From an uncultured Treponema sp. (GTDB taxonomy: Bacteria > Spirochaetota > Spirochaetia > Treponematales > Treponemataceae), in contig CAMWTK010000005.1 of the NCBI GenBank assembly GCA_947177175.1, forward strand, positions 1 through 64,000: a stretch of 64,000 bases of DNA, written 5' to 3'. Both the position numbers and the translations under genes were made by a program. Numbering within the stretch: the first letter of the stretch is position 1; every line of letters starts with the position of its first letter. This document shows, one piece after another, positions 1 to 64,000 of this stretch. The notes under the pieces were generated by a model. It had not been told where the DNA came from, did no database searches, and was given only the letters and a program-made list of their open reading frames with translations.

Positions 1-381
1 TTCGTGCGCGGCGTGGGCATCTGCTTTGGCGACGGGCTTGCGGCAATGAGCGGCGCACTGTTCGCCATGTACGCCGGATTTGCCGACGTGGGGAGCGGCA
101 CGGGCGTGGTCGTTTCCGGCTTGGCATCGCTCATGCTCGGCGAATTTATTTTGTCGTCCAACAAAATTGCCGTGCAGACGTTGCGCGTACTGCTCGGCTC
201 GATTTTGTACCGCGCGCTGATGTTCCTCGCGCGCCGCTACGGCTACACAATCGGCATGAACAGCAACGACCTCAAACTGATCACGGGCCTGCTGATTATC
301 GTCTGCCTGATCGTGAGCCAAACGGACGTGACGGGCTGGCTCAAAACGCACCTGAAACGACCGGGGAACGCGGGCGCATGA
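1..381 (+). CDS. ABC transporter permease, TrpY/LivH-like (3' part)
   Basis: This is the C-terminal part of an inner-membrane permease; the reading frame is open from base 1, so the start lies before the window. The visible ~126 residues carry three to four hydrophobic segments, the last ending in a short positively charged tail. The Gly/Ala-rich helices resemble the BPD_transp_2 (LivH/LivM-like) fold, especially the permease of the putative tryptophan/tyrosine importer TrpXYZ. The next gene is an ABC ATPase of the matching type, so the two should form one importer; the binding protein would be upstream, outside the window. The substrate is inferred from family resemblance only. Confidence 0.75.
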   Translation, partial: FVRGVGICFGDGLAAMSGALFAMYAGFADVGSGTGVVVSGLASLMLGEFILSSNKIAVQTLRVLLGSILYRALMFLARRYGYTIGMNSNDLKLITGLLIIVCLIVSQTDVTGWLKTHLKRPGNAGA

Positions 382-401
382 ACGAAACGAGGAGACACAT
401 G

Positions 402-1205
402 ATGCTGACGCTTGAGCATATCGGCATGACATTCAACGCGCATACGCCGGACGAAAACAACGCGCTCAAAGACATCAATTTGAACATCAGGCGGGGCGAT
501 TTTATCACCGTCATCGGCTCGAACGGCGCAGGAAAATCCACCTTGTACAACGTGATTGCGGGAACGCTGCCGCCGACCAACGGGCGCATCCTGCTTGACC
601 GTAACGGGGACGGCAACGCAAAGGACATCACCAGAGATGCCGAATACCGGCGGGCGCGGTACATCGGGCGGATTTTTCAGAATCCGCTGCTGGGAACGGC
701 GGGCAGGATGAGCCTTGAGGACAACATGATGATTTGTGCGAAGAAAGGCGCGAAAGGCCTGCGCATCAGCCTGAACAACCAAATGCGCGCGCAGTTCCGC
801 GAGCAGCTCGCCGTGCTGAACATGGGGCTGGAAAACCGCCTGAGCGACAACGTTGACCAGTTTTCCGGCGGACAGCGGCAGGCACTCACGCTGCTGATGG
901 CAGTGATGAGCAAGCCCGACCTGCTCCTGCTCGACGAACACACCGCCGCGCTCGACCCCACCAACGCGGAAATCGTCATGCGGCTCACGCTCCAGTTTGC
1001 CCGCGACTACGGGCTGACCGTGATGATGGTCACGCACAATATGCAGCACGCGCTCGACTACGGCAACCGCCTGCTGATGATGGACAGCGGCACGATCCTG
1101 CTCGACATCGACGCAGAAGAAAAATCAAAGCTGACCATGGACGCGCTCATTCAGCGTTTCCGCACGATAAAAAACGTGACCAACGACAATATGCTCTTAC
1201 AGTAA
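402..1205 (+). CDS. ABC transporter ATP-binding protein, TrpZ-like
   Basis: This is a single ABC ATPase domain of 267 aa that would energise the permease just upstream. Visible motifs are Walker A GSNGAGKST, signature FSGGQRQ, Walker B LLLLDEHTAALD and the switch region MMVTHNMQ. Three in-frame starts exist. ATG 378 overlaps the permease stop (ATGA), while ATG 399 and 402 follow a GAGGAG ribosome site at 389-394; 402 is chosen because its spacing (7 nt) is best. It ends convergent to the next gene, and an 11-bp tandem duplication (CAGTAATTATT) spans its stop codon. ATPase function is near certain; amino-acid specificity is inferred. Confidence 0.85.
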   Translation: MLTLEHIGMTFNAHTPDENNALKDINLNIRRGDFITVIGSNGAGKSTLYNVIAGTLPPTNGRILLDRNGDGNAKDITRDAEYRRARYIGRIFQNPLLGTAGRMSLEDNMMICAKKGAKGLRISLNNQMRAQFREQLAVLNMGLENRLSDNVDQFSGGQRQALTLLMAVMSKPDLLLLDEHTAALDPTNAEIVMRLTLQFARDYGLTVMMVTHNMQHALDYGNRLLMMDSGTILLDIDAEEKSKLTMDALIQRFRTIKNVTNDNMLLQ

Positions 1206-1216
1206 TTATTCAGTAA

Positions 1217-3343
1217 TTATTTCAGCACGCTCCCGCGAATCCGCCTGACAAAGCGGGCTTTTCCCACGGAAAGCAGTTTTTCCTCATGCCCGGGAATCAC
1301 TTCCATGCGGACGAGCGAATCGCCGCCGTGTTTTTCCATGCCGAGCGGATTCCCCACAAAGACGATGCCCGCGCCCGCCGAGTCGTCGGGATTTTCGTAT
1401 TCCAGCGCGACCATAGAGCCGGAGCCGAGTGCGTTCTCTATCACGCGGACTTTCCCAAAAAAATCCATGGCACCCGCCTGCGTCTGCTCCAAACGAACGC
1501 TGTCGCCGCGCAACTGCGCGGGGTGCAGAATAATGTTGCGCTCAATGCGCTCAAGCAGCCCGTCTTTCTGCTCCGGCGTGAGGCGCAGTTTTTCCAGTTC
1601 GGCGCGCATGAGGTCGCCATGCCGCGCCCGCACGGATTCGGGAGAGACGGCAGAAAACGGCTCGTCGTCATGTTCCGCGCGCGCGGGGCGGTCGAACCAC
1701 ACGGTCGGAAACCTGACGATTTCTTTTTTCTGCGGCACGGTTTTGATTTTGCCGACAAAATCGAGCCGGCTTTTCGCGATAATCGCCCGCGCGCTCTCGT
1801 CGTCCTGCACGTCAAGCACATAGATTCCCGGCGCGAGCGTCGCCATGATGTGCCGCGCAACGGCAGTATTCCGCTCCACGGCGGCGGCATGCTCCGCGCT
1901 CACGTGCAGCACATAGCCTTTGTACAGCGCGGCGGACGCATACGCATTGCTCCAGTCGTCCAAAGAGACGCGCAGATTCTGCGGCACGTCATACGGGCAG
2001 TATGCGGCGAGCAAATCCAAAACCTGCCGCGCGGACATGCCCGCGTCAAATGCCCGCATGACCGATTTCTTGCTGATTGAAAACTGCGCCGCCGTATCAA
2101 ACTGCACCACGTCCAAAAACGACATCAGCGGCAAAAGCGCGCGCAGCGGAAGTCCGGGAAGCAGCGTCACCGTAAATCCCGCGTCAATGTTCAGCACTTT
2201 GGGGAACGGCGGGTCAACCGGGCGCGGGTCGTCGGACAGGACACTGCCCGGCACAAAAATCGGCTCGCCGTCCGCCGTCTTTCCTTTTTCCGCAAGAATG
2301 CCGACCAGCACCGCGTCGTCAATCAGCCGGTCAACCATGGCAGCGGCATCCGCGCCCGCAAATCCCCTGCTTTCAACGGCACGGGAACGGGAAAGCATTG
2401 ACGAAAAGCGGCTCATCTGACCAATCGGCGCGCTGTCCGAAATGTCGCCGTCTTTTTCCGCCGCCAAAAACGCCGCCCGCAGCAAAAGCGGCCGCGTATA
2501 CCCCGACTCAGGAATGCCCGCCGCCACTTCAAGCAGCAACTGCGCCTGCCGCACCAAGCCGCTCCGGCTGAACCGCCCGCTCGCCGCCACGCACAGCAGC
2601 GCGCACTGGCTCAGTTCGTCCAACTCCGCAAACGACTCCAATTTGTCGCCGTCAAGCGCAAAGCCCGTCGTATCGTCCTTTAAAACCGAAAGATTGATGA
2701 ACGCCCGCGTCACGCGATGCAACGCCGCCACATTCTGCAGAAAAATCGATTCTAGCACCGTCGCCGCCCGTTTCTTGAACGAACCGTCCGCCTTGCACAC
2801 GTCGCCCGTCACCAACAAAAACGAACAGTACGCCGCAAGCAGCTCGGGCGAAACCGTCGCGCCCCGCACCGTTTCCAATTCCGCGACCACCGGCGGCGAA
2901 AACAGCACCGACCGCCGCAAAAACGGCAGCAGCACGTCCTCCAACATCGGATTCACGCTGACAATCGTTTTCCCCGACGCCGCGTCATCGTGCCGGTACA
3001 CGATAAGCCGCTCCTCCAGATTCAGCAGCCGCTCGTACACCGCCGCAAAAGGCTGCTCCTCGCCAAAAAACGCCGCCACCTTTTCCTGCGTCGCGTTCTG
3101 AATAAACCACACCGCGCACACCAGCCGCACGTCGTCCTCGCTCAGCAACGACACGAGCGTCCGCCGGTTCTCCTCCTTGCGCAAAAACGCCCCCAGCTCC
3201 TCAATCAGCTTGGTCTTGTTGTACGGCGTACGCACCTCCCCCAAATACATCCGCATCAGCTCAAAAAAATACGCATCCGGCAGCGTCGCCATGCTCTCCC
3301 GCCAATCGATGATACGCTGAACATGCAACTCATTCTGTTTCAT
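1217..3343 (-). CDS. XPB-helicase-associated protein
   Basis: This large 708-aa soluble protein is encoded just downstream of, and in the same direction as, the XPB-type helicase. Its N-terminal region (about residues 1-120) is helical and resembles the helicase-associated domain found beside bacterial XPB/UvsW-like helicases. The C-terminal ~150 residues look like the Helicase_C_3/XPB-N-like region, but no helicase motifs are present. The start ATG at 3343 has GGAG 7 nt upstream. The likely role is a partner or regulator of the helicase in DNA repair. The call rests mainly on genomic pairing and weak similarity; the molecular function is not visible from motifs. Confidence 0.55.
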   Translation of the reverse strand: MKQNELHVQRIIDWRESMATLPDAYFFELMRMYLGEVRTPYNKTKLIEELGAFLRKEENRRTLVSLLSEDDVRLVCAVWFIQNATQEKVAAFFGEEQPFAAVYERLLNLEERLIVYRHDDAASGKTIVSVNPMLEDVLLPFLRRSVLFSPPVVAELETVRGATVSPELLAAYCSFLLVTGDVCKADGSFKKRAATVLESIFLQNVAALHRVTRAFINLSVLKDDTTGFALDGDKLESFAELDELSQCALLCVAASGRFSRSGLVRQAQLLLEVAAGIPESGYTRPLLLRAAFLAAEKDGDISDSAPIGQMSRFSSMLSRSRAVESRGFAGADAAAMVDRLIDDAVLVGILAEKGKTADGEPIFVPGSVLSDDPRPVDPPFPKVLNIDAGFTVTLLPGLPLRALLPLMSFLDVVQFDTAAQFSISKKSVMRAFDAGMSARQVLDLLAAYCPYDVPQNLRVSLDDWSNAYASAALYKGYVLHVSAEHAAAVERNTAVARHIMATLAPGIYVLDVQDDESARAIIAKSRLDFVGKIKTVPQKKEIVRFPTVWFDRPARAEHDDEPFSAVSPESVRARHGDLMRAELEKLRLTPEQKDGLLERIERNIILHPAQLRGDSVRLEQTQAGAMDFFGKVRVIENALGSGSMVALEYENPDDSAGAGIVFVGNPLGMEKHGGDSLVRMEVIPGHEEKLLSVGKARFVRRIRGSVLK

Positions 3344-3468
3344 CTGTCATCTCCAACGGGGGAAGTCTCCCCCTCGCTCCCAAGGCAAGCCGCTGCGCTT
3401 TGTTGCCTTGTCCGCTACCCCCTCTCCTAGGGGCGCGCCCCTAAAACCCCACAAAATTCCGCCGGCCG
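3344..3468. other. Intergenic palindromes between XPB and its partner gene
   Basis: This 125-bp gap is GC-rich and holds a perfect 16-bp palindrome (TAGGGGCGCGCCCCTA, 3428-3443) and a second stem (GGGGGA / TCCCCC, 3358-3373). Neither has a T-run, so they are not classic terminators. They may be dispersed intergenic repeats or RNA-processing hairpins between the two leftward genes. Confidence 0.5.
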
Positions 3469-5319
3469 CTACGCCTTAATCCGCGCGACGCATTCCCCCG
3501 CCACCGCGTCCAAATCGTCCGCCGTCTTGTAGCGGATCAGCCGGTAGGCGTAGCCTTGCTCCGCCAGAAATTTCTGCCGGTTCGACCCGAAATCCTCTTC
3601 CACAGTGTTGCGCGTGATGAGCGTAAAAAACCGGGACGTGCGCTCCTTGGGACGCAGAATCCTGCCCAGCCGCTGCGCCTCTTCCTGCCGGCTGCCGAAC
3701 GTGCCGCTCACCTGAATCGCCATGCTCGCGTCGGGCAGGTCAATCGCAAAATTCGCTACCTTGGACACGACCAGCACCCGAATGTCGCCCGCGCGGAACT
3801 GGGCATAGCGCACGTCCCGCTCGTCGTTGGGCGTTTTTCCCGTGATAATCGGCGCGGAAAGCAGCCGCGCAATCTCGTTCAACTGGTCAAGGTACTGCCC
3901 GATAATCAGCACCTTGTCGTCGGGAAAGCGGCGCACCAGCTCCTGCACCACGGCAAGTTTTGCGGGATTTTCGCTCGCAATGCGGTGTTTTTTGCGCGGC
4001 TCTGCCACGGCGTATTCAATTTCCGCCGCGCCGTCCAAGTCAAGGCGGATTTCCACGCATTCCGCGCTCGCAATCCAGCCGTCCGCCTCCAAGTCCTTCC
4101 ACGGCACGTCGTATCGCTTCGGCCCGACCAGGCTGAACACATTTCCCTGCAAGCCGTCCTCGCGCACAAGCGTCGCTGTCAGCCCCACGCGCCGCACCGC
4201 CTGAATCTCGGCCACCACCCTGAACACGGGCGCGGGAAGCATGTGCACCTCATCATAAATAATCAGCCCCCAGTCGCGCTCCCGGAACAGCGAAAAATGC
4301 GGGTACGGGCCGTCTTTCTCCGGCCGCCAGGTAAGGATTTGGTAGGTCGCCACCGTAACCGGGCGAATCGTCTTGCGCGCGCCCGTGTACTCGGCAATCT
4401 GGTCGGCAGTCAAATCGGTCTTGTCCAAAAGCTCGTCTATCCACTGATGCACGGCAGTAACGTTCGTCGTAACGATAAGCGTGCTCGTCTGGAGCAACGC
4501 CATCACCTGCATACCCACGACTGTCTTGCCCGCGCCGCACGGCAGCACAATCGTCCCGAATCCCGTGCCCGCGCCCTTGTTTCCCACCAACGCCTGCGCC
4601 GCCATCGCCTGATATTTGCGCACGGCAAACGGCTTTCCGCTCCGCGCGGTCGTCCGCAGCGACAGTGCCAGCGGCTCGCCGTCGGTCATCGGCACGTCGT
4701 CTTTGACCGGCCAGCCCATTTTGAGCAGTTCCTGTTTAATCGTGCCGCGGTCGGTCAGCGCGAGCAGAAAACACTGCCGCTTTTCGTCATCGCTCACGGC
4801 GGCGGCATCTTTTTGCGGCGCACGATACGGCACGCTCGTGAGCAGCTGCTTTTTGACCAGAACGCTCGCCGCAATTTCCTTGAACACGGCGCGGCTTTCC
4901 GTTACCAAATACAGATACGCCGCTTCGATTTCTGCCGCCTTCGTGTTCTCAGCGTCAGGCGCGACGATTGCCGACGGGCGGCACGGCACGGCGACCGACG
5001 GCGCGGGAATCAGCCGCAGCTTGCCGAACCGCCCCGCCGTCTCACGAATCCATTGCTCAACGGACTGCGGCACGTCATAGCGGGCAAATTCACGCAGCAC
5101 CGCCACGGCATCTTCGGGAAAAAATCCGGCGCCCGCCGCATTCCACAGCGACAGCGGCGTGAGGCGGTACGTATGCAGATGTTCGGGAGAACGCTCCAGC
5201 TCGGCAAACGGAATGAGCGCGTTGCGACATTCGTCCGCCCGGGGCGCATGAACGTCCAACAGCAACGTGCGGTCACTCTGAACGATAAGCGGATTTTCAA
5301 AACGATTCTGCTGCGGCAT
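3469..5319 (-). CDS. DNA repair helicase, XPB (Rad25) family
   Basis: This is a superfamily 2 helicase of 616 aa. The N-terminal ~230 residues form an XPB-type damage-recognition or helicase-associated region. The motor core follows: motif I LPCGAGKT (around residue 261), motif II DEVH, motif III LTATLVREDG and motif VI QRLGRILRPK. XPB is best known from eukaryotic TFIIH; bacterial versions occur in actinobacteria and treponemes and act as 3'-5' helicases. No Shine-Dalgarno sequence precedes the ATG. Instead a TATAAT box (5328-5333) sits 8 nt upstream, suggesting a leaderless mRNA. The helicase-associated gene follows on the same strand. Confidence 0.9.
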   Translation of the reverse strand: MPQQNRFENPLIVQSDRTLLLDVHAPRADECRNALIPFAELERSPEHLHTYRLTPLSLWNAAGAGFFPEDAVAVLREFARYDVPQSVEQWIRETAGRFGKLRLIPAPSVAVPCRPSAIVAPDAENTKAAEIEAAYLYLVTESRAVFKEIAASVLVKKQLLTSVPYRAPQKDAAAVSDDEKRQCFLLALTDRGTIKQELLKMGWPVKDDVPMTDGEPLALSLRTTARSGKPFAVRKYQAMAAQALVGNKGAGTGFGTIVLPCGAGKTVVGMQVMALLQTSTLIVTTNVTAVHQWIDELLDKTDLTADQIAEYTGARKTIRPVTVATYQILTWRPEKDGPYPHFSLFRERDWGLIIYDEVHMLPAPVFRVVAEIQAVRRVGLTATLVREDGLQGNVFSLVGPKRYDVPWKDLEADGWIASAECVEIRLDLDGAAEIEYAVAEPRKKHRIASENPAKLAVVQELVRRFPDDKVLIIGQYLDQLNEIARLLSAPIITGKTPNDERDVRYAQFRAGDIRVLVVSKVANFAIDLPDASMAIQVSGTFGSRQEEAQRLGRILRPKERTSRFFTLITRNTVEEDFGSNRQKFLAEQGYAYRLIRYKTADDLDAVAGECVARIKA

Positions 5320-5362
5320 ATCGTTCGATTATACTACACGGCTTGTAAAATTGCTACCGAAA

Positions 5363-5385
5363 ATGAAACCATCCGCACGAATCAG
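5363..5385. repeat. 23-bp fragment of dispersed repeat
   Basis: A 23-bp string starting ATGAAACC and ending CACGAATCAG is repeated with one mismatch at 24081-24103, next to the hairpin pair there. It spans the last bases of the TetR gene and its 3' flank, and looks like a remnant of a dispersed element. Confidence 0.55.
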
Positions 5386-6047
5386 TGTTTGAGCAGCGCG
5401 CAGAAATGGTCGATTATCCCATCGATTTCGGCAAAATCAGGCTCGTCGGCAGGGGCGGCAAACAGCGTGTCCGAGCCGGTCTCAGGATTCGAACGGATGC
5501 TCACTTTTTTGTCGGTCAGGTACGAATCGAGCAAGTCGTGGAGCGCACCCACGAACAGCACCGCATACTGCCACACGCCCGCGTCGTCCAACGGCCTGAT
5601 TTTTTGCGCGTCGGAAAGGCTTTTGAGCGCGAGTTCGCCCTGCTTGATCAACGCCTCGCGCATTTCCGCGGCAATGGCGGCCGCCTGATTGGAAAAATAT
5701 TTTTCGCTCTCAAGAAAGACAAACACCTGCAACAGCGGCTCTTTTTCGTGCAGTTTGAACCAGCGGTTTGCGATGCCTTTGAGCACGGTTTCGGCAGGAT
5801 ATTTCTGCGCGGTCGCCGCCATGTCCGCAGGAATAAAACGCATTTTGCGCAACGTATCGCCGCAATAGGCAACCGTATCGTCAATCATCGCGTCGCGACT
5901 TTCATAATGATTGTACAGCGACGCTTTTTTGATTCCCAGTCTTTCCGAAATATCCGCGAGCGACGTGCCGCCCACGCTCTTGGCGAACGCAGACTCAAGC
6001 ACCGCGCGGATAATTCGTTCTTTGGTCACCTTTTCTGTTGCAGGCAT
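5382..6047 (-). CDS. TetR/AcrR family transcriptional regulator
   Basis: This 221-aa one-component regulator has a TetR-type N-terminal DNA-binding domain with helix-turn-helix around SLADISERLGIKKASLYNHY, followed by an all-helical ligand/dimer domain. The start is set at ATG 6047, which has GGGAGA 7 nt upstream; the frame is open further to a TTG at 6062, which is a less likely start. It lies 27 nt downstream of carB on the same strand, so it may be read through from carB or have its own promoter. The ligand and regulated genes cannot be deduced; no neighbouring efflux pump is obvious. Confidence 0.85.
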   Translation of the reverse strand: MPATEKVTKERIIRAVLESAFAKSVGGTSLADISERLGIKKASLYNHYESRDAMIDDTVAYCGDTLRKMRFIPADMAATAQKYPAETVLKGIANRWFKLHEKEPLLQVFVFLESEKYFSNQAAAIAAEMREALIKQGELALKSLSDAQKIRPLDDAGVWQYAVLFVGALHDLLDSYLTDKKVSIRSNPETGSDTLFAAPADEPDFAEIDGIIDHFCALLKH

Positions 6048-6074
6048 ACATCGTTCTCCCAAGAGCCGCCGCCC

Positions 6075-9000
6075 CTACCGAATCATCGCGTGGTACGCCT
6101 GCAACGATTTTACGCCGCCTTCGCCGCCGTTGCCGTTCCGCACCGCCGCAATGCCCCGCACCGCCGCTAGCGCGCCCGCAAGCGTCGTGATGTACGGCAC
6201 TTTGTACTTGAGGCACGCCTTGCGGATCGTCTTGCGGTCTTCGGCATAGTTGCGCTTTGCCTTGGGCGTATTGATGACGAGGCAGACTTCCTTGTTCAGA
6301 ATCATGTCGATAACATCGGGCCTGCCGCCGCCGATTTTGTTCACCAGCTCGCACTTGATGCCGTGCGTACCAAAGAAATCCGCTGTGCCTTTGGTGCCGT
6401 ACAGCGTAAAGCCCAAATCGGCAAGCGTCTTTCCGATCGTCAGCACCTGCTCTTTCTGCCCCTCTTTGTCGCTCAGTGAGATAAGCACTTTTTTGTTCTC
6501 CCAAGCGGCGGGCGCGTGCGGCAATGCGCTGCCGGCAGCCTCCTGCGACTTGTAGAACGCGAGCGGATACGTTTCCGCCATGCCGAGCACTTCACCCGTG
6601 GAACGCATTTCCGGCCCCAGAATCGGGTCAACGCCGGGGAAGCGCGCCCAGGGCAGGACGGCCTCTTTCGCCCCGAAATACGGAATCACCTTGTCTTTCA
6701 GTCCCAGGCTCTGCAACGATTCGCCGAGCATGAGCCGGGTCGCCAATCGTGCCATCTGCGTGTCGCAGACTTTTGACACGAGCGGAACGGTGCGGCTCGC
6801 GCGCGGATTCGCCTCAATCACGTAGACTTTGCCGTTCTCAATGGCGTACTGCATGTTCATCAGGCCGCACACGTGCAGGTTCTCCGCAATCTTCCGGGTA
6901 TATTCCTTTATCGTCTCGATGTTTTCCGCGCGGATAGAAACGGGCGGAATGACACACGCGCTGTCCCCTGAATGGATGCCCGCAAGCTCCACGTGTTCCA
7001 TCACCGCAGGAATGTAAACGTGCGTACCGTCCGCCAGCGCGTCGGCCTCGCACTCTAGCGCGTTTTTCAGGAAACGGTCAATCAGCAGCGGACGGTCGGG
7101 GGTCACGCCGACAGCCTTTGCCACGTACTCGCGCAACGTGCCTTCGTCGTAAATCACTTCCATGCCGCGCCCGCCGAGCACGAACGACGGGCGAATCATA
7201 ATCGGATAGCCGATTTTGTCCGCAATCGCCTTTGCCTCGTCAAAATCGACCGCCATGCCGCTTTCGGGCATGGGAATCTGCAAGTTGTCCATCATCTTGC
7301 GGAACAAGTCGCGGTCTTCGGCAATATCTATCGCGTCGATTGACGTGCCAAGAATACGCACGCCGTTTTCCTGCAACTCGCGCGCAATGTTGAGCGGAGT
7401 CTGCCCGCCGAACTGCACGATAACGCCGAGCGGCTTTTCTTTCTCATAAATCTGCAAGATGTCTTCCGTGGTAACCGGCTCAAAGTACAGTTTGTCGGAC
7501 GTGTCATAGTCGGTGGAGACGGTCTCCGGGTTGCAGTTGACGATAATCGTCTCATAGCCCATTTCCTTGAGCTGCATTGCCGCATGACAGCAGCAGTAGT
7601 CGAATTCGATGCCCTGCCCGATCCGGTTCGGTCCGCCGCCAAGAATCATGATTTTCTTCTTGTTGTCGGATGCCGCCGATTTGTCCGTGTCGTTGTACGT
7701 GGAATAATAATAATGCGCGTTCTCCACGCCGGAAACGGGAACGGCGAGCCACGCTTCCCGAATGCCCAGCTCGTTGCGGCGCGCGCGGATGTCTTTTTCC
7801 GCCACTTTCAGGATTTTGCTCAGGTATTTATCGCTGAAACCGTCCTTTTTTGCCCGCGCAAGCAGGTCGTCAGCAGGAACGCGCCCCGGATTCTTGAGCA
7901 TCTCCTCTTCCAAATCGACCAGCTCTTTCATCTGCTGCAAGAAATATTCTTTTACATAGGTAATCTCATGCAGTTTTTTGAGCGGAACGCCCTTGCGGAT
8001 TGCCTCGTACAGCTGGAAATAGCGTTCGCTGCTCGCCGTCTTGAGCAGCTCGCACAGTTCGTCGGCGGATTTCTTGTGGAAATCCTTGGCAAAGCCAAGC
8101 CCGGGACGACCGTTTTCCAGCCCGCGGATTGCTTTCTGGAACGTCTCCTTGAACGTCTTGCCGATTGCCATCACCTCGCCCACGGCCTTCATTGACGTGC
8201 CGAGCGAATCTTCCGCGCCCCGGAATTTCTCGAACGCCCAGCGCGCAAATTTGAGGACGACATAATCGCCGTCAGGCGCACCGCCCGGCGTGTATTTTTC
8301 CAGTGTGCCGTCGCGCCAGTAAGGAATTTCGTCCAGCGTCAGCCCGGAGGCAAGTTTTGCGGAAATGAGCGCGATCGGAAAGCCCGTCGCCTTGGAGGCA
8401 AGCGCAGAAGACCGGCTCGTGCGCGGGTTGATTTCAATAATCACGACGCGCCCCGTCTGCGGATTGTGCGCAAACTGCACGTTCGTGCCGCCGATAACGC
8501 CAATCGACTCCACGATTTTGAACGCCATCGCCTTGAGCCGCTCTTCCAACGCCTTGTCAATCGTCATAAACGGAGCGGAACAGAACGAATCGCCCGTATG
8601 AACGCCCACCGCGTCGATATTTTCGATAAAACAAATGGCGACCATCTGGTTCTTGCTGTCGCGCACGACCTCCACTTCCAGCTCTTCCCAGCCTAGAATG
8701 GACTCCTCAATCAGGCACTGGCGCGTCATGCTCAGATCCAGCCCGTTCGACACGATCGTGCGCAGTTCTTCCACGTTGTAGCAGAAGCCGCCGCCCTGCC
8801 CGCCCATCGTGTACGCCGGACGCACCACCACGGGATAGCCGATTTCCGCCGCGATTTTTTCCGCGCCCTCCACCGTGTGGCAGATGTCGCTGCGCGGCGT
8901 ATCGATGCCGAGCGACTGCATGGTCTGCTTGAAAATCTCGCGGTCCTCGCCGCGCTCAATCGCGTCAAGGTTCACGCCAATCACCTTGACACCGTATTTG

Positions 9001-9323
9001 TCAAGGATGCCCGCCTTGTTCAGCTCGCAAGCAAGGTTCAGCCCCGTCTGCCCGCCAAGGTTGGGAAGCAGCGCGTCGGGACGCTCCTTTTCGATAATCT
9101 GCGCCAGCCGCTCCACGTTGAGCGGTTCAATGTATGTCGCGTCCGCCATCACCGGGTCAGTCATAATCGTGGCAGGATTCGAGTTCACCAGCACGATTTT
9201 GTACCCCTGCTCGCGCAACGCCTTGCACGCCTGCGTCCCCGAATAGTCAAATTCACACGCCTGCCCAATGACAATCGGACCACTGCCGATAATCAGCACC
9301 TTGTTAATGTCAGTTCTTTTCAT
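6075..9323 (-). CDS. carB: Carbamoyl-phosphate synthase large subunit
   Basis: This is a full-length CarB (1082 aa). It carries two ATP-grasp halves, each with the preATP-grasp signature (IGSGPIVIGQACEFDYSG at the N-terminus and LGGGPNRIGQGIEFDY near residue 560), and a C-terminal MGS-like allosteric domain from about residue 940. It makes carbamoyl phosphate for pyrimidines and arginine, normally with glutaminase subunit CarA. No carA lies in the window, so the partner must be elsewhere or the enzyme uses free ammonia. A TATACT -10 box (9348-9353 on the opposite strand) lies about 25 nt upstream of the ATG, with a weak AGGAA site between. Identity is secure. Confidence 0.97.
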   Translation of the reverse strand: MKRTDINKVLIIGSGPIVIGQACEFDYSGTQACKALREQGYKIVLVNSNPATIMTDPVMADATYIEPLNVERLAQIIEKERPDALLPNLGGQTGLNLACELNKAGILDKYGVKVIGVNLDAIERGEDREIFKQTMQSLGIDTPRSDICHTVEGAEKIAAEIGYPVVVRPAYTMGGQGGGFCYNVEELRTIVSNGLDLSMTRQCLIEESILGWEELEVEVVRDSKNQMVAICFIENIDAVGVHTGDSFCSAPFMTIDKALEERLKAMAFKIVESIGVIGGTNVQFAHNPQTGRVVIIEINPRTSRSSALASKATGFPIALISAKLASGLTLDEIPYWRDGTLEKYTPGGAPDGDYVVLKFARWAFEKFRGAEDSLGTSMKAVGEVMAIGKTFKETFQKAIRGLENGRPGLGFAKDFHKKSADELCELLKTASSERYFQLYEAIRKGVPLKKLHEITYVKEYFLQQMKELVDLEEEMLKNPGRVPADDLLARAKKDGFSDKYLSKILKVAEKDIRARRNELGIREAWLAVPVSGVENAHYYYSTYNDTDKSAASDNKKKIMILGGGPNRIGQGIEFDYCCCHAAMQLKEMGYETIIVNCNPETVSTDYDTSDKLYFEPVTTEDILQIYEKEKPLGVIVQFGGQTPLNIARELQENGVRILGTSIDAIDIAEDRDLFRKMMDNLQIPMPESGMAVDFDEAKAIADKIGYPIMIRPSFVLGGRGMEVIYDEGTLREYVAKAVGVTPDRPLLIDRFLKNALECEADALADGTHVYIPAVMEHVELAGIHSGDSACVIPPVSIRAENIETIKEYTRKIAENLHVCGLMNMQYAIENGKVYVIEANPRASRTVPLVSKVCDTQMARLATRLMLGESLQSLGLKDKVIPYFGAKEAVLPWARFPGVDPILGPEMRSTGEVLGMAETYPLAFYKSQEAAGSALPHAPAAWENKKVLISLSDKEGQKEQVLTIGKTLADLGFTLYGTKGTADFFGTHGIKCELVNKIGGGRPDVIDMILNKEVCLVINTPKAKRNYAEDRKTIRKACLKYKVPYITTLAGALAAVRGIAAVRNGNGGEGGVKSLQAYHAMIR

Positions 9324-9754
9324 GCTCTAGTTCCTATCTAAAGACACAGTATACCGCAAAACGCCGCATTCGCATAGAGGGGAAAGCAGCGCGGACTGGG
9401 ATTTGCGGCGGGAGCGTTCTGCGGTGAACACATAGCCGCCGTTCCCGCGCGGCACAACAGCGGCACGTGCGCCACAAGGGGGATTTGGTCTAAAACACTG
9501 TATCTTTTGAACCAATTCCCTAAAGGATTTTAACGGAAGATTTCGTGAAAGACGACGCGGAAAAGGAGCGGCACACAAGACCAACGGCCTCACGCTTACT
9601 TATAGACATCAAAATATCATTTTTACCACTTTTTCTGAAAAAAAAATGTTTTTTTTGCAGAATGCCCGCAGACAGGAACGCCAACTCGCCGTTTTCTTTA
9701 CAAACCGACCGTTATTCCGTATCATGGGATAATCGCCATTTTCCGGGGGAAAGC
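9324..9754. other. Divergent intergenic region of 431 bp
   Basis: No convincing gene is seen here. It holds the carB promoter at its left end and a sigma70-like promoter for the CoA-binding gene at its right end. It also contains an A9-TG-T8 tract (9638-9656) and an AT-rich block (about 9595-9660) in an otherwise GC-rich sequence. Open frames in both directions have no recognisable product. Confidence 0.6.
9697..9725 (+). promoter_or_regulatory. Sigma70-type promoter for CoA-binding protein gene
   Basis: TTTACA (9697-9702), a 17-bp spacer and TATCAT (9720-9725) precede the ATG at 9755 by 29 nt. A GGGGGA ribosome site lies between. Confidence 0.55.
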
Positions 9755-10123
9755 ATGGATCTGAAAGAAATTATGCAGCAGCAGTCGTTTGCGGTGGCGG
9801 GCGACACGGTGCGTCCGCACAAATATGCCGCGCAGATTAAGCAGGGGCTGATTGAGCACGGCTACACGGTGTATGCGGTGGGAAAAGAGCTTGCCAGTTT
9901 CAACGACATTGACGGGGAGATTGACATCATCGACCTGTGCATCAATCCGGCGCAGGGGCTTGCGCTCATGCGCGAGTGCAAGAAGCCGTTCAAGTGCATT
10001 GTCATTCAGCCGGGGGCAGAAAGCGACGAGCTGCTCGCGTTCCTTGACGAACACCTGCTGCCGTATATCCAGGGCTGCCTGCTCGTGGGACTGAGCGTGT
10101 ACGCAAAGGACGTAAAGCAATGA
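9755..10123 (+). CDS. CoA-binding domain protein, YccU-like
   Basis: This small Rossmann-fold protein (122 aa) is of the CoA_binding_2 (YccU/succinyl-CoA-synthetase-alpha-like) family. It has the family layout: an N-terminal FAVAGDT loop, HGYTVYAVGK after the first helix, a central IDIIDLCINP strand and a conserved CIVIQPGAES near residue 90. Such proteins bind CoA or dinucleotides, and their physiological role is generally unknown. The start ATG 9755 has GGGGGA 4-9 nt upstream. Its stop overlaps the start of the methyltransferase gene (ATGA), so the two are translationally coupled. Confidence 0.8.
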   Translation: MDLKEIMQQQSFAVAGDTVRPHKYAAQIKQGLIEHGYTVYAVGKELASFNDIDGEIDIIDLCINPAQGLALMRECKKPFKCIVIQPGAESDELLAFLDEHLLPYIQGCLLVGLSVYAKDVKQ

Positions 10124-11331
10124 TACTTTCTGCCACGCTCTCAAAACCGACCGCCGCCGTTCGCGAGGCATTCGGCAGGGATATTGTGCGCGTCAAAGTC
10201 AAAATCCGCGCGGCAAGCACGGACGGCGGCGCGGCATACACGGCGGAACTCTTTACCAAAACGCAAGTCTTCCACCAAAAAATGACGGCGGCAGAACTGG
10301 ATTCATTCCTGTCTGCCCATGCAGGCACGACGTTCCGTTCCTGCGTCGAGCGCACGGAGCGCGAAGAAATCACGATTCTGGCGAACAAAAAAGGCCGGAC
10401 GACGCGCCTTGCAAAGCCGCTGCCGCACGACGGACAGCAAGCCGTGCCGACTGAAAACGCGGGCGAAAACCGCACCAAGGCATATCTGCTGCGCGAGGGC
10501 GTTCCCGTTCCGTTCCTCGTCCGACTGGGCGTGATGACCGCGCAGGGAAAAGTCATCGCGGCAAAATACGACAAATTCCGGCAGGTGAACCGGTTTTTGG
10601 AATACGTGGACGACGTGCTGGACGACGTGATTGCCGCCCGCGCACAAGCCGATTCCGGCACAGAACGACCGAATCCGCTGCGCATCGTGGACTTTGGGTC
10701 GGGAAAATCGTACCTGACCTTTGCGGTGCAGTATTTTCTGACGGAAATCCGCCACATCGACTGCGAGATAACGGGGCTTGACCTGAAAGGAGACGTGGTT
10801 GCCTGGTGCAACGCGCTCGCCGAATCCTGCGGCTGCAAGAACCTCCGCTTTGCCGTGGGAGACATCGCGCACTATGGCGACGGGCGCGAAGCCGACATCG
10901 TGATGACGCTCCACGCCTGCGACACGGCGACCGACTACGCGCTCGATTACGCCGTCCGCCACCATGCCGCCGCCATTCTGAGCGTTCCCTGCTGCCAGCA
11001 CGAACTGAACGCGCAGCTTGATTACCGCACGGTCGCCCGCCCCGAAGTCGCCTCGCCGTTCGCGCCGCTGCTCAAGCATGGCCTCCTCAAAGAACGCTTT
11101 GCGGCACTGGCAACGGACGCGCTCCGGGCGGCGTACTTGGAAGACGCGGGCTATAAAGTGACCGTGCTGGAATTCATTGATGAAAGCCACACGCCCAAAA
11201 ACCTGCTCATCCGCGCGGTGCGGAAAGCAGGCGGAACGGCACGGTCGTTGGCGCGCGCGGAGGCAGACCGGCTTTTGGACGCGCTCGGCGTAACGCAGAC
11301 GTTCGCACAGGCGCGGAAAAACGAATCATAG
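10120..11331 (+). CDS. SAM-dependent methyltransferase (Methyltransf_32-like)
   Basis: This 403-aa protein has an N-terminal ~150-residue domain and a class I methyltransferase core. The SAM loop VDFGSGKSYLTF is near residue 188, the acidic residue sits in TGLDLKGDV, and a TLHACDTATDYAL motif is followed by SVPCCQHELN, both typical of the METTL25/Methyltransf_32 group. The substrate is unknown; rRNA or tRNA is a reasonable guess. It starts inside the stop of the CoA-binding gene and its last bases overlap the convergent HAD gene by 6 nt. Confidence 0.8.
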   Translation: MILSATLSKPTAAVREAFGRDIVRVKVKIRAASTDGGAAYTAELFTKTQVFHQKMTAAELDSFLSAHAGTTFRSCVERTEREEITILANKKGRTTRLAKPLPHDGQQAVPTENAGENRTKAYLLREGVPVPFLVRLGVMTAQGKVIAAKYDKFRQVNRFLEYVDDVLDDVIAARAQADSGTERPNPLRIVDFGSGKSYLTFAVQYFLTEIRHIDCEITGLDLKGDVVAWCNALAESCGCKNLRFAVGDIAHYGDGREADIVMTLHACDTATDYALDYAVRHHAAAILSVPCCQHELNAQLDYRTVARPEVASPFAPLLKHGLLKERFAALATDALRAAYLEDAGYKVTVLEFIDESHTPKNLLIRAVRKAGGTARSLARAEADRLLDALGVTQTFAQARKNES

Positions 11332-12162
11332 CACCCAGTCGCGCAGGAATTTGCCTACGCCGTCGTGGTTGTTGTCGTCCTCCGTCACGTAACGCGCGGC
11401 TTCCTGAATGTACGGCAGCGCGTTGCGCATGGCAACACCGTGGTGCGCCAGCCGGATCATGCTTTCGTCGTTCATGCTGTCGCCGAATGCCATCGTCCGT
11501 TCCGGCGGAATGCCGAGCCGCTTTGCCAGCTCCAGCAATGCCTCGCCTTTGCCGCTGTGCGCGGGCATAATCTCCAAAAAATACGGCTTGCTCACAAAAA
11601 TGACCGCGCGGTCGCCGAGCGCGCGCTTCAAATCGGCCTGCAATGTTTGCAGCACGGCAGGATCGCCGGGAATGACCATTTTGCTCTGCCCGTTCTTGAT
11701 GAAATCGGCAAAATCGGGGCGCACTTCCATGGAAAGCCCGCACAGCTCCACGTCAAGGCGCGTCCATTTGTTGTCCTTGGACGGATAAATCGTCGCCGGG
11801 TCATAGGTCTGGCACGGAAGCCCGCGTTTTTCGGCCTCACGATAGGCGTACAGCAGCACGTCGCCGTCAACGGTGCGCGCGTAAATCTGCCGCCGCTCGT
11901 GCATGTCGTAAATGGTCGCCCCGTTCATGGCAATGATGTAGCGTCCCGCCTGCGAGCCGGCAATATCCAGCCGGCGCACGTAGGGCAGAATCGCGTTTTC
12001 GGCACGCCCCGAACAGAGCACGACAAAAATGCCCCGCGCGGCGCACGACTGCAAGGCGGCGACCGTAAGCGGCATAATCTGCAAATTTTTGTCGAGCAGC
12101 GTGTCGTCCAAGTCGAGTGCGATAATGCCGACGGCAAGTTTTGACTGCGGAAGTTTGTGCAT
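11326..12162 (-). CDS. Cof-type HAD-superfamily phosphatase
   Basis: This is a HAD hydrolase of 278 aa of the Cof/YidA type, with a C2-type cap. It carries the DxDxT nucleophile motif in ALDLDDTLL near the N-terminus and the Mg-binding GDSMND motif near residue 225. These enzymes hydrolyse small phosphorylated metabolites such as sugar phosphates or FMN. The frame is open a little further upstream, but ATG 12162 is preferred because a TATACT box (12169-12174) lies only 6 nt before it and there is no ribosome site, pointing to a leaderless transcript. The substrate is unknown. Confidence 0.88.
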   Translation of the reverse strand: MHKLPQSKLAVGIIALDLDDTLLDKNLQIMPLTVAALQSCAARGIFVVLCSGRAENAILPYVRRLDIAGSQAGRYIIAMNGATIYDMHERRQIYARTVDGDVLLYAYREAEKRGLPCQTYDPATIYPSKDNKWTRLDVELCGLSMEVRPDFADFIKNGQSKMVIPGDPAVLQTLQADLKRALGDRAVIFVSKPYFLEIMPAHSGKGEALLELAKRLGIPPERTMAFGDSMNDESMIRLAHHGVAMRNALPYIQEAARYVTEDDNNHDGVGKFLRDWVL

Positions 12163-12257
12163 GACAAAAGTATACCACAATGCGGCGGCGTTGATAAGCG
12201 CACAAGCGCGCGGCGGGCAAAAAATCCGCCGACAGGGCGCATCCGCAAAAAAAATCC

Positions 12258-12287
12258 TTGCCGAATTCGCCTGTTTGTTAGTATTTT
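12258..12287 (+). promoter_or_regulatory. Putative htpG promoter
   Basis: TTGCCG (12258-12263), an 18-bp spacer and TATTTT (12282-12287) lie 56 nt before the htpG start. No CIRCE-type inverted repeat was seen, so heat control by HrcA is not supported. Confidence 0.4.
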
Positions 12288-12342
12288 ATTGAAGAGAGCC
12301 ACGCCGTCCGCGCGGCATATTTTTCACAGAAGAAGGAATCGT

Positions 12343-14319
12343 ATGGCAACCTATCAGTTTCAGACCGAAGTGAATCAGCTGCTCAAGCTGATTATCCATT
12401 CCATGTATTCGAACAAGGACATCTTCCTGCGCGAAATCGTCTCCAATGCGTCGGATGCCTTGGACAAGCTCAAATACCTGACCGTCTCCGACGACAATTA
12501 CAAGGACATCAAGACCGAGCCGAGAATCGACATCCGCTTTGACGAAACGGACAAACTGCTCGTCGTGCAGGACAGCGGCATCGGCATGACGGACGAAGAC
12601 CTCACCGCAAACCTCGGCACGATTGCCCGCTCCGGCACAAAGGCGTTCATCGAAAAAATCGCCGCGGACAAGAACGCGGGCGAATCAAACCTCATCGGGC
12701 AGTTCGGCGTGGGATTCTACAGCGCGTTCATGGCGGCAAAAGAAATCACCGTCATCACGCGCAAGGCGGGCGACAAAAGCGGAAAAATCTGGAAGTGGTC
12801 GAGCGACGGAACGAACGCTTATTCTATTGAAGAAATCGCCGCAGACAGCGACCTCGCCAAAAAATACGGCTTTGACAAGCCGGAGACTTGCGGCTCTGCA
12901 ATCGAAATGCACCTGAATGACGACAGCAAGGACTACGCGAGCCGCTGGAAAATCGAAGAGCTGATCAAACGCTATTCCGACCACATCGCGTTCCCGATTT
13001 ATTTGCATTACGTGCAGAATAAATACGACGACAAAGGCAACATCACGGGCAGCGAGCAGAAAATCGACCAGGTGAACAGCGCGTCGGCATTGTGGAAGCG
13101 CAGCAAGAGCGAGCTGAAAGCCGCCGACTACAACGAATTCTACAAGACGACCACGCACGACACGCAAGATCCGCTCACCTACCTGCACACGCACGCCGAA
13201 GGCACGCAGGAATACACCACGCTGTTCTACGTGCCGCAGCGCGCACCGTTCGACATGTATCAGGCGGACTACAAGAGCGGCGTAAAACTGTACGTCAAGC
13301 GCGTGTTCATCACCGACGACGACCGCGAGCTGCTCCCCGCCTACCTGCGATTCGTGCGCGGCATCATTGACAGCGAGGACTTGCCGCTCAACGTGAGCCG
13401 CGAAATCTTGCAGCAGAACCGCATCCTTGAGACAATCAAAACGCAGTCCGTCAAAAAACTGCTTTCCGAATTCAGGAAAATGGGCGAAGCCGCAGACAAG
13501 GCGCGCAAGGTGGAAAAACAGGACGACAAGGACAAAAAAGCAATCGAAACCTGGAACACGTTCGTCGGCCAGTTCAACCGCCCGATGAAAGAAGGCCTGT
13601 ACGGCGACTACGCGAACCGCGACGACATCTGCGAGATCGTGCGCTTCAAATCGACCGACGAAAGCGGCACGGGCGACGACCATTGGACGAGTTTTGCCGA
13701 CTACGTGCAGCGCATGAAGCCCGACCAAAAGGCGATTTACTACATCACGGGCAGCGACGAAAAGAACCTGCGCGCGTCCCCGCTGCTTGAAGCGTACAAA
13801 AAGAAAGGCTTTGAAGTGCTGATTATGGCGGACGACATCGACGACATCGTGATTCCGTCGCTCATGAAGTACAAAGACTTTGACCTGAAAGCCGTGAACC
13901 GCGCGGGCAGCGACGACGAGCTGGGCGTGGACAAGGACGAGGCGAAAAAGAAAGCAGACGCGTTCAAGCCGGTGCAGGAAAAAATCAAAAAGGCGTTGGG
14001 CGACCGCGTAAAGGACGTAACGCTCTCAAAACGCCTGAGCGACAGCCCCAGCTGCATCGTGGTGGACGAAAACGACCCCAGCCTGCAAATGGAACGTATG
14101 ATGCGCGCCATGGGACAGGCGGGTATGGGTGCCGTCAAGCCGATTCTTGAAGTAAACGGCGACCATACTATCGTCAAGACGCTTGAGGCAACGAGCGACG
14201 AGGCATACATCGCAAACGTGGCGGAAGTCCTGCTTGACCAGGCATTGCTCGTCAGCGGCGCGGAACTGAAAAATCCCGCCGATTTCGTCAAGGCGATGAA
14301 TGCGTTGTTAAGCAAGTAA
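12343..14319 (+). CDS. htpG: Molecular chaperone HtpG (Hsp90)
   Basis: This cytosolic ATP-dependent Hsp90 chaperone is 658 aa, close to the usual bacterial length. Diagnostic motifs are LIIHSMYSNKDIFLREIVSN at the N-terminus, SNASDALDK, the nucleotide loop DSGIGMTDEDL, IGQFGVGFYSAFM, and the middle-domain catalytic Arg region LPLNVSREILQ. The true start is ATG 12343, preceded by GAAGGA; upstream in-frame sequence has no Hsp90 similarity. It is followed after 32 nt by the NifU-like gene, which has its own promoter. Confidence 0.97.
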   Translation: MATYQFQTEVNQLLKLIIHSMYSNKDIFLREIVSNASDALDKLKYLTVSDDNYKDIKTEPRIDIRFDETDKLLVVQDSGIGMTDEDLTANLGTIARSGTKAFIEKIAADKNAGESNLIGQFGVGFYSAFMAAKEITVITRKAGDKSGKIWKWSSDGTNAYSIEEIAADSDLAKKYGFDKPETCGSAIEMHLNDDSKDYASRWKIEELIKRYSDHIAFPIYLHYVQNKYDDKGNITGSEQKIDQVNSASALWKRSKSELKAADYNEFYKTTTHDTQDPLTYLHTHAEGTQEYTTLFYVPQRAPFDMYQADYKSGVKLYVKRVFITDDDRELLPAYLRFVRGIIDSEDLPLNVSREILQQNRILETIKTQSVKKLLSEFRKMGEAADKARKVEKQDDKDKKAIETWNTFVGQFNRPMKEGLYGDYANRDDICEIVRFKSTDESGTGDDHWTSFADYVQRMKPDQKAIYYITGSDEKNLRASPLLEAYKKKGFEVLIMADDIDDIVIPSLMKYKDFDLKAVNRAGSDDELGVDKDEAKKKADAFKPVQEKIKKALGDRVKDVTLSKRLSDSPSCIVVDENDPSLQMERMMRAMGQAGMGAVKPILEVNGDHTIVKTLEATSDEAYIANVAEVLLDQALLVSGAELKNPADFVKAMNALLSK

Positions 14320-14333
14320 ATCTGTGGTATACT
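14305..14333 (+). promoter_or_regulatory. Promoter of NifU-like/YgiQ/DXS operon
   Basis: TTGTTA (14305-14310), a 17-bp spacer and TATACT (14328-14333) lie at the end of htpG. TAGGAG follows, then ATG 14352. Confidence 0.65.
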
Positions 14334-14351
14334 GAAAAATAGGAGTACCGA

Positions 14352-14591
14352 ATGGCTGAAGCAAATTTTGAAGCGACCGTAAAGGAAGCGTTGGATATGT
14401 TCCGTCCGCAGTTGCAGGCGGACGGCGGCGATATGGAATTCGTCAGCATTGACGACGAAAATCGCGTGCATCTGCGCCTGACCGGCAGCTGCGGAAGCTG
14501 TCCTATGGCGACGATGACGCTCAAAATGGGTATCGAACGGTATCTCAAAGATGCCTGCCCCGAAGTGACCGAGGTCGTGCAGGAACGATAA
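14352..14591 (+). CDS. NifU-like iron-sulfur scaffold (NifU C-terminal domain)
   Basis: This stand-alone NifU C-terminal domain (79 aa) of the Nfu type carries Fe-S clusters to target proteins. The thioredoxin-like CxxC cluster motif is clear in TGSCGSCPMA around residues 46-55, with the surrounding QADGGDMEFV and a helix ending in EVTEVV. The start has AGGAG upstream. The following radical SAM protein begins one base after this stop, so Fe-S delivery to that enzyme is an appealing but unproven link. Confidence 0.9.
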   Translation: MAEANFEATVKEALDMFRPQLQADGGDMEFVSIDDENRVHLRLTGSCGSCPMATMTLKMGIERYLKDACPEVTEVVQER

Positions 14592-16448
14592 GTGCCGCTG
14601 CTTCCCGTCTGCAAGCAAGACCTTTTGGAGCGCGGCATTGATCAGCTTGATTTTGTGTTCGTCTCCGGCGATGCGTATGTCGATCATGCGTCGTTCGCCG
14701 CCGCGCTCCTCGGTCGCCTGCTTGAATCGCATGGATATACGGTCGGCATTATCGCCCAGCCCGACTGGAAAAAGACAGAAAGTTTTACCGTGCTCGGTCG
14801 TCCGCGGCTTGCGTTCCTAGTGAGCGCGGGCGCAATGGACAGCATGGTCGCCAATTACACGGCGAACAACAAGCCGCGCTCGGACGATGCCTATGCCCAT
14901 GGCGGCGTTGCGGGGCATCGTCCCGACCGCGCGATCATCACGTATTGCGCAAAAATCCGCGAAGCCTACAAAGGCGTGCCTGTCCTCATCGGCGGCATTG
15001 AAGCGAGCCTGCGGCGCACCGCCCATTACGATTACTGGTCAAACACCGTGCGCCGCTCAGTCCTTTTGGACAGCAAGGCGGATTTGCTCATGTACGGCAT
15101 GGGCGAGCATTCGTTGCTTGAGATTGCGTCGCTGCTCGCAAAAGGCGTTCCCGCGCGGCAGATCCGGGGCGTGCGCGGAACGGTATGGTACACGGGCAGA
15201 GCGGAAGAACTGCCGCCCCACGCGGACACATGGTCGTCGGGACGTGTTCCCGAATCGCTCGCGCTCATGCTGCCGTCATACGCGGACATCAGCAAGAACA
15301 CCGACGAAAGCAAGACGCTGTTCGCGCACTCATATCTGACGCAGGAACAGAACACCGACGCGCTCAACGGTCATGTGCTGATTGAGCCGACGGATGCGCG
15401 GTTTGTCGTACAGGAAAAAGCGGCATTGCCGCTCACCACGGAAGAATTCGACGCGCTCTACGCGCTGCCGTTCACGCGCCAGTGGCATCCCCGGTATGAC
15501 ACGACCGCAGAAAACGGCAAGACGGGCGTTCCCGCGCTTGCCGAAGTGCAGTTTTCGCTCATCAGCTGCCGCGGGTGTTTTGGCGCGTGTTCGTTCTGCG
15601 CGATTACGTTTCATCAGGGGCGCAGAATCCAAAGCCGCAGCCATGAAAGCCTGCTCCGCGAAGCCGAACAGATGACGCACCATCCCGCGTTCAAAGGCTA
15701 CATCCACGACGTGGGCGGTCCGACGGCGAATTTTCGCCACGATGCGTGCGCGGCGCAGGCAAAACGCGGCGCGTGCGCACACCGCGACTGCCTCGGCACG
15801 AATCCCTGCCCCAACGTCACCGTTGACCACACGGAATATATCGCCCTGCTACGCAAACTGCGCGCGCTTCCCCGCGTCAAAAAAGTGTTCGTCCGATCGG
15901 GCATCCGCTTTGATTATCTGATGATGGACAGCGATGAGACGTTTTTGCGCGAGCTGTGCGAGCATCACGTCAGCGGACAGCTCAAAGTCGCGCCCGAACA
16001 CGTGAATGACGACGTGCTCCGCCTCATGCGCAAAAGTTCCCATGCCGTCTATGAGCGGTTTGCCGACGCATACGCGCAGATGAACCGCCGCCTGCACAAA
16101 AAGCAGTACCTCGTGCCGTACTATATCTGCGCGCATCCGGGGTCAGGGCTGAACGAGGCGATTGACGTTGCGCTCTACCTCAAAAAAACGGGCTTCGTCC
16201 CCGACCAAGTGCAGGATTTTTATCCTACGCCGGGAAGCCTTTCCACCTGCATGTACTACACGGGGCTGAACCCGCACCGGCAGAACGCGGACGGCTCGCT
16301 CGAAAAAATCTACGTGGCACGGGGCGCACACGAACGCCGCCTGCAACGCGCGCTCGTGCAGTTTAACCGGCGCGAAAACGCCAGCCTGGTGCGCGAGGCA
16401 CTGCAACGGGCGGGCAGAACAGATCTTATACCTATTTTGCTGCGGTAA
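14592..16448 (+). CDS. YgiQ-type radical SAM protein
   Basis: This 618-aa member of the YgiQ/UPF0313 family has an N-terminal B12-binding-like region and then a radical SAM core. The CxxxCxxC cluster motif is CFGACSFC near residue 333. Other family marks are GGIEASLRRTAHYDYW, FHQGRRIQSRS and KVAPEHVNDDVL. The reaction is not known for the family. The start codon is GTG, immediately after the NifU-like stop, with AGGA within the preceding gene. It is shorter than E. coli YgiQ (about 740 aa), lacking the last C-terminal extension, as is common elsewhere. Confidence 0.88.
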   Translation: MPLLPVCKQDLLERGIDQLDFVFVSGDAYVDHASFAAALLGRLLESHGYTVGIIAQPDWKKTESFTVLGRPRLAFLVSAGAMDSMVANYTANNKPRSDDAYAHGGVAGHRPDRAIITYCAKIREAYKGVPVLIGGIEASLRRTAHYDYWSNTVRRSVLLDSKADLLMYGMGEHSLLEIASLLAKGVPARQIRGVRGTVWYTGRAEELPPHADTWSSGRVPESLALMLPSYADISKNTDESKTLFAHSYLTQEQNTDALNGHVLIEPTDARFVVQEKAALPLTTEEFDALYALPFTRQWHPRYDTTAENGKTGVPALAEVQFSLISCRGCFGACSFCAITFHQGRRIQSRSHESLLREAEQMTHHPAFKGYIHDVGGPTANFRHDACAAQAKRGACAHRDCLGTNPCPNVTVDHTEYIALLRKLRALPRVKKVFVRSGIRFDYLMMDSDETFLRELCEHHVSGQLKVAPEHVNDDVLRLMRKSSHAVYERFADAYAQMNRRLHKKQYLVPYYICAHPGSGLNEAIDVALYLKKTGFVPDQVQDFYPTPGSLSTCMYYTGLNPHRQNADGSLEKIYVARGAHERRLQRALVQFNRRENASLVREALQRAGRTDLIPILLR

Positions 16449-16465
16449 GCGGCACGGAGGCTTGT

Positions 16466-18223
16466 ATGTATATCGAAAAAATCAATCGTCCGGCAGACGT
16501 GAAGAACCTGGACGAAAACGCGCTGACCGCACTTGCGGCAGAAATCCGCACGCTGCTCATACAGAAACTGAGCGTCCATGGCGGACATTTCGGTCCGAAC
16601 CTTGGTTTTGTGGAAGCGACGATTGCGCTGCATTATGTGTTCGATTCGCCGACCGACAAAATCGTGTTCGACGTGTCGCATCAGACGTATGCGCACAAAA
16701 TGCTGACCGGGCGCAAAGATGCCTGGCTCTCCGAGTCGCATTACGACGACGTGACGGGCTTTACCAATCCGGCGGAAAGCGAGCATGATTTGTTCACGAT
16801 TGGGCACACGTCAACGGCAATCAGCCTGGCGACTGGCCTCGCAAAAGCGCGCGACTTGACGGGCGGTACGGAAAACGTGATCGCCGTCATCGGGGACGGG
16901 TCGTTGAGCGGCGGCGAGGCACTGGAAGCCCTGAACGTCGCGGGCGAGTTGGGCGGAAACTGCATTATCGTGGTGAACGACAACGATATGTCGATCGCGG
17001 AAAACCATGGCGGCATGTACAAGACTTTGCGCGAGCTGCGCGAAAGCGACGGGTCGTCGCCGAACAATCTGTTCAAGGCAATGGGGCTTGCCTACCGCTT
17101 CGTCAAAGACGGCAACGACATTGCGTCGCTTGTTGCCGCGTTCCGGGCGGTCAAGGACAGCACAACGCCGGTGGTCGTCCATATCGTCACGCAAAAAGGC
17201 AAGGGCTACAAAATCGCCGAAGAAAACCGCGAGGCTTGGCATTTTACCGCCCCGTTCGACATCGCCACGGGCAAGCCAAAGTCCGTGCGCGGCGGCGAAA
17301 ACTACGGCGACCTGACGGCGGATTTCCTGCTCCAAAAAATGCAGGCGGACAGGCGCGTCGCCGTGCTTACCGCGGGAACGCCGACCGTGCTCGGATTCAC
17401 CAAGGAAAGGCGCGACAAGGCGGGCGCGCAGTTTATCGACGTGGGCATTGCAGAAGAGACGGCGACGGCCATGGCAAGCGGCTTGGCAAAACGGGGCGCA
17501 AAGCCTGTTTTTGGCGTGTTCAGCACGTTTTTCCAGCGATGCTACGACCAAATGCAGCAGGACGTGTGCATCAACGGAACGGCGGCGACGTTTGTGGTCT
17601 GCGGCGCGAGCGTGTGGGGCATGAGCGACGTGACGCATATCGGCTACTATGACATTCAGATGCTCGCGCACATTCCCGGCCTTGTATACCTTGCGCCCAC
17701 CTGCTGCGAGGAATATTTTGCTATGCTCGACTGGGCAATCGAACAGAACCAGTTTCCCGTGGCAATCCGCCAGCCGTCAAACGGCGTGATTCATGCCGAC
17801 CGACCGCTACGCCACGACTACAGCGCGCTCAACACGTTCCAGACCGAACGGGACGGCAGCGATGTCGCCGTGCTTGCCTTGGGCGATTTTTTCCAACTGG
17901 GAGAAAATGTCGTCGCGTCACTCAAAAAGCACTTGCAGATTGACGCGACGCTCGTCAATCCCGTGTATGCGTCAGGCATCGACACGGCGGCACTGACTGA
18001 GATAGCAAAAAACCACCGCGTCGTCGTGACGATTGAGGACGGCATTTTGGCAGGCGGCTGGGGACAAACCGTCGCAAGTTTTTACGGCGCGGACACCCGC
18101 GTCAAAGTGCTGAACTACGGCCTGCAAAAAACATTTTTGGACGGCTACAATGCAGACGACGTGCTCAAAGCGAATCGCCTGACGGCAGCACAGATTACGG
18201 CGGACATCAAAGCGGCGTTGTAA
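16466..18223 (+). CDS. DXS/transketolase-family TPP enzyme
   Basis: This 585-aa thiamine-diphosphate enzyme is closest to 1-deoxy-D-xylulose-5-phosphate synthase. The N-terminal half has the substrate loop IGHTSTAISLATG, the TPP motif GDGSLSGGEALEALN and NDNDMSIAEN. The C-terminal half has DVGIAEETA and FSTFFQRCYDQ. However, the usual DXS signature around DRAG..GADGPTHQG is changed to CGAS..GMSDVTHIG, and the protein is about 35-50 residues shorter than typical DXS. It may be the isoprenoid-pathway enzyme or a paralogue with another ketol-transfer reaction. The start ATG has GGAGG 5 nt upstream, 17 nt after the YgiQ-type gene. Confidence 0.75.
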   Translation: MYIEKINRPADVKNLDENALTALAAEIRTLLIQKLSVHGGHFGPNLGFVEATIALHYVFDSPTDKIVFDVSHQTYAHKMLTGRKDAWLSESHYDDVTGFTNPAESEHDLFTIGHTSTAISLATGLAKARDLTGGTENVIAVIGDGSLSGGEALEALNVAGELGGNCIIVVNDNDMSIAENHGGMYKTLRELRESDGSSPNNLFKAMGLAYRFVKDGNDIASLVAAFRAVKDSTTPVVVHIVTQKGKGYKIAEENREAWHFTAPFDIATGKPKSVRGGENYGDLTADFLLQKMQADRRVAVLTAGTPTVLGFTKERRDKAGAQFIDVGIAEETATAMASGLAKRGAKPVFGVFSTFFQRCYDQMQQDVCINGTAATFVVCGASVWGMSDVTHIGYYDIQMLAHIPGLVYLAPTCCEEYFAMLDWAIEQNQFPVAIRQPSNGVIHADRPLRHDYSALNTFQTERDGSDVAVLALGDFFQLGENVVASLKKHLQIDATLVNPVYASGIDTAALTEIAKNHRVVVTIEDGILAGGWGQTVASFYGADTRVKVLNYGLQKTFLDGYNADDVLKANRLTAAQITADIKAAL

Positions 18224-18230
18224 TCGGCGC

Positions 18231-18270
18231 GATAACGCACCATTATACGTCTTGATAAGGGTGCGTTATC
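18231..18270. terminator. Convergent stem-loop between DXS-family and PurF-like genes
   Basis: GATAACGCACC (18231-18241) pairs perfectly with GGTGCGTTATC (18260-18270) around an 18-nt loop. It lies between two convergent genes but lacks a good T-run, so it may end or stabilise both transcripts. Confidence 0.5.
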
Positions 18271-19702
18271 ACTCTTTGCCGTTCCAGCAATAGGTGCAGA
18301 GTTTGCAGTGGTCAAGCCCCGTCGAATCAAGCATGTCGTCAAGGCGGTGAAAGCGGAGCGTGGTAAAATGCAGCTGCTTGCGGATTTCCTCCTGCATCCG
18401 GGCGTATTCCGGCGTGTCCGGGTCGCAGTATTTTGCCAACGTCTCGTCGCTCGGATGTTCCCCCTCAAACTGCTTGACGACGCGACGCGCAATCAAGTCC
18501 ATTTCGCTTTTTGAGCGACTGAAATTCAGGTATTTACACCCGAACATGATGGGCGGACAGGCGGGGCGCACGTGCACTTCTTTTGCGCCGGACTGATACA
18601 GAAAGTCGGTCGTCTCGCGCAGCTGCGTACCGCGCACGATAGAATCGTCAATCAGCAGAATGCTCTTGTCCTTGATGAGCTTTGGCACGGGAATCAGCTT
18701 CATGTGCGCAATGAGGTTGCGCTGCTCCTGATTGGTCGGCATGAACGACCGCGGCCAGGTGGGCGTATATTTGATGAACGGACGCGTAAACGGAATGCCC
18801 GCCTCATTCGCGTAGCCGATTGCGTGTGCCGTGCCGCTGTCGGGAACGCCCGCCGCGCAGTCAGGGTGGATATTGTCGTCGTGATCGCGCCGCGCAAGAT
18901 ATTTTCCGCAATGATAGCGCATGGTCTCCACGTTCACGCCTTCGTAACACGCCGTCGGATAGCCGTAGTAAATCCACAGGAACGTGCAGATTTTCATCGC
19001 TTCTTGCGGCTGTTGCAGCACTTCGTAACGGTCGCTCGTCAGGTATACGATTTCGGCCGGTCCCAGCTCGTGCTCGTCCGTGTAGCCGAGGTTATGGTAG
19101 GCAAAATTCTCGAACGAAATGCAGTGCGCCAAAATCGAGCCTTTCACGTCTTTTTTGATGCCGATTTGCAGCGGCGTGCGCCCCAGTTTGTCGCGTGCGC
19201 CATAAATGCCTTCGGGCGTACAGACAAGCATCGTCACCGAGCCTTGCACGTGTTCCTGCACGTAACGGATACCTTCCAAAATCGTCTTCTGAGTGTTGAT
19301 CATCGCAAGAATCAGCTCGGTCTGGTTGATTTCTCCGCCGCTCATCTCAAGGAACGCGCCGCCGTTGTCCATCAGCATCTTGACCAGCTCGTCCTTGTTC
19401 GCCACGATTCCGACGGTGGTCACGGCAAAGCGACCCAAATGCGACCGCGCAATCAGCGGCTGCGGTTCGTAATCGCTGATACAGCCGATTCCCGTATGCC
19501 CGCGCATTTCTTCGATGTCGTTCTCAAATTTGGTGCGGAACGGCGCATTCTGAATGTTGTGGATGGCGCGCTGAAACTTGTCGTCGTCGCGGTAAACCGC
19601 CAGGCCGCCGCGCCGCGTACCCAAATGCGAATGATAGTCCACGCCAAAAAACAAGTCCAACGAACAGTCGCCTTTGGAAGCGACTCCGAAAATTCCGCCC
19701 AT
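18269..19702 (-). CDS. PurF-like amidophosphoribosyltransferase with degraded glutaminase site
   Basis: This 477-aa protein has the two-domain PurF layout. The phosphoribosyltransferase half is well kept: PRPP loop ILLIDDSIVRGTQLRE and VPDSGTAHAIGYA. The N-terminal Ntn glutaminase half is folded alike, but its catalytic set is gone. The nucleophile Cys that should follow the start Met is Gly (MGGIFG), the Arg of the TRY motif is missing (GHTGIG), and the NG of the oxyanion region is replaced (TTVGIVAN). It may be ammonia-dependent or have another role. The start has CAGGAG 6 nt upstream and a TATACT box further up. Family membership is sure; activity is doubtful. Confidence 0.85.
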   Translation of the reverse strand: MGGIFGVASKGDCSLDLFFGVDYHSHLGTRRGGLAVYRDDDKFQRAIHNIQNAPFRTKFENDIEEMRGHTGIGCISDYEPQPLIARSHLGRFAVTTVGIVANKDELVKMLMDNGGAFLEMSGGEINQTELILAMINTQKTILEGIRYVQEHVQGSVTMLVCTPEGIYGARDKLGRTPLQIGIKKDVKGSILAHCISFENFAYHNLGYTDEHELGPAEIVYLTSDRYEVLQQPQEAMKICTFLWIYYGYPTACYEGVNVETMRYHCGKYLARRDHDDNIHPDCAAGVPDSGTAHAIGYANEAGIPFTRPFIKYTPTWPRSFMPTNQEQRNLIAHMKLIPVPKLIKDKSILLIDDSIVRGTQLRETTDFLYQSGAKEVHVRPACPPIMFGCKYLNFSRSKSEMDLIARRVVKQFEGEHPSDETLAKYCDPDTPEYARMQEEIRKQLHFTTLRFHRLDDMLDSTGLDHCKLCTYCWNGKE

Positions 19703-19777
19703 ACCGAACTCCTGCAAACGCACGTGCAGTATACCAAAAAACGCGCGTTTCGGCAATTCGCTCGGCCGCCTTTGCCG

Positions 19778-20392
19778 CTACGGTACTAGCAAGCCCCGCG
19801 CGACGGCGTTTTCGATGTTCTTCTGCACCCAGTCCCATGCGCCGGGAAGAAACTGCCGCACCGGCTCCATCCGCTTTTCGACCATGGCGCGCGTGATGTC
19901 CGACTGCTTCCATGAGTGACCGCCTGTGAGCGTATTGTGCAAGAACGGCTGAAGCCTGTCCATGCAGACGGCATACCGCGCGTCGGCGGTCTGCATATCG
20001 TCGAACTCTTCCCAAAGACTGCGGATTGCCGCGCCCTGCTCCGGCGGAAGCTGCGAAAAAAGCCGATCGGCGGCGATACGCTCGCGCGATTCTTTTTCGC
20101 CCTGCGCATTTTCGTCAAACGCGAACGTGTCGCCCGCGTATATTTCCACCAAATCATGGACGATGCACATCTGCACGGCGCGCGCAACATCCGGCTTTTG
20201 CAGCGCATGCTCCTCAAACAGCATCGCCATTGCCGCAATGTGCCACGAATGCTCCGCGTCGTTCTCCCGGCGGCTGCCGTCAACAAGGAGCGTCCGCCTG
20301 AGAACGCCCGTCATCTGGTCAATTTCCGCCGCAAATTGCAGCTGCCGGTCAAGCCGCTCATTCCCGGACGGCAAAAAATCTGCAATGCCCAT
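19778..20392 (-). CDS. HD-domain phosphohydrolase (YfbR/HDDC2-like)
   Basis: This 204-aa HD-domain metal hydrolase is of the type that includes 5'-deoxynucleotidase YfbR and human HDDC2. The metal ligands are visible as ENDAEHSWHIA (first His), IVHDLVEIYAGD (HD pair with the following E/D) and a later Asp in VCMDRLQPF. Removal of phosphate from deoxynucleoside monophosphates is the likely activity. The ATG has no ribosome site; a TACAAT box (20399-20404, minus strand) lies 6 nt upstream, so the mRNA is probably leaderless. The gene sits between the PurF-like and LysE genes on the same strand. Confidence 0.85.
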   Translation of the reverse strand: MGIADFLPSGNERLDRQLQFAAEIDQMTGVLRRTLLVDGSRRENDAEHSWHIAAMAMLFEEHALQKPDVARAVQMCIVHDLVEIYAGDTFAFDENAQGEKESRERIAADRLFSQLPPEQGAAIRSLWEEFDDMQTADARYAVCMDRLQPFLHNTLTGGHSWKQSDITRAMVEKRMEPVRQFLPGAWDWVQKNIENAVARGLLVP

Positions 20393-20420
20393 AGGTCGAT
20401 TGTACCGAAATGGCTAGAAA

Positions 20421-21080
20421 TCACCCGAAAACCGCGTGGATAATATTTTCGGGGAAGGCGGGGAATATGGAACGGGCAATGCAGACGCAGCCGAGCGTAA
20501 TCGTGATGATGCCGAACGCGACGTGCAGTTTGTGGTTCGTGTTGTCGGTGATGCGCGCGCGGAGAATGGTAATCGAGCCGCAGACAATCAGCCACCAAAT
20601 GACCGTACCCAAACCGAGCGAAACGACCAGTTCGGTCGCCTGCGCGATAGAAAGCATTTCGGCTTCTGCCACGCCAAAAAGCGTAAAGCCCATCAGATAG
20701 GCAAGCACTGCCGCCGGATTGAGCAGCCCAATACCGAGCGCCGTCAGAAAACAACTGATGATGCCCGTAGCGTTGGCGACTTTTTCGTTCACTTTTGCGC
20801 TGCGGAACATCGTGTAAAAACCGTAGCAGATGATGACAATGCCGCCAATGCACTGAATCGCCCGCATGTGGTCGTTCATAAAGTCGGCAATCAGATGAAT
20901 GCCGAACGCGCCCACGCTCGCGTAGAACATATCGGCAACGGTCGCGCCCAGTCCCGTAAAAAATCCCGTCAGAAAGCCGCGCTCCAGCGTTTTCTGAATG
21001 GTAATCGTTCCGCTCGCGCCGGCGGGAATGCCAAAAATGAGGCCGATGAGCAATCCTTTTACGATATAGTTCTCTAACAT
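20421..21080 (-). CDS. LysE/RhtB-type amino-acid exporter
   Basis: This integral membrane protein of 219 aa has about six hydrophobic segments. The early family motif is GIPAGASGTITIQKTLERG after the first helix, with a later LNPAAVLAYLMGF in the middle helix, both typical of LysE translocators. It would export an amino acid or a similar small molecule across the inner membrane; the substrate is unknown. A TACAAT -10 box (21090-21095, minus strand) is 9 nt before the ATG, with only a weak AGAAAG in between. The gene ends 28 nt before the HD-domain gene on the same strand. Confidence 0.85.
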   Translation of the reverse strand: MLENYIVKGLLIGLIFGIPAGASGTITIQKTLERGFLTGFFTGLGATVADMFYASVGAFGIHLIADFMNDHMRAIQCIGGIVIICYGFYTMFRSAKVNEKVANATGIISCFLTALGIGLLNPAAVLAYLMGFTLFGVAEAEMLSIAQATELVVSLGLGTVIWWLIVCGSITILRARITDNTNHKLHVAFGIITITLGCVCIARSIFPAFPENIIHAVFG

Positions 21081-21122
21081 AGTCTTTCTATTGTACGTAT
21101 CATCGTCGTCCGCGTCTATGCG

Positions 21123-22022
21123 TTACGCGCCCAATCCCAAAAATTTCTTCACTTCTTTGAGCCGCGCGTTTGCCGAACGAACGCCGTAATTATACGATTC
21201 GTCGATTTTTTCCGCCGAATTCTCAAACAGGCTGCACAGCACTTCCACCGGGTGGAACACCAACGCCTTTCCGCTGTCCTCAAGCGCCTTGAGCCGCGCT
21301 TCCTGCCGACAATAATTTTCGTAGCGGCTCATCAAGGCGCGGTACAAGTTGGGATATTTTTTCTTGTACATCGGCGAAAGCATGATGTCCCATTTCTTGA
21401 AGTCCGTCGGCCCGTCCCACGGCTCCTGCGTGGTAATGACGACCACTTTGTCGCAGCCCTGGTCAAACGCCCGCTCAAACGGCACGGAATCGGTCACGCA
21501 GCCGTCCGCGTAGAACATATCACCGATTTTTACGGGCGGAAACAGAATCGGCAGCGAACACGACGCGCATACGTGGTCGAGCAACAGCCGGTTGCGGCGG
21601 ATTTTCTGAATGAGCAACTTTTTTTCGGCAGAATCGTCCTGATCGCACCAGTACACCGTCCGCCCCGTATCGGCACACGTCGCGACGATCTCGCACCGCA
21701 CGTCCGACGAAAAGAATTTCTGGAAATGAAACGGATTCTTGCGGTCGAACGAATATTTGTAAATCATAAAGTGCATTTCTTTGAGAATGCCGTCACGCCA
21801 CAGCGCGCCGTTCTTGTGCGTCCGCTGCCGAATCGACTCCGGGGAAAGCACCTGTTTGAGCCGGCCTTTCTGCTCCGTCACATAATTCAACGCCGCATGC
21901 GCGCCCGCAGACACGCCGATGACATAATCAAAATGAAAGCGGTTTTCCAAAAAGACATCCAGAATGCCCGCCGTGAACAAGCCCTTGCGCGAGCCGCCTT
22001 CCAAAACAAGTCCATATTTCAC
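21123..22022 (-). CDS. Patatin-like phospholipase (YjjU-type)
   Basis: This 299-aa patatin-family serine lipase has the oxyanion loop EGGSRKG, nucleophile elbow GVSAG near residue 37, and the catalytic Asp in DGCVTDSVPF. It probably hydrolyses acyl chains from phospholipids at the inner membrane. The start is taken as GTG 22022: it overlaps the acyltransferase stop (GTGA) and has GGAG 8 nt upstream, whereas the alternative GTG at 22031 has no spacing for a ribosome site. It is the last gene of the FabZ, flavoprotein, acyltransferase, patatin series, which suggests lipid remodelling. Confidence 0.87.
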   Translation of the reverse strand: MKYGLVLEGGSRKGLFTAGILDVFLENRFHFDYVIGVSAGAHAALNYVTEQKGRLKQVLSPESIRQRTHKNGALWRDGILKEMHFMIYKYSFDRKNPFHFQKFFSSDVRCEIVATCADTGRTVYWCDQDDSAEKKLLIQKIRRNRLLLDHVCASCSLPILFPPVKIGDMFYADGCVTDSVPFERAFDQGCDKVVVITTQEPWDGPTDFKKWDIMLSPMYKKKYPNLYRALMSRYENYCRQEARLKALEDSGKALVFHPVEVLCSLFENSAEKIDESYNYGVRSANARLKEVKKFLGLGA

Positions 22023-22750
22023 TGCGCACACTCCGTTTCTGCCGCACCAAATTCGGGCGCGGGCGGCACCACGGCATATTCCGTTCCGGGCGCAGACAAA
22101 TCCGCAATGCCATGCCGCACCGCGCCTGCCTTGAGCAGTTTGACCCGCTCGCGCATTTGCGCCGACTGCCGCTCCAAATCCACGGAAGAAGGCACGCCTT
22201 TCGTCCGTCCAATATACTGCGGCACGTCCACCACATAATGAATGCGATGCCCGAACGTATAGATTCCGTCCAGACCGACGCAGACCACAGGAAATCCCGT
22301 ACTCCGCGCCAAAAACGCAAAGCCCGGCTTAAATTCGTTCAAATCCCCGTCCTCGCGGCACTTGCCTTCGGGGAAGATAATCACCGAGCGGCCTTTTTTC
22401 AGTTCTTTTTTGGCGAGCAACGCCCATTCCGTGTCCAGGTTAAAGCGGTCGCACGGGATGCCGTTCGCCGCGCGGCAAATCCAGTTGATGCCCGGCTTTT
22501 CGTACCAGTCTTTCGCAATGACGATTGCCGTTTTCCCGCGCAGCACCGACAGGATGAACGGCGGGTCAACAATCGTCGTGTGATTGGCAATCACAATGCA
22601 CGGCGTTCTGAGCCGGTTCGTCTGCACGTTCTTATCTACAAAATGCGCTTTGGGACGATACAGTACGTGCATATACAGCCACACCAGCACGATAGAGACT
22701 TTCCCGAACGCAACGAGCAGACCGTCAATCGCTCTCTTTATCAATCCCAT
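22019..22750 (-). CDS. 1-acyl-sn-glycerol-3-phosphate acyltransferase (PlsC-like)
   Basis: This membrane-associated acyltransferase has 243 aa. After an N-terminal hydrophobic helix come the catalytic HX4D motif in ANHTTIVDPP and the glycerol-phosphate motif FPEGKCREDG. It transfers an acyl chain to lysophosphatidic acid or a related acceptor. The frame is open further upstream, but the extra residues are the shadow of the flavoprotein gene; ATG 22750 lies inside the end of that gene and starts MGLIKRAIDG. It overlaps both neighbours, so it is part of a tight lipid operon. Confidence 0.87.
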   Translation of the reverse strand: MGLIKRAIDGLLVAFGKVSIVLVWLYMHVLYRPKAHFVDKNVQTNRLRTPCIVIANHTTIVDPPFILSVLRGKTAIVIAKDWYEKPGINWICRAANGIPCDRFNLDTEWALLAKKELKKGRSVIIFPEGKCREDGDLNEFKPGFAFLARSTGFPVVCVGLDGIYTFGHRIHYVVDVPQYIGRTKGVPSSVDLERQSAQMRERVKLLKAGAVRHGIADLSAPGTEYAVVPPAPEFGAAETECAQ

Positions 22751-23483
22751 GCAGCAGATACACTCCATTTGGCTTGCGCCACATCTTCTCATAAAACAGC
22801 TGATAGACCGAATCGGAGAACATCGGGCGCGCAAGGTACGCAATCGTCTTTTCGCTCACCGTGCCGGTCGCCGCGTACTCCTCGCCCGCTTTCTTGTAGT
22901 CCGCCTGCATCTTTGCCAGCCGCCGCCCGCCCGCGTGGTACACAATCGCATTCATCTGCGGTGTCGTGAGCGCAAGATAGCCGCCCTTTCCCAAAATCAT
23001 GTCCAGCTGGCTGAACACCGACGCATACACGACTTCTTTTTCAATCCAAGCACAGGACGAAATCAGCACGAACCGCTGCCCCGGATGCGGCTTGGTGAAT
23101 CCGTGCAGGGACGACCCGTCCGCAGGAATCGGCTTGCCGTAATACGGATTGACCATGCCGAGCAACCGGTCCATCATCACCTTGACCGTTCCCGGCAGCC
23201 CGAAAAAGAACAGCGGCGCGCACAGAATCACGATGTCCGCATCCTCAATTTTCTTGCGCACGGCAGGAATATCATCGTCCGTAATGACGCACGTCGCATC
23301 CTCACGCGCCCAGCACGTCAGGCAGCCGAGGCACGGCTTTATGTTCAGCGCGGAAATATGCACGGTCTCCGTCTCAAAATCGCCGTGCAAAGTCAGCCCG
23401 TCCAAAAACGCGCGCGCCAGCAACAGCGACCCGCTCCGCTCCTTTTTGGGACTTCCGTTCAGCAAAAGGATTTTTTCTGCCAT
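22725..23483 (-). CDS. Iron-sulfur flavoprotein / NAD(P)H oxidoreductase family
   Basis: This 252-aa flavodoxin-fold protein has an FMN phosphate loop (LLLNGSPKKERSGS) at the N-terminus, followed by a four-cysteine motif C-x2-C-x2-C-x7-C (residues about 51-65, CLGCLTC then C) that matches the 4Fe-4S site of archaeal-type iron-sulfur flavoproteins. It probably passes electrons singly or reduces an organic substrate. It starts one base inside the FabZ stop (TGATG) and its end overlaps the acyltransferase start. Placement within a lipid operon suggests a redox step on an acyl chain, but this is inference. Confidence 0.8.
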   Translation of the reverse strand: MAEKILLLNGSPKKERSGSLLLARAFLDGLTLHGDFETETVHISALNIKPCLGCLTCWAREDATCVITDDDIPAVRKKIEDADIVILCAPLFFFGLPGTVKVMMDRLLGMVNPYYGKPIPADGSSLHGFTKPHPGQRFVLISSCAWIEKEVVYASVFSQLDMILGKGGYLALTTPQMNAIVYHAGGRRLAKMQADYKKAGEEYAATGTVSEKTIAYLARPMFSDSVYQLFYEKMWRKPNGVYLLHGIDKESD

Positions 23484-23929
23484 CAGCGTTGTTCTACCGA
23501 TGCCTTGGGGATTGTCGTAAATGTCAGGCTTCCTTTCGCAAAAACCGCGTCGCCCACTTTCACCACCGCGTCAAACCCGACGAGCACGCCGCCGCCTTTC
23601 ATCTTTGTCACCGTAATCACCAGCTGATCGCCCGGAATCACCGGCTTGACAAACTTAAACCCGTCAATCTTGAGCAGCACATACAGATTATCGTTCAGCG
23701 CGTCCGCGTCTTTTTCAATCACGAGCGAACAAAGCTGCGCGCAACTCTCCACAATCAGAACGCCCGGCATAATCGGCGTACCGGGAAAATGCCCCATAAA
23801 ATACGGCTCGTTCACGCTCACGTTCTTAATGCCCGTCGCATGCTCGCCCGGTGTCAGCTCCAGCACCCGCTCAATCATCTGGAACGGCGGACGCTGCGCA
23901 ATCTTCTGACTGATTTCAAAAATATTCAT
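23483..23929 (-). CDS. fabZ: 3-hydroxyacyl-ACP dehydratase, FabZ-like
   Basis: This is a hot-dog fold dehydratase of 148 aa. The catalytic His and the following Glu helix are in FMGHFPGTPIMPGVLIVESC, the FabZ hallmark. It removes water from 3-hydroxyacyl-ACP in type II fatty-acid elongation. The ATG at 23929 has no ribosome site; a TATCAT box (23938-23943, minus strand) lies 8 nt upstream. It heads the operon with the flavoprotein, acyltransferase and patatin, and is separated from fabG and the ketosynthase by a repeat-rich gap. Confidence 0.92.
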   Translation of the reverse strand: MNIFEISQKIAQRPPFQMIERVLELTPGEHATGIKNVSVNEPYFMGHFPGTPIMPGVLIVESCAQLCSLVIEKDADALNDNLYVLLKIDGFKFVKPVIPGDQLVITVTKMKGGGVLVGFDAVVKVGDAVFAKGSLTFTTIPKASVEQR

Positions 23930-24237
23930 CAATATATATGATACAATGATTTTGCCGAATGTGCAACCAGTAACGCCCCGCAGGAATCACCATACCTCGA
24001 CGCAAGCATCGAGGTATGGTGTTCTCATAAGGTATCGCAGTCGGGTTTCATACCCTTTATTCCGACGCAAGCGTCGAGGTATGAAACCCTCCGCACGAAT
24101 CAGGGCGTCGCGGTCGCGACCCGCGCCCGCCGGGCTTTGCGCAGTTACGCTATCGCTCCATTCCTCCGCCCGCTTACGCGAGCTTCGGAACGCTCCGCGC
24201 TGCTCCAATCCCTAACGCATTGCCCCTCACTAAAAGC
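23930..24237. repeat. Repeat-rich intergenic gap between fabZ and fabG
   Basis: Two strong hairpins lie here. The first has 13-bp perfect arms (23988-24000 with 24009-24021, 8-nt loop CGCAAGCA). The second has 12-bp arms GGGTTTCATACC / GGTATGAAACCC (24043-24054, 24078-24089) with a nested stem GACGC-AA-GCGTC (24064-24075) in its loop. Both share the core GACGCAAGC[AG]TCGAGGTATG (first copy starting with C). A 23-bp string just after (24081-24103) recurs at 5363-5385. The rest (24104-24230) is GC-rich with no open gene. It looks like a dispersed intergenic element. Confidence 0.65.
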
Positions 24238-24261
24238 AAGCCCACACGCACGGGCTTTTTT
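24238..24261. terminator. Terminator after fabG
   Basis: AAGCCC (24238-24243) pairs with GGGCTT (24252-24257) around an 8-nt loop. On the minus strand the stem is followed by GCTTTT, directly at the fabG stop; the plus strand has a T6 run. Confidence 0.65.
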
Positions 24262-24991
24262 ACAACGACAGCCCGCCGTCCAACACAATCGTCTGCCCGG
24301 TCACGTAGGCAAACGCGTCCGACGCAAGCGCGCTCACCACGTTCGCCACGTCGTCCGCCGTGCCGAACCGACCGAGCGGCACGTTTTTGACATATTCGTC
24401 GCGCTTTTCCTGCGGAATCGCGTCAATCATTTCGGTCTGTATAAAACCGGGCGCGACCGCATTCACGCGGATTCCGTACCCGGCAAGTTCCTTAGCGAGC
24501 GTCTGCGTCAGCGAATTGACCGCGCCTTTGGTCGCGCTGTACACGCTCTGGCCGGGCAAGGCAAATTTGCTGCTGACCGAAGACATATTGATGATAACGC
24601 CGTGCTTCTGCTTGAACATCTTAAGCACCGCCGCCTGCGCGCAGTAGATATATCCCTTGATGTTCAGGTCAAGGCACTTGTCGAGCGTTTCGGGATTCAG
24701 CATGAGCAGGTACTCGTCGCGCACGATGCCCGCGTTGTTCACCAGCACGTCAATGCTGCCGTACTGCTTGTACACGTCGCGGAACATTTTTTTCACTTCG
24801 TCCAACTTGGAGACATCAGCCTTATACGCCATTGCCTCGCCGCCCGCCGCTTTGATTGCGTCCACCACGGCGGCAGCCTCTTCGTCCGAGCGGCTGCAAT
24901 TCACCACCACCGCAAATCCGTCCTTTGCCAGACGAACCGCGCAAGCCTTGCCGATTCCTTTTGACGAACCCGTCACTATCGCTACGTTCAT
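24260..24991 (-). CDS. fabG: 3-oxoacyl-ACP reductase (FabG-like SDR)
   Basis: This 243-aa short-chain dehydrogenase has the cofactor loop TGSSKGIGKA, NNAG, the Ser of INMSSVSS, and the catalytic YSATKGAVNSL (Y-x3-K). It reduces 3-oxoacyl-ACP with NADPH. ATG 24991 has AAGGA 8 nt upstream; longer in-frame sequence is inside the ketosynthase end. It starts 16 nt after the fused ketosynthase stop, so ACP, ketosynthase and FabG form one operon ending in a terminator at 24238-24261. Confidence 0.93.
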   Translation of the reverse strand: MNVAIVTGSSKGIGKACAVRLAKDGFAVVVNCSRSDEEAAAVVDAIKAAGGEAMAYKADVSKLDEVKKMFRDVYKQYGSIDVLVNNAGIVRDEYLLMLNPETLDKCLDLNIKGYIYCAQAAVLKMFKQKHGVIINMSSVSSKFALPGQSVYSATKGAVNSLTQTLAKELAGYGIRVNAVAPGFIQTEMIDAIPQEKRDEYVKNVPLGRFGTADDVANVVSALASDAFAYVTGQTIVLDGGLSL

Positions 24992-25007
24992 TCGCGTGTC
25001 CTTATTG

Positions 25008-27389
25008 TTATTTTCCCAAAACGACTGCCGTATATGAGCCGCCGAGCGCAAAAGAAACCACGAGCACGTTTTTCAAATCCTTTGCGTCCAGATTTCTGCG
25101 CGTGACCGTGCCGTCCTTTGCAATGACAAACGCATTGTCGGCGGCAATGTCGCCGTGGAGCATGAGCGCGGCATGGGCAACCTGCAAGGCAGCCGTTCCC
25201 GCGCGTCCCTCGCCCACGCGCTCTTTTATGGCGATGACGGGCTTGTCCGCAAAATGCGCCGCCACCACGGATTTTTCGATGTCGTCCACTGCTTTCATGC
25301 CGTTCGCAAAGCCATACACCGCGTCAATGTCCGCCATGTCAAGCCCCGCGTCCGCAAGTGCGTCGGCAATCGCCGTTTCGAGCGCGTCGGCAGTGCCGGA
25401 AATCGCCCCGAACCGCACATTATGCCGCCCGTTACCGTAGCCCAAGATATGCGCGTACACGGTCGCCCCGCGCGACTGGGCGTTCGCGTCGTCTTCTAGA
25501 ACCAACGTCGTGCTTGCGTCGCCCAACACGAATCCGTCCGAGCCAGCATACGGAGCGACGACCGACTGCGCCTTGTAGCCCAGTTCGCTGAACAAGTTGT
25601 CAATAATCGGAATGTTCTCATCGTTGCCCGACGCGAGCATGATTTTTTCCTGCCCTTCCTTAATCACGTTCATTGCATACAGAATGCTCGTCAGACCGGA
25701 AACCGGGCCGCTCGTCACCGTGACGCTGTAGCCTTTTAAGCCGGAACAGATCGAAAGGTAGCCGCCCGCCGCATTGTACACGGTATTCGGGAATTTGAAC
25801 GCGCTCCCTTTTGCGTTGCCTTTTTCGCCAATCAGCTCCTCAAAATCATACGTCGAACCGAGCGCGCCCTCGCTCGTGCCCACGATATTACCGATGTCCT
25901 TTGCGTTCTCTTCGGTTACGGTCAGTTTTGCGTCCTTGAGCGCGCGCATACCCGTCACCACTTGCAGCTGACTGAAGTTGTCCAGCTTGCGGTAGAACGC
26001 CATCTTAATGCCCAGGTCGTCAAATTCGCTCGTCTCTATCGTAGAATGAATGCTTGTTTCCGTCGGCTTTGCGTCCGCCTTGACGGCAGCGATATATGCG
26101 TCTTTCGTGTGTCCCAGCGGATTGACAATGCCTAAGCCCGTAATCGCAATGCTCGGCTTTGCCTCGCTCGTCCTGACGTTCCCCGCCTGCTTGCTGAAAA
26201 TAATGCTCGCGTTGTTGCCGCCGAACGCGAACGAATTGCTCATCACGGCGGAAAGCTCTTTTGCATGCGGCACGTTCTGCACGAACTCGATATTCCCCGC
26301 CTTTTCCTTGAGTTTCGCTTTGTCTTCGTCCGAATAACCCAAGGTCGGAATGACGGTGTTCGTGGTCAGTGCCTTGACTGAGAACACGGCCTCAATCGCG
26401 CCCGCCGCGCCCAAACAATGCCCCGTCATCGCCTTGGTGGAGCTCGCGCTCAGATTGTCGTTCTCGCCGTCAAACACCGTATGCAGCGAAAGGAATTCGG
26501 CATTGTCGTTTTTTCCCGTACCCGTTCCGTGACCGTTCACATAGCCGATGTCTTTCTTTGCCACGCCGGAATTCGCAATGGCTCGTTCAATCGCCTCAAT
26601 CTGGCACAGACCGTCCTCGCGTGGCGCGGTAATATGGTGCGCGTCCGTCGTAATGCCCGCGCCGAGCACTTCGCAATACGTCTTTGCGCCGCGCGCCTTT
26701 GCATGTGTATATGACTCAACAATCACCACGCCCGCGCCTTCGCCCAGCGTAATGCCCGTGCAGCGGTTGAACGGCGAGCAGCCGTTTTCGTCCAGCGCAT
26801 GCAACGAAAGAAAACCCGAATACGGAATGGATGCGAACGAATCCGCGCCGCCGGCAATCACCACGTCAGCCTTGCCCGCGCGGATTAAATCGCAGGCGTA
26901 GGCAATGCTTATCGTTCCTGCCGCGCATGCGTTCGCCACGTTCGTCACAATGCCGCCCGCGCCCGCAAGCTCCGCCACCTGCGAAGCAATCGGCGCGATC
27001 GGCATTTTGAGAATGTCCGCCTTGTCCTTGCCGTGCTTGTAGTAATGCTCAATGCTTACCGCGCCGCCCACGCAGCTGCCGATAATCACGCTCACGCGCG
27101 GGTCGTCATTGCCCTTTGCCAGGCCGGAATCCGCCAACGCTTCTTTTGCGGCTTTCAGGCACAGTTTGGCAGCCCGATCCTTTTCTTCGGGCGCGTCAAT
27201 ATCGTCCAGCGTGTCGCAGCGCACTTCCGCGGCGAGCGTCGCGTAGCAGTTTGCCGTATCGACCGTCGTCGTCTGCCTGATGCCGGAAACCGACGCAAGC
27301 ACATTGTTCCATGATTCTTCCACGGAGTTCCCGATGGCACAAATCATGCCCAGCCCCGTCACCACACAGCGGTTTTTCTCTTCGGTCAT
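25008..27389 (-). CDS. Fused beta-ketoacyl-ACP synthase plus inactive KS domain (KS-CLF-like)
   Basis: This is a 793-aa protein of two KAS domains. Domain 1 (residues about 5-400) is a complete FabF-type condensing enzyme: Cys155 in NACAAG, His287 in NGHGTGTGKND and His324 in KAMTGHCLGAAG. Domain 2 (about 412-793) keeps the fold (TGLGIVNPLG at its start) but has lost the triad: the Cys site reads TVTSGPVSG near residue 560, the first His region is YGFANGMKAVDD and the second is IKERVGEGRAG. This is the layout of a KS-alpha/chain-length-factor heterodimer joined in one chain. AAGGAA lies 8 nt before the ATG. ACP is just upstream and FabG just downstream. Confidence 0.9.
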   Translation of the reverse strand: MTEEKNRCVVTGLGMICAIGNSVEESWNNVLASVSGIRQTTTVDTANCYATLAAEVRCDTLDDIDAPEEKDRAAKLCLKAAKEALADSGLAKGNDDPRVSVIIGSCVGGAVSIEHYYKHGKDKADILKMPIAPIASQVAELAGAGGIVTNVANACAAGTISIAYACDLIRAGKADVVIAGGADSFASIPYSGFLSLHALDENGCSPFNRCTGITLGEGAGVVIVESYTHAKARGAKTYCEVLGAGITTDAHHITAPREDGLCQIEAIERAIANSGVAKKDIGYVNGHGTGTGKNDNAEFLSLHTVFDGENDNLSASSTKAMTGHCLGAAGAIEAVFSVKALTTNTVIPTLGYSDEDKAKLKEKAGNIEFVQNVPHAKELSAVMSNSFAFGGNNASIIFSKQAGNVRTSEAKPSIAITGLGIVNPLGHTKDAYIAAVKADAKPTETSIHSTIETSEFDDLGIKMAFYRKLDNFSQLQVVTGMRALKDAKLTVTEENAKDIGNIVGTSEGALGSTYDFEELIGEKGNAKGSAFKFPNTVYNAAGGYLSICSGLKGYSVTVTSGPVSGLTSILYAMNVIKEGQEKIMLASGNDENIPIIDNLFSELGYKAQSVVAPYAGSDGFVLGDASTTLVLEDDANAQSRGATVYAHILGYGNGRHNVRFGAISGTADALETAIADALADAGLDMADIDAVYGFANGMKAVDDIEKSVVAAHFADKPVIAIKERVGEGRAGTAALQVAHAALMLHGDIAADNAFVIAKDGTVTRRNLDAKDLKNVLVVSFALGGSYTAVVLGK

Positions 27390-27431
27390 GCTGATGTTTC
27401 CTTTTTGCGGCGCAACAATGCCGCCCGTTCG

Positions 27432-27674
27432 TTATGCGTTTGCGACGATATAATCCGCAATCGTATTGATGCTCAGGAACGTCTCTTTCGGAAGCCCCGT
27501 CATTGAAACGCCGTACTCGTCATCGGCAAAAGAAATGATTTCCAGCGAATCCACGGAATCCAAGCCGATTTCCTCACCGAACAGCGGCGTGTCGTACTGC
27601 AAAATATCGCCGTCAACGCCCAGATTTGACATAAAAAATTCCTTCAGCTTCGCCTGCACTTCAGTCTTTTCCAT
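27432..27674 (-). CDS. acpP: Acyl carrier protein
   Basis: This 80-aa acyl carrier protein has a phosphopantetheine attachment Ser40 in the motif GLDSVDSLE. It carries growing acyl chains between the ketosynthase, reductase and dehydratase. ATG 27674 has GGAG upstream; the extra in-frame residues before it are non-coding leader. It is the first gene of the ACP, ketosynthase fusion, FabG operon. A short hairpin (GTCCTT/AAGGAC, 27688-27705) lies just before its ribosome site. Confidence 0.93.
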   Translation of the reverse strand: MEKTEVQAKLKEFFMSNLGVDGDILQYDTPLFGEEIGLDSVDSLEIISFADDEYGVSMTGLPKETFLSINTIADYIVANA

Positions 27675-27724
27675 AAAATACTCCTCTGTCCTTTTTGGCA
27701 AGGACGCACCTCTTTCCGCATTCG

Positions 27725-27753
27725 ATTGTACCCGAAAAAAAAGATATACGCAA
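27725..27753 (-). promoter_or_regulatory. Promoter of ACP/ketosynthase/FabG operon
   Basis: On the minus strand TTGCGT, a 17-bp spacer and TACAAT precede acpP, leaving a leader of about 45 nt with a small hairpin before the ribosome site. Confidence 0.6.
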
Positions 27754-27800
27754 TGCTTTTGGCGGGGAAAAGCCGCACATGAAAATCTCTTGCCGCTCAC

Positions 27801-27830
27801 TTGACATCCTGCGACGATTTTTGCTATAGT
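27801..27830 (+). promoter_or_regulatory. Promoter of the tRNA-SRP RNA cluster
   Basis: A consensus TTGACA (27801-27806), 18-bp spacer and TATAGT (27825-27830) lie 18 nt before the first tRNA. Confidence 0.75.
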
Positions 27831-27847
27831 TGTAAAGCGTCAAATTT

Positions 27848-27932
27848 GGAGCGGTGGCCGAGCGGTCGAAGGCGGCGGTCTTGAAAACCGTTGTAGGGCA
27901 ACTTACCGGGGGTTCGAATCCCTCCCGCTCCG
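27848..27932 (+). tRNA. tRNA-Ser (UGA)
   Basis: This is a class II tRNA of 85 nt. The acceptor stem is GGAGCGG/CCGCTCC, the anticodon loop CTTGAAA gives anticodon TGA, there is a long variable arm, and the T-arm is GGTTCGAATCC. CCA is not encoded. Confidence 0.95.
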
Positions 27933-27949
27933 TTTTTTACGCCAACAAA

Positions 27950-28034
27950 GGAAGCGTGGTAGAGCGGTAATACAACGGATTGCTAATCCGTCAGTTCCTT
28001 ACGGGCTGGGCAGGTTCAACTCCTGTCGCTTCCG
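27950..28034 (+). tRNA. tRNA-Ser (GCU)
   Basis: This is a class II tRNA of 85 nt. The acceptor stem is GGAAGCG/CGCTTCC, the anticodon stem-loop CGGATTGCTAATCCG gives anticodon GCT, there is a long variable arm, and the T-loop is TTCAACT. CCA is not encoded. Confidence 0.93.
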
Positions 28035-28068
28035 TAACCTGACGAAAACCAAGTTTTCGTTTATATTT

Positions 28069-28143
28069 GAGGCTATAGCTCAGCTGGATTAGAGCGCCAC
28101 CCTGCGGAGGTGGAGGTCGCACGTTCGAATCGTGTTAGCCTCG
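28069..28143 (+). tRNA. tRNA-Arg (GCG)
   Basis: This tRNA of 75 nt has acceptor stem GAGGCTA/TAGCCTC, D-stem GCTC/GAGC and anticodon stem CCACC/GGTGG around loop CTGCGGA, giving anticodon GCG, which reads CGC (and CGU by wobble). Most bacteria use an ACG gene edited to ICG for this codon pair, so G34 is unusual. CCA is not encoded. Confidence 0.9.
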
Positions 28144-28181
28144 TTTTCCTTTCTGACCATACTTCCTGTAGCGCATTCTTT

Positions 28182-28268
28182 GGAAAGATGTCCGAGTGGT
28201 TTAAGGTGCACGCTTGGAAAGCGTGTGTAGCCCACAAGCTACCGGGGGTTCGAATCCCCCTCTTTCCG
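28182..28268 (+). tRNA. tRNA-Ser (GGA)
   Basis: This is a class II tRNA of 87 nt. The acceptor stem is GGAAAGA/TCTTTCC, the anticodon loop TTGGAAA gives anticodon GGA, there is a long variable arm, and the T-arm is GGTTCGAATCC. It is the third serine isoacceptor in the cluster. Confidence 0.95.
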
Positions 28269-28272
28269 GTGT

Positions 28273-28371
28273 GAGACCAGATGCTGCGCAAGTGATTCCT
28301 GCAAAACCCCGCCAGAGCCGGAAGGCAGCAACGGTATGCAGCGGATGCTGTGCCGCAGATTATCTGGTCTC
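28273..28371 (+). ncRNA. ffs: Signal recognition particle RNA, small bacterial (4.5S) type
   Basis: This is a 99-nt hairpin RNA. The ends pair as GAGACCAGAT (28273-28282) with ATCTGGTCTC (28362-28371). The apical region contains the SRP domain IV signature CCGCCAGAGCCGGAAGGCAG followed by CAACGGT, with the GGAA tetraloop and asymmetric internal loop that bind Ffh. A T-run follows at once (28372-28378). It is probably co-transcribed with the four tRNAs. Confidence 0.92.
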
Positions 28372-28435
28372 TTTTTTTGCCCAATTCGTCCTTTTTTCCT
28401 GTTCATTTTCCCAATCTGTGCTATAATATGATGAT

Positions 28436-30145
28436 ATGTCAGATTCGATAAGCGTGACCCGCGCACAACTGGAAGAAGTCATCTCTCACTTGAACGAATG
28501 CACGGACGCGTACCTGTTCATCTTTGACTTGCACGCAGATACGTATTATATTTCGCCGTATGCGCTCAAAACGTTCGACTTGCCCGCGGCAAAATTCGGC
28601 AATGCCTCGGAGACAATCCTGCGCATCGTCTATCCCGACGATCGGGCGGTGCTCGCCACGGACTTGGAGCAAATCCGCCTGGGAAGTAAAGATGTCCACA
28701 GCCTTGAATACCGCTGGGTGAACAAAAACGGCAAGCCGATATGGATAAGCTGCCGGGGAAAAATGCTTTGGGCAGAGAACGACGAGCTGCTGGTCGGGCG
28801 AGTCTCTATCATTGACGACCTTGACAAGCTCGACCTGCTCACCGGGTTGCCCACGGAATCGCAGATGCGCACGGATTTTAACGTGGAATGGGCAAAGCAG
28901 CAGAAAGTCTCCGGCTTCCTGCTTAAAATCGACATTGACAACCTGGGGAACATTAACGAACAGTACGGTATGCGCACGGGCGACAAAGTAATCGCGCTCG
29001 TTGCCGAATGCTGCCGCAAAGCGAGCGAAGGCACGGCAAGCGCGTACAAACTGCACGGCGACGAAATCTTGTGCATGAATCTGACCGGGAAAAATGCCAC
29101 CGACGCAAAAAAACTGTATCAGCGGCTCAAACGCTACATTGCCGATGCCGAGCAGGAAATCGAATACGAAGTGGTGTTCACCGTGTCTGCGGGGGCGGTC
29201 GCATTCTTTAACGATCCCTCAAAGCCCGACGATCTGATAAAGAAGCTGAACTATTCGCTGGTCGAAGCCAAGCGCAAAGACAAAAACAACCTGACGATGT
29301 ACAATGCCGTGGATTACACCCGCCATTTGCGCGCCATTGGACTGCAAGAACGGCTGCGCGAATCAATCAAAGACAATTTCCGCGGCTTTGAGCTGTATTT
29401 TCAGCCGGTCGTCAACGCAAAGCACTTGTACTTGGACAAAGAAGAGACCGTGTACAACGTCATCGGCGCGGAAGCGTTGTTGCGCTGGTCGTGCCCCGAG
29501 CTGGGCAGGCTCGCTCCCGACGAATTCGTGCCGCTGCTGGAAAAAAGCGGTCTGATTATTCCCGTAGGGCGGTGGATTCTGCTGACGGCGTTCAACCAGT
29601 GCCGCGAATGGAATCTCCTGCAAAAGCATTTCAGGATGAGCGTGAACCTTTCGTATATTCAAGTGAAAAAAAGCGACGTGCTTACTGACGTGCAGATTGC
29701 GCTCACCAAATCGGGCGTGAACCCGCGCAACATCACGCTGGAGCTGACCGAAAGCGGCTACATGAACAGCGACCATGAGTTGCAGGAACTACTGGACGCA
29801 TTTCAGGCGATGAACCTGAACATCGACATTGATGATTTTGGGACGGGCTACTCAAATCTGCGCTACTTGCAGTATCTGCACGCAAACACGCTCAAACTGG
29901 ATTACACGTTCGTGCATAAGGCGACGAGCGGGGACGAGGGCGACACCAAAGTAATCAAGCATATCACGCAAATGGCGCATGAGCTGAACATGACCGTCTG
30001 CATGGAAGGCGTTGAGCAGAAGACGGACGTTGAAAAATTGCAGCAGTTCGCGCCTGACAAATTCCAGGGCTTCCTGTTCGGCCGTCCGATGAGCGCGACG
30101 CAGTTCAAAGAACACTGCCTGCGCCCCGACGATCGTTATATGTAA
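28436..30145 (+). CDS. c-di-GMP phosphodiesterase: PAS, degenerate GGDEF, EAL
   Basis: This 569-aa cytoplasmic signalling protein has an N-terminal PAS-like sensor (about residues 15-130), a GGDEF-fold domain (about 130-295) and an EAL domain (about 305-560). The GGDEF motif is HGDEI, so cyclase activity is probably lost. The EAL domain keeps EALLRW, ELTESG, DDFGTGYS, KLDYTFV and EGVEQ, so it should hydrolyse c-di-GMP, perhaps gated by the PAS domain. A TGTGCTATAAT extended -10 box lies 8 nt before the ATG with no ribosome site. Its 3' end overlaps the convergent symporter gene by 10 nt. Confidence 0.9.
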   Translation: MSDSISVTRAQLEEVISHLNECTDAYLFIFDLHADTYYISPYALKTFDLPAAKFGNASETILRIVYPDDRAVLATDLEQIRLGSKDVHSLEYRWVNKNGKPIWISCRGKMLWAENDELLVGRVSIIDDLDKLDLLTGLPTESQMRTDFNVEWAKQQKVSGFLLKIDIDNLGNINEQYGMRTGDKVIALVAECCRKASEGTASAYKLHGDEILCMNLTGKNATDAKKLYQRLKRYIADAEQEIEYEVVFTVSAGAVAFFNDPSKPDDLIKKLNYSLVEAKRKDKNNLTMYNAVDYTRHLRAIGLQERLRESIKDNFRGFELYFQPVVNAKHLYLDKEETVYNVIGAEALLRWSCPELGRLAPDEFVPLLEKSGLIIPVGRWILLTAFNQCREWNLLQKHFRMSVNLSYIQVKKSDVLTDVQIALTKSGVNPRNITLELTESGYMNSDHELQELLDAFQAMNLNIDIDDFGTGYSNLRYLQYLHANTLKLDYTFVHKATSGDEGDTKVIKHITQMAHELNMTVCMEGVEQKTDVEKLQQFAPDKFQGFLFGRPMSATQFKEHCLRPDDRYM

Positions 30146-31365
30146 TGCTTTATGTCGATGTGCTCAATGCGCTGCGTCTTGACTCCCACGATATAACTGC
30201 CGAACACGGCTGAAGCCGCGTCGATTGCCGCCGCAAAACTACAGAAAATCGGCACGGCAGGACGAAGCAACAGATAGCTCGCGTCAAACCCGCGGCTGTA
30301 GGCGGTACACAGCACGGTAAGCAGAATGTACGGCGCGCCCGCAGGAATGCCGCCCAGCACGAACGACAGCCCAAAGCTCACCAAAAAAATCCACAGCACG
30401 TCAAACACTTTCAGCCCGATCGGCGAATACGAGCGCAACAGCACCACAAAGCAGATAGCGGCCGCCAACGACGCGCCGCCACGCCCAAAAATAGAAAACA
30501 GCGGGAATGTCACGCCGCTGACACGGGAATGCACGCCCAGGCTTTCGCGCCCGTGCCGCCAGTTCACCTGCAAGGCAAGGTTTGCGTCGCCGCTGAAAAA
30601 CGCCGCAAGCACGGGACAAATGCTCGCATACAGCACGTGCCACGGGCGGAGATCCTTGCAGATCAGCCGCAACAGCACCGGGTACAGTACGCCCACAATC
30701 AGCACAAAATCGACGAGCAGCATAACCGTAAGCGGCATGAACGTCTTTGCGGCAAATGCCGGTTTCGCGCTCATCATCCAATATGCCGCAATGGCAATCA
30801 TGCCGACCGAAAGCAGCTCGACAAAAAAAGTCATAATCGAATAAAACAGCCGATACGCGCTCTGAATCACCACGATGACCGGGCGGGAAGCCGTTTCGTC
30901 GGTGGCACAGCCGCCGCCAATCAGCCCCGCAAACAAAAATACGGGGAGCAAAAACGCACCGTCCAGCAACGTCTCAAAACTGGAATAGGGAAGCAGCCGC
31001 ATGACCAACGACTTGATGTCGATAGCCGCGACTTCCGTCACTTTTTCGCCGGTAATGGGAATGCGCGGCAGGGCAACCAGCAGGATAGAAAGCACGCCGA
31101 CCGCCGTAATGATGAGCGACGACCCGACGATGACCGCCGCCGTCCATGCGCCCGTTCGAGCCATCATCTTGCGGGAACGCAGCTTGTACACCGCATTGCT
31201 CACGCCGAACAACAACAGCGGCAGCAACGTGTACCGCCCAAAGCGCACAAAAAATTCCTGTATGGTAACAATAGCCGTACTCACCGCAGGCACATCGGTG
31301 GGCAGCAGCAGCGCGGCGGCAATCCCCAGCACAATGCCAATCACATATTTTATCCAAACTTTCAT
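30136..31365 (-). CDS. Dicarboxylate/amino-acid:cation symporter (SDF family)
   Basis: This 409-aa inner-membrane carrier has about eight hydrophobic helices. The N-terminal topology (KYVIGIVLGIAAALLLPTD, then a segment ending LLLFGVSNAVYKLR) and the Ser/Gly-rich re-entrant region near residues 285-300 (FPLFSIFGRGGAS) fit the DctA/GltP-type sodium or proton symporters. It would import C4-dicarboxylates or acidic amino acids; the C-terminal substrate motif is not classical, so specificity is open. A TATACT box (31372-31377, minus strand) is 6 nt before the ATG with no ribosome site. Confidence 0.75.
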   Translation of the reverse strand: MKVWIKYVIGIVLGIAAALLLPTDVPAVSTAIVTIQEFFVRFGRYTLLPLLLFGVSNAVYKLRSRKMMARTGAWTAAVIVGSSLIITAVGVLSILLVALPRIPITGEKVTEVAAIDIKSLVMRLLPYSSFETLLDGAFLLPVFLFAGLIGGGCATDETASRPVIVVIQSAYRLFYSIMTFFVELLSVGMIAIAAYWMMSAKPAFAAKTFMPLTVMLLVDFVLIVGVLYPVLLRLICKDLRPWHVLYASICPVLAAFFSGDANLALQVNWRHGRESLGVHSRVSGVTFPLFSIFGRGGASLAAAICFVVLLRSYSPIGLKVFDVLWIFLVSFGLSFVLGGIPAGAPYILLTVLCTAYSRGFDASYLLLRPAVPIFCSFAAAIDAASAVFGSYIVGVKTQRIEHIDIKHYI

Positions 31366-31428
31366 ACCGACAGTATACCAAGAGTGCGCTTTGTTTGCAA
31401 ATATCCGTCAGTGTGCTATAATAAAAGC

Positions 31429-32163
31429 ATGGACAGAATAATTTTACTCGCGGGAAAGGACGTTCCCGCCGGCACAGAATTCGCCGCAACCGTTTCGCAG
31501 AAAGGACGCATCCCGGTCATCACCGCGCCGTCGGACTATGCCGTGCAGCAGCCAAAAACCGAAATTCCATGGAACCGTTCGTCTGCACTGAGCGCGCGCG
31601 CGCTGCTCCTGCACTGCCTGAACATATCGCAGCGTCTGGACGAAGCCGTGCTGATTTTTGACGAGCCGCACGTCGCCGCCGAATACAACCACAGCAACCT
31701 GACGGACAATGCCCGTATCATCGACGAACTGATAATCGGCTACCATTATATAACGCAAGAAATTCTGACGCGCTTTGAGCAGAAAAAGACCCGCGACGAA
31801 AGCAACGCCGCCGCAAAAATCGTCTTTCTGTACAAGGCGAATTCGTCACAGGCAGACGCAGTGGCAAATCCCGCCGTCCGCGCAGGGACGATTTCTTCCC
31901 CGCACGTGTCCGCCGCCGCCGCCGCATTCAAAGCCTTTGCCGAAAACACGGCAGCATTGCACGCGGAGAACCCGAACATCTACCCCGTGCTTGTCTCCTG
32001 CGACGTGCATACCGAAGTCGCCCACAAAGACACGACGCTCGCAAGCTGGCTGTGCGACTATTTGGACTCCATTGACGAACTAAAAAAACGCCCCGCCCCC
32101 AAACAGCTGGTCAGCTGGATAAAGGCAGGAGCGAAGAAAGCCGGCGGCTTCGGATTGTTCTAA
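31429..32163 (+). CDS. Conserved hypothetical protein, Rossmann-like
   Basis: I do not recognise this 244-aa protein. It begins MDRIILLAGKDVPAG and alternates predicted strands and helices in a way that recalls a Rossmann or degenerate short-chain-dehydrogenase fold, but no GxxxGxG loop or Y-x3-K pair is present. There is no signal peptide or membrane segment, and the C-terminus is Lys/Gly-rich. The start is ATG 31429, 6 nt after an extended -10 box (TGTGCTATAAT, 31417-31422 for the hexamer) with a TTTGCA -35 at 17 bp; there is no ribosome site, so a leaderless mRNA is likely. The frame stays open upstream across the symporter promoter region, which is not coding. Confidence 0.7.
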   Translation: MDRIILLAGKDVPAGTEFAATVSQKGRIPVITAPSDYAVQQPKTEIPWNRSSALSARALLLHCLNISQRLDEAVLIFDEPHVAAEYNHSNLTDNARIIDELIIGYHYITQEILTRFEQKKTRDESNAAAKIVFLYKANSSQADAVANPAVRAGTISSPHVSAAAAAFKAFAENTAALHAENPNIYPVLVSCDVHTEVAHKDTTLASWLCDYLDSIDELKKRPAPKQLVSWIKAGAKKAGGFGLF

Positions 32164-32176
32164 ACGCAGATTGCGG

Positions 32177-32878
32177 CTAGCGCACCGTAATATACAAATC
32201 GTTGTTTTTCTTTGACGCTTCGTAGGCGTAGGTTTTTCCGTTGTGCGCGAGCACGGCAATGAAGCGGTATTTCGCCACGTCGTCCGGCAGGATTGACCAC
32301 ACAAAATCCTCGTCGCCCGCGCTCTTGACAAACGCCGTTCCGGCTTTCTGCCACGTGTCGGCTTCGCTCTTGCGCGCGTACACGTCAAACCCCATGTTGC
32401 TGTCCGCGCACATATTCTTGACTTTCACATTGTCCTTGAATTTGCCCGGAACAGAAAGCGTATCGACCACGAACGCCGAATCATCGACGGTTTCTTTTGA
32501 GATAACGTAAATATACAAATCGTTGTGCGCCTTTGCCACGCCGAATTCGAGCGGCGACGATGACGACGGAACGACCGCGACGTGCGAATACCGTTTGAGT
32601 TTTCCGCTCAGTTTTGACGAAATCATGTCCGTATCGTCCACGGAAACCAAATCCGCCGTGCCGTAAGATTCCCACCGCTGTTTCTTCGCATAATACACCG
32701 AAACCGCAACGCTTACCGGTGCTTCACGGCTCGCATTGATAACGCGGATTTCGTCCTTTGCCTTGCCGGGAACGGCAGAAATATCGATGACGGTCGCGCG
32801 CGGGTCATCAAAAACCGGCTGCGCAAACAGTGCCGCCGCCAGCGCGAACAACGCGCCAAACATCACACACTTTTTCAT
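32177..32878 (-). CDS. Exported protein with internal duplication
   Basis: This 233-aa protein has an N-terminal signal peptide (MKKC, hydrophobic core, likely cleavage after ALFA). The mature part is a tandem duplication of a ~100-residue all-beta module. Each copy has an acidic D-D start, a VPGKxKD motif (VPGKAKDEI and VPGKFKDNV), a central YxxK segment, and ends in NDLYIYV or NDLYITV. No enzyme motif is seen. The family is not recognised; it is probably a periplasmic beta-sandwich protein. The start is set at the Met that begins the signal peptide; a frame extension upstream is spurious. Confidence 0.75.
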   Translation of the reverse strand: MKKCVMFGALFALAAALFAQPVFDDPRATVIDISAVPGKAKDEIRVINASREAPVSVAVSVYYAKKQRWESYGTADLVSVDDTDMISSKLSGKLKRYSHVAVVPSSSSPLEFGVAKAHNDLYIYVISKETVDDSAFVVDTLSVPGKFKDNVKVKNMCADSNMGFDVYARKSEADTWQKAGTAFVKSAGDEDFVWSILPDDVAKYRFIAVLAHNGKTYAYEASKKNNDLYITVR

Positions 32879-32969
32879 GGTCATTGCCTCCGCGCATATC
32901 GTACCACGCCGCAAACTGCCCCGTCAAGCACAAAGCAAAACGACCGCCACGCGGGCGGTCGTTTCAAAA

Positions 32970-34067
32970 TTAGTATTCCAGACTGTACTTCCAGTATACC
33001 GGGATAGCAAAATCCCAGTATTTGTCAACCTTGTTGACCTCGGCCTTTGCGCCAACCGCATGTCGCTTGTTGATTTCGTAGTCAACCGCAAACGACGCAC
33101 CGTAGCCATTGCCCAAACCGTTGTCCGCAAAGTCGAACAGGAGTTTGCCCGTCGCCGTTGCCGAAAGTTTGTCCACCAAGCCGAACGAGAACGCCACCGC
33201 AGTGTAGAAATCATATCCTTCGTTGTCGTCAAAGTCGAAGTCCCATGCAAGCTCCGCATTCAGCCGGAACAAGCGCGCGTCATACGTCACATAAGTGGTC
33301 AGCAGGTCTGTATACGCCATGCCAGCATCTGCGATAAGTTTTCCAAGTTCATTTTGCCCCCAGTCATTGCCCCAAGCATGCGTGAAGCCCGCGCCAATGG
33401 AGAGTGCCTTTACCACGCCGAAGAATCCCGGCATATTGACAAACGTGCCGAACTGACGACCGCCACTGCACGGAATGCCCTGTATATTCACGCTCGCCTG
33501 AAACATATCCAAGTCAAGAATCGCGCCTGTGCCAAAGTGGAAATTATGGCCGCCGCCAAACTGATTTTTCGCGCTGTCGTAATCCATGCCGGACGGAACG
33601 GTCGCCGAAAGGCGGAGCATTTTTATCGGGCGAATCACGAACGTAAAGCCGTCGCTGCCGATGTTGCCCGCCGTCGCGTTGTCGTCCCAAATCGGGAAAT
33701 ACGAGCCGTCTGCCCAAATGGTATCGTGCAGGCCGAGCGTAATCATGTCAATCGGGCGGAACTCAAGCCACCAGTCATTGATTTCGCCGCTGAGATAAAA
33801 ATGATCCGCATCCCGGTCCTGCCCAAAATAGAGCGTCCCTTTTATGCCGGCATCGACCTTGGCAGTCTTGATGTCCGCATACATCCGCTCCTTGATGCCG
33901 GGAAAATATGCGTCCGTTTTATACTCGCCGTCTTTGTTATCATCATGATGACGCAAGAACGGATCGTCCGAATACAATTTATTGTAGAAATCCACCTGAA
34001 CGTCTGCAAAGGCTACCCCCCCCCAGACAGCCGCAACAGCGACCATGCTCGCAAGAATCCTTTTCAT
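32970..34067 (-). CDS. Outer-membrane beta-barrel protein with poly-G tract in signal peptide
   Basis: This 365-aa exported protein has a clear signal peptide (residues 1 to about 21, ending GVAFA) and a mature part rich in alternating aromatic/polar strands, ending in Tyr, as in outer-membrane barrels. It is a treponeme-like porin or surface protein of unknown substrate. The coding strand has nine consecutive G (34016-34024 as C on the plus strand) inside the signal peptide, encoding WGG; slippage there would shift frame. At the present length the gene is in frame. ATG 34067 has GGAGG upstream. A consensus promoter and a leader of about 115 nt with three stem-loops precede it. Confidence 0.8.
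   Translation of the reverse strand: MKRILASMVAVAAVWGGVAFADVQVDFYNKLYSDDPFLRHHDDNKDGEYKTDAYFPGIKERMYADIKTAKVDAGIKGTLYFGQDRDADHFYLSGEINDWWLEFRPIDMITLGLHDTIWADGSYFPIWDDNATAGNIGSDGFTFVIRPIKMLRLSATVPSGMDYDSAKNQFGGGHNFHFGTGAILDLDMFQASVNIQGIPCSGGRQFGTFVNMPGFFGVVKALSIGAGFTHAWGNDWGQNELGKLIADAGMAYTDLLTTYVTYDARLFRLNAELAWDFDFDDNEGYDFYTAVAFSFGLVDKLSATATGKLLFDFADNGLGNGYGASFAVDYEINKRHAVGAKAEVNKVDKYWDFAIPVYWKYSLEY
34016..34024 (-). repeat. Homopolymeric G9 tract in coding sequence
   Basis: Nine C on the plus strand, which is G9 on the coding strand, lie about 45 nt downstream of the ATG of the outer-membrane protein. It is the longest G/C run noticed in the window and is placed where a length change would abolish the protein. 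Confidence 0.95.
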
Positions 34068-34100
34068 AAAAACCTCCATAAAATCGCATTCCGCAGGAAA

Positions 34101-34217
34101 CTCCCCTTCCCGGGGCTTGCAATTCGTCCGCGCGAGCGGACTCGTCGATAGTTAGTTTGCGACGCAAACTGCCGTCAAAAGCACGGAAAAACTAGCATAC
34201 CCCGTTCGCTTTGTCAA
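34101..34217 (-). promoter_or_regulatory. Promoter and structured leader of the barrel gene
   Basis: On the minus strand TTGACA (34212-34217), a 17-bp spacer and TAGTTT (34189-34194) form the promoter. The leader then has three stems: AGTTTGC/GCAAACT (34154-34170), GTCCGC/GCGGAC (34126-34141) and CCCC/GGGG (34103-34115), ahead of the GGAGG site. Such a leader may affect mRNA stability or translation. Confidence 0.55.
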
Positions 34218-34421
34218 CACAATTTGCCAAACAATTGAAAAACATTGCAGAATTTACATCTTTTTATCCTCCTTTACATTTGTCAGTCACGGACGACAAA
34301 ACTATCTCCGACAAGATTAGTTATATAACTCTAATTAAAGTTATCATGCACTAACAAATATATATTGTCAATCTCTTTCCATAAAGTGACGCGCGTTTTT
34401 GGCTATCTGCCGCTTTTCTGC
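34218..34421. other. AT-rich divergent intergenic region
   Basis: Together with the leader described separately, this makes a 366-bp gene-free stretch (34068-34433). This part is clearly more AT-rich than the genome around it, especially 34225-34380 with several ATATA and TTTAC strings. No gene is seen. It may carry further promoter or regulator sites for the two divergent outer-membrane genes. Confidence 0.5.
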
Positions 34422-34433
34422 TATGCTTGTGGC

Positions 34434-35711
34434 GTGAGATTCAACCGTTTTTTCGGTACGATTGCCGCACTCTGTTTTTTTGCCCTCCCGCTTTTCGCAC
34501 AAGAAGCCGACGTTCCGCATGACGATGCCGTAAACGCCGCGCTCGTCGTCTCGCGCATCAAAGTCAGCGGGCTAAAAAAGACGCGCCAGTCATACATGCA
34601 GTCGGTGCTCGACAAATACCGGGGGATTCCCGTGGCAGAACTTGACCTGAATGACGTGGAGATTACGTTGCGCAATCAGGGGCTTTTTTCCGATATAACG
34701 GTGAACTGCGGCACGGACGAATCGGGCTACGGCACGCTGTTCGTGACGGTGACGGAAAAAATCTCTTTTCTGCCCGTCCCGTTCGCGATGTACGCATCGG
34801 GCACGGGCTTTATGGGCGGGCTGGTCGTCATGGACACCAATGCGTTCGGCGTAAAGGACACGTACCTTGTGGGCGGCGTGTTTTCGTCGTCAAGGCAAAT
34901 GGCAATCATGGCGTTCTCCAAGCCGTCGCTCGCCCTGACCAAGCCGGGATTTTCCGTGAGCGGGTCGTTCGCGCACCGGGGGAACAAAGTACACGACGGC
35001 AACGATTCGCTCGCGCTCGCCTACCGCACGATTGGCGGCGGGGCAGAAATCTCCCTGACCGACAAACTGACCGAACACACCAACGCCTCGGTCGGACTGC
35101 GCTACGACTACACGAACATTTCGCTTGACGACGATTTTTCCGCCTATCAGGACGACCTCAAAACCTACCACGCGTTTTCCGTGAACACGGCATGGGGCGC
35201 ACGGTTTCCCCAGCTGAACGAATGGTTTTTGTCCACAAAATCCGTGCGCGTCGCCGCCCGCGCAACGTTCTTTGATTCAGGAACATGGGCGCAGTCTGCG
35301 GACGTGCAGGTTTCGGTACAGCAGAATCTTCCCGTGCGGCGGCTGCGCATGGTGGCGCAGGGCGCGGGGCATTATTCGCACGGCGCGCCCGTATCGTTGT
35401 GGGCATCGCAGAGCACCGTCGGCACGACAATCATGCCCGACAAATTCGTCAGCCAAAAAATGCTCGGCGTGAACGCCGGACTTGAATTCGCCGTGGCAAA
35501 GACGAAATTCGCCACGTTTTCGGTCTATGGATTATACGAACAGTTTTTCGGCGAGGATTTTGACGGCGACCACATGCTGAACCTCGGCTACTCCGCAGGC
35601 GCAAAAATGTATCTGGCAAAAATATCGCTTCCCGCAGTGGCGGTGGGATTTTCCCACAACGTGAGCCAAAACAATCTGAAATTCTCCGTCGCCGTCGGCA
35701 TTGGTTTTTAG
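34434..35711 (+). CDS. POTRA-containing outer-membrane barrel (BamA/TamA-like)
   Basis: This 425-aa exported protein has a signal peptide at residues 1 to about 20 (RFFGTIAALCFFALPLFA core) and then a single POTRA-like domain (about 35-110, with the typical LRNQGLFSDITV turn). It ends with a C-terminal barrel finishing in Phe. Proteins of this shape insert or secrete other outer-membrane proteins, or are themselves pores. It is far shorter than true BamA, which has five POTRA domains. The start is GTG 34434: a TGCTATGCT extended -10 box lies 6 nt upstream, with no ribosome site, and the signal peptide begins there. It diverges from the poly-G barrel gene. Confidence 0.75.
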   Translation: MRFNRFFGTIAALCFFALPLFAQEADVPHDDAVNAALVVSRIKVSGLKKTRQSYMQSVLDKYRGIPVAELDLNDVEITLRNQGLFSDITVNCGTDESGYGTLFVTVTEKISFLPVPFAMYASGTGFMGGLVVMDTNAFGVKDTYLVGGVFSSSRQMAIMAFSKPSLALTKPGFSVSGSFAHRGNKVHDGNDSLALAYRTIGGGAEISLTDKLTEHTNASVGLRYDYTNISLDDDFSAYQDDLKTYHAFSVNTAWGARFPQLNEWFLSTKSVRVAARATFFDSGTWAQSADVQVSVQQNLPVRRLRMVAQGAGHYSHGAPVSLWASQSTVGTTIMPDKFVSQKMLGVNAGLEFAVAKTKFATFSVYGLYEQFFGEDFDGDHMLNLGYSAGAKMYLAKISLPAVAVGFSHNVSQNNLKFSVAVGIGF

Positions 35712-35722
35712 GTGACGCGCCG

Positions 35723-37900
35723 TCAGCCATGCACCTTTTCCGCGGGTAAGTGCGCGCGCACCATTTGTTCGAGCGATGCGCCCGTAACAGGTTTGGCAAG
35801 GTAATCGTCAAAGCCCGCCGCCAGATACATTTCCCGCGCGCCCGAAATGGCGTTTGCCGTCAGCGCAATGCAGGGCGTTCCGTCGTTCTTGCCGCCGTCT
35901 TTTTTCAGCGCCGCAAGCATTTCCATGCCGTCCATGTTGGGCATCATGTGATCGATAAAAATAACGTCGTAGTGTTCGGCGCGGGTCTTTTCCAGCCCCT
36001 CAATGCCGTCTGCGGCCGTGTCAATCTGCACGAGCGTCTTTTTGAGCAGCCCGCGCATGACGGTCAGATTGACGGGCGTGTCGTCAACAATCAGGATTTT
36101 TGCGTCAGGCGCGTGGAACGATTCTTTGTACTGCGCGACGCTTTTCCTGGTCGTCTGCCGCACCGCCTCATAATCGCCGATTTTTTTCTGGCTGACGATT
36201 TGCTGCCGCACGCGGAACGAAAACGTCGAGCCTTTGCCGTACTCGGACTGCACGTCAAGGCGCGTGTCCATGGCGGCAAGCAGATTATGCACGATGTTCA
36301 GGCCAAGCCCCGTGCCTTCAATGCCCCGGTTGCGCTCCTCGTCAATCCGCTCGAATGGAGAGAACAGCCGCTCCAAATCGTCGGACTTTATGCCAATTCC
36401 CGTGTCGGAGACGATGACAATCAGATAGATATTGTCCACGTCAATGCGGTCGAACGTGACGGTGAGCGTCACGCTGCCGTCGAGCGTGTATTTGACGGCG
36501 TTTGTCAGCAGATTCAGCGCGCACTGCTTTATGCGCACTTCGTCGCCGTACAAGGTTTCGGGCGTGTTCGCGTCCACCTGCACGCGCAGCGCAAGCCGCT
36601 TTGAGTCCGCGCGGGGCATAATCATGCTGACCAAATCGGTGACCAGGCCGCTCACGTCATAGGCGGCGGGAATGATGTTCACCTTGCCCGCCTCGATTTT
36701 TGAAAAGTCGAGGATGTCGTTAATCATTTCAAGGAGCGAATTTCCTGCCGTCTGAATGGCGCGGGCGTAGTTCAAAATCGCCCGGTCGCTGTTCTCGCGC
36801 AAAATCAGCTCGTCAAAGCCGAGCATGGCGGTAATCGGCGTACGGATTTCGTGCGACATACGCGCAAGGAACGACGACTTGGCGATATTCGCCGCGTCCG
36901 CCAGCTGTTTCTGCGCCTCAAGCTCCTTGATGTACGCAAGCCGTTCCGTCTCGTCCTTGAACACGTATGCCGTGCCCGCCAGTTTTTTTCCGCGGTACAG
37001 ATTGTTCTTTTCCAGCGAAAATATGCTGTCATTGATGCGCACCGTCTCCGAACCGTTCGCCGCAAGGCGGATATCCTCCACCGCCCGATCGGGGTCTTCC
37101 CGCAGCCGAGGAAACAGTTCGCCCGCCCGTTCGTTAAAAAAACTCACTTTTTTGTCCACGTTGACGGCGACAACCGCTTCGGAAAGATGGTCCATCACAA
37201 AATCTTTCGCCAGCTCCTGAAAGTCGAGCAAATCGTAGCGGAACATGGCGATATACATAAAGAAAATGGCGAGCGTGTAGCCGAGCATCGTCAGGTCGTA
37301 ATCGTCCGCCACCTTGCAGAGTTCCAGCACAAAAAACAGCACCTGCACCAGCACCGCAACAAGCACGAACAGCAGCCGTTTTTTGGTAAAAGGATTCCGT
37401 GCGGCAAGCAAGCGGCGCACGAGCACCGTCAGAAAATACACGGTGTACACAATCATAAGTGCCATGAACGCGTTGCGCCATATACCATAGGTGCAGACAA
37501 GGTGCGGGTGCAGCCCCGAATACACAAAGTCAATCGACGTGTAGTACAGCTTATGGTGCTTTGCCGTCGCCATCATAATATAGGTGGCAAAATGGAACAG
37601 CGCGAGCGCACCCAGCACGCGCGGAGAGACTTTTTTCTCGCACAGTTTCAGCCCGAACAGCAGGAACGAATACGGAATCCACACCCGGCCGAAGTACGAT
37701 ATTTGCAAGGCAAGCAGCGCGTCCGCCCGCGTTTTTGCAAGCATGACGGCAAGATAGCCCAAATTGTTGATGAGCGTGGCAAGGCAGTAAAAAAAGAGAT
37801 AGCCGTGTATCCGCGCCTTCCAGTTTTTGAAGATGTAGCCAATCTCAACCAAAAGCGCGCCGATACTAAGGCACTGAACGATAAGCAGCGTCTGATTCAT
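35723..37900 (-). CDS. Hybrid sensor histidine kinase
   Basis: This 725-aa membrane-anchored kinase has, in order: an N-terminal seven-helix module of the histidine-kinase N-terminal 7TM type (residues about 5-225), a PAS domain (about 235-330), HisKA with the phospho-His in FLARMSHEIRTP near 350, HATPase_c with N-box NLLTNAVKYT and DTGIGI, and a C-terminal receiver (about 600-720) with phospho-acceptor Asp in FIDHMMPNMDG and Lys in LAKPV. It senses an unknown membrane or external signal and passes phosphate to a downstream regulator not seen here. It starts 3 nt after the PurO-like stop, so the two genes are co-transcribed. Confidence 0.92.
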   Translation of the reverse strand: MNQTLLIVQCLSIGALLVEIGYIFKNWKARIHGYLFFYCLATLINNLGYLAVMLAKTRADALLALQISYFGRVWIPYSFLLFGLKLCEKKVSPRVLGALALFHFATYIMMATAKHHKLYYTSIDFVYSGLHPHLVCTYGIWRNAFMALMIVYTVYFLTVLVRRLLAARNPFTKKRLLFVLVAVLVQVLFFVLELCKVADDYDLTMLGYTLAIFFMYIAMFRYDLLDFQELAKDFVMDHLSEAVVAVNVDKKVSFFNERAGELFPRLREDPDRAVEDIRLAANGSETVRINDSIFSLEKNNLYRGKKLAGTAYVFKDETERLAYIKELEAQKQLADAANIAKSSFLARMSHEIRTPITAMLGFDELILRENSDRAILNYARAIQTAGNSLLEMINDILDFSKIEAGKVNIIPAAYDVSGLVTDLVSMIMPRADSKRLALRVQVDANTPETLYGDEVRIKQCALNLLTNAVKYTLDGSVTLTVTFDRIDVDNIYLIVIVSDTGIGIKSDDLERLFSPFERIDEERNRGIEGTGLGLNIVHNLLAAMDTRLDVQSEYGKGSTFSFRVRQQIVSQKKIGDYEAVRQTTRKSVAQYKESFHAPDAKILIVDDTPVNLTVMRGLLKKTLVQIDTAADGIEGLEKTRAEHYDVIFIDHMMPNMDGMEMLAALKKDGGKNDGTPCIALTANAISGAREMYLAAGFDDYLAKPVTGASLEQMVRAHLPAEKVHG

Positions 37901-37903
37901 AGC

Positions 37904-38617
37904 CTATTCGTTCTTGTTTACAATCCGATCCTCGTATGTTCCCGTGGCGATGTCGATGAAGCGGACGAACAGCGACACTTTGTTGTCCGCGTCGAGCGCG
38001 TTCCATATCGTGTCCGTAACCTGGTCAAGACTGCCGTCAATGATGACCGGCTCCGGCTCGCCCTCAAAACTGGGCAGCGGGTTGCCGTCGCCCTGATACG
38101 TGTGGATAAACCGCCCGACTCCGGCTTTGGGATGCGAGTACGCGTAGGTAAAGCGATTGCAACTCGCCGGGTCGCCCGCGTCGCTTTTGAGGATTGACAG
38201 CGCAAAGTTGTATTCGCCGCCGGAAATGTGCATGATGCCGCTGATACGCGGCGTGTAATTGGGCGCGTCCGGCTCGAATTCGCGGCAGCGCAGGCTGTGC
38301 TCAAACGTCTGCTGATTGTCCATGTTCTGGTAAATGGTATCCGTCTGGTCGCCGTTGGTCACGATCGTCTTGTTGCCGAGCACGCGGACGGGCGCGTAGA
38401 TTATCAGGCTCGGGTCGGTCAGCTTGGCGGGGTCAAATGCCTGCGTGCGGATGCCGTCGCCGTCCCTGACAAAGACGCGGTTGCGGCTGTTTTCGCTCCG
38501 CCCCATGATAAAATAAGCGGCAACGGCTTTTGCACCGTCAGCACTCCGCCCCATGACAATGCCGCGTCCGGGATACGAGGTGGCGGAAAGCGCGGCGTGC
38601 AATGTCTGTAATTTCAT
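37904..38617 (-). CDS. IMP cyclohydrolase family protein (PurO-like)
   Basis: This 237-aa protein of the IMP_cyclohyd (archaeal PurO) family has an N-terminus typical of that family (SYPGRGIVMGRS, then AYFIMGRSENSRNR) and a mid-protein YTPRISG and GGEYNFALSILKS. PurO closes the purine ring in the last step of IMP synthesis. Bacterial members often sit outside complete purine operons and may act on other substrates. ATG 38617 has GGAG upstream. It is followed at 3 nt by the hybrid kinase gene, an odd pairing for a housekeeping enzyme. Confidence 0.8.
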   Translation of the reverse strand: MKLQTLHAALSATSYPGRGIVMGRSADGAKAVAAYFIMGRSENSRNRVFVRDGDGIRTQAFDPAKLTDPSLIIYAPVRVLGNKTIVTNGDQTDTIYQNMDNQQTFEHSLRCREFEPDAPNYTPRISGIMHISGGEYNFALSILKSDAGDPASCNRFTYAYSHPKAGVGRFIHTYQGDGNPLPSFEGEPEPVIIDGSLDQVTDTIWNALDADNKVSLFVRFIDIATGTYEDRIVNKNE

Positions 38618-38715
38618 ACGGATTCTCCAACACGACGATATTATATTCATTATGAACGAAAACGGATTTTATCGCAAGTATGTCCGGGGCGTTGCCGTTT
38701 TTTACGTCCTCTGCC
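38618..38715. other. Divergent upstream region of PurO-like gene
   Basis: No gene is seen. An AT-rich block with a possible minus-strand -10 near 38630-38640 probably drives the PurO-like/kinase operon. The tandem array at 38719 follows. Confidence 0.4.
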
Positions 38716-38718
38716 CCA

Positions 38719-38829
38719 AAAAGTTCCTAGGTTTTAGGCGAAAAGTTCCTACCTTTTTGCCTAAAAGCTTATAAGCTTTTGCATGAAAAGTTCCTAGGTT
38801 TTTGCCCAAAAGTTCCTACCTTTTTGCCC
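38719..38829. repeat. Tandem array, 22-bp period (AAAAGTTCCTA type)
   Basis: Five units start at 38719, 38741, 38763, 38786 and 38808 (steps 22, 22, 23, 22). The consensus is AAAAGTTCCTA then SSTTTTTGCCY. Units 1 and 4 have CCTAGG, units 2 and 5 have CCTACC, and unit 3 is a perfect palindrome AAAAGCTTATAAGCTTTT, giving a three-unit higher-order period of 67 bp. It lies between the divergent PurO-like and chemoreceptor genes. Confidence 0.85.
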
Positions 38830-38889
38830 GCGCAAGCCACGGCCTTGCGGAATAAGCGGAAATTCCGTGCATTTTTCCGCAAGGCGTGG

Positions 38890-38895
38890 TATAAT
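38890..38895 (+). promoter_or_regulatory. Extended -10 promoter of the chemoreceptor gene
   Basis: GTGGTATAAT, an extended -10 with its hexamer at 38890-38895, lies 26 nt before ATG 38922. AAAAGGAG is the ribosome site. No good -35 is present. Confidence 0.6.
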
Positions 38896-38921
38896 GCAGT
38901 TTGAAGAAAAGGAGCACGATT

Positions 38922-41132
38922 ATGGAAGAACAGACTCAAGAACGTGCGGAAGAATTGGCCGACAATAAACCGAAAAAGAACCGGCGGCAACTGAAAAACA
39001 TGGCAAAGAAAATCAAGACTCCGCGTGAACCGGGCAAAAAACTGACGGAGACGCTCGCGTTTAAATTTGAGTGTGCGCTGGCAGTGCTGATGGTCGTCTT
39101 TTTTACCGTGCTTATCGTCATTCTGACGCATTCAATCAGTTCGGACGACTTGAAGACGTATCGTAAATTCAACACTATGGTGGCGACGGAAAGCGCGACC
39201 GCCATTTCGTACTGGCTGGACAGCTACTACAAGGATTTGCGCGTGTTCACCCGCGCGAACGTGTTTCTGAGCGGCAACATTGACCGCGTGCGCGATTATA
39301 TAATGGAAAACACGCAACTGATGGCATCCGATTTTGATTACGTGGGCATCTGCGACACGGACGGCAACCTGTACACGTCCATGGACGAAACGGTGAACGT
39401 GCGCGGCGAAGTGTTTTTCAATCAGATCCTGACGCAGGGCGTGGATCAGTACATCAGCGAGCCGACGGTTTCTGCCGTGACGGGCGACACGGTCGTGAAC
39501 GTGGCAGTGTCTGCAGTAAACGCAAACGGCAATGTGTACGGCATTTTCTTGGGCGCAATTCCCCTGTCAATCATCAAAAACGAAATCGCCCGCACCAAAA
39601 TTTCGGGAGACGGCTATGTATTCGCGCTTGACGGCAGCGGCATGATTATTGCGCACAGCGGCGATTACAGCGAGACGGGCAAGAATTATTATGAAATGGG
39701 CGATGCCGCAAGCGGACTGGAAGGCTACCGCGATATTGCGGACAACATGATTTTCGGCAAAGAAGGAAACGGCATCATCAAGAATCGGAACGACAAGACG
39801 ACGAACTATATTTTCTACACGCCGATTAACGGAACCCGATGGTCGCTGGGAATTTCCGTGCCCAACTCAGAAATCCTTGCGGGCACGCGGCGGAGCGGAT
39901 TTACGATTGCGTTCTGTACGATTGTCATCGGCATTTTGGTGCTGCTTTTTACCGCCATGTACCTGCGCATTCTGTTGCGTCCGCTCGTGGGGCTGAAAGC
40001 GTCAATCAAAGAAATCGCGAGCGGCGACGCGGATTTGACCAAAAAAATCAACGTGACCGCAAAGGACGAAATCGGCGACGTGGTGCAGGGATTCAACCGA
40101 TTTACGGAAAACCTGCGCATGATTATCAGCGGCGTAAAGGAATCCAAAGAGAACCTGACGGACATCGACGGCAGCATGCAGCACACCGCGCTTGAGACGG
40201 CGGGATCAATCAATCAGATTTTGCGGCACATTGACGGCGTTACCGAAAAAGTTGACAGCCAAAGCAAGAGCGTCCAGCAGACGGCAGACGTAGTGACGCA
40301 GATTGCAAAGAACATCGAAAACCTGAATCAGCTGATTGAAGGGCAGACGACCGGCGTAACCGAAGCGAGCAACGCGGTGGAAGAAATGCTCGCAAACATC
40401 GCGACCGTCGCCCGCAACACCGAAACGATGGCGGATTCGTTCACGCAGCTGGAAAACGCGGCGGAAAACGGTGTTGCCAAGCAGGAAGTGGTGAACAACC
40501 AAATCGTGCTGATCCAAGAGCAGAGCAAAATGCTTTTTGCGGCAAACCGGGCGATTGCAAAAATCGCGTCGCAGACAAACTTGCTTTCTATGAATGCGGC
40601 GATTGAGGCGGCGCATGCGGGAGCAGCGGGCGCGGGATTTGGCGTGGTTGCCGACGAAGTGCGCAAACTTGCCGAAACGTCGGCGATAGAATCAAAGTCA
40701 ATCGGCGATGAACTGAAGAGCATTACCGAACTGGTCGAAGGCATGGTCGTCGCCAGCTCCGACGCAAAAAATGCGTTTGCCGACGTAAAAGAGAATATCC
40801 AAAAAACCGACGAACTGGTGCGGCAGATTCGCGCCGCCATGCTTGAAAGCGAGGAAGGCAGCAAGCAGATTACCGACACCCTGCGCATGATGAACGACAG
40901 CACGTCGCAAGTCCGCTCGTCGTCGGTAAAAATGAGCGAAGGAAACAAGGCGATTCTGGACGAAGTGAAGCTGCTGCAAAGCGCGACCGATGTCATTAAA
41001 GTCAGCGTGACCGAAATGTCGGAAAGCGCGCAGCAGATTAAGGACAACGGCAACACGTTGGGCGACATTTCGGAGTCAATGGGGCAGACAATCGAACAAA
41101 TCGGCTCGCAAATCGACTTGTTCAAGGTGTGA
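38922..41132 (+). CDS. Methyl-accepting chemotaxis protein
   Basis: This is a 736-aa chemoreceptor. After a charged cytoplasmic N-terminus there is TM1 (about residues 50-72), a periplasmic dCache-type ligand domain (about 75-325, with the VGICDTDGNLYTS-type motif), TM2 near 330-350, HAMP, and a long coiled-coil signalling domain with the conserved hairpin SQTNLLSMNAAIEAAHAG. It senses an external ligand and controls CheA; spirochaetes carry many such receptors. The start is ATG 38922 after AAAAGGAG; an upstream in-frame TTG is the ribosome-site region itself. The ligand is unknown. Confidence 0.95.
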   Translation: MEEQTQERAEELADNKPKKNRRQLKNMAKKIKTPREPGKKLTETLAFKFECALAVLMVVFFTVLIVILTHSISSDDLKTYRKFNTMVATESATAISYWLDSYYKDLRVFTRANVFLSGNIDRVRDYIMENTQLMASDFDYVGICDTDGNLYTSMDETVNVRGEVFFNQILTQGVDQYISEPTVSAVTGDTVVNVAVSAVNANGNVYGIFLGAIPLSIIKNEIARTKISGDGYVFALDGSGMIIAHSGDYSETGKNYYEMGDAASGLEGYRDIADNMIFGKEGNGIIKNRNDKTTNYIFYTPINGTRWSLGISVPNSEILAGTRRSGFTIAFCTIVIGILVLLFTAMYLRILLRPLVGLKASIKEIASGDADLTKKINVTAKDEIGDVVQGFNRFTENLRMIISGVKESKENLTDIDGSMQHTALETAGSINQILRHIDGVTEKVDSQSKSVQQTADVVTQIAKNIENLNQLIEGQTTGVTEASNAVEEMLANIATVARNTETMADSFTQLENAAENGVAKQEVVNNQIVLIQEQSKMLFAANRAIAKIASQTNLLSMNAAIEAAHAGAAGAGFGVVADEVRKLAETSAIESKSIGDELKSITELVEGMVVASSDAKNAFADVKENIQKTDELVRQIRAAMLESEEGSKQITDTLRMMNDSTSQVRSSSVKMSEGNKAILDEVKLLQSATDVIKVSVTEMSESAQQIKDNGNTLGDISESMGQTIEQIGSQIDLFKV

Positions 41133-41139
41133 GCGGCGC

Positions 41140-42768
41140 GTGGTCACCCAAGTCAGCATTACGATTCGGAGCGAGGACGAGCAAAAACCGGCGTTCATCA
41201 AGGACAAGATTTTGCTCGCGCTCGCAGAAAAAGGAATTCCGTTCCGCTCCGCAAGCGAAGTAACGCCCGTATTCGTCAAAAAATCGATCGACGCGCGGCA
41301 CGGCCGCATAAAACTGGTGATGCGCTACGACGTATACATCGGCGAAACACCAAAAACCGAAGCCGCCGCGTTGCCCGTATGGAAAACGGCGGACAACACG
41401 ACCTGCGTCGCCATTGTGGGCGCAGGACCGGCGGGCTTGTTCGGCGCACTCAGATTGCTTGAGGACGGCATCAAGCCGATTATCATCGAGCGCGGCTCCG
41501 TGACGACCGAACGCAAAAAGGACATCGCCGCAATCAGTACGCGCGGCATTGTGGACGCGGACAGCAATTATTGCTTTGGCGAAGGCGGCGCAGGAACGTT
41601 CAGCGACGGAAAATTGTATACGCGCAGCAATAAGCGCGGCGACATCGGGCGTATCCTGCGCATTTTTGCCGCATTCGGCGCAAACCCTGCCATTCTTACT
41701 GACGCGCACCCGCACATCGGCACGGACAAACTGCCGCATATCATCAATGCAATGCGCCAAAAAATCATCGCGTGTGGCGGCGAATTCCTGTTCGACACCA
41801 AATGCGTCGGCTTTGAGACGGACGGCGCGCGCGTGACAGGCGTAAAAGTGCGCGGCACAAAAACCGGCGCGGAACAGACAATCCATGCGGATACCGTCGT
41901 GCTTGCGGCAGGGCATTCCGCAAACGACATCTACGAACTGCTCGCCCGTACCGCGCCGACTGCCCTTGCGGAAAAAACGTTTGCCGTCGGAGTGCGCGTG
42001 GAACACCCGCGCGAGCTGATTGATTCCATACAATTCCACGGAAAAACGACGGCGCAGGCGGCAGAATATCGGCTGACGGCGCAAGTGGACGGGCGCGGCG
42101 TATACAGTTTTTGCATGTGTCCCGGCGGATTCATCGTGCCGAGCAGCACCGCGTCCCACCAAATTGTCATCAACGGCATGTCAAGCGCGGCGCGCAACAG
42201 CCGCTGGAGCAACAGTGCCATTGTGGTGGAAGTGCGCCCCGAAGATATTCCCGCCGAATGCAGGACGCGCGCGGCGCAGGACGGCGTTCCCGCCCTTGCG
42301 GGCTTGTACTGGCGCACACAATTGGAAGCAGAAACCGCCCGCCACGGAAACGGACAGCAAGCACCCGCGCAACGGCTCACCGATTTTCTGGCACACAAAG
42401 ATTCTGCGGATTTGCCGCGCACCAGTTACACGCCGGGGGTCGTTCCCAGCCGCTTGGACAAATGGCTTCCCGCGCATATTGCCGCACGGCTTGCCGACGC
42501 ATGCACAGAATTCAACAAACGAATGCGCGGCTTTATTTGTGGCGACGCGCTGCTCGTCGCCATTGAAACACGCACGAGTACGCCGGTGCGCATTGTCCGC
42601 GACAAAGACACGCTCGAATGCGTCGCGCTCAAAGGACTGTATCCTGCGGGAGAAGGCGGCGGCTATGCCGGCGGTATCGTCAGCAGCGCAATGGACGGGG
42701 AAAAAGTCAGTGCGTCAATCGCGCGGAAAATCAGTCGTCCTGCGGAATCGCAAAATCCTCGGACTTGA
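41140..42768 (+). CDS. FAD-dependent dehydrogenase (COG2509-like)
   Basis: This 542-aa flavoprotein has an N-terminal ~85-residue domain followed by an FAD-binding core: the dinucleotide loop VAIVGAGPAGLFGALRLLE with ERGS after it, a GEGGAGTFSDGKLYTR motif, and a C-terminal GEGGGYAGGIVSSAMDG that closes the FAD site. This pattern marks the uncharacterised NAD(FAD)-utilising dehydrogenase family COG2509. The start is GTG 41140, 7 nt after the chemoreceptor stop, with no clear ribosome site. Its last 38 nt overlap the convergent PNPOx-family gene. Confidence 0.85.
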   Translation: MVTQVSITIRSEDEQKPAFIKDKILLALAEKGIPFRSASEVTPVFVKKSIDARHGRIKLVMRYDVYIGETPKTEAAALPVWKTADNTTCVAIVGAGPAGLFGALRLLEDGIKPIIIERGSVTTERKKDIAAISTRGIVDADSNYCFGEGGAGTFSDGKLYTRSNKRGDIGRILRIFAAFGANPAILTDAHPHIGTDKLPHIINAMRQKIIACGGEFLFDTKCVGFETDGARVTGVKVRGTKTGAEQTIHADTVVLAAGHSANDIYELLARTAPTALAEKTFAVGVRVEHPRELIDSIQFHGKTTAQAAEYRLTAQVDGRGVYSFCMCPGGFIVPSSTASHQIVINGMSSAARNSRWSNSAIVVEVRPEDIPAECRTRAAQDGVPALAGLYWRTQLEAETARHGNGQQAPAQRLTDFLAHKDSADLPRTSYTPGVVPSRLDKWLPAHIAARLADACTEFNKRMRGFICGDALLVAIETRTSTPVRIVRDKDTLECVALKGLYPAGEGGGYAGGIVSSAMDGEKVSASIARKISRPAESQNPRT

Positions 42769-43159
42769 AAGAACTATAATACCGCCCTTTTTTCGCCGTG
42801 AATTTGAGGACGCAGTAATCCTCGTCCGTCACGCCGCCTTTGTAATAGAGCGAGTCGCCCATCCGCCACAGACGCTCCTTTGCCTCGGCAGTCTCGACGA
42901 CCTCAACCGTCCCCGACAGGCAGACCCCGCGAAAAAAGCGCGTGTCCACAAAATACACGCAGCCGTTCGGGTTTTCGCGGAAGCGTTTGACCTTGTTCGA
43001 CGACGTGTTCGTGGAAAACCAAATCTCGCGGATTCCGACACGCTCGCGCGGCTTGAGCATCGCCCGGACTGCGGGAAATCCGTCCGCATCAAGGTAGCCC
43101 AAAAAGCAGTTCTTGCACTTGTCAATCATTTTCCCGATCGTCACGCCCGCATCTCTCAT
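42731..43159 (-). CDS. Pyridoxamine 5'-phosphate oxidase family (split-barrel flavin) protein
   Basis: This 142-aa split-barrel protein has the family pattern FLGYLDADGFPAVRAML near the N-terminus, then WFSTNTSSNKVKRFREN and NGCVYFVDTRFFRGVCLSGTVE-like strands. Members bind FMN or F420 and often reduce or sequester flavin; true PNPOx activity is not implied. ATG 43159 has AAGGAG 8 nt upstream. The frame continues open upstream through the tandem array, which encodes a 23-residue repeat there, but this is not part of the conserved protein. It overlaps the convergent FAD gene. Confidence 0.8.
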   Translation of the reverse strand: MRDAGVTIGKMIDKCKNCFLGYLDADGFPAVRAMLKPRERVGIREIWFSTNTSSNKVKRFRENPNGCVYFVDTRFFRGVCLSGTVEVVETAEAKERLWRMGDSLYYKGGVTDEDYCVLKFTAKKGRYYSSFKSEDFAIPQDD

Positions 43160-43258
43160 ACCAAATTCTCCTTGCGCAATGCAAAGCCAGTATATCCGCC
43201 CAGCAAGGCACACGTCAAGCACGGCGCACGGCACGAACCAACAACAAAAAATTTCATG
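43160..43258. other. Upstream region of PNPOx-family gene
   Basis: No gene is seen here. The 10-bp string AAAATTTCAT at 43248-43257 borders the tandem array and recurs on its other side. Confidence 0.5.
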
Positions 43259-43463
43259 CCATAAAACAAACTCGTGTAGTGCGTATACACAGACTCCTGT
43301 AGTGCCTATACACGAAGTCGTGTAGTGACATAAAACAAACTCCTGTAGTGCGTATAAACGAACACCTGTAGTGCCTATACACGAACTCGTGTAGTGACAC
43401 AAAACAAAGTCCTGTAGTGCGTATAAATGAACTCATGTAGTGCCTATACAGAGAAAATTTCAT
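43259..43463. repeat. Tandem array, 23-bp period within 69-bp higher-order repeat
   Basis: Eight full 23-bp units (43259-43442) plus a partial ninth each end in TGTAGTG. Three unit types alternate: A (ends AAAACAAA-type then TGTAGTG), B (begins CGTATA) and C (begins CCTATACACGA), giving three copies of a 69-bp ABC repeat. C units contain short hairpins such as CACGA-AC-TCGTG. The array is bracketed by direct repeats AAAATTTCAT (43248-43257 and 43454-43463). It is open in a minus-strand frame as a 23-residue repeat, but no start signal supports translation. Confidence 0.9.
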
Positions 43464-43548
43464 AACATGAGACGGCATACCGCACCATCGTTCCCGGATT
43501 AAGGAATGTCATTGCATAAAAAACATCGTTTTCGTCCGCGCAAACGTA

Positions 43549-43578
43549 TTGACAAACAGCGCGTAGGAATAAGATAAT
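43549..43578 (+). promoter_or_regulatory. Promoter of PH-domain protein gene
   Basis: TTGACA (43549-43554), an 18-bp spacer and GATAAT (43573-43578) precede GGAGG and ATG 43607. The stretch 43464-43548 shows no feature. Confidence 0.65.
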
Positions 43579-43606
43579 GGGTAGATTATATCATGGAGGA
43601 AAAAGT

Positions 43607-43999
43607 ATGGCAGTGAATTTTAGTCAGAATTCGGTGTGGACTTTGAAGCCGGCGGACATTGACGCGGCAAAAGACAATGTGGCGGGGCTGCTCATTGACG
43701 GCGAAGAAGTGGCAATGGCGTTCCAGACGGCGACCGAACAGATGGTTTTTACCAACAAGCGCATTATCGCCTTTGACGAGCAGGGAATTGCGGCACACCG
43801 AAAATCATTTTCTACGTTGCCGTATGCAAGAATCCAGTATTTTTCTATTCAGACACCCGAAGTCAGCGACTCGCTCCCGGACGACGGCGAATTGTTCATC
43901 GTCTTTTCCAATATATTCACGGCAAAATTTGAATTCAAAGGAACCGTCGATATTAAAAAAATTGGTCGCATGATTTCCGCCTACGTGCTGGAAAAATAA
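43607..43999 (+). CDS. Bacterial PH-domain protein (YvbH-like)
   Basis: This small 130-aa soluble protein matches the bacterial pleckstrin-homology bPH_1 pattern: an N-terminal helix, then strands with EEVAMAFQTATEQMVFTNKRI-like content (FTNKRIIAFDEQG), SFSTLPYARIQYFSI, and a C-terminal helix IKKIGRMISAYVL. The function of these domains is poorly known; envelope stress has been suggested. ATG 43607 has GGAGG upstream. It is monocistronic, ended by the terminator at 44029-44060. Confidence 0.85.
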   Translation: MAVNFSQNSVWTLKPADIDAAKDNVAGLLIDGEEVAMAFQTATEQMVFTNKRIIAFDEQGIAAHRKSFSTLPYARIQYFSIQTPEVSDSLPDDGELFIVFSNIFTAKFEFKGTVDIKKIGRMISAYVLEK

Positions 44000-44028
44000 G
44001 CGTTTACCGAAACATTTTGCTTTCCAAA

Positions 44029-44060
44029 AGAAAGACCTTGGTTTTACCCAAGGTCTTTCT
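44029..44060. terminator. Bidirectional terminator between PH gene and glgP
   Basis: The 13-bp perfect stem AGAAAGACCTTGG / CCAAGGTCTTTCT has a 6-nt loop, and there are T-runs on both strands. It serves the two convergent genes. Confidence 0.85.
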
Positions 44061-44062
44061 TT

Positions 44063-46534
44063 TTACGCATTCGTTTTCAGCTCTTTGTCGTCCACGGTGA
44101 CGCGCTTCAAGTGCCAAATGTCCTTCACGTAGTCTTCTATCGTGCGGTCGCTGGAGAAGTTGCCGCTGTTGGCGATGTTCAGCAACGCCTTCTTTGCCCA
44201 CGCCTTTTTGTCGGCATAAGCGGCTGCCACGCGCTCCTGCGCCTCCACGTAAGAAGCAAAGTCCGCAAGGACGTAGTACACATCGGGACGCTGCCCCTCC
44301 ACGCCGTAGACCAACGAATCGTGCAGTTCCTTGAAAATCTGGTGGCTGGGGTCATACGTGCCGTCCACCAGCTGCTCCACGACCTTGTTCAGCGCGGGAT
44401 TGCGCTCCAAATACTGCTGCGGATTGTAGCTGTGCTCCGCCTCCATTTTCTGGATTTCTTCCGTGGTCAGGCCGAACACGAACGCATTTTCTTCGCCCGC
44501 GTCGCGCACAATTTCGATGTTCGCGCCGTCCATGGTGCCCAGCGTGAGCGCGCCGTTCACCATGAATTTCATGTTCGACGTGCCGGACGCTTCCTTGCCT
44601 GCCGTAGAAATCTGCTCGGAGACATCTGCCGCCGGGAAGATTTTTTCCGCCACGGAAACGCGGTAGTTTTCGATAAAGACGACGTGCAACTTGCCCCGGA
44701 CGCGGCGGTCGTTGTTGATACGCTCCGCGACGGTGTTAATCAGCTTGATAATCGCCTTTGCACGGCGGTAGCCGGAAGCCGCTTTTGCGCCAAAGATGAA
44801 CGTGCGGCTCGGCGGATTGAAATTCGGATCTTCGATAATGCGGTTGTACAGATACATGATGTGCAGCACGTTCAGCAACTGCCGTTTGTATTCGTGCAGA
44901 CGTTTTACCTGTACGTCAAAAATGCTTTCCGAATCGATGAGCGCGTTCTGCTTGTGCTTCAGGAATTCCGCCAACGCCTGCTTGTTGCGCAGCTTGATTT
45001 CCATCAGCTCGGTGAGCGAAGCGTCATCGTCCGCGAATTTTTCCAGTTTCTTGAGCTTGGACAGGTCTTTTTCCCATCCGTGCCCGATCCGCTTGGTGAT
45101 AAAGTCCGAAAGTTCCGGGTTCGCGCACAGCAGCCAGCGGCGCTGCGTAATGCCGTTCGTCTTGTTGTTGAATTTGTTCGGATAGAGTTCCGCCCAGTCT
45201 TTGAGTTCTTGCGTCTTGAGCAGTTCGGTGTGCAGTTTCGCCACGCCGTTCACACTGAATCCCGCGTGGATTGCCAGCCATGCCATGTAGACTTTGCTGT
45301 CATGGATGATTGACATATCGTTGTGCCGCTGATAGTCGTTCGGGAATTTCGCGCGCAGCTCAATCAGGAAGCGACGGTTGATTTCTTCCACAATCTGATA
45401 GATACGCGGCAGCAGTCCCTGGAAAATCGCGATGTCCCATTTCTCCAACGCTTCGGCAAGAATGGTGTGATTGGTATAGGCGAACGTTTTGGTCACGATT
45501 GCCCAGGCATCGTTCCAGCCCACGCCGTATTCGTCCATCAGAATGCGCATCAGCTCAGGAATCGCGACGACCGGGTGCGTGTCGTTCAGCTGAATCACGT
45601 GCAGATCGGGGAATTTGCGGAAATCCGTGCCATAGTTCGACACAAAATGATGCACCAAATCCTGCAACGACGCGGACGTAAAGAAATACTGCTGCTTGAG
45701 GCGCAAGGCTTTTCCCTGCGGACCGTTGTCGTTCGGGTAAAGTACGCGGCTGATATTCTCCGCAGAATTCTGCTTTTCCACCGCGCGGCTGTAATGCATG
45801 TCGTTGAAGAGCTGCAAGTCGAATCCGTCGGGGCTTGAGGCCTGCCACATGCGCAGCGTGTTCACCGTATTGGTGTCAAAGCCGACAATCGGCATGTCGT
45901 AGGGAGTCGCCGTCACTTCTTCCGCATTCTCCAAGTAGAAGCGATCCTGCCCGTCGGGAGTCTTGCCGTACTTGATTTCCCCGCCGAAACGCACCGTCAC
46001 CGCCAAGTCCGACCGCTTGATTTCCCACGGATCGCGGTGTTTGAGCCAGTTGTCGGGATATTCCACCTGATAGCCGTTCTCAATGTGCTGCTCGAACATG
46101 CCGTACTGATAGCGAATGCCGTAGCCGTGTCCGGGATAGTCCAGCGTGGCGAGCGAATCCAAAAAACACGCCGCAAGCCGACCAAGGCCGCCGTTACCCA
46201 GCCCCGCGTCCGGCTCTTCGTCCTCAATCTGATTGAAATTGATGCCCATACCGTCAAGGACTTTTTTCACTTCGTCCTTAACCTGCATATTGATGAGGTT
46301 GTTGCCGAGCGCGCGCCCCATCAAGAATTCCGCAGAAAGATAGTAACACTGCTTGACCGGCTTTTTCTCGTACTCGCGGCGCGTTGCCATCCAAGCGGGC
46401 ATGATAAATTCAAGCATGGACGCGCTCACGGCATCGAACAAATCGTGCGTGTTCGCCTGAGAAATGTCCTTTCCATACTGCCTGCGAAGACGGGCAGCCA
46501 AATTTGCCCGAAATTTTTCTGCATCAAATATCAT
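44063..46534 (-). CDS. glgP: Glycogen/maltodextrin phosphorylase
   Basis: This 823-aa GT35 phosphorylase releases glucose-1-phosphate from alpha-1,4-glucans. The PLP-lysine region EASGTSNMKFMVNGALTLGT is near residue 660. Other marks are DAGLGNGGLGRLAACFLDS and LNDTHPVVAIPELMRIL. It is of normal length. ATG 46534 has GGAGG upstream. It lies 38 nt after the debranching-enzyme gene on the same strand, so the two form a glycogen-degradation operon ended by a strong terminator. Confidence 0.97.
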   Translation of the reverse strand: MIFDAEKFRANLAARLRRQYGKDISQANTHDLFDAVSASMLEFIMPAWMATRREYEKKPVKQCYYLSAEFLMGRALGNNLINMQVKDEVKKVLDGMGINFNQIEDEEPDAGLGNGGLGRLAACFLDSLATLDYPGHGYGIRYQYGMFEQHIENGYQVEYPDNWLKHRDPWEIKRSDLAVTVRFGGEIKYGKTPDGQDRFYLENAEEVTATPYDMPIVGFDTNTVNTLRMWQASSPDGFDLQLFNDMHYSRAVEKQNSAENISRVLYPNDNGPQGKALRLKQQYFFTSASLQDLVHHFVSNYGTDFRKFPDLHVIQLNDTHPVVAIPELMRILMDEYGVGWNDAWAIVTKTFAYTNHTILAEALEKWDIAIFQGLLPRIYQIVEEINRRFLIELRAKFPNDYQRHNDMSIIHDSKVYMAWLAIHAGFSVNGVAKLHTELLKTQELKDWAELYPNKFNNKTNGITQRRWLLCANPELSDFITKRIGHGWEKDLSKLKKLEKFADDDASLTELMEIKLRNKQALAEFLKHKQNALIDSESIFDVQVKRLHEYKRQLLNVLHIMYLYNRIIEDPNFNPPSRTFIFGAKAASGYRRAKAIIKLINTVAERINNDRRVRGKLHVVFIENYRVSVAEKIFPAADVSEQISTAGKEASGTSNMKFMVNGALTLGTMDGANIEIVRDAGEENAFVFGLTTEEIQKMEAEHSYNPQQYLERNPALNKVVEQLVDGTYDPSHQIFKELHDSLVYGVEGQRPDVYYVLADFASYVEAQERVAAAYADKKAWAKKALLNIANSGNFSSDRTIEDYVKDIWHLKRVTVDDKELKTNA

Positions 46535-46572
46535 ATAATCCTCCGTATAAAGCGGTCTGTTTTCCGTTCATG

Positions 46573-48672
46573 TTATTTTGATATTAGCACCAAGACGCTG
46601 TTTGCCGGAAGCACGTATTTTTCCTGCAAATCCAGGATTTCTTCCGTACCGGCGGCGAGTGCCGCACTTTCCCCGGCGATTGAAGTATCGACCGAGCGAT
46701 ACCATTTTCTCCCCGATGACGGCGGCGGAATGACCAGCGTCTTGTCGTGAATATCCGTATTGAATGCGAGGTAAAAATCGCTGTCCGCCTTTTCCTGCCC
46801 GACGTTGCCGCCCAAACGCAACGCCAAAAAGCGGTTCATTTTTTCCCAGTCAGGGACTTTGCCGTCGTAATCGTGCCATGAAATATCGGGCTGGCTCGTC
46901 GGCGTTGCCGTATGTGCGCCGCCAAAATACGACGTGCGGTGGAACACGGGATGATTTTTGCGCAGAGCAATCAGACGCTGCGCGAACGTGAGCATTTCCG
47001 CGTTTTTCTTCACGTCGTCCCAGTCAAACCATGAAATTTCGTTGTCCTGACAATAGGCATTGTTGTTGCCGCCCTGCGTCCGATTCACCTCGTCCCCGGC
47101 GACCATCATCGGCGTACCCTGCGACAGCATGAGACAGACAAAAAAATTCTTTATCTGCTGCTGGCGCAAGCGTTCGATTTTGGGATTCGCCGTCGGCCCT
47201 TCAAAACCGTGATTATAACTCAAATTGTTGTCGTTGCCGTCGCGGTTGTTCTCGCCGTTCTCTTCGTTGTGCTTGCCGTTGTAGGTAACCAAATCGTTGA
47301 GCGTAAAGCCGTCGTGACTGACGATATAATTGATCGAATGCTGCGGCCCGCGGTGCGAATGCGCGTACAAATCATTCGAGCCGGAAATACGAGTTGCCGC
47401 CTCAGCAGACGTAAATTCATCGCCCCGGATAAAGCGGCGGATACCGTCGCGGTAACGGTCGTTCCATTCCGACCAGCGGCTGCCGGGAAACGAGCCGACA
47501 AAATACGCGCCGCCGCAATCCCACGGTTCGGCAATGATTTTTGCGCCGCGCAACAGCGGGTCTTCCGCAATGCGGTCGGTAAGCGGCGGATACTTGATGA
47601 TTGAGCCGTCCTCGGCGCGGCACAGCACCGACGCCAAATCAAAGCGGAATCCGTCCACGTGCATATCCACCACCCAATAGCGCAGGCAATCCATGATAAA
47701 TTCCTGATTTATCGGGTGATTGCAGTTAATCGTGTTCCCGCAGCCGGAATAATTGAGATAATACTGCTTGTTATCGGGAACGAGCGCGTAAAATATCGCA
47801 TTGTCAAAGCCACGGAAATTGAGCGTAACGCCGTGCTCGTTTCCTTCCGCCGTATGATTAAACACGATGTCCAAAATGACTTCGACTCCCGCCTTGTGCA
47901 GTGCCTTTACCATGTCCTTGAATTCGTTGACGACTGCGCCGGGCGTTCGGTCAACGGCATAATGCACTTTCGGCGCAAAAAACCCGATCGTGCTGTAGCC
48001 CCAGTAATTGACCATGCGCTCGCCCGTGCGCGGATTGACGTTCGCATTTTCATATTCGTCGAATTCTTGGACGGGAAGCAGTTCCACTGCCGTAATGCCC
48101 AGCGACTTAAGATACGGAATCTTCTCTATCAGACCGCGGTACGTGCCGCCATACTTGACCTTGGACGACTTTGCCGCCGTAAAGCCTTTGAGGTGCGCCT
48201 CGTAAATAATCGAATCCTCAAGCGGAATGCCGAGCGGGCGGTCGCCTTCCCAGTCATAATCGTCGCTGTCCACGATGACGCACTTGGGCATTTTTTCCAG
48301 CGGACACACCTGCCCGAACGCCATATTCTTAAAAACAGAGCCTTCCGTAAACGCCCGTGCGCGCGGATCAAACAGATAAAATTTTTTGTTGAAACGATGC
48401 CCTTTCTCCGGGGCAAACGGCCCGTCCACGCGGTACAGATACAAATCGCCGGGCTTCAGCCCCGCCACAAAACAAAACCAGATGTCGCCAATGCGGTTTG
48501 TCTCAGGCTCCAACGCCACCGTCATAAAAGGCGCGGCATCGTTTGCGTTATGAAACAGCTCCAAAAAAACAGCCGTCGCGTGCCTGCTAAAAATCGAAAA
48601 ATTCACGCCTTCTTTGGTCACGTGAATGCCCGGTTTCAGCGGTTTTCCGGGCAGAACCTGTATTTTTGCCAT
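46573..48672 (-). CDS. glgX: Glycogen debranching enzyme, GlgX type
   Basis: This 699-aa GH13 debranching enzyme hydrolyses alpha-1,6 branches left by phosphorylase. It has an N-terminal CBM48-like domain (about 10-110), the catalytic barrel with nucleophile Asp in HVDGFRFDLA, acid Glu in KIIAEPWDCGG, and the stabiliser region IVSHDGFTLNDL. The ATG has no ribosome site; a TGCTAAAAT extended -10 box (hexamer 48680-48685, minus strand) lies 7 nt upstream, suggesting a leaderless mRNA for the glgX-glgP operon. Confidence 0.95.
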   Translation of the reverse strand: MAKIQVLPGKPLKPGIHVTKEGVNFSIFSRHATAVFLELFHNANDAAPFMTVALEPETNRIGDIWFCFVAGLKPGDLYLYRVDGPFAPEKGHRFNKKFYLFDPRARAFTEGSVFKNMAFGQVCPLEKMPKCVIVDSDDYDWEGDRPLGIPLEDSIIYEAHLKGFTAAKSSKVKYGGTYRGLIEKIPYLKSLGITAVELLPVQEFDEYENANVNPRTGERMVNYWGYSTIGFFAPKVHYAVDRTPGAVVNEFKDMVKALHKAGVEVILDIVFNHTAEGNEHGVTLNFRGFDNAIFYALVPDNKQYYLNYSGCGNTINCNHPINQEFIMDCLRYWVVDMHVDGFRFDLASVLCRAEDGSIIKYPPLTDRIAEDPLLRGAKIIAEPWDCGGAYFVGSFPGSRWSEWNDRYRDGIRRFIRGDEFTSAEAATRISGSNDLYAHSHRGPQHSINYIVSHDGFTLNDLVTYNGKHNEENGENNRDGNDNNLSYNHGFEGPTANPKIERLRQQQIKNFFVCLMLSQGTPMMVAGDEVNRTQGGNNNAYCQDNEISWFDWDDVKKNAEMLTFAQRLIALRKNHPVFHRTSYFGGAHTATPTSQPDISWHDYDGKVPDWEKMNRFLALRLGGNVGQEKADSDFYLAFNTDIHDKTLVIPPPSSGRKWYRSVDTSIAGESAALAAGTEEILDLQEKYVLPANSVLVLISK

Positions 48673-48730
48673 ATCGTCTATTTTAGCATAAACGTGCGGG
48701 AATATGCTATATATTTCGGGCGATTTAGCG

Positions 48731-50176
48731 TCATTTTTTCCAGTAATCGGGAATAAAGAAAATAATCAGATCGTACAGTTCCAGACGACCCGCAATCATG
48801 GCAAAACAATACCACCATTTGAGCGCGACCGGGAGCATGTGGTAGTCGTTCATCGGACCGAGCCGACCGAACGCAGGGCCGACGTTGGACACCATGGAAA
48901 AAGCCGTCGTCATTGCCGTGCCCATATCCAAGCCCGCAATCGTGCCGAAAAACGTGGTAACGACGACCAAAGAAAGATACACGAACAAGAACGCCGAAAC
49001 GCTAAACACCAAATCTTTCCTACCGGGCATACCATTCAGGCGGACAGTAAAAATGCCGTGCGGATGCAGCATGCGCAAAATCTCGTTGCGCGCCTGCTTT
49101 GCAAGGACAAGCCAACGGACGACCTTAAATCCGCCCGCCGTTGATCCCGCCGACCCGCCGACAAAAAACAGCACGAACAGAATAAACTGCGCCGGCTGCG
49201 GCCACAACGTGTAATCCGCCGTGGCAAATCCCGTCGTGGTCATAATAGAAGCCACATGGAACGTCGCAAACCGCAACGCCTGCACGACCGAATGATAATA
49301 CGGAATGAGAATGAGCGTCACGCCGAACATCGCGACAAACAGAATGCCCGCGTAGGCTTTCAGCTCGCTGTTCTTGCGCACCTCGCTCCATTTTCCCGTA
49401 ATTGCATAAAAATACAGGCTGAAATTGATGCCGCCCAGTATCATAAAAATCGTGCAGATAATTTCGACCGCCTCAGAATAGCCCTCGAACCCCGCATTGG
49501 TCACAGAATAGCCGCCCGTCCCCAGCGTGGAGAACGAATACGAAAGCGCGGACACAAAATCCATGCCGGCAATACACAGCAGAATCGTCTGCGCCGCCGT
49601 CAGGCTGACGTACAAAATCCACAGCGTTTTTGCCGTGGTCGTGATTTTCGGCGTGATTTTGCCCTTGTCCACGCCCGTCGTCTCCGCCTTGATCAGCCGA
49701 AATCCGCCCACGCCGAGCAGCGGCAACAGCGCGACCGTCAGCGCAATCACGCCCATGCCGCCGAGCCAGTGCATTTCGCACCGCCACAAATTCAGGCTGC
49801 GGGGAAGCACGTCCAAATCAACGATAACCGACGCGCCCGTCGTGGAAAATCCGCTGACGCTCTCAAAAAACGCGTTGGTAAAATTGGGAATATACCCGCT
49901 CGCCGCCAACGGAATCGTGCCGAAAAAACTGATGGCAATCCAGGCGCACGACACGATGACGAACACGCCGCGCGTAGAAATCGTGAATTTCCGCTTTTCG
50001 TTCCTGACAAAAATCGCCGCCGAGCCAAGCACGAACGAAATCAGCATGGGAATGACGAACGACGGCAGCACGGCAAATTCGCCACACGCAATCGCCGTGC
50101 CAATCGGAAAGACGAACGAAACGCCGATTATCGAAAGAATAATGAAGATAATCCTCAGAAACGTCACCACGCTCAT
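48731..50176 (-). CDS. trkH: Potassium uptake channel subunit TrkH/KtrB
   Basis: This 481-aa membrane protein is of the TrkH family, with four M1-P-M2 repeats. The selectivity-filter segments are visible as STTGAS, TLGTGGY, TTTGFA and SNVGPA, each with the conserved Gly. It imports K+ when gated by the cytoplasmic TrkA ring. ATG 50176 has AAGGA 8 nt upstream and lies 4 nt after the trkA stop, so the pair is co-expressed. A short in-frame extension upstream is inside trkA. Confidence 0.95.
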   Translation of the reverse strand: MSVVTFLRIIFIILSIIGVSFVFPIGTAIACGEFAVLPSFVIPMLISFVLGSAAIFVRNEKRKFTISTRGVFVIVSCAWIAISFFGTIPLAASGYIPNFTNAFFESVSGFSTTGASVIVDLDVLPRSLNLWRCEMHWLGGMGVIALTVALLPLLGVGGFRLIKAETTGVDKGKITPKITTTAKTLWILYVSLTAAQTILLCIAGMDFVSALSYSFSTLGTGGYSVTNAGFEGYSEAVEIICTIFMILGGINFSLYFYAITGKWSEVRKNSELKAYAGILFVAMFGVTLILIPYYHSVVQALRFATFHVASIMTTTGFATADYTLWPQPAQFILFVLFFVGGSAGSTAGGFKVVRWLVLAKQARNEILRMLHPHGIFTVRLNGMPGRKDLVFSVSAFLFVYLSLVVVTTFFGTIAGLDMGTAMTTAFSMVSNVGPAFGRLGPMNDYHMLPVALKWWYCFAMIAGRLELYDLIIFFIPDYWKK

Positions 50177-50180
50177 CCGC

Positions 50181-51614
50181 TTATCCTTCCGCCCCGAATT
50201 TCTCAAGGATTCGCTGGCTTTCGTCGCTCATGGCAATCAGCACCAAATTGTCGCCCGTGGAAAACGTCGTGTTTCCTGTGGGAATCGTGTACGCCGTACT
50301 CGCGCCGCGCTGCACCATCAGCATGATGAATTTGCCGTTTTCCGCAATGTCCTTGAGCATTTCCCCGTTCACCTGCGATTTTTCAGTGACCGTGATTTCC
50401 AGGATTTCCAGCGTGCCGTCGCTCACCGTGTGAATGCCCGTAACGCTTGATCCGCGCAGATGGCTCATAATGCTGTCAACCACCGTGTCGCGCAACGGCA
50501 CGGCAACGCCGATGTCCAGCTTGTACGCAATGTCCGCAAATGCCGACGACGAAACAAGGCAAATCCCGTTCTTCACGCCCAACGACTTGATGAATGCCGC
50601 CATGACGATATTCATTTCGTAATTCGGAGTCACGCAAATGGACAGGTCGAACGAATCGATGCCTTCTTCCTGCAAAAACGCCTCGTCGGTCGCGTCCGCC
50701 CGGAACACCTTGACATCGGGAAATCGCTCCGCCGTCTGCTTTGCCAACGACTCGTCGCTGTCAATAATGACAAAATCCTGCGTCATTTTTTTCTGCAAGC
50801 CGAACAGCCGGGCAAACAGACTTTTTTTGCGCTGAATCAGCCGCTCCGCCACAATCGTGCCGATTCTGTTTGCCCCGATGAGCGCGATTTTGTTCAGCTT
50901 CTGCATTTTTGAGCCGCACAGCCGCAAGAATTCGGGCACGTCGGATTTTTTTGCCAGAATACCCAAATAATCGTCCGCCTTGATGACCGTCGAGCCGCTC
51001 GGAAGCGACGTTTCGTCCGCGCTTTCAATGTAGGCGACCAAAATGGGCTTTTGCGTGAGCGTGCGGAGATTCTGCAAGACCTGCCCGTCTACGGGACTTC
51101 CCGCCTCCACCGGAATGCGCACCAGCTCGTAATCGTCCCCGAACGGAATAACGTCCGTGAGCGCGCCATGCTCCACCGCATTGACGATTGCGTCCGCCGC
51201 CTCAACGTCGGGGTGAATCATAACGTCAATGCCGTACAGCGGGCGATGATTTTCGCCGAACGCGCCCGCATGTTTGCGCGTGGCATCCGCCGTGTTCACA
51301 TAATACGCGTAATTCCGCACGCGCGCAATTTTGAGCAGCTTCGGATAGACCGAATCCACGAGCGAACACGTAATCATGTTCACTTCGTCGCTGCTCGTCA
51401 CGCAGACCAATGCGTCCGCCTTTGCAAGCCCGGCTTCTTCAAGCGTGGTCAGATTGTTGCCGTCCGCCTGAATAACGTCGCAGTCAAGCCGGTTGGACGC
51501 ATGCCGCACGACTTCTTCGTCGTTATCGATAAGCACCACGTCGTTTTTTCCGTCAATCAGCCGTTTTGCCAGCTGAACGCCCGTAAATCCCGCGCCAATG
51601 ATAACGATTTTCAC
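50181..51614 (-). CDS. trkA: Potassium channel regulatory subunit TrkA
   Basis: This 477-aa cytosolic gating protein has two RCK units. Each begins with a nucleotide-binding loop (VIIGAGFTGVQLAKRL at the N-terminus and IALIGANRIGTIVAERL near residue 240) and ends in a TrkA-C domain. It binds NAD(H) or ATP/ADP and controls TrkH. The start is GTG 51614, 3 nt after the ECF S-component stop, with GGGGA upstream. It is followed by trkH. Confidence 0.95.
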   Translation of the reverse strand: MKIVIIGAGFTGVQLAKRLIDGKNDVVLIDNDEEVVRHASNRLDCDVIQADGNNLTTLEEAGLAKADALVCVTSSDEVNMITCSLVDSVYPKLLKIARVRNYAYYVNTADATRKHAGAFGENHRPLYGIDVMIHPDVEAADAIVNAVEHGALTDVIPFGDDYELVRIPVEAGSPVDGQVLQNLRTLTQKPILVAYIESADETSLPSGSTVIKADDYLGILAKKSDVPEFLRLCGSKMQKLNKIALIGANRIGTIVAERLIQRKKSLFARLFGLQKKMTQDFVIIDSDESLAKQTAERFPDVKVFRADATDEAFLQEEGIDSFDLSICVTPNYEMNIVMAAFIKSLGVKNGICLVSSSAFADIAYKLDIGVAVPLRDTVVDSIMSHLRGSSVTGIHTVSDGTLEILEITVTEKSQVNGEMLKDIAENGKFIMLMVQRGASTAYTIPTGNTTFSTGDNLVLIAMSDESQRILEKFGAEG

Positions 51615-51617
51615 GTG

Positions 51618-52256
51618 TTATTCCCCGTCAGTTTCTGCGTTCAGCTTTGCCTTTCCGTGTTTTGCCGCGCCGAGTGCCGTCAGCACCAGCCCCGTAATGA
51701 CCCCGCTGATACCGCCCTCGACCAACGCCGCCGGCGCGAACATCAGCAGAATGGCAATGTACGCCACATTCGCGAGCGACGGGAACTGCGCGACGGCATT
51801 CTCCACAATCGGCGCAATCTCGCCAAAATAAACCAGACAGAGCGACGCGAACACGCAAATCGTGTTGGTCAGCGAGCCAACCACCGCTGCAAGAATGCCC
51901 GCCACAATCTGCGGAACGTGCGGAATCTTTTTCAGCCCCGTAAAGACAAGCCACGTGACAACGGGAATTATCAGGCGCGGAACGATTGAACACAGCGGAT
52001 TCAAAAAATACGGGTCGAGCAGCGAAAGCGGCATGACCGCAGATTTTATCAGGCTCGACAGCCCGAACACAAAGCCCGTCAGCAACCCCGGAACAAGCCC
52101 GCCCAAAATCGTCGCCAGAATGACCGGCACTTGCAGAATCGTGTACGCAACCTGCGGGTTAATGCGGATATAGCCCAAGCCCGTCAGCATCATAACGATA
52201 ATCAGCGCGCTGAACGCCCCTGTAATCGCAATATTCCTGTTTTTGTTCGACATCAT
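51618..52256 (-). CDS. ECF transporter S component
   Basis: This 212-aa membrane protein has about six helices and the alternating Gly/Pro-rich pattern of ECF substrate-binding (S) components, with the N-terminal NIAITGAFSALIIVMM motif common to this group. It would bind a vitamin or related compound and use a shared energising module encoded elsewhere. The substrate cannot be read from sequence. ATG 52256 has GGAGG 6 nt upstream, and a TGCTATACT extended -10 just before offers an internal promoter. It sits between the ketoreductase and trkA on the same strand. Confidence 0.8.
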   Translation of the reverse strand: MMSNKNRNIAITGAFSALIIVMMLTGLGYIRINPQVAYTILQVPVILATILGGLVPGLLTGFVFGLSSLIKSAVMPLSLLDPYFLNPLCSIVPRLIIPVVTWLVFTGLKKIPHVPQIVAGILAAVVGSLTNTICVFASLCLVYFGEIAPIVENAVAQFPSLANVAYIAILLMFAPAALVEGGISGVITGLVLTALGAAKHGKAKLNAETDGE

Positions 52257-52289
52257 CTTTTGCCTCCACGCGTAGTATAGCAAATCGCA

Positions 52290-53030
52290 CTAGATTATGC
52301 CACCGTTCACGCCGATGACTTGCCGCGTAATATAGCCCGCCGCTTCGCTGAGCAGAAAGACCGCGAGCGCGGCGACCTCTTCGGGCTTTCCCGCACGACC
52401 CATGGGAATGGTCGGCAGGATATGCTCCGTGGGCGCGTCCTTGATCATCTCGGTTTCGATAATTCCGGGCGCAATGCAGTTCACGGTGATTTTCCGGCTG
52501 GCAAGCTCCACGGCGAGTGCCTTTGTCGCGCCGATGACTCCCGCCTTGCTCGCGCTGTAATTGACCTGCCCCCGATTGCCCATCACGCCGCTCACGCTCG
52601 AAATCGTGATAATCCGTCCGCGTTTTTTGCGGCACAGCGGCATGACAAGCGGCTTGAGTACATTATAGAATCCGTCCAAATTCGTGTGAATGACGCGATC
52701 CCAGTTGTCGTCGGTGAGCGCGGGAAACGCGTTGTCGGCGCAGATGCCCGCGTTGCAGACAATGCCCCAAAACGCGCCGTTCGCTTCGCTCCATGCCTCA
52801 AGTTTTGCGGCGCAGTCGGCACGGTCGCCCACATCAAACTGTATTGCCGTGGCCAAGCCGCCCGCCGCCGTAATCTCCGCGACCAATGCGTCAACGCTTG
52901 CTTTGCCACGGTTATAATGCGCCACCACCTCGTAGCCCGCCTGCGCCGCCGCAAGCGCAATCGCCCGCCCGATTCCGCCCGAAGCACCCGTGACCAGCAC
53001 TTTCTTTCCGTTCTGTCCGCCGTTTTCCAT
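52290..53030 (-). CDS. 3-oxoacyl-ACP reductase, aryl-polyene ApeQ-like
   Basis: This 246-aa short-chain dehydrogenase has the cofactor loop TGASGGIGRAIA, NAG in IVCNAGIC, Ser in ITISSVSG and the catalytic YSASKAGVIGATKAL. It reduces 3-oxoacyl-ACP. It is the last of a four-gene series (DUF3261-like lipoprotein, KS, DH, KR) whose order resembles the ApeN-O-P-Q core of aryl-polyene clusters. The start is 5 nt after the dehydratase stop, with GGAG upstream. A second FabG copy is at 24260. General FabG activity is sure; the specialised pathway is inferred. Confidence 0.88.
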   Translation of the reverse strand: MENGGQNGKKVLVTGASGGIGRAIALAAAQAGYEVVAHYNRGKASVDALVAEITAAGGLATAIQFDVGDRADCAAKLEAWSEANGAFWGIVCNAGICADNAFPALTDDNWDRVIHTNLDGFYNVLKPLVMPLCRKKRGRIITISSVSGVMGNRGQVNYSASKAGVIGATKALAVELASRKITVNCIAPGIIETEMIKDAPTEHILPTIPMGRAGKPEEVAALAVFLLSEAAGYITRQVIGVNGGII

Positions 53031-53035
53031 AGCGA

Positions 53036-53485
53036 TTATTGCTCCTCCCTTACTTCAAGCACCGTGAGCTTTCCGCTGCCGATTGCCGCACCGTCCACGC
53101 TGACATCTGCCACAAAGGTATACACGTTGCCCGCTTCGCCCGTCCGCTCCGCGCGGATGCTCACGACCTGCCCCGCCCTGACAATCGGTACGGAAAACGT
53201 GAGCGAGGACACGCTCAAGATAAATCCCATGCGCACGGGCAGATTATGCTCGCGCACCACAATGCCCGTCAGCGCGGAAATCGTCTGCGCAATAAACTCG
53301 AACAGCACATAATTCGGTATGCCGGAAGCCGCCTTGTCGTAGAACAGGCAGGATTCGCGCACGACCGTCTCAGAAGCAATGTTCCATGCCGCCGAATCGT
53401 AATCGGTAATGCGGTCGATCAAAAACATCTTGCCCTTGTGCGGCACAAGCGTTATCAGCTCGTCTTTTTCAATCACTCTGCCCAT
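53036..53485 (-). CDS. Hot-dog dehydratase, ApeP/FabA-like
   Basis: This 149-aa single hot-dog domain protein starts with VPHKGKMFLIDRI (His16), a pattern seen in the ApeI/ApeP and FabA-like 3-hydroxyacyl-ACP dehydratases, followed by the helix FEFIAQTISALTG. The GHFPG-type motif of FabZ is not present, which separates it from the FabZ at 23483. ATG 53485 overlaps the ketosynthase stop by one base (TAATG), with AGGGA upstream. The likely role is dehydration in a dedicated polyene or fatty-acyl pathway. Confidence 0.75.
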   Translation of the reverse strand: MGRVIEKDELITLVPHKGKMFLIDRITDYDSAAWNIASETVVRESCLFYDKAASGIPNYVLFEFIAQTISALTGIVVREHNLPVRMGFILSVSSLTFSVPIVRAGQVVSIRAERTGEAGNVYTFVADVSVDGAAIGSGKLTVLEVREEQ

Positions 53486-54684
53486 TATTCGTTTCCCTTG
53501 CCGTGGCGTTTGATAATCAAGCTCACGTTGCAGCCGCCGAACGCAAAACTGTTGCTCATGCAGCAGGCGATATGCCGTTGCGGCCGCGTGTCGGCAACAA
53601 AATTGAGGCGCGGGAAATCGTCGGCAAACACGCCGTCCCACACATGCACGGGCAGCCGCTGCCGCTGAATCGCCAGAAAACACGCCGCAAGCTCCAACGC
53701 GCCCGCCGCGCCGAGCGTGTGTCCCGTTATCGCCTTGGTGGAACTGACCGGGACGGCACGGGACGCGAACACGGCATCCACGGTCTTTGCTTCCATGCTG
53801 TCGTTCAGTTTTGTACCCGTGCCGTGCAGGTTCACATAATCGATGTCGTCCGCCGCAATGCCCGCGTCGTCCAAAGCCGCCCGCATTGCCTGCGCCGCAC
53901 CGCTGCCGTCCGCAAGGGGCGCGGTCATGTGGCTGGCATCGGAACTTTCGCCCGCACCGGCAAGCACGATGTCCGTATCGTCCAAATCGTCCTTGCTCAC
54001 CACAAAAAACGCCGCGCCTTCGCCCAACGTAATGCCCGCACGGTTCGCGCTAAAGGGATTTGTCTTTTCCGGGCTGATTGCCTCAAGACTATCAAAGCCG
54101 AGCAACGTCGTGGGAGAAGCGATGTCAACGCCACCGGCAATCACCGCGTCGCACACGCCCGCACGAATCAGCTGCCGCGCCGTAACGAGTGCCGTCGCGC
54201 TTGACGAACACGCCGTGGCAAAACTGAGCGAAACGCCCGTCACGCCGAATTTCCGCGCCGCGAATGCCGCCGGATAATCCGCGCCCTGCACGGCAAGAGC
54301 GTAGCCCGCCGGAAACGCGCCGTCCGTCCACAGTGCGCGGTGTCCTTCAAACGAACGCGCCGAGCCGTTGTCGCACTGCCCCACGCACACGCCGATCCTG
54401 TCCGCGCCGTACCGCGCCATGGCAGCCGACACGACCGGGGCAAGCTGCGCGAGCGCGCCGTCCAAAATCTGCAAGACGCGCATGTCGTACTTGTCGCCGG
54501 TCGGACGCAACACGCCTTGGGCAATCTGCCCCGCCCCAAAGGAACGTTCGTTTCCGTCGCCGTCCGTGCCGCACGAAACGCGCACCAAGCCGGAGCGGTC
54601 GCCCGCCACAAGCGCGTCAAAAAATGCCGCCGCGCCACTGCCCGCACTGCACAGCACCGCCGGGCGCGAAAGATAGGCTTGCAT
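53485..54684 (-). CDS. Beta-ketoacyl-ACP synthase, ApeO-like
   Basis: This 399-aa condensing enzyme has an intact triad: Cys159 in FATACSSSA, His287 in LHGTGTKLND, and His322 in TKAITGHTLGAAG. The N-terminal region is divergent from FabF, as in ApeO-type ketosynthases. It starts one base inside the lipoprotein stop (TGATG) and ends one base into the dehydratase start, so the three are tightly coupled. It differs from the KS fusion at 25008 by having one domain only. Confidence 0.9.
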   Translation of the reverse strand: MQAYLSRPAVLCSAGSGAAAFFDALVAGDRSGLVRVSCGTDGDGNERSFGAGQIAQGVLRPTGDKYDMRVLQILDGALAQLAPVVSAAMARYGADRIGVCVGQCDNGSARSFEGHRALWTDGAFPAGYALAVQGADYPAAFAARKFGVTGVSLSFATACSSSATALVTARQLIRAGVCDAVIAGGVDIASPTTLLGFDSLEAISPEKTNPFSANRAGITLGEGAAFFVVSKDDLDDTDIVLAGAGESSDASHMTAPLADGSGAAQAMRAALDDAGIAADDIDYVNLHGTGTKLNDSMEAKTVDAVFASRAVPVSSTKAITGHTLGAAGALELAACFLAIQRQRLPVHVWDGVFADDFPRLNFVADTRPQRHIACCMSNSFAFGGCNVSLIIKRHGKGNE

Positions 54685-55265
54685 CAGAACGCGCCCTGCA
54701 ACAGATAGGAATACCCGCGCAAGACATTCGTATACGCAATCGTATCCGCAGATTTTTCTATATGAATGATCTCGCGGTCGCCGTCAAAAATGCCGCGCGT
54801 CTCGCCGCCGTCCGCAGCAGAAACCTCAAGGCACAGACCAATCGCCTCAAGTGCCGCGCGCACCGCGTCCGCGCGGTACAGGCAGAACTGCACATCCGCC
54901 ACAATGTATTCCGCCTCGACCGCCGACGGAAACAACGCCGTATTGAACACGACCAAATCATTGTTGTAATTCAGCTCGCCCACCGTCGTGCCGAATTCAT
55001 TGAGCATCGTCAGCGAAAGTACGTCGCCGTCGGCAATCAGCAGGCAGTCCGACTCAAACGCCCGCGCGCCGAACGTTGCCGTAATGTGCTGCACGGCATC
55101 AACGTCTTTTTCGCGCAGTGCCGTGGGCAACAGCTGAAACGTCGCCTTGTCCGTCACGTACACGGGATTAAGTTTTGCCCCCGCCGCGCCTTTTGCCGAG
55201 CCGCAGGAAAGCACCACGCCACACGCCGCCACGAGCAGCAGCACGATAGTCTGTCTCCGCATCAT
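54684..55265 (-). CDS. DUF3261-like lipoprotein (ApeN-like)
   Basis: This 193-aa protein has a lipoprotein signal: MMRRQTIVLLLVAAC then LSCG, so the acylated Cys is 15 or 21. The mature part has a LLPTALREKD motif, a VLSLTMLNEFGTTVGELNYNN region and a late VADVQFCLYRADAV strand-helix, matching my recollection of DUF3261, the outer-membrane lipoprotein encoded in aryl-polyene loci. Proteins of this family are thought to help place the lipid product in the outer membrane. It lies 12 nt after the unknown gene stop. DUF3261 membership is a strong impression, not a profile result. Confidence 0.65.
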   Translation of the reverse strand: MMRRQTIVLLLVAACGVVLSCGSAKGAAGAKLNPVYVTDKATFQLLPTALREKDVDAVQHITATFGARAFESDCLLIADGDVLSLTMLNEFGTTVGELNYNNDLVVFNTALFPSAVEAEYIVADVQFCLYRADAVRAALEAIGLCLEVSAADGGETRGIFDGDREIIHIEKSADTIAYTNVLRGYSYLLQGAF

Positions 55266-55277
55266 CCACCGCCCGAA

Positions 55278-57008
55278 TCAATAGCCGTCGCTCATCGCAC
55301 GGTTCAAGTCGCGCTGATACAATTCCGCGTAGACCATGCTGCGTTTTTTCAGGTCGTCTTTCTTTTCCTGCGCAAACGGCACAAACCGCCAGAAAATCGC
55401 GCGCAGTTTTTTGTCCATGACCTGCGTGCCGTTCGCCTCTTTGGTCATCCACAGCACGTAATCGGCAATAAAGAACGATTTGAGGTCGCCCTTGAGCTTC
55501 TGCTCTTCTATCCACTGATAGTATTGCCCCGTCAGCCCTTCTTCCATCCAGTAGAACGACGCTTTTTCCTTGGCGACCTGCCAGCGCAAGTCGGCAACCG
55601 CCATGAGCAGCGACACTTTCAAATCACGCGGATACATCGGCACGACAATCCTGCCGCGGCTCGTAACCCGGTTGTAGCGGTCGAACGGCTCCCAGCAGAA
55701 ACCAAAATCGCCGTAGGTGGGCAACAGCAGCACGTACGGAACAATGCGGTTCGGCGTATTCTTGTGAATACGGTGGAACGCAGTCGGGTCAATCGATTCA
55801 ATCCAATGGAGCGTGTTGATGACGTTCTCGCGGAAGCCGGTCAGCTGGGGAATACAATGGTAGAATTCGCGCGTGAACACGGGGAACTGATTTCCCTTGC
55901 GCCCGATAGTCATCTTTGCCATTTGGCGCACCGTGTTGTATTCCACTTCCAAATCGGCATTGCTCACTTCCATCGTCATCGACTGCTCGTTCATTTTTGC
56001 GTTCAGCGAATTTGCCGTCGTCTTTGCCTCTTCCAATTCCCGCAGATACGTGACGATTTCTTTGTTGTTCCGTTGCAGCGCGCGCAGCCGTTCTTGAATG
56101 TCGCCGAACAGCTTTAACTGCGCTTCCGTGTACGCGGACGTATGCGGCTCAAGATTGGGCAACGGAAAATGATTGCACAGCGCGTCTATCCGACCGCGCA
56201 GCTCAGACTCGAGCGCGTGACGCTCGCTTTCCTTGCCGGTCAGCATATTCTCCGCCGTCTGCAACTTGCCGTCGTTCTTGCCTTTGAGCGAAAGCAACTG
56301 CTGCTGATTCGCGCCGCCCGCCGCTTTTTTGGGACGCGCCTCGTCAGTGGCAGAGAGCGTCAGCCGCCCCGAACCGATGTCGCGGAACCATTCGTCCATA
56401 TAATACACCGGCTCGCCCGTGTTGTTTTCCAAAATGACCGTAGAAAAGAGCTGCTTCTGCTCCGGCGTAAAAAGCGACGGCAGCACCACGCCAAAACGCA
56501 GCAGCATCCGCTTTGGATTGGGAATCGACTTGCTGACCGCCTTGGGCGCGATGTTCTTTACCAGTTCCCAAAATGCCGTCACAATCTGCTGCCGGTACAC
56601 CGTGCGGTCCTTGGGATCTTGGCAGACCAGATATTTTGAGAGGATTTTATGCACGCGCTGTGCCGCCTCGCCTTCGCCCATGAGCGCAGTCTTATAATAC
56701 GTCTTGTCGTCAAAAATATGGTTTGACTCGTCTTCGTAGCATTTTTCTATCGGCGTAAAACTCGTAACGCGGAAATCAACCTTGGCAAGCGGATTCTCAT
56801 CGTCCCTGCCCATTTCCGACGGCAACTTTGCGTTCGGCATTCTGGCCGAAGCGTTGCGCGAATCCGACAAGCCGGGGACACTGGACATATTCGTAACATC
56901 TTCCACCGCGTTTTCGTCAAAAGCAACCTGCGGCATTTCCGGCTGATTTGCCGCCGCCTCGGCAAGCAGCTCCGCAATAGTCGGGTCTAAATCCATATCG
57001 TCGGTCAT
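55278..57008 (-). CDS. Unrecognised protein heading the KS-DH-KR operon
   Basis: I do not recognise this 576-aa protein. It has no signal peptide or membrane helix. The N-terminal ~90 residues are acidic and low-complexity. A helical region follows (about 115-200), then a coiled coil around residues 235-345 (LESELRGRIDALC through QRNNKEIVTYLRELEE). The C-terminal 200 residues are folded and rich in aromatic residues (FGFCWEPFDRYN, VVPMYPRDLK). ATG 57008 is 7 nt after GGAGAA; an upstream in-frame ATG is less likely. It is the first gene of the run with the lipoprotein, KS, DH and KR, so a structural or regulatory link is possible. Confidence 0.75.
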   Translation of the reverse strand: MTDDMDLDPTIAELLAEAAANQPEMPQVAFDENAVEDVTNMSSVPGLSDSRNASARMPNAKLPSEMGRDDENPLAKVDFRVTSFTPIEKCYEDESNHIFDDKTYYKTALMGEGEAAQRVHKILSKYLVCQDPKDRTVYRQQIVTAFWELVKNIAPKAVSKSIPNPKRMLLRFGVVLPSLFTPEQKQLFSTVILENNTGEPVYYMDEWFRDIGSGRLTLSATDEARPKKAAGGANQQQLLSLKGKNDGKLQTAENMLTGKESERHALESELRGRIDALCNHFPLPNLEPHTSAYTEAQLKLFGDIQERLRALQRNNKEIVTYLRELEEAKTTANSLNAKMNEQSMTMEVSNADLEVEYNTVRQMAKMTIGRKGNQFPVFTREFYHCIPQLTGFRENVINTLHWIESIDPTAFHRIHKNTPNRIVPYVLLLPTYGDFGFCWEPFDRYNRVTSRGRIVVPMYPRDLKVSLLMAVADLRWQVAKEKASFYWMEEGLTGQYYQWIEEQKLKGDLKSFFIADYVLWMTKEANGTQVMDKKLRAIFWRFVPFAQEKKDDLKKRSMVYAELYQRDLNRAMSDGY

Positions 57009-57105
57009 TTCTTTCTCCACATAACAAAGCGTCATTTCATTGTATCACAGGTTGGGATTTTTTAGAAGAACATAAAAAAGAAATTATGACGCACGAACAT
57101 CGCAC

Positions 57106-57134
57106 TTGACCATGCCATAGTTCCAAATTACAAT
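57106..57134 (+). promoter_or_regulatory. Promoter of sugar kinase gene
   Basis: TTGACC (57106-57111), a 17-bp spacer and TACAAT (57129-57134) lie 32 nt before ATG 57167. GAGGAA is the ribosome site. Confidence 0.65.
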
Positions 57135-57166
57135 AGAAGAGAAACAACATACCACGAGGAAATGCC

Positions 57167-58192
57167 ATGGCAGACAAAGATTTTGATTTAATCACGTTCG
57201 GAGAAATCATGCTCCGCCTTTCGCCGCCCACCAACCAACGCATTGGCCGCTGCGACTCGTTTGAAAAACACGCGGGCGGCGCGGAACTCAACGTGGCTTC
57301 GGGTGTCTCGCTGCTCGGTCTGCGCACGGGTGTCATCACGCAGCTGCCGCACAACGACATCGGCTTTTTTGTCAAGAACCGCATCCGCTTCAGCGGCGTG
57401 AGCGACGATTTTATCATCTTTGACGACAACCCCGACGCGCGGCTCGGCATTTACTTCTATGAGAACGGCGCGTATCCGCGCAAGCCCAAAGTCGTGTACG
57501 ACCGCCGCCACTCCTCAATCTGGAAGATGAAGCTGGAAGACGTGCCCGAAAGCGTGTACGCTTCCACCAAAATGTTCTATACGTCGGGCATTACGCTCGC
57601 CGTCTCAGAAAACCTGCGCACCATTGCCATTGAAATGATAAAAAAATTCAAGCAGAACGGCGCGCAGATCGCCTTTGACGTAAACTATCGCGCCACGCTC
57701 TGGGACGAAGCGACCGCACGGGAGACGATTAAAAAAGTCCTGCCGTTCGTGGACATTCTTTTTATTTCAGAAGAAAGCTGCCGCCGCATGTTCCAAAAAA
57801 CCGGCACGTTGCAAGACATGCACCGCGAATTCTGCAAGGACTTTCCCAATATCCAATACATCGCCTCGTCTGAGCGCGAAGTCATCTCGCCCAAAAACCA
57901 TTCGTTCACGTCAACGGTCTACAGCCATGCCAACAACACGTTCTACACCGAAGAGCCGTACCGCAACATCGACGTAGTTGACCGAATCGGCAGCGGCGAC
58001 GCGTTCTGCGCGGGCGTGCTGTTCGGACTGCTCAAATACGGCGACCCAAAAATGGCCATGGAATTCGGCAACGCCACCTGCGCCACCAAGAACACCGTTT
58101 TTGGCGACCTGCTCATCTCCGACTTCAACGAAATCAGCGCGATGATTGCCTCCCACAAAGACAAAGGCCGCCAAAGCGAAATGAACCGCTAG
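57167..58192 (+). CDS. PfkB-family carbohydrate kinase (KDG-kinase-like)
   Basis: This 341-aa ribokinase-fold sugar kinase has the N-terminal GEIMLRLSPPTNQRI and GGAELNVASGVSLLG motifs and the C-terminal catalytic DRIGSGDAFCAGVLFGLL (anion hole plus base Asp). The closest functional type is 2-keto-3-deoxygluconate kinase, but the substrate is not sure. It phosphorylates a sugar or keto-sugar with ATP. It has its own promoter and GAGGAA ribosome site and is monocistronic; no adjacent sugar-acid pathway gene is seen. Confidence 0.85.
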   Translation: MADKDFDLITFGEIMLRLSPPTNQRIGRCDSFEKHAGGAELNVASGVSLLGLRTGVITQLPHNDIGFFVKNRIRFSGVSDDFIIFDDNPDARLGIYFYENGAYPRKPKVVYDRRHSSIWKMKLEDVPESVYASTKMFYTSGITLAVSENLRTIAIEMIKKFKQNGAQIAFDVNYRATLWDEATARETIKKVLPFVDILFISEESCRRMFQKTGTLQDMHREFCKDFPNIQYIASSEREVISPKNHSFTSTVYSHANNTFYTEEPYRNIDVVDRIGSGDAFCAGVLFGLLKYGDPKMAMEFGNATCATKNTVFGDLLISDFNEISAMIASHKDKGRQSEMNR

Positions 58193-58278
58193 CCGTTCGG
58201 CAACGCACTCCCGCGCGGACAGGTTTGCCGTGCGCGCGGGAGCGTCCGCCCTGCTTTCGTTGTTTTTCCGCTTTTCCC

Positions 58279-58320
58279 TTTACTTTCTGCTTGATTCGTT
58301 ATATATTACTAGTGTACTAG
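58279..58320 (+). promoter_or_regulatory. Promoter and dyad operator of the Rrf2 gene
   Basis: TTTACT (58279-58284), a 17-bp spacer and TATATT (58302-58307) are followed at once by the dyad CTAGTGTACTAG (58309-58320) covering the expected transcription start. This layout suits autorepression by Rrf2. Confidence 0.55.
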
Positions 58321-58334
58321 GAAATAAAGGGATT

Positions 58335-58772
58335 ATGAAGATTTCAACGCGGGGACGCTACGCCCTCAGGTTTATGATTGATTTGGCACAGCACGACAAC
58401 GGCACGTATATCGCACTCAAAGACGTGTCCGCACGGCAGAATATTTCCATTAAATACCTTGAACAAATCACGTCGCTTCTGAGCAAGTTCGGTCTGCTGC
58501 TCAGCGTGCGCGGCCCGCAAGGCGGCTACAAACTGGCAAAACGCCCCGAAGCATACAGCGTGGGCGAAATCCTGCGCATTACCGAAGGCTCGCTCGCGTC
58601 CGTCTCGTGCCTGGAGACACCCGTCAACACCTGCCCGCGCAAGGATTCCTGCCCGACGCTCAAACTGTGGCAAGGGCTGAACAAAGTAATTACCGACTAC
58701 CTCGCGGGCATTACGCTTGACGACCTTATCCACAGCGACACGGAAAGCGAATATTTTAACTACATGATTTAG
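58335..58772 (+). CDS. Rrf2-family regulator (IscR/CymR-like)
   Basis: This 145-aa winged-helix regulator has the N-terminal MKISTRGRYALRFMIDLA typical of Rrf2 proteins, the DNA-reading helix near SIKYLEQI, the wing VRGPQGGYKLA, and three Cys in SCLETPVNTCPRKDSC that match the Fe-S ligand positions of IscR. It may sense Fe-S status or, like CymR, cysteine supply. Cysteine synthase follows 77 nt downstream with its own dyad-bearing promoter, so cysK is the likely target. The start ATG 58335 is set by the conserved N-terminus; AAAGG lies upstream. Confidence 0.9.
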   Translation: MKISTRGRYALRFMIDLAQHDNGTYIALKDVSARQNISIKYLEQITSLLSKFGLLLSVRGPQGGYKLAKRPEAYSVGEILRITEGSLASVSCLETPVNTCPRKDSCPTLKLWQGLNKVITDYLAGITLDDLIHSDTESEYFNYMI

Positions 58773-58793
58773 CACGATTTTTCGGCAAAGCAG

Positions 58794-58832
58794 TTGACTT
58801 TTATCGCAACATAACCTATCATTCCTATAGGT
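58794..58832 (+). promoter_or_regulatory. cysK promoter with overlapping dyad
   Basis: TTGACT (58794-58799), a 17-bp spacer and TATCAT (58817-58822). The inverted repeat ACCTAT-N7-ATAGGT (58814-58832) covers the -10 and the likely start site, as expected for a repressor such as the adjacent Rrf2 protein. Confidence 0.65.
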
Positions 58833-58849
58833 AATTAAGAGGAGGCTAT

Positions 58850-59779
58850 ATGGCACACATAGCGACAAGCATTACGGATTTAATCGGGCGCACACCGCTG
58901 CTCGAACTGAAAAACCTGCAAGAGAAACAAGGCCTAAAGGCGCGGATCATCGCCAAGCTGGAATACTTCAACCCGGCGGGAAGCGTAAAGGACCGCATTG
59001 CCAAGGCAATGATTGACGACGCGTTTGCGTCGGGCGCGCTGACCAAAGAATCGGTCATCATTGAGCCGACTTCCGGCAACACGGGAATCGGCCTGGCTTC
59101 GGTGGCGGCAAGTTACGGGCTGCGTATCATCCTCACCATGCCCGAAACCATGTCAATCGAACGCCGCAACCTGCTCAAGGCATACGGTGCGGAGCTTGTG
59201 CTGACCGACGGAACCAAGGGCATGAAAGGCGCGATTGAAAAGGCAGAAGAGCTTGCGCGCACCACGCCGCACAGTTTTATTCCCGGGCAGTTCACCAACC
59301 AAGTAAACCCAAGAACCCACGAAAAGACGACCGGCCCGGAAATCTGGGAAGACACCGACGGCACCATTGACGCATTCGTCGCGGGAGTCGGCACGGGCGG
59401 CACAATCAGCGGCGCGGGCGCATTCCTCAAGTCAAAAAAGCCCGGCATCAAGCTGATTGCCGTTGAGCCGACGGCTTCTCCCGTGCTCTCAAAAGGCATT
59501 GCCGGCCCGCACAAAATCCAAGGCATTGGCGCAGGCTTCGTCCCCGAAACGATGAACACCAAGATTATTGACGAAATCATCACGGTAGAAAACGAAGCCG
59601 CTTTCGCGACGGGCAAAGAGCTTGCCCGAACCGAAGGTTTCTTGGCGGGCATTTCTTCCGGCGCGGCACTGTGGGCTGCCATGCAGCTGGCAAAACGCCC
59701 CGACTACGAAGGCAAGACAATCGTCGTGCTCCTGCCCGACACCGGCGACCACTACCTGTCCACGCCGCTGTTCTCATAA
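58850..59779 (+). CDS. cysK: Cysteine synthase A (O-acetylserine sulfhydrylase)
   Basis: This 309-aa PLP enzyme makes cysteine from O-acetylserine and sulfide. The PLP lysine is in [11 protein letters not shown] (about residue 43), the substrate loop is [10 protein letters not shown], and the phosphate-binding GTGGTISG is near residue 180. It is of normal length. GAGGAGG lies just before the ATG. It is preceded by a promoter with a dyad and the Rrf2 gene, and ends in a strong terminator. Identity is secure. Confidence 0.97.
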
Positions 59780-59805
59780 ACCGCACACGCAGACAAGCGT
59801 CCGAC

Positions 59806-59842
59806 AAAAAAGGCAACCGCTTTATGGGCGGTTGCCTTTTTT
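59806..59842. terminator. Bidirectional terminator between cysK and SpoU gene
   Basis: The stem AAAAAAGGCAACCGC pairs with GCGGTTGCCTTTTTT around a 7-nt loop, with T/A runs on both sides, between two convergent genes. Confidence 0.9.
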
Positions 59843-59845
59843 ACG

Positions 59846-60604
59846 CTACGAACGGCTGCATTCGTACAGAATAATCGCCGACGCTTGCGCCACGTTCAGG
59901 CTTTCCAGCTGCCGTTCGCCCGCGCCATAAGGAATCGTCACCATGTAATCACAGTGCTGCCGCACGTCCTTGGCAATGCCGTTTTCCTCGTTGCCCAGCA
60001 CGACAAGCACGGGTTTTCCCCCGCGCAGCGAGCCGATCGCGCTGATTGGCTTATCCGCCGCAACGTCCGTGCCAATGCGCACCATTTTGCCCTTCATTGC
60101 TTGCAACAGCCGCACCATAGAATGCACGCAATAGATATGCACGTATTCCATGCCGCCTTGCGCCACCCGGTACGAACTGGTCGTAATGCTGCTCTGTGCC
60201 TCGTCAAGCGGAATGATGATATGCTTAAAGCCAAAAAAAGCCGCGCTGCGCACAATCGCACCCAAATTGTTCGCGTTTCCCACGCGGTCAAGCAGAATCG
60301 CGCTTTCCTTGCGGTGCAGCCATTCGTCGGTAATATCGCTGTTGAGCGTGACGATACGCGGCTCTTCCATCATCGCCACCACGCCCTGATGATGTACGCT
60401 GCCGCACAGTTTTTCCAAGTCCCCGGCTTCCACCATATTGTACGGTGCTTTGCGCGCTGCCATCTGCTTGCAGATTTCGCCAAAGTCAAACTTGCGGTCC
60501 TGGGTAAAATACAGCCGCCGGATTTTGTCGCCATGCACGGCCGCCAACGCCTTTACCGCATTCAGCCCGCACACGGCAAGTTCTTTTTTCTGAGTGTTCT
60601 TCAT
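59846..60604 (-). CDS. RNA 2'-O-ribose methyltransferase, SpoU/TrmH family
   Basis: This 252-aa SPOUT methyltransferase has an N-terminal substrate-binding domain (about residues 8-85, starting AVCGLNAVKAL) and the knotted C-terminal domain: motif 1 LLDRVGNANNLGAIVRSAAF, motif 2 VLGNEENGIAKDV and motif 3 IPYGAGERQLESLNVAQASA. It methylates ribose in rRNA or tRNA. The start is ATG 60604 because a TATAGT box (60612-60617, minus strand) lies 7 nt upstream and no ribosome site is present; the longer frame begins inside the promoter. Confidence 0.9.
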   Translation of the reverse strand: MKNTQKKELAVCGLNAVKALAAVHGDKIRRLYFTQDRKFDFGEICKQMAARKAPYNMVEAGDLEKLCGSVHHQGVVAMMEEPRIVTLNSDITDEWLHRKESAILLDRVGNANNLGAIVRSAAFFGFKHIIIPLDEAQSSITTSSYRVAQGGMEYVHIYCVHSMVRLLQAMKGKMVRIGTDVAADKPISAIGSLRGGKPVLVVLGNEENGIAKDVRQHCDYMVTIPYGAGERQLESLNVAQASAIILYECSRS

Positions 60605-60653
60605 ACGATGTACTATAGCGCGGATAGCGCGTATTGTCCATTGCGGCATATCG

Positions 60654-60785
60654 CGTCATGCCAGTCGGACTGACACGTCATTCTAGTTAGCATGATGCGT
60701 GATTCTAGTTACTATGATGCATCATTCTAGTTAGACTTACGCATCATAGTAGCTAGACTGATACGCCATGCCCGTTGCACACATA
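60654..60785. repeat. Tandem array, 22-bp period (ATTCTAGTTAG type)
   Basis: Six consecutive 22-bp units start at 60654, 60676, 60698, 60720, 60742 and 60764. The core consensus is CATTCTAGTTAG followed by a variable ATGATGC-like tail. The outer units are more diverged. Within it a 16-bp inverted repeat with one mismatch (60705-60720 and 60741-60756) forms a hairpin. It sits upstream of the SpoU gene and downstream of the solute-binding gene terminator. Confidence 0.85.
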
Positions 60786-60802
60786 TACCGCAGTGCAAAC
60801 AA

Positions 60803-60831
60803 AAACGGCACTTGCAAAACAAGTGCCGTTT
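60803..60831 (-). terminator. Terminator of the carbohydrate ABC operon
   Basis: AAACGGCACTTG (60803-60814) pairs with CAAGTGCCGTTT (60820-60831) around CAAAA, just downstream of the solute-binding gene, with a T-run on the minus strand. Confidence 0.85.
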
Positions 60832-60852
60832 AAAACTGACTGCTAGGTCAGA

Positions 60853-62451
60853 CTATTTGAGCAAGTTCTCAGCATTAGCAATCTTGAGACAAGCATCTTC
60901 CCAAGCCTTGCCGCCGTTCTTGTCGAACTCTGCAAGCCAAGCATTCCAGTTTTCTTTGGTCAGCTGACGTTTGCCCGTCATGAACTCTGAAATACCCTGG
61001 TTGTAGAAGCGCTCAACGTCAGCAGTCGGCAGGTCAAGCTTTGAAACACCGTTGCAGGCCGTCCACGGCTTTGACTGCATAGTGCGCAACGTCTTCAACG
61101 GAGACAGCACTTTCTTTGATTTTGCCGTCGTGTATGCGCCATAGCGAGTCTCCAGCTCCGCGTCGCCATTGTAGTAAACCATGTTGCGCAACTGCGTCAG
61201 CGGCTGCATAGCAGATTTTCCCCAGCCTTTCTTCGGGTCGGGCAGACCAACTTCAGTCGGCGCACCGTTCGGTCCCTTGACGTAGTTCACGCCTTCAACA
61301 CCGTACCCAAGCAGATAGTAGCCCTCGTCAGAAGACATCCATTCAAGCAGATCCGCAATCTTCTCTTTCTTGGTAACCGTCTTGCCGTTTACTTTCAGCT
61401 TGTCGTTCGCGCCCTGTGCGGCAAGGCAGAACGTGCGGTATGACTGCTCATACACACCTGCTGAAGAAAGACCTTTCGGACCAACCGGCGGATCGATAAC
61501 GACCAAATCGCCGTTCGGGAAGTTGTTGTCAAACGGAGTATAGTTTGATTCGCCGTGCAGAGCCATGTTCTGCTCGCGGAAGATACCAAAGCGGCCCTGT
61601 TTCCACGCGGCACGGAAGTCGTCCTTCTTGTACGCCAGCCAGTTCGGGTCGATAATCTTTGCGTCCACGATTCCCTTCACATAGGTCATCGCATCAAAGT
61701 ATTCCGGCTTCTTGATGTTCAGACCGGCAGCCTTTCTGGTCAAGTTCCAAGTACCGGCAACGCCATACGCGCCGAACAACGGGTCAAAGCGAACGCCCAA
61801 GCCCAAACTGATCGGTTTTGTCTCCAAGAACGCGCCAAAGCCATAGGTATCAGCCTTGCCGTTTCCGTCCGGGTCGCGCGTGGTGAACGCTTTCATCACT
61901 TCAACATAGTCATCAGTCGTCTTCGGCACTTTCAGTCCAAGCCGTTTGAGCCAGTCTTCGCGGATGATAACGCCTTCGTTGCGGACAATCGTTCCCGGCT
62001 GAGCCAAGCCGTATGACTTGCCGTTGATTGATGAATGGTCGCGGGAATCCTTGTCGTACAGCAATTTGGTGCGGTTAGGCATCATAGCATACATATCGTC
62101 CACTTCCGCGACGAGTTTCTGCTGAACCAACAGTTTGAACGCCTGATCGCCACACATAAAAATATCCGGCAATGAGCGAGCCGCGCCAGCCGCATTGATT
62201 TTCTGCAACTGGTCATTTTCTGATGACGGGAGCATCGTTGCAATCAAGTTAATGCCCAGCTTGTCGCGGATAATCTTGTATGCAATCCAGTCAGCCGGTG
62301 GCGGACCTGCTTCGGTAACAGCCGCGCCATACCACAGTTCAATGTCAACTGTGCCGTCCTTGTTTACCTTCCACTTTTTTGCCGCAAAAGCGGGGGTAGC
62401 AATCGCAAGAATAAGGGCAGCAAGTGCCAAATTCTTCAGCAAGTTTTTCAT
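60853..62451 (-). CDS. Carbohydrate ABC transporter substrate-binding protein (LplA-type)
   Basis: This 532-aa extracellular solute-binding protein has an N-terminal signal peptide (MKNLL, hydrophobic stretch, cleavage after AFA, no lipobox Cys) and a large periplasmic-binding fold with the LplA/YtcQ-type layout (DIFMCGDQAFKLL; IIREDWLKRLGLKVPKT; WMSSDEGYYLLGYGVEG). It captures an oligosaccharide or similar compound for the two permeases encoded upstream. GAGGAGG lies before the ATG. It is the last gene of the operon, set apart by a hairpin-containing spacer that may boost its level over the permeases. Confidence 0.92.
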   Translation of the reverse strand: MKNLLKNLALAALILAIATPAFAAKKWKVNKDGTVDIELWYGAAVTEAGPPPADWIAYKIIRDKLGINLIATMLPSSENDQLQKINAAGAARSLPDIFMCGDQAFKLLVQQKLVAEVDDMYAMMPNRTKLLYDKDSRDHSSINGKSYGLAQPGTIVRNEGVIIREDWLKRLGLKVPKTTDDYVEVMKAFTTRDPDGNGKADTYGFGAFLETKPISLGLGVRFDPLFGAYGVAGTWNLTRKAAGLNIKKPEYFDAMTYVKGIVDAKIIDPNWLAYKKDDFRAAWKQGRFGIFREQNMALHGESNYTPFDNNFPNGDLVVIDPPVGPKGLSSAGVYEQSYRTFCLAAQGANDKLKVNGKTVTKKEKIADLLEWMSSDEGYYLLGYGVEGVNYVKGPNGAPTEVGLPDPKKGWGKSAMQPLTQLRNMVYYNGDAELETRYGAYTTAKSKKVLSPLKTLRTMQSKPWTACNGVSKLDLPTADVERFYNQGISEFMTGKRQLTKENWNAWLAEFDKNGGKAWEDACLKIANAENLLK

Positions 62452-62527
62452 GTTTTCCTCCTCACGTTATGAAAACAAATGAAATTCGATTCTAAAGCGC
62501 GCCGTGCGACACGCTTACACAACTAAA

Positions 62528-62555
62528 TCGGACAATACTTAAACGTACTGTCCGA
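62528..62555 (-). other. Intercistronic stem-loop before solute-binding gene
   Basis: TCGGACAATAC (62528-62538) pairs with GTACTGTCCGA (62545-62555), with one mismatch and a 6-nt loop. It lies in the 129-nt gap between the permease and solute-binding genes. No T-run follows on the transcribed strand, so it more likely stabilises or processes the mRNA than ends it. Confidence 0.6.
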
Positions 62556-62580
62556 CCAAATCGTTACACAATAAAAGGCA

Positions 62581-63468
62581 TTAACCCTTAACCGCGCCCA
62601 ACATCGTACCTTTGGTAAAGTATTTCTGAATGAACGGGTACGCAATGATCATCGGAATGGCAGAAAGGAAGACCGATGCCGCTTTGATTGCCTCAACCGG
62701 CGCGTCGCCGAACGCCGTCGCCTCAACGACTTCGCTCATTGAAGCACCCAACAGAATGTTGCGCAACAGGATAGGCAGGGGCTGCAAGTATGAGTTCTGA
62801 ATGTACAGCAACGGGTGCATAAAGTCATTCCAGAAGTTCACGCCGTAGAACAGGCCGATAGACATCAAAATCGGCTTTGACAGCGGCAGGATGATAGAAA
62901 TCAATACGTACCATTCTGCGGCACCGTCAATGCGCGCCGACTCTTTCAATGATTCGGGAATGCCCTCAAAGAAGCCGCGCATAATCAGACAGTTGTACGT
63001 GCCGACCGCGCCCGGAATAAAGACTGACGCCAAGTGATCGGTAAAGCCCAAGCCCGTAACGACCAAGTACGTCGGAATCAAGCCGATGTTGAACAAGTAC
63101 GGAATAAGCACGTACCAGTTCAGCAGCTTGCGTCCCGGCAAGTCCTGCACGGACATACAATATGAAAGCGGAACGGTCAGGAACAACGCCGTCACCACGC
63201 CGAAGACCAAAATCTTCAGAGAGTTCCAGAACGCCGTCAGAAAGCCCGCGTTACCAAGCAATGCCTTGTACGCATCAATTTTCCAATCCCACGGGCGGAA
63301 CATTGCTTCCAAATATGAATACAAGTACCCGTTCGGGCGGAACGACTGCGCAACCGTACTCCACATAGGAATAAGGATGATGATGAAAATGAAAATCAGG
63401 AACACATCGACCAGTATATAAAAGGTCCGGTCACCTGCTGTCAATTTAACTGTCTTTGGTTTTTCCAT
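62581..63468 (-). CDS. Carbohydrate ABC transporter permease (LplC/YtcP-type)
   Basis: This 295-aa inner-membrane permease has six helices. The ATPase-contact EAA loop is visible in GIPESLKESARIDGAAEW near residue 190. The N-terminal cytoplasmic TVKLTAGDRTFYI motif is typical of YtcP/LplC. It pairs with the permease encoded 14 nt upstream. No ATPase gene is present in the operon part seen; such systems commonly share one multitask ATPase. Confidence 0.93.
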   Translation of the reverse strand: MEKPKTVKLTAGDRTFYILVDVFLIFIFIIILIPMWSTVAQSFRPNGYLYSYLEAMFRPWDWKIDAYKALLGNAGFLTAFWNSLKILVFGVVTALFLTVPLSYCMSVQDLPGRKLLNWYVLIPYLFNIGLIPTYLVVTGLGFTDHLASVFIPGAVGTYNCLIMRGFFEGIPESLKESARIDGAAEWYVLISIILPLSKPILMSIGLFYGVNFWNDFMHPLLYIQNSYLQPLPILLRNILLGASMSEVVEATAFGDAPVEAIKAASVFLSAIPMIIAYPFIQKYFTKGTMLGAVKG

Positions 63469-63482
63469 TGTTTTACTCCACC

Positions 63483-64000
63483 TTAGATAAGTGCCGAATC
63501 GGTCAGTTTCTTAACGACCGTGTTAGAAATACGAACCAACAAGAAACCGATAACGCCCTTGAAAATACCGACCGCCGTTGCAAGCGCGAATTGGAACTGC
63601 AACAAACCTTGCCGGTACACCCAAGTATCGATAATATCCGCGACCGAATACACCGGGATTGAATACAGCATGAACATTTGGTTGAAGCCCGCATCCAAAA
63701 TCGTGCCCAGCTTGAGCAGAACGACCGTAACGATAACCGGCTTGATTGAAGGAATGGTGATGTACCACACGCGCTGAACCGCCGTCGCACCTTCCACCAT
63801 GGCGGCCTCAAACAACGTGCCGTCAATGCCCATCAACGCCGCAATAAAGACAATGGCAGCCCAACCCATCTCTTTCCACGCGTCCGAAAGAACGACGATA
63901 ACGGGGAACGAATTGGTCTGCGTCAAGAAGTCATAGCGCGCCTCTTTGCCCGCAATAAACTCGATGATGTCGTTCACGATACCGTCGCCCGGTGCGAGCA
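63483..64000 (-). CDS. Carbohydrate ABC transporter permease (LplB/YteP-type), 5' end outside window
   Basis: This is the C-terminal ~172 residues of an LplB-type permease; the gene runs off the right edge of the window. Membrane helices and the EAA region (EAAMVEGATAVQRVWYITI) are visible, with a typical C-terminal segment ending VKKLTDSALI. It heads the visible operon and would form a heterodimer with the LplC-type permease. Confidence 0.9.
   Translation of the reverse strand, partial: LAPGDGIVNDIIEFIAGKEARYDFLTQTNSFPVIVVLSDAWKEMGWAAIVFIAALMGIDGTLFEAAMVEGATAVQRVWYITIPSIKPVIVTVVLLKLGTILDAGFNQMFMLYSIPVYSVADIIDTWVYRQGLLQFQFALATAVGIFKGVIGFLLVRISNTVVKKLTDSALI

Follow-up and report, generated by a model that had tools for sequence, protein, structure and literature searches.

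Which function can be assigned to a gene that joins, in one reading frame, an intact ketosynthase (KS) and a catalytically dead one? This question is raised by a locus in a 64,000-nucleotide stretch of DNA from an uncultured Treponema sp. (hereafter the window). Our analysis favours, with a probability of about 60%, a single-chain ketosynthase-chain length factor (KS-CLF) that condenses on a dedicated acyl carrier protein (ACP) and whose unsaturated chain is probably moved to lipid by a PlsC-type acyltransferase.

One intact and one lost catalytic triad

The KS-CLF gene occupies window positions 25008-27389 on the minus strand and consists of a single uninterrupted ATG-to-stop frame of 793 aa, an assignment based on Pfam, homologues and predicted fold. 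The first-pass annotation had the coordinates and motifs right and omitted the strand. Pfam recognizes two KS stretches (PF00109, 6e-49; PF02801, 1e-38) and no domain other than KS along the 793-aa chain, and the full-length protein scores 466.7 against the TIGR03150 fabF model, below its cut-off of 493.75. Whereas a housekeeping FabF is a homodimer (~410 aa) with two active sites, the 793-aa KS-CLF has one. The N half (residues 1-406; 26172..27389, minus strand) is a catalytic FabF-like KS that matches Bacillus subtilis FabF (4ls5) at 6e-77 and carries the triad earlier ascribed to it, Cys155 (NACAAG), His287 (NGHGTG) and His324 (TGHCLG). In the C half (residues 407-793; 25011..26171, minus strand), a CLF-like dead KS, the places of the FabF catalytic Cys, His and His are taken by Pro562 (TSGPVSG), Phe694 (YGFANG) and Glu727 (VGEGRAG), as had been claimed. 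This half aligns with E. coli FabF at 8e-33 when searched alone with phmmer, and a profile of seven sequences aligns with FabF at 1e-50 along the entire half; in both alignments the FabF triad falls on these three residues, and no triad displaced to another part of the C half was found.

This division is maintained across the 28 loci of our conservation set (the window, the Lachnospira eligens locus L052, and L104-L129). In the N half, Cys and the first His are retained in 28/28 loci and the second His in 27/28, L104 having an ambiguous base at that site. In contrast, all 28 C halves lack a Cys at the aligned column, where Pro, Ala, Ser, Met or Gly is found instead, and lack both His residues, the position of the second being occupied by Glu (Glu727 in the window) in every case. 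Between the window and L. eligens, the N halves are 74% and the C halves 56% identical. For the one pair on which dN/dS rests, the window and L105, the ratio is ~0.03 (0.017/0.579) for the N half and ~0.10 (0.063/0.621) for the C half, dS being saturated or undefined in the other pairs compared. The C-half value indicates that the dead half is under purifying selection; judged from these sequences, it appears to evolve faster than the N half yet is clearly constrained.

Predicted structure

An AlphaFold2 model of all 793 residues reached a mean pLDDT of 87.7 and a pTM of 0.92, using an alignment of 46 rows composed of 11 fused proteins and 35 single ketosynthases of full length, out of 50 taken from viral-labelled contigs. 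In a trial alignment the added single ketosynthases all aligned to the N half, so that the C half of the model is backed by 11 rows. A model from the 11 fused proteins alone (pLDDT 49.2, pTM 0.47) was set aside, and L053 was omitted from both alignments because of its ambiguous bases. With the whole predicted chain as query, the top PDB match in Foldseek was 6RIW, the PfaC keto synthase-chain length factor (E 2e-52, TMq 0.80, rmsd 7.2 Å, 18% identity), and single FabF or KS chains reached a TMq of ~0.47 at most, i.e. one half. Since the model matches 6RIW over its full length, the best reading is that the two halves are predicted to pair inside the chain as a KS-CLF pseudo-dimer, a prediction limited by the fact that the network may have remembered ketosynthase dimers of the PDB. 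VIA-align gave Z scores of ~55 (53-55) for the N half against FabF, the ishigamide KS 6KXD and actinorhodin 1TQY; its best 50 rows span residues 1-405 only, do not include 6RIW and are therefore silent on the C half. Residues, trees (see below) and the predicted whole-chain pseudo-dimer all back the KS-alpha plus chain-length-factor composition first read from the sequence, and the pseudo-dimer is the intramolecular arrangement that a full-chain prediction had been expected to reveal or refuse.

A conserved cassette

In the window the cassette runs, all on the minus strand, ACP, KS-CLF, FabG and FabZ, followed by flavodoxin-like, PlsC-type and patatin-like genes. The KS-CLF gene indeed lies, as first described, between an ACP gene immediately upstream and fabG immediately downstream. 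The dedicated ACP (27432..27674) comprises 80 aa from an internal ATG, the open ORF extending to 27800; it matches PF00550 at 6e-06, has the attachment motif DSVDSLE and 80-aa homologues, and falls under every ACP cut-off, i.e. it is non-AcpP-like. The ketoreductase, a FabG-like SDR (24260..24991; PF13561, 1e-65), scores 264 bits with TIGR01830 against a cut-off of 298, and its start is likely at 24991, within an open ORF that extends to 25051. A FabZ-type 3-hydroxyacyl-ACP dehydratase (23483..23932; PF07977, 1e-26; NF000582 above cut-off) precedes a flavodoxin/FMN-reductase-like protein (22725..23483; PF03358, 4e-17) with a CxxC...C motif (GCLTCWAREDATC). Next come a PlsC-type acyltransferase (22019..22843, start uncertain; HTTIVD, FPEG; PF01553, 8e-23) and a patatin-like protein with DUF6363 (21123..22031; PF01734, 1e-20). 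The latter is loosely tied to the cassette, a homologue being found in at least 11 of the 27 non-cyl loci. Neither an aromatic-starter gene nor an exporter was found in the window cassette.

Neighbourhoods were counted in these 27 non-cyl loci, namely all of the 28 but L126, and the counts are lower bounds because contig ends truncate some loci. An ACP gene lies directly upstream of the KS-CLF in 27/27, and FabG and FabZ lie downstream in at least 25/27; in L122 and L123 they are ~1.7-1.8 kb downstream, with another gene between, and L107 and L111 have ACP and KS-CLF without FabG or FabZ nearby. By eye, ABC-transporter-like genes come after these two genes in L107. Homologues of the flavodoxin-like protein are nearby in at least 20/27 loci and of the PlsC-like protein in at least 18/27, and the ACP attachment motif DS[VI]D[SA]LE is present in 28/28. 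Additional genes accompany some loci. FabD and carboxyltransferase-type genes occur in at least 4/27 (L052, L117, L124 and L125), L117 has an AcpS-type PPTase, and L127 a PPTase and a second ACP; the FabD, carboxyltransferase and PPTase genes point to a malonyl-based synthesis that is separate from housekeeping. In L125 there are also an AMP-binding ligase, another ACP and another acyltransferase. Next to its cassette, L123 has an acyl-ACP-thioesterase-like gene, which fits release of a free acid better than transfer to lipid. In L118, an amine-oxidase/desaturase-like flavoprotein (PF01593; 3667-5193) adjoins the PlsC-like gene. Elsewhere in the window's own genome, contig 13 encodes a separate FabF with FabD-like, SDR and FabZ-like frames (by eye).

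Distribution of the fusion

The survey of spirochaete genomes proposed in the first-pass annotation covered 200 genomes of the window's genus; at 1e-30 the C half was matched in 21 of them (the window's own included), always in open frames of 793-847 codons. In this and the following genome searches, scoring was limited to some candidates per genome, 4-9 for the larger genomes, and absences are therefore to be read as lower bounds. Among named records, close matches came from Treponema sp. of goat reticulum, roe deer omasum and other samples, and from two plasmid records of Lachnospira eligens (C half 55.8% identical), where a finished megaplasmid carries the fusion. In the order of genome G482, five of 392 genomes matched, three with the fused form (G482 included) and two with single ketosynthases; in a phylum sample around G482, 13 of 398 matched, two fused (G482 and G1065) and 11 single. 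A spirochaete phylum sample of 296 genomes contained, among the matches listed, no close homologue besides the window's own. The patchy distribution across two phyla suggests that gene transfer lies behind the spread.

More distant single-chain KS-KS proteins are encoded in two genomes of the spirochaete phylum. One, of 816 aa and on a long branch, belongs to another spirochaete of the window's order (G053, L221 6507-8957) and is surrounded, by eye, by SDR, FabZ-like, thioesterase-like and FabD-like frames. The other genome (G245, L222 6412-15096) has two such proteins (882 and 871 aa) together with two more KS-like genes, an SDR and a GcvT-like frame (by eye), which possibly form a cyl-like cluster. 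Searching viral contigs with the C-half alignment turned up no relative. Ketosynthase genes are present on viral-labelled contigs of ~129-364 kb (L166, L179, L195, L208, L209), which could be mislabelled host DNA or belong to large phages that carry FAS-like genes.

Family history

Three trees were built with 18/30, 13/30 and 13/33 of the single-chain proteins, hand-picked to remove near copies; the second additionally went without L135_KSb, L082 and L026, and the third retained 17 single ketosynthases. ApeC (240 aa as annotated) was omitted as too short and L064 for want of a usable frame. The trees have long branches, were midpoint-rooted for drawing and do not contain PfaC. In all three, the C halves fall into one group (100/100, 100/99 and 100/99), and the N halves group with ApeO and a second KS of the window (98/94, 95/93 and 95/92). 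The C-half clade (100/99) takes in the second halves of granadaene-type, Streptomyces and other spirochaete single-chain homologues. Outside lie the KS/CLF pairs of Streptomyces and Apilactobacillus. Within this framework the KS-CLF family of the window is a separate clade (100/100), whose nearest relatives are the granadaene-type single-chain KS and ApeO. The simplest reading of these trees, PfaC not being in them, is one old fused family; they suggest that the single-chain KS-CLFs found in several dissociated systems of polyene type did not arise as scattered fusions. As a candidate ancestor, the unfused KS pair of spirochaete G154 was rejected, its second KS retaining Cys and falling outside the C-half clade.

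The second KS of the window belongs to a set of genes at 52290-55265 (minus strand) that encodes a DUF3261 protein, the KS with an intact triad, a short protein and an SDR. The short protein, at the dehydratase position, has no Pfam match. These genes are ordered like the end of the aryl polyene cluster of Cedecea (L132), ApeO is the partner of the KS in the tree, and the set is an aryl-polyene-like remnant or part of a split cluster. On contig 10 of the same genome (37095-37832; L002, L131), a ketosynthase that groups with ApeR (100/100 in two trees) has, by eye, no obvious APE genes around it.

Proposed function and alternatives

We propose that the N half would condense malonyl-ACP with the growing acyl chain on the dedicated ACP, while the dead C half would complete the ketosynthase pseudo-dimer and shape the acyl pocket. 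The cassette FabG and FabZ would reduce, and then dehydrate, every added unit. Given a cassette in which no enoyl reductase was seen, the chain would probably be left unsaturated, as polyenoyl-ACP, and the PlsC-type acyltransferase would probably pass it to a lipid acceptor; with a PlsC-type gene at hand, attachment to lipid is plausible. From the sequences, control of chain length by the C half is plausible as well, and the flavodoxin-like protein may have a role in the pathway. With relatives in polyene systems and no enoyl reductase seen in the cassette, a conjugated chain is the likeliest product, at about even odds. Counting against the proposal are L107 and L111, which have no FabG or FabZ nearby, the thioesterase-like gene of L123, and a window cassette in which neither an aromatic-starter gene nor an exporter occurs. 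The fuller proposal, in which the KS-CLF of treponemes and Lachnospiraceae makes a conjugated polyene that PlsC attaches to a membrane lipid and in which the pathway spread by interphylum transfer, is put forward tentatively. If true, it would define an uncharacterised polyene-lipid pathway common to rumen and gut treponemes and to Lachnospiraceae, including the human commensal L. eligens. What the cassette probably represents is an unexplored lipid pathway of abundant gut anaerobes, patchy in Treponema and Lachnospiraceae. In addition, the protein is a naturally tethered KS-CLF with a fixed 1:1 ratio of active to dead halves, which makes the role of the dead half testable without mixing subunits.

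The product could also be saturated if FabV acted in trans. In this regard, the same KS-CLF might serve as a specialised fatty-acid elongase whose saturated or lightly unsaturated acyl chain reaches membrane phospholipid via PlsC/PlsX. FabV is encoded in the window's genome, the cassette contains a full FabZ and FabG, PlsC-like neighbours are frequent and PlsX is present in the L. eligens cassette. FabV lies away from the cassette, however, and queries with FabV and one FabK-like protein found no gene of either kind across the 28 loci; moreover, the ACP is separate and non-AcpP-like, and the closest tree neighbours come from polyene systems, so that we regard an elongase as rather unlikely.

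The remaining alternatives concern the dead half itself. It could be a structural dimer partner that neither sets chain length nor touches substrate, as a CLF-like fold is no proof of length control on its own and the C half diverges faster than the N half; its low dN/dS and the conservation of residues around the lost active site, such as the invariant Glu727, make this improbable. Dead KS halves in which Cys is replaced can also prime through decarboxylation, and the C half might thus act as a KSQ-like malonyl-ACP decarboxylase. KSQ domains have Gln in place of Cys and retain both His, however, and with Gln at the Cys position in 0/28 loci and both His missing throughout, such a function is very hard to credit. 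Finally, the assembly behind the window is a draft of 111 contigs, and the chain might have been an assembly artefact or a decaying fabF duplicate. The recurrence of the fused frame in independent genomes (21/200 in the genus, the finished L. eligens plasmids and other lineages) refutes the artefact, and purifying selection on both halves argues against decay. Taken together, these considerations leave the single-chain KS-CLF with a dedicated ACP as our preferred reading.

Comparison with known systems

The first-pass annotation regarded KS and CLF as usually two proteins. Separate KS and CLF are indeed commoner than the fusion, but single-chain versions are known elsewhere and the arrangement is not in itself unusual. 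As described in PMC3098273, PfaC and HglC have KS and then CLF within one chain, and the KS-CLF didomains of PUFA synthases are the best-studied single-chain precedent (PMC3098273, PMC9702510). Like the window protein, PfaC (6RIW) is a KS-then-CLF chain with a dead second half and, by comparison with our predicted model, the same whole-chain arrangement. As parts of a type I megasynthase, however, PfaC has additional DH domains and HglC an additional AT domain, whereas the window protein is free-standing, with two domains, discrete ACP, KR and DH, and 18% identity to 6RIW; its 793 aa hold KS only, and PfaC-type DH domains after the KS-CLF are absent.

Among dissociated systems, granadaene-type and aryl polyene clusters are described as polyene systems (PMC6985545, PMC8253772). 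The L126 locus (G1065) contains FabD, FabG, ACP, FabZ, a GcvT-like gene, a single-chain KS and AcpS, a core shared by Priestia megaterium plasmid pBMG6 (L134), and both resemble the cyl/granadaene operon that PMC6985545 describes. The granadaene/cyl-type KS has in common with the window protein its ~800 aa, an intact N triad and a dead C half; both kinds of locus have discrete ACP, FabG, FabZ and FabD (the last in at least 4/27 non-cyl loci), and the halves fall in the same clades. By half, however, L126 and the window are 26-36% identical, cyl-type clusters carry a GcvT-like gene, and no flavodoxin or PlsC homologue was matched beside L126. Conversely, a Pfam scan of the seven cassette proteins gave no match to the cyl hallmarks GcvT-like CylF, CylE N-acyltransferase and ABC exporter. 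In the fun cluster of L. reuteri, a fusion can be surmised for the ketosynthase FunB from its length of 798 aa in PMC6498181, where both L. reuteri clusters are said to be without enoyl reductase and hence to yield conjugated products. A Streptomyces plasmid encodes a further single-chain homologue, of 788 aa.

The best-studied dissociated precedent is aryl polyene ApeO/ApeC (PMC8253772), in which, as in the window, a FabF-like KS and a CLF partner occur with KR and DH; the description in that source names no ER for the cluster. ApeO and ApeC are separate proteins, whereas the window chain is fused, and the window cassette, unlike aryl polyene clusters, is without ligase, MMPL or LolA genes. 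Type II PKS KS/CLF (actinorhodin 1TQY, ishigamide 6KXD) likewise combine an active KS with a dead partner, but as separate chains, and the Streptomyces CLF examined falls outside the C-half group. Our search of one library of open-access literature, subscription papers being outside its scope, brought up no named family for fused KS-CLFs of the window type. In sum, the branch that the window shares with L. eligens looks uncharacterised, and the single-chain design on which it is built is known from other bacteria.

Follow-up and report, generated by a model that had tools for sequence, protein, structure and literature searches.

Phase variation at poly-G tracts is established in treponemes (PMC7864442, PMC10013896). 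T. pallidum has 46 poly-G/C tracts of at least 8, and 52% of these varied between clones (PMC10013896). In the gene for TP0969, a potential outer-membrane efflux protein, the poly-G lies at position +56 (PMC7864442), and 9 versus 8 G makes a 5' frameshift (PMC10013896). Other tracts are found in promoters: TP0126 has a poly-G between -35 and -10, tprE/G/J/L have poly-G promoters, and the tprL tract is mostly nine long in vivo (PMC7864442). Homopolymer slippage in the promoters or reading frames of surface genes is also known from Neisseria porA, hmbR and hpuA and from the poly-G contingency loci of Campylobacter jejuni (PMC4235727, PMC3786947). Among treponemes whose genomes have been compared, the rumen commensal T. 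ruminis has the fewest homopolymer tracts and was contrasted with the pathogens (PMC8049484).

Here we describe a G9 tract in a porin-like gene of an uncultured Treponema. Like the TP0969 tract, it places nine coding-strand G close to the 5' end of a gene for an outer-membrane protein, where a one-base change leads to frameshift and truncation. However, TP0969 belongs to another protein family, and its length change has been seen between clones. TP0126 and tprE/G/J/L resemble this locus in having poly-G at outer-membrane protein genes, and the spacer layout of TP0126 matches many tracts of this genome. Those tracts are transcriptional, whereas the porin-like tract is inside a reading frame. 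The Neisseria and C. jejuni loci share the principle of homopolymer slippage at surface genes but involve unrelated genes and phyla. The porin-like tract thus joins a kind of poly-G tract already known in treponemes, and the wider genome-wide set is the more interesting part.

The G9 tract and its gene

The window (the whole 64,000-nt stretch of DNA analysed) encodes on its minus strand, from 34067 to 32970, a 365-aa protein whose sequence begins MKRILASMVAVAAVWGGVAFA-DVQV..., with an export signal ahead of a 344-residue mature part. Its start codon is the ATG at 34067-34065, preceded by the Shine-Dalgarno sequence GGAGG (34073-34077, minus strand). An ORF of 369 aa begins four codons upstream of 34067; since that upstream ATG overlaps the Shine-Dalgarno sequence, the ATG at 34067 is the better start. 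The predicted signal peptide MKRILASMVAVAAVWGGVAFA occupies 34005-34067 (minus strand), with likely cleavage before DVQV, as judged from sequence reading and an alignment of relatives that have similar AFA/ASA-D/E ends and lack the W-G-G stretch.

The tract appears on the plus strand as nine C at 34016-34024 with A on either side and starts 43 nt into the gene, within the signal peptide, where the earlier note had placed it. The minus-strand frame is GCT GTC TGG GGG GGG GTA GCC TTT GCA GAC (A V W G G V A F A D), and the run spans the last two bases of TGG, both GGG codons and the first base of GTA. Translation reads through TGG GGG GGG GTA, and the present length of 9 is in frame (ON). By frame analysis, 8 G bring a TAG directly after the tract and yield a 17-aa product, while 10 G lead to a stop after 29 residues. 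Neither product is exportable as a barrel. The tract is therefore a mononucleotide run of at least 8 inside a reading frame, longer than chance would give, in which a one-base change abolishes the product, as at a translational contingency locus. The earlier note's reading that the gene is currently on, and that a one-base slip would frameshift the protein before export, agrees with these frames.

A candidate promoter, TTGACA-N17-TAGTTT, was read at 34217-34189 on the minus strand and is kept in the sister species. It contains no long G run, so any switch at this gene would be translational. We dropped a G4 in this promoter as a second, contracted switch, as the sister species has GGTG for GGGG. 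The divergent neighbour (34386-35711, plus strand) encodes an Omp85-superfamily protein (PF01103).

The product itself is barrel-like, in line with the outer-membrane protein proposed earlier. An AlphaFold model built from 19 relatives is a beta-barrel of middling confidence (pLDDT 75, pTM 0.73). Foldseek against the PDB ranked OprD/Occ porins and Campylobacter MOMP highest, with OccD2 at E 3.7e-10 and a TM of about 0.5; the barrel thus resembles solved porins. No Pfam cut-off was passed, the protein giving just a sub-threshold BCSC_C match, and Porin_4 matched weakly in 6 of the 19 relatives. We therefore call the protein porin-like and assign it to no curated porin family. From the barrel model and the porin fold matches, it is predicted to lie at the cell surface.

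Long tracts across the genome

The G9 tract is the sole G or C run longer than 5 in the window, which has 962 runs of length 3, 182 of length 4, 25 of length 5, none of 6-8 and one of 9. Dinucleotide shuffles of the window gave a mean of 1.08 G8 matches, with at least two in 31 of 100 shuffles. This shuffle alone does not exclude chance, but it is a null that overstates long runs. Markov models of order 2-5, which mirror the fall in run number with length seen in the window, do exclude it: they predict 0.007-0.045 runs of at least 9 in the window, or 0.25-1.7 (about 1) when scaled to the genome. In the genome (a Treponema MAG of 2.38 Mb), exact lengths of 7 and 8 occur 19 and 22 times and lengths of at least 9 occur 51 times, the last count omitting two poly-C stretches at contig ends. 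Base composition does not produce run counts that climb with length. GGG is moreover a disfavoured codon in this genome. The two omitted stretches, 51 nt (C7:1-51) and 25 nt (C69:1-25) at contig starts, are probably artefacts of assembly or two-colour chemistry.

Across 35 further genomes of the genus, the number of runs of at least 9 is mostly 0-16, with a maximum of 27. The genome of a sister species (G059, also a Treponema MAG) gave 63 matches for such runs, 61 of them distinct. We rejected the idea that the excess stems from lost mismatch repair because MutS and MutL domains are found in the genome; C. jejuni, in contrast, lacks mismatch repair (PMC4235727). For 10 of the 51 tracts a contig end is no more than 250 nt away, where 2.3% would be expected; Illumina assemblies are known to break at hypermutable poly-G/C tracts (PMC4235727).

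We placed the long tracts of both genomes (loci L117-L216, all but one or two included) against genes predicted by a simple codon-usage script, whose individual gene starts are approximate. Gene-start placement, defined as lying on the coding strand up to 250 nt upstream of a gene or within its first 120 nt, applies to 59 of 111 long tracts and to 90 of 483 runs of 5-6 (odds ratio 5, p about 1e-12). Two designs recur. In one, TTGACA and a -10-like hexamer enclose the tract, which occupies the spacer; 21 of 109 long tracts have a perfect TTGACA 6-12 nt upstream, compared with only 1 of 463 runs of 5-7. In the other, the tract is within the signal peptide or just after it, as in the porin-like gene. 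Most genes with either design encode outer-membrane proteins or lipoproteins that have a clear lipobox; a few are glycan genes. Promoters of the form TTGACA-N6-12-G8-TA occur in 87 of 196 congeneric genomes, while the reversed pattern has two matches in total.

Several further arrangements were seen. One congeneric genome (G138) has 20 TTGACA-poly-G promoters, several of which share the flank TTGACAAAATGGC and differ in tract length (8 or 9), which makes them a still clearer case of a promoter-switch family. G9-G11 tracts also occur in multi-copy intergenic elements (L126:4000, L128:4001, L143:4001, L164:69, L178:66, L196:4000 and L200:4001), which are often away from gene starts and have neither TTGACA nor an obvious ORF. 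Other tracts lie from a few to about 40 nt before a stop codon (L125:4002, L135:4001, L138:1369), where slippage would alter the C-terminus, as reported for Helicobacter canadensis (PMC2823697).

Length variation

The orthologue of the porin-like gene in the sister species, 83% identical in its best segment, also has a G9 tract and is ON. Thus, no length variant was seen at this tract in the one orthologue with a tract available for comparison, and no second strain of either species was found. Divergence at four-fold sites between the two species is 12%, which makes the agreement uninformative, and we do not take the shared G9 as evidence of selection. In relatives that share no more than 46% identity, the signal peptides are ordinary and lack a long G run; the tract therefore most likely originated in the line leading to the two sister species.

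Lengths do differ at loci of the same class. The lipoprotein MKKNEKLRWLMPVVALLALWGGVFLTSC has G9 and is ON here (L120), whereas its sister orthologue (L195), with 98% identical sequence, has G10 and is OFF. Two paralogues of the sister genome that start with MKKTKLSARLLACMLAVVFCAWGG likewise have G9, ON (L184), and G10, OFF (L176). Another lipoprotein (L215) has G10 and is OFF, and one at L124 and L210 has G9 yet is OFF in both species. Among orthologous promoter or upstream tracts, lengths of 9 versus 14 and 11, 11 versus 9, and 9 versus 10 were found. As the assemblies are consensus sequences, individual G9/G10 differences among these could reflect assembly error. Together with the genome-wide pattern, the ON/OFF pairs go well beyond the first reading of this locus. 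Many orthologous tract pairs have length 9 in common, in a pairing limited to sister loci chosen for a long tract and thus biased towards conserved tracts; the per-generation slippage rate may accordingly be modest. We also considered whether N's adjoining tracts in the sister MAG indicate mixed lengths and rejected this, as 2 of 62 matches the 0.86% N rate.

Discussion

We consider it probable that the G9 tract is a translational contingency (phase-variation) switch of the porin-like gene. Slipped-strand mispairing in replication would gain or lose one G. At 9 G the signal peptide and the barrel would be read in one frame, giving an exportable protein (ON); at 8 or 10 G translation would stop after 17 or 29 residues and yield no exportable barrel (OFF). 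A second slip would bring the ON state back. Such reversible slippage at this tract may benefit the population through a mixed surface under immune, phage or nutrient pressure. Given the MutS and MutL domains and the many orthologous pairs at length 9, the switch may operate at a modest rate.

Could the run instead be incidental, in a signal peptide that happens to encode W-G-G-V with GGG codons, somewhat mutable but not selected as a switch? Dinucleotide shuffles permit such a run, and the tract is equally long in both species, although at 12% four-fold divergence this conservation is uninformative. We regard an incidental run as unlikely, since it leaves aside the genome-wide excess, the strong bias to gene starts, the coding strand and surface genes, the disfavour of GGG codons in this genome and the ON/OFF length differences at loci of the same class. 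Those length differences also bear on the idea that RNA polymerase or the ribosome slips on a fixed G9 and so lowers or tunes expression with the DNA unchanged. Length 9 is common to most orthologous tracts, and MutS and MutL are present, as this idea would have it. However, out-of-frame G10 tracts of the same class and orthologous promoter tracts of 9, 11 and 14 indicate that DNA length changes, and a tract between -35 and -10 can be understood only if its DNA length matters; slippage on a fixed tract is thus very improbable. A sequencing or assembly artefact, arising from poly-G calls of two-colour Illumina chemistry, is largely refuted and equally hard to credit. The poly-C stretches with which contigs C7 and C69 begin do look artefactual, but the G9 tract is internal to a 71-kb contig, keeps its reading frame open and is found again at this position in a separate assembly, that of another species in which the flanks have diverged. 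A contingency switch therefore remains our preferred explanation.

What does the genome-wide set say about the lineage? The relatives Treponema sp. JC4 and the RUI isolates point to a gut habitat, and the genus appears to include rumen and gut treponemes. The present lineage does not fit the contrast drawn between T. ruminis and the pathogens. A literature search of incomplete coverage found no published poly-G switching in this Treponema group. On balance, we favour the view that a presumably commensal gut Treponema lineage has a poly-G phasome the size of that of T. pallidum, in which about 50-60 tracts of at least 9 switch lipoproteins, outer-membrane barrels and some glycan genes via promoter-spacer and signal-peptide tracts.

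If this is true, poly-G phase variation on a large scale would characterise host-associated treponemes in general rather than mark out pathogens. The syphilis spirochaete, in which poly-G switching has been documented, does not lend itself easily to manipulation. A surface-directed set of tracts in a related non-syphilis lineage makes its role in the gut, whether against phage or host antibodies or in the use of nutrients, testable. Whether poly-G switching is ancestral in the group likewise becomes testable, and the porin signal peptide offers a clear example.
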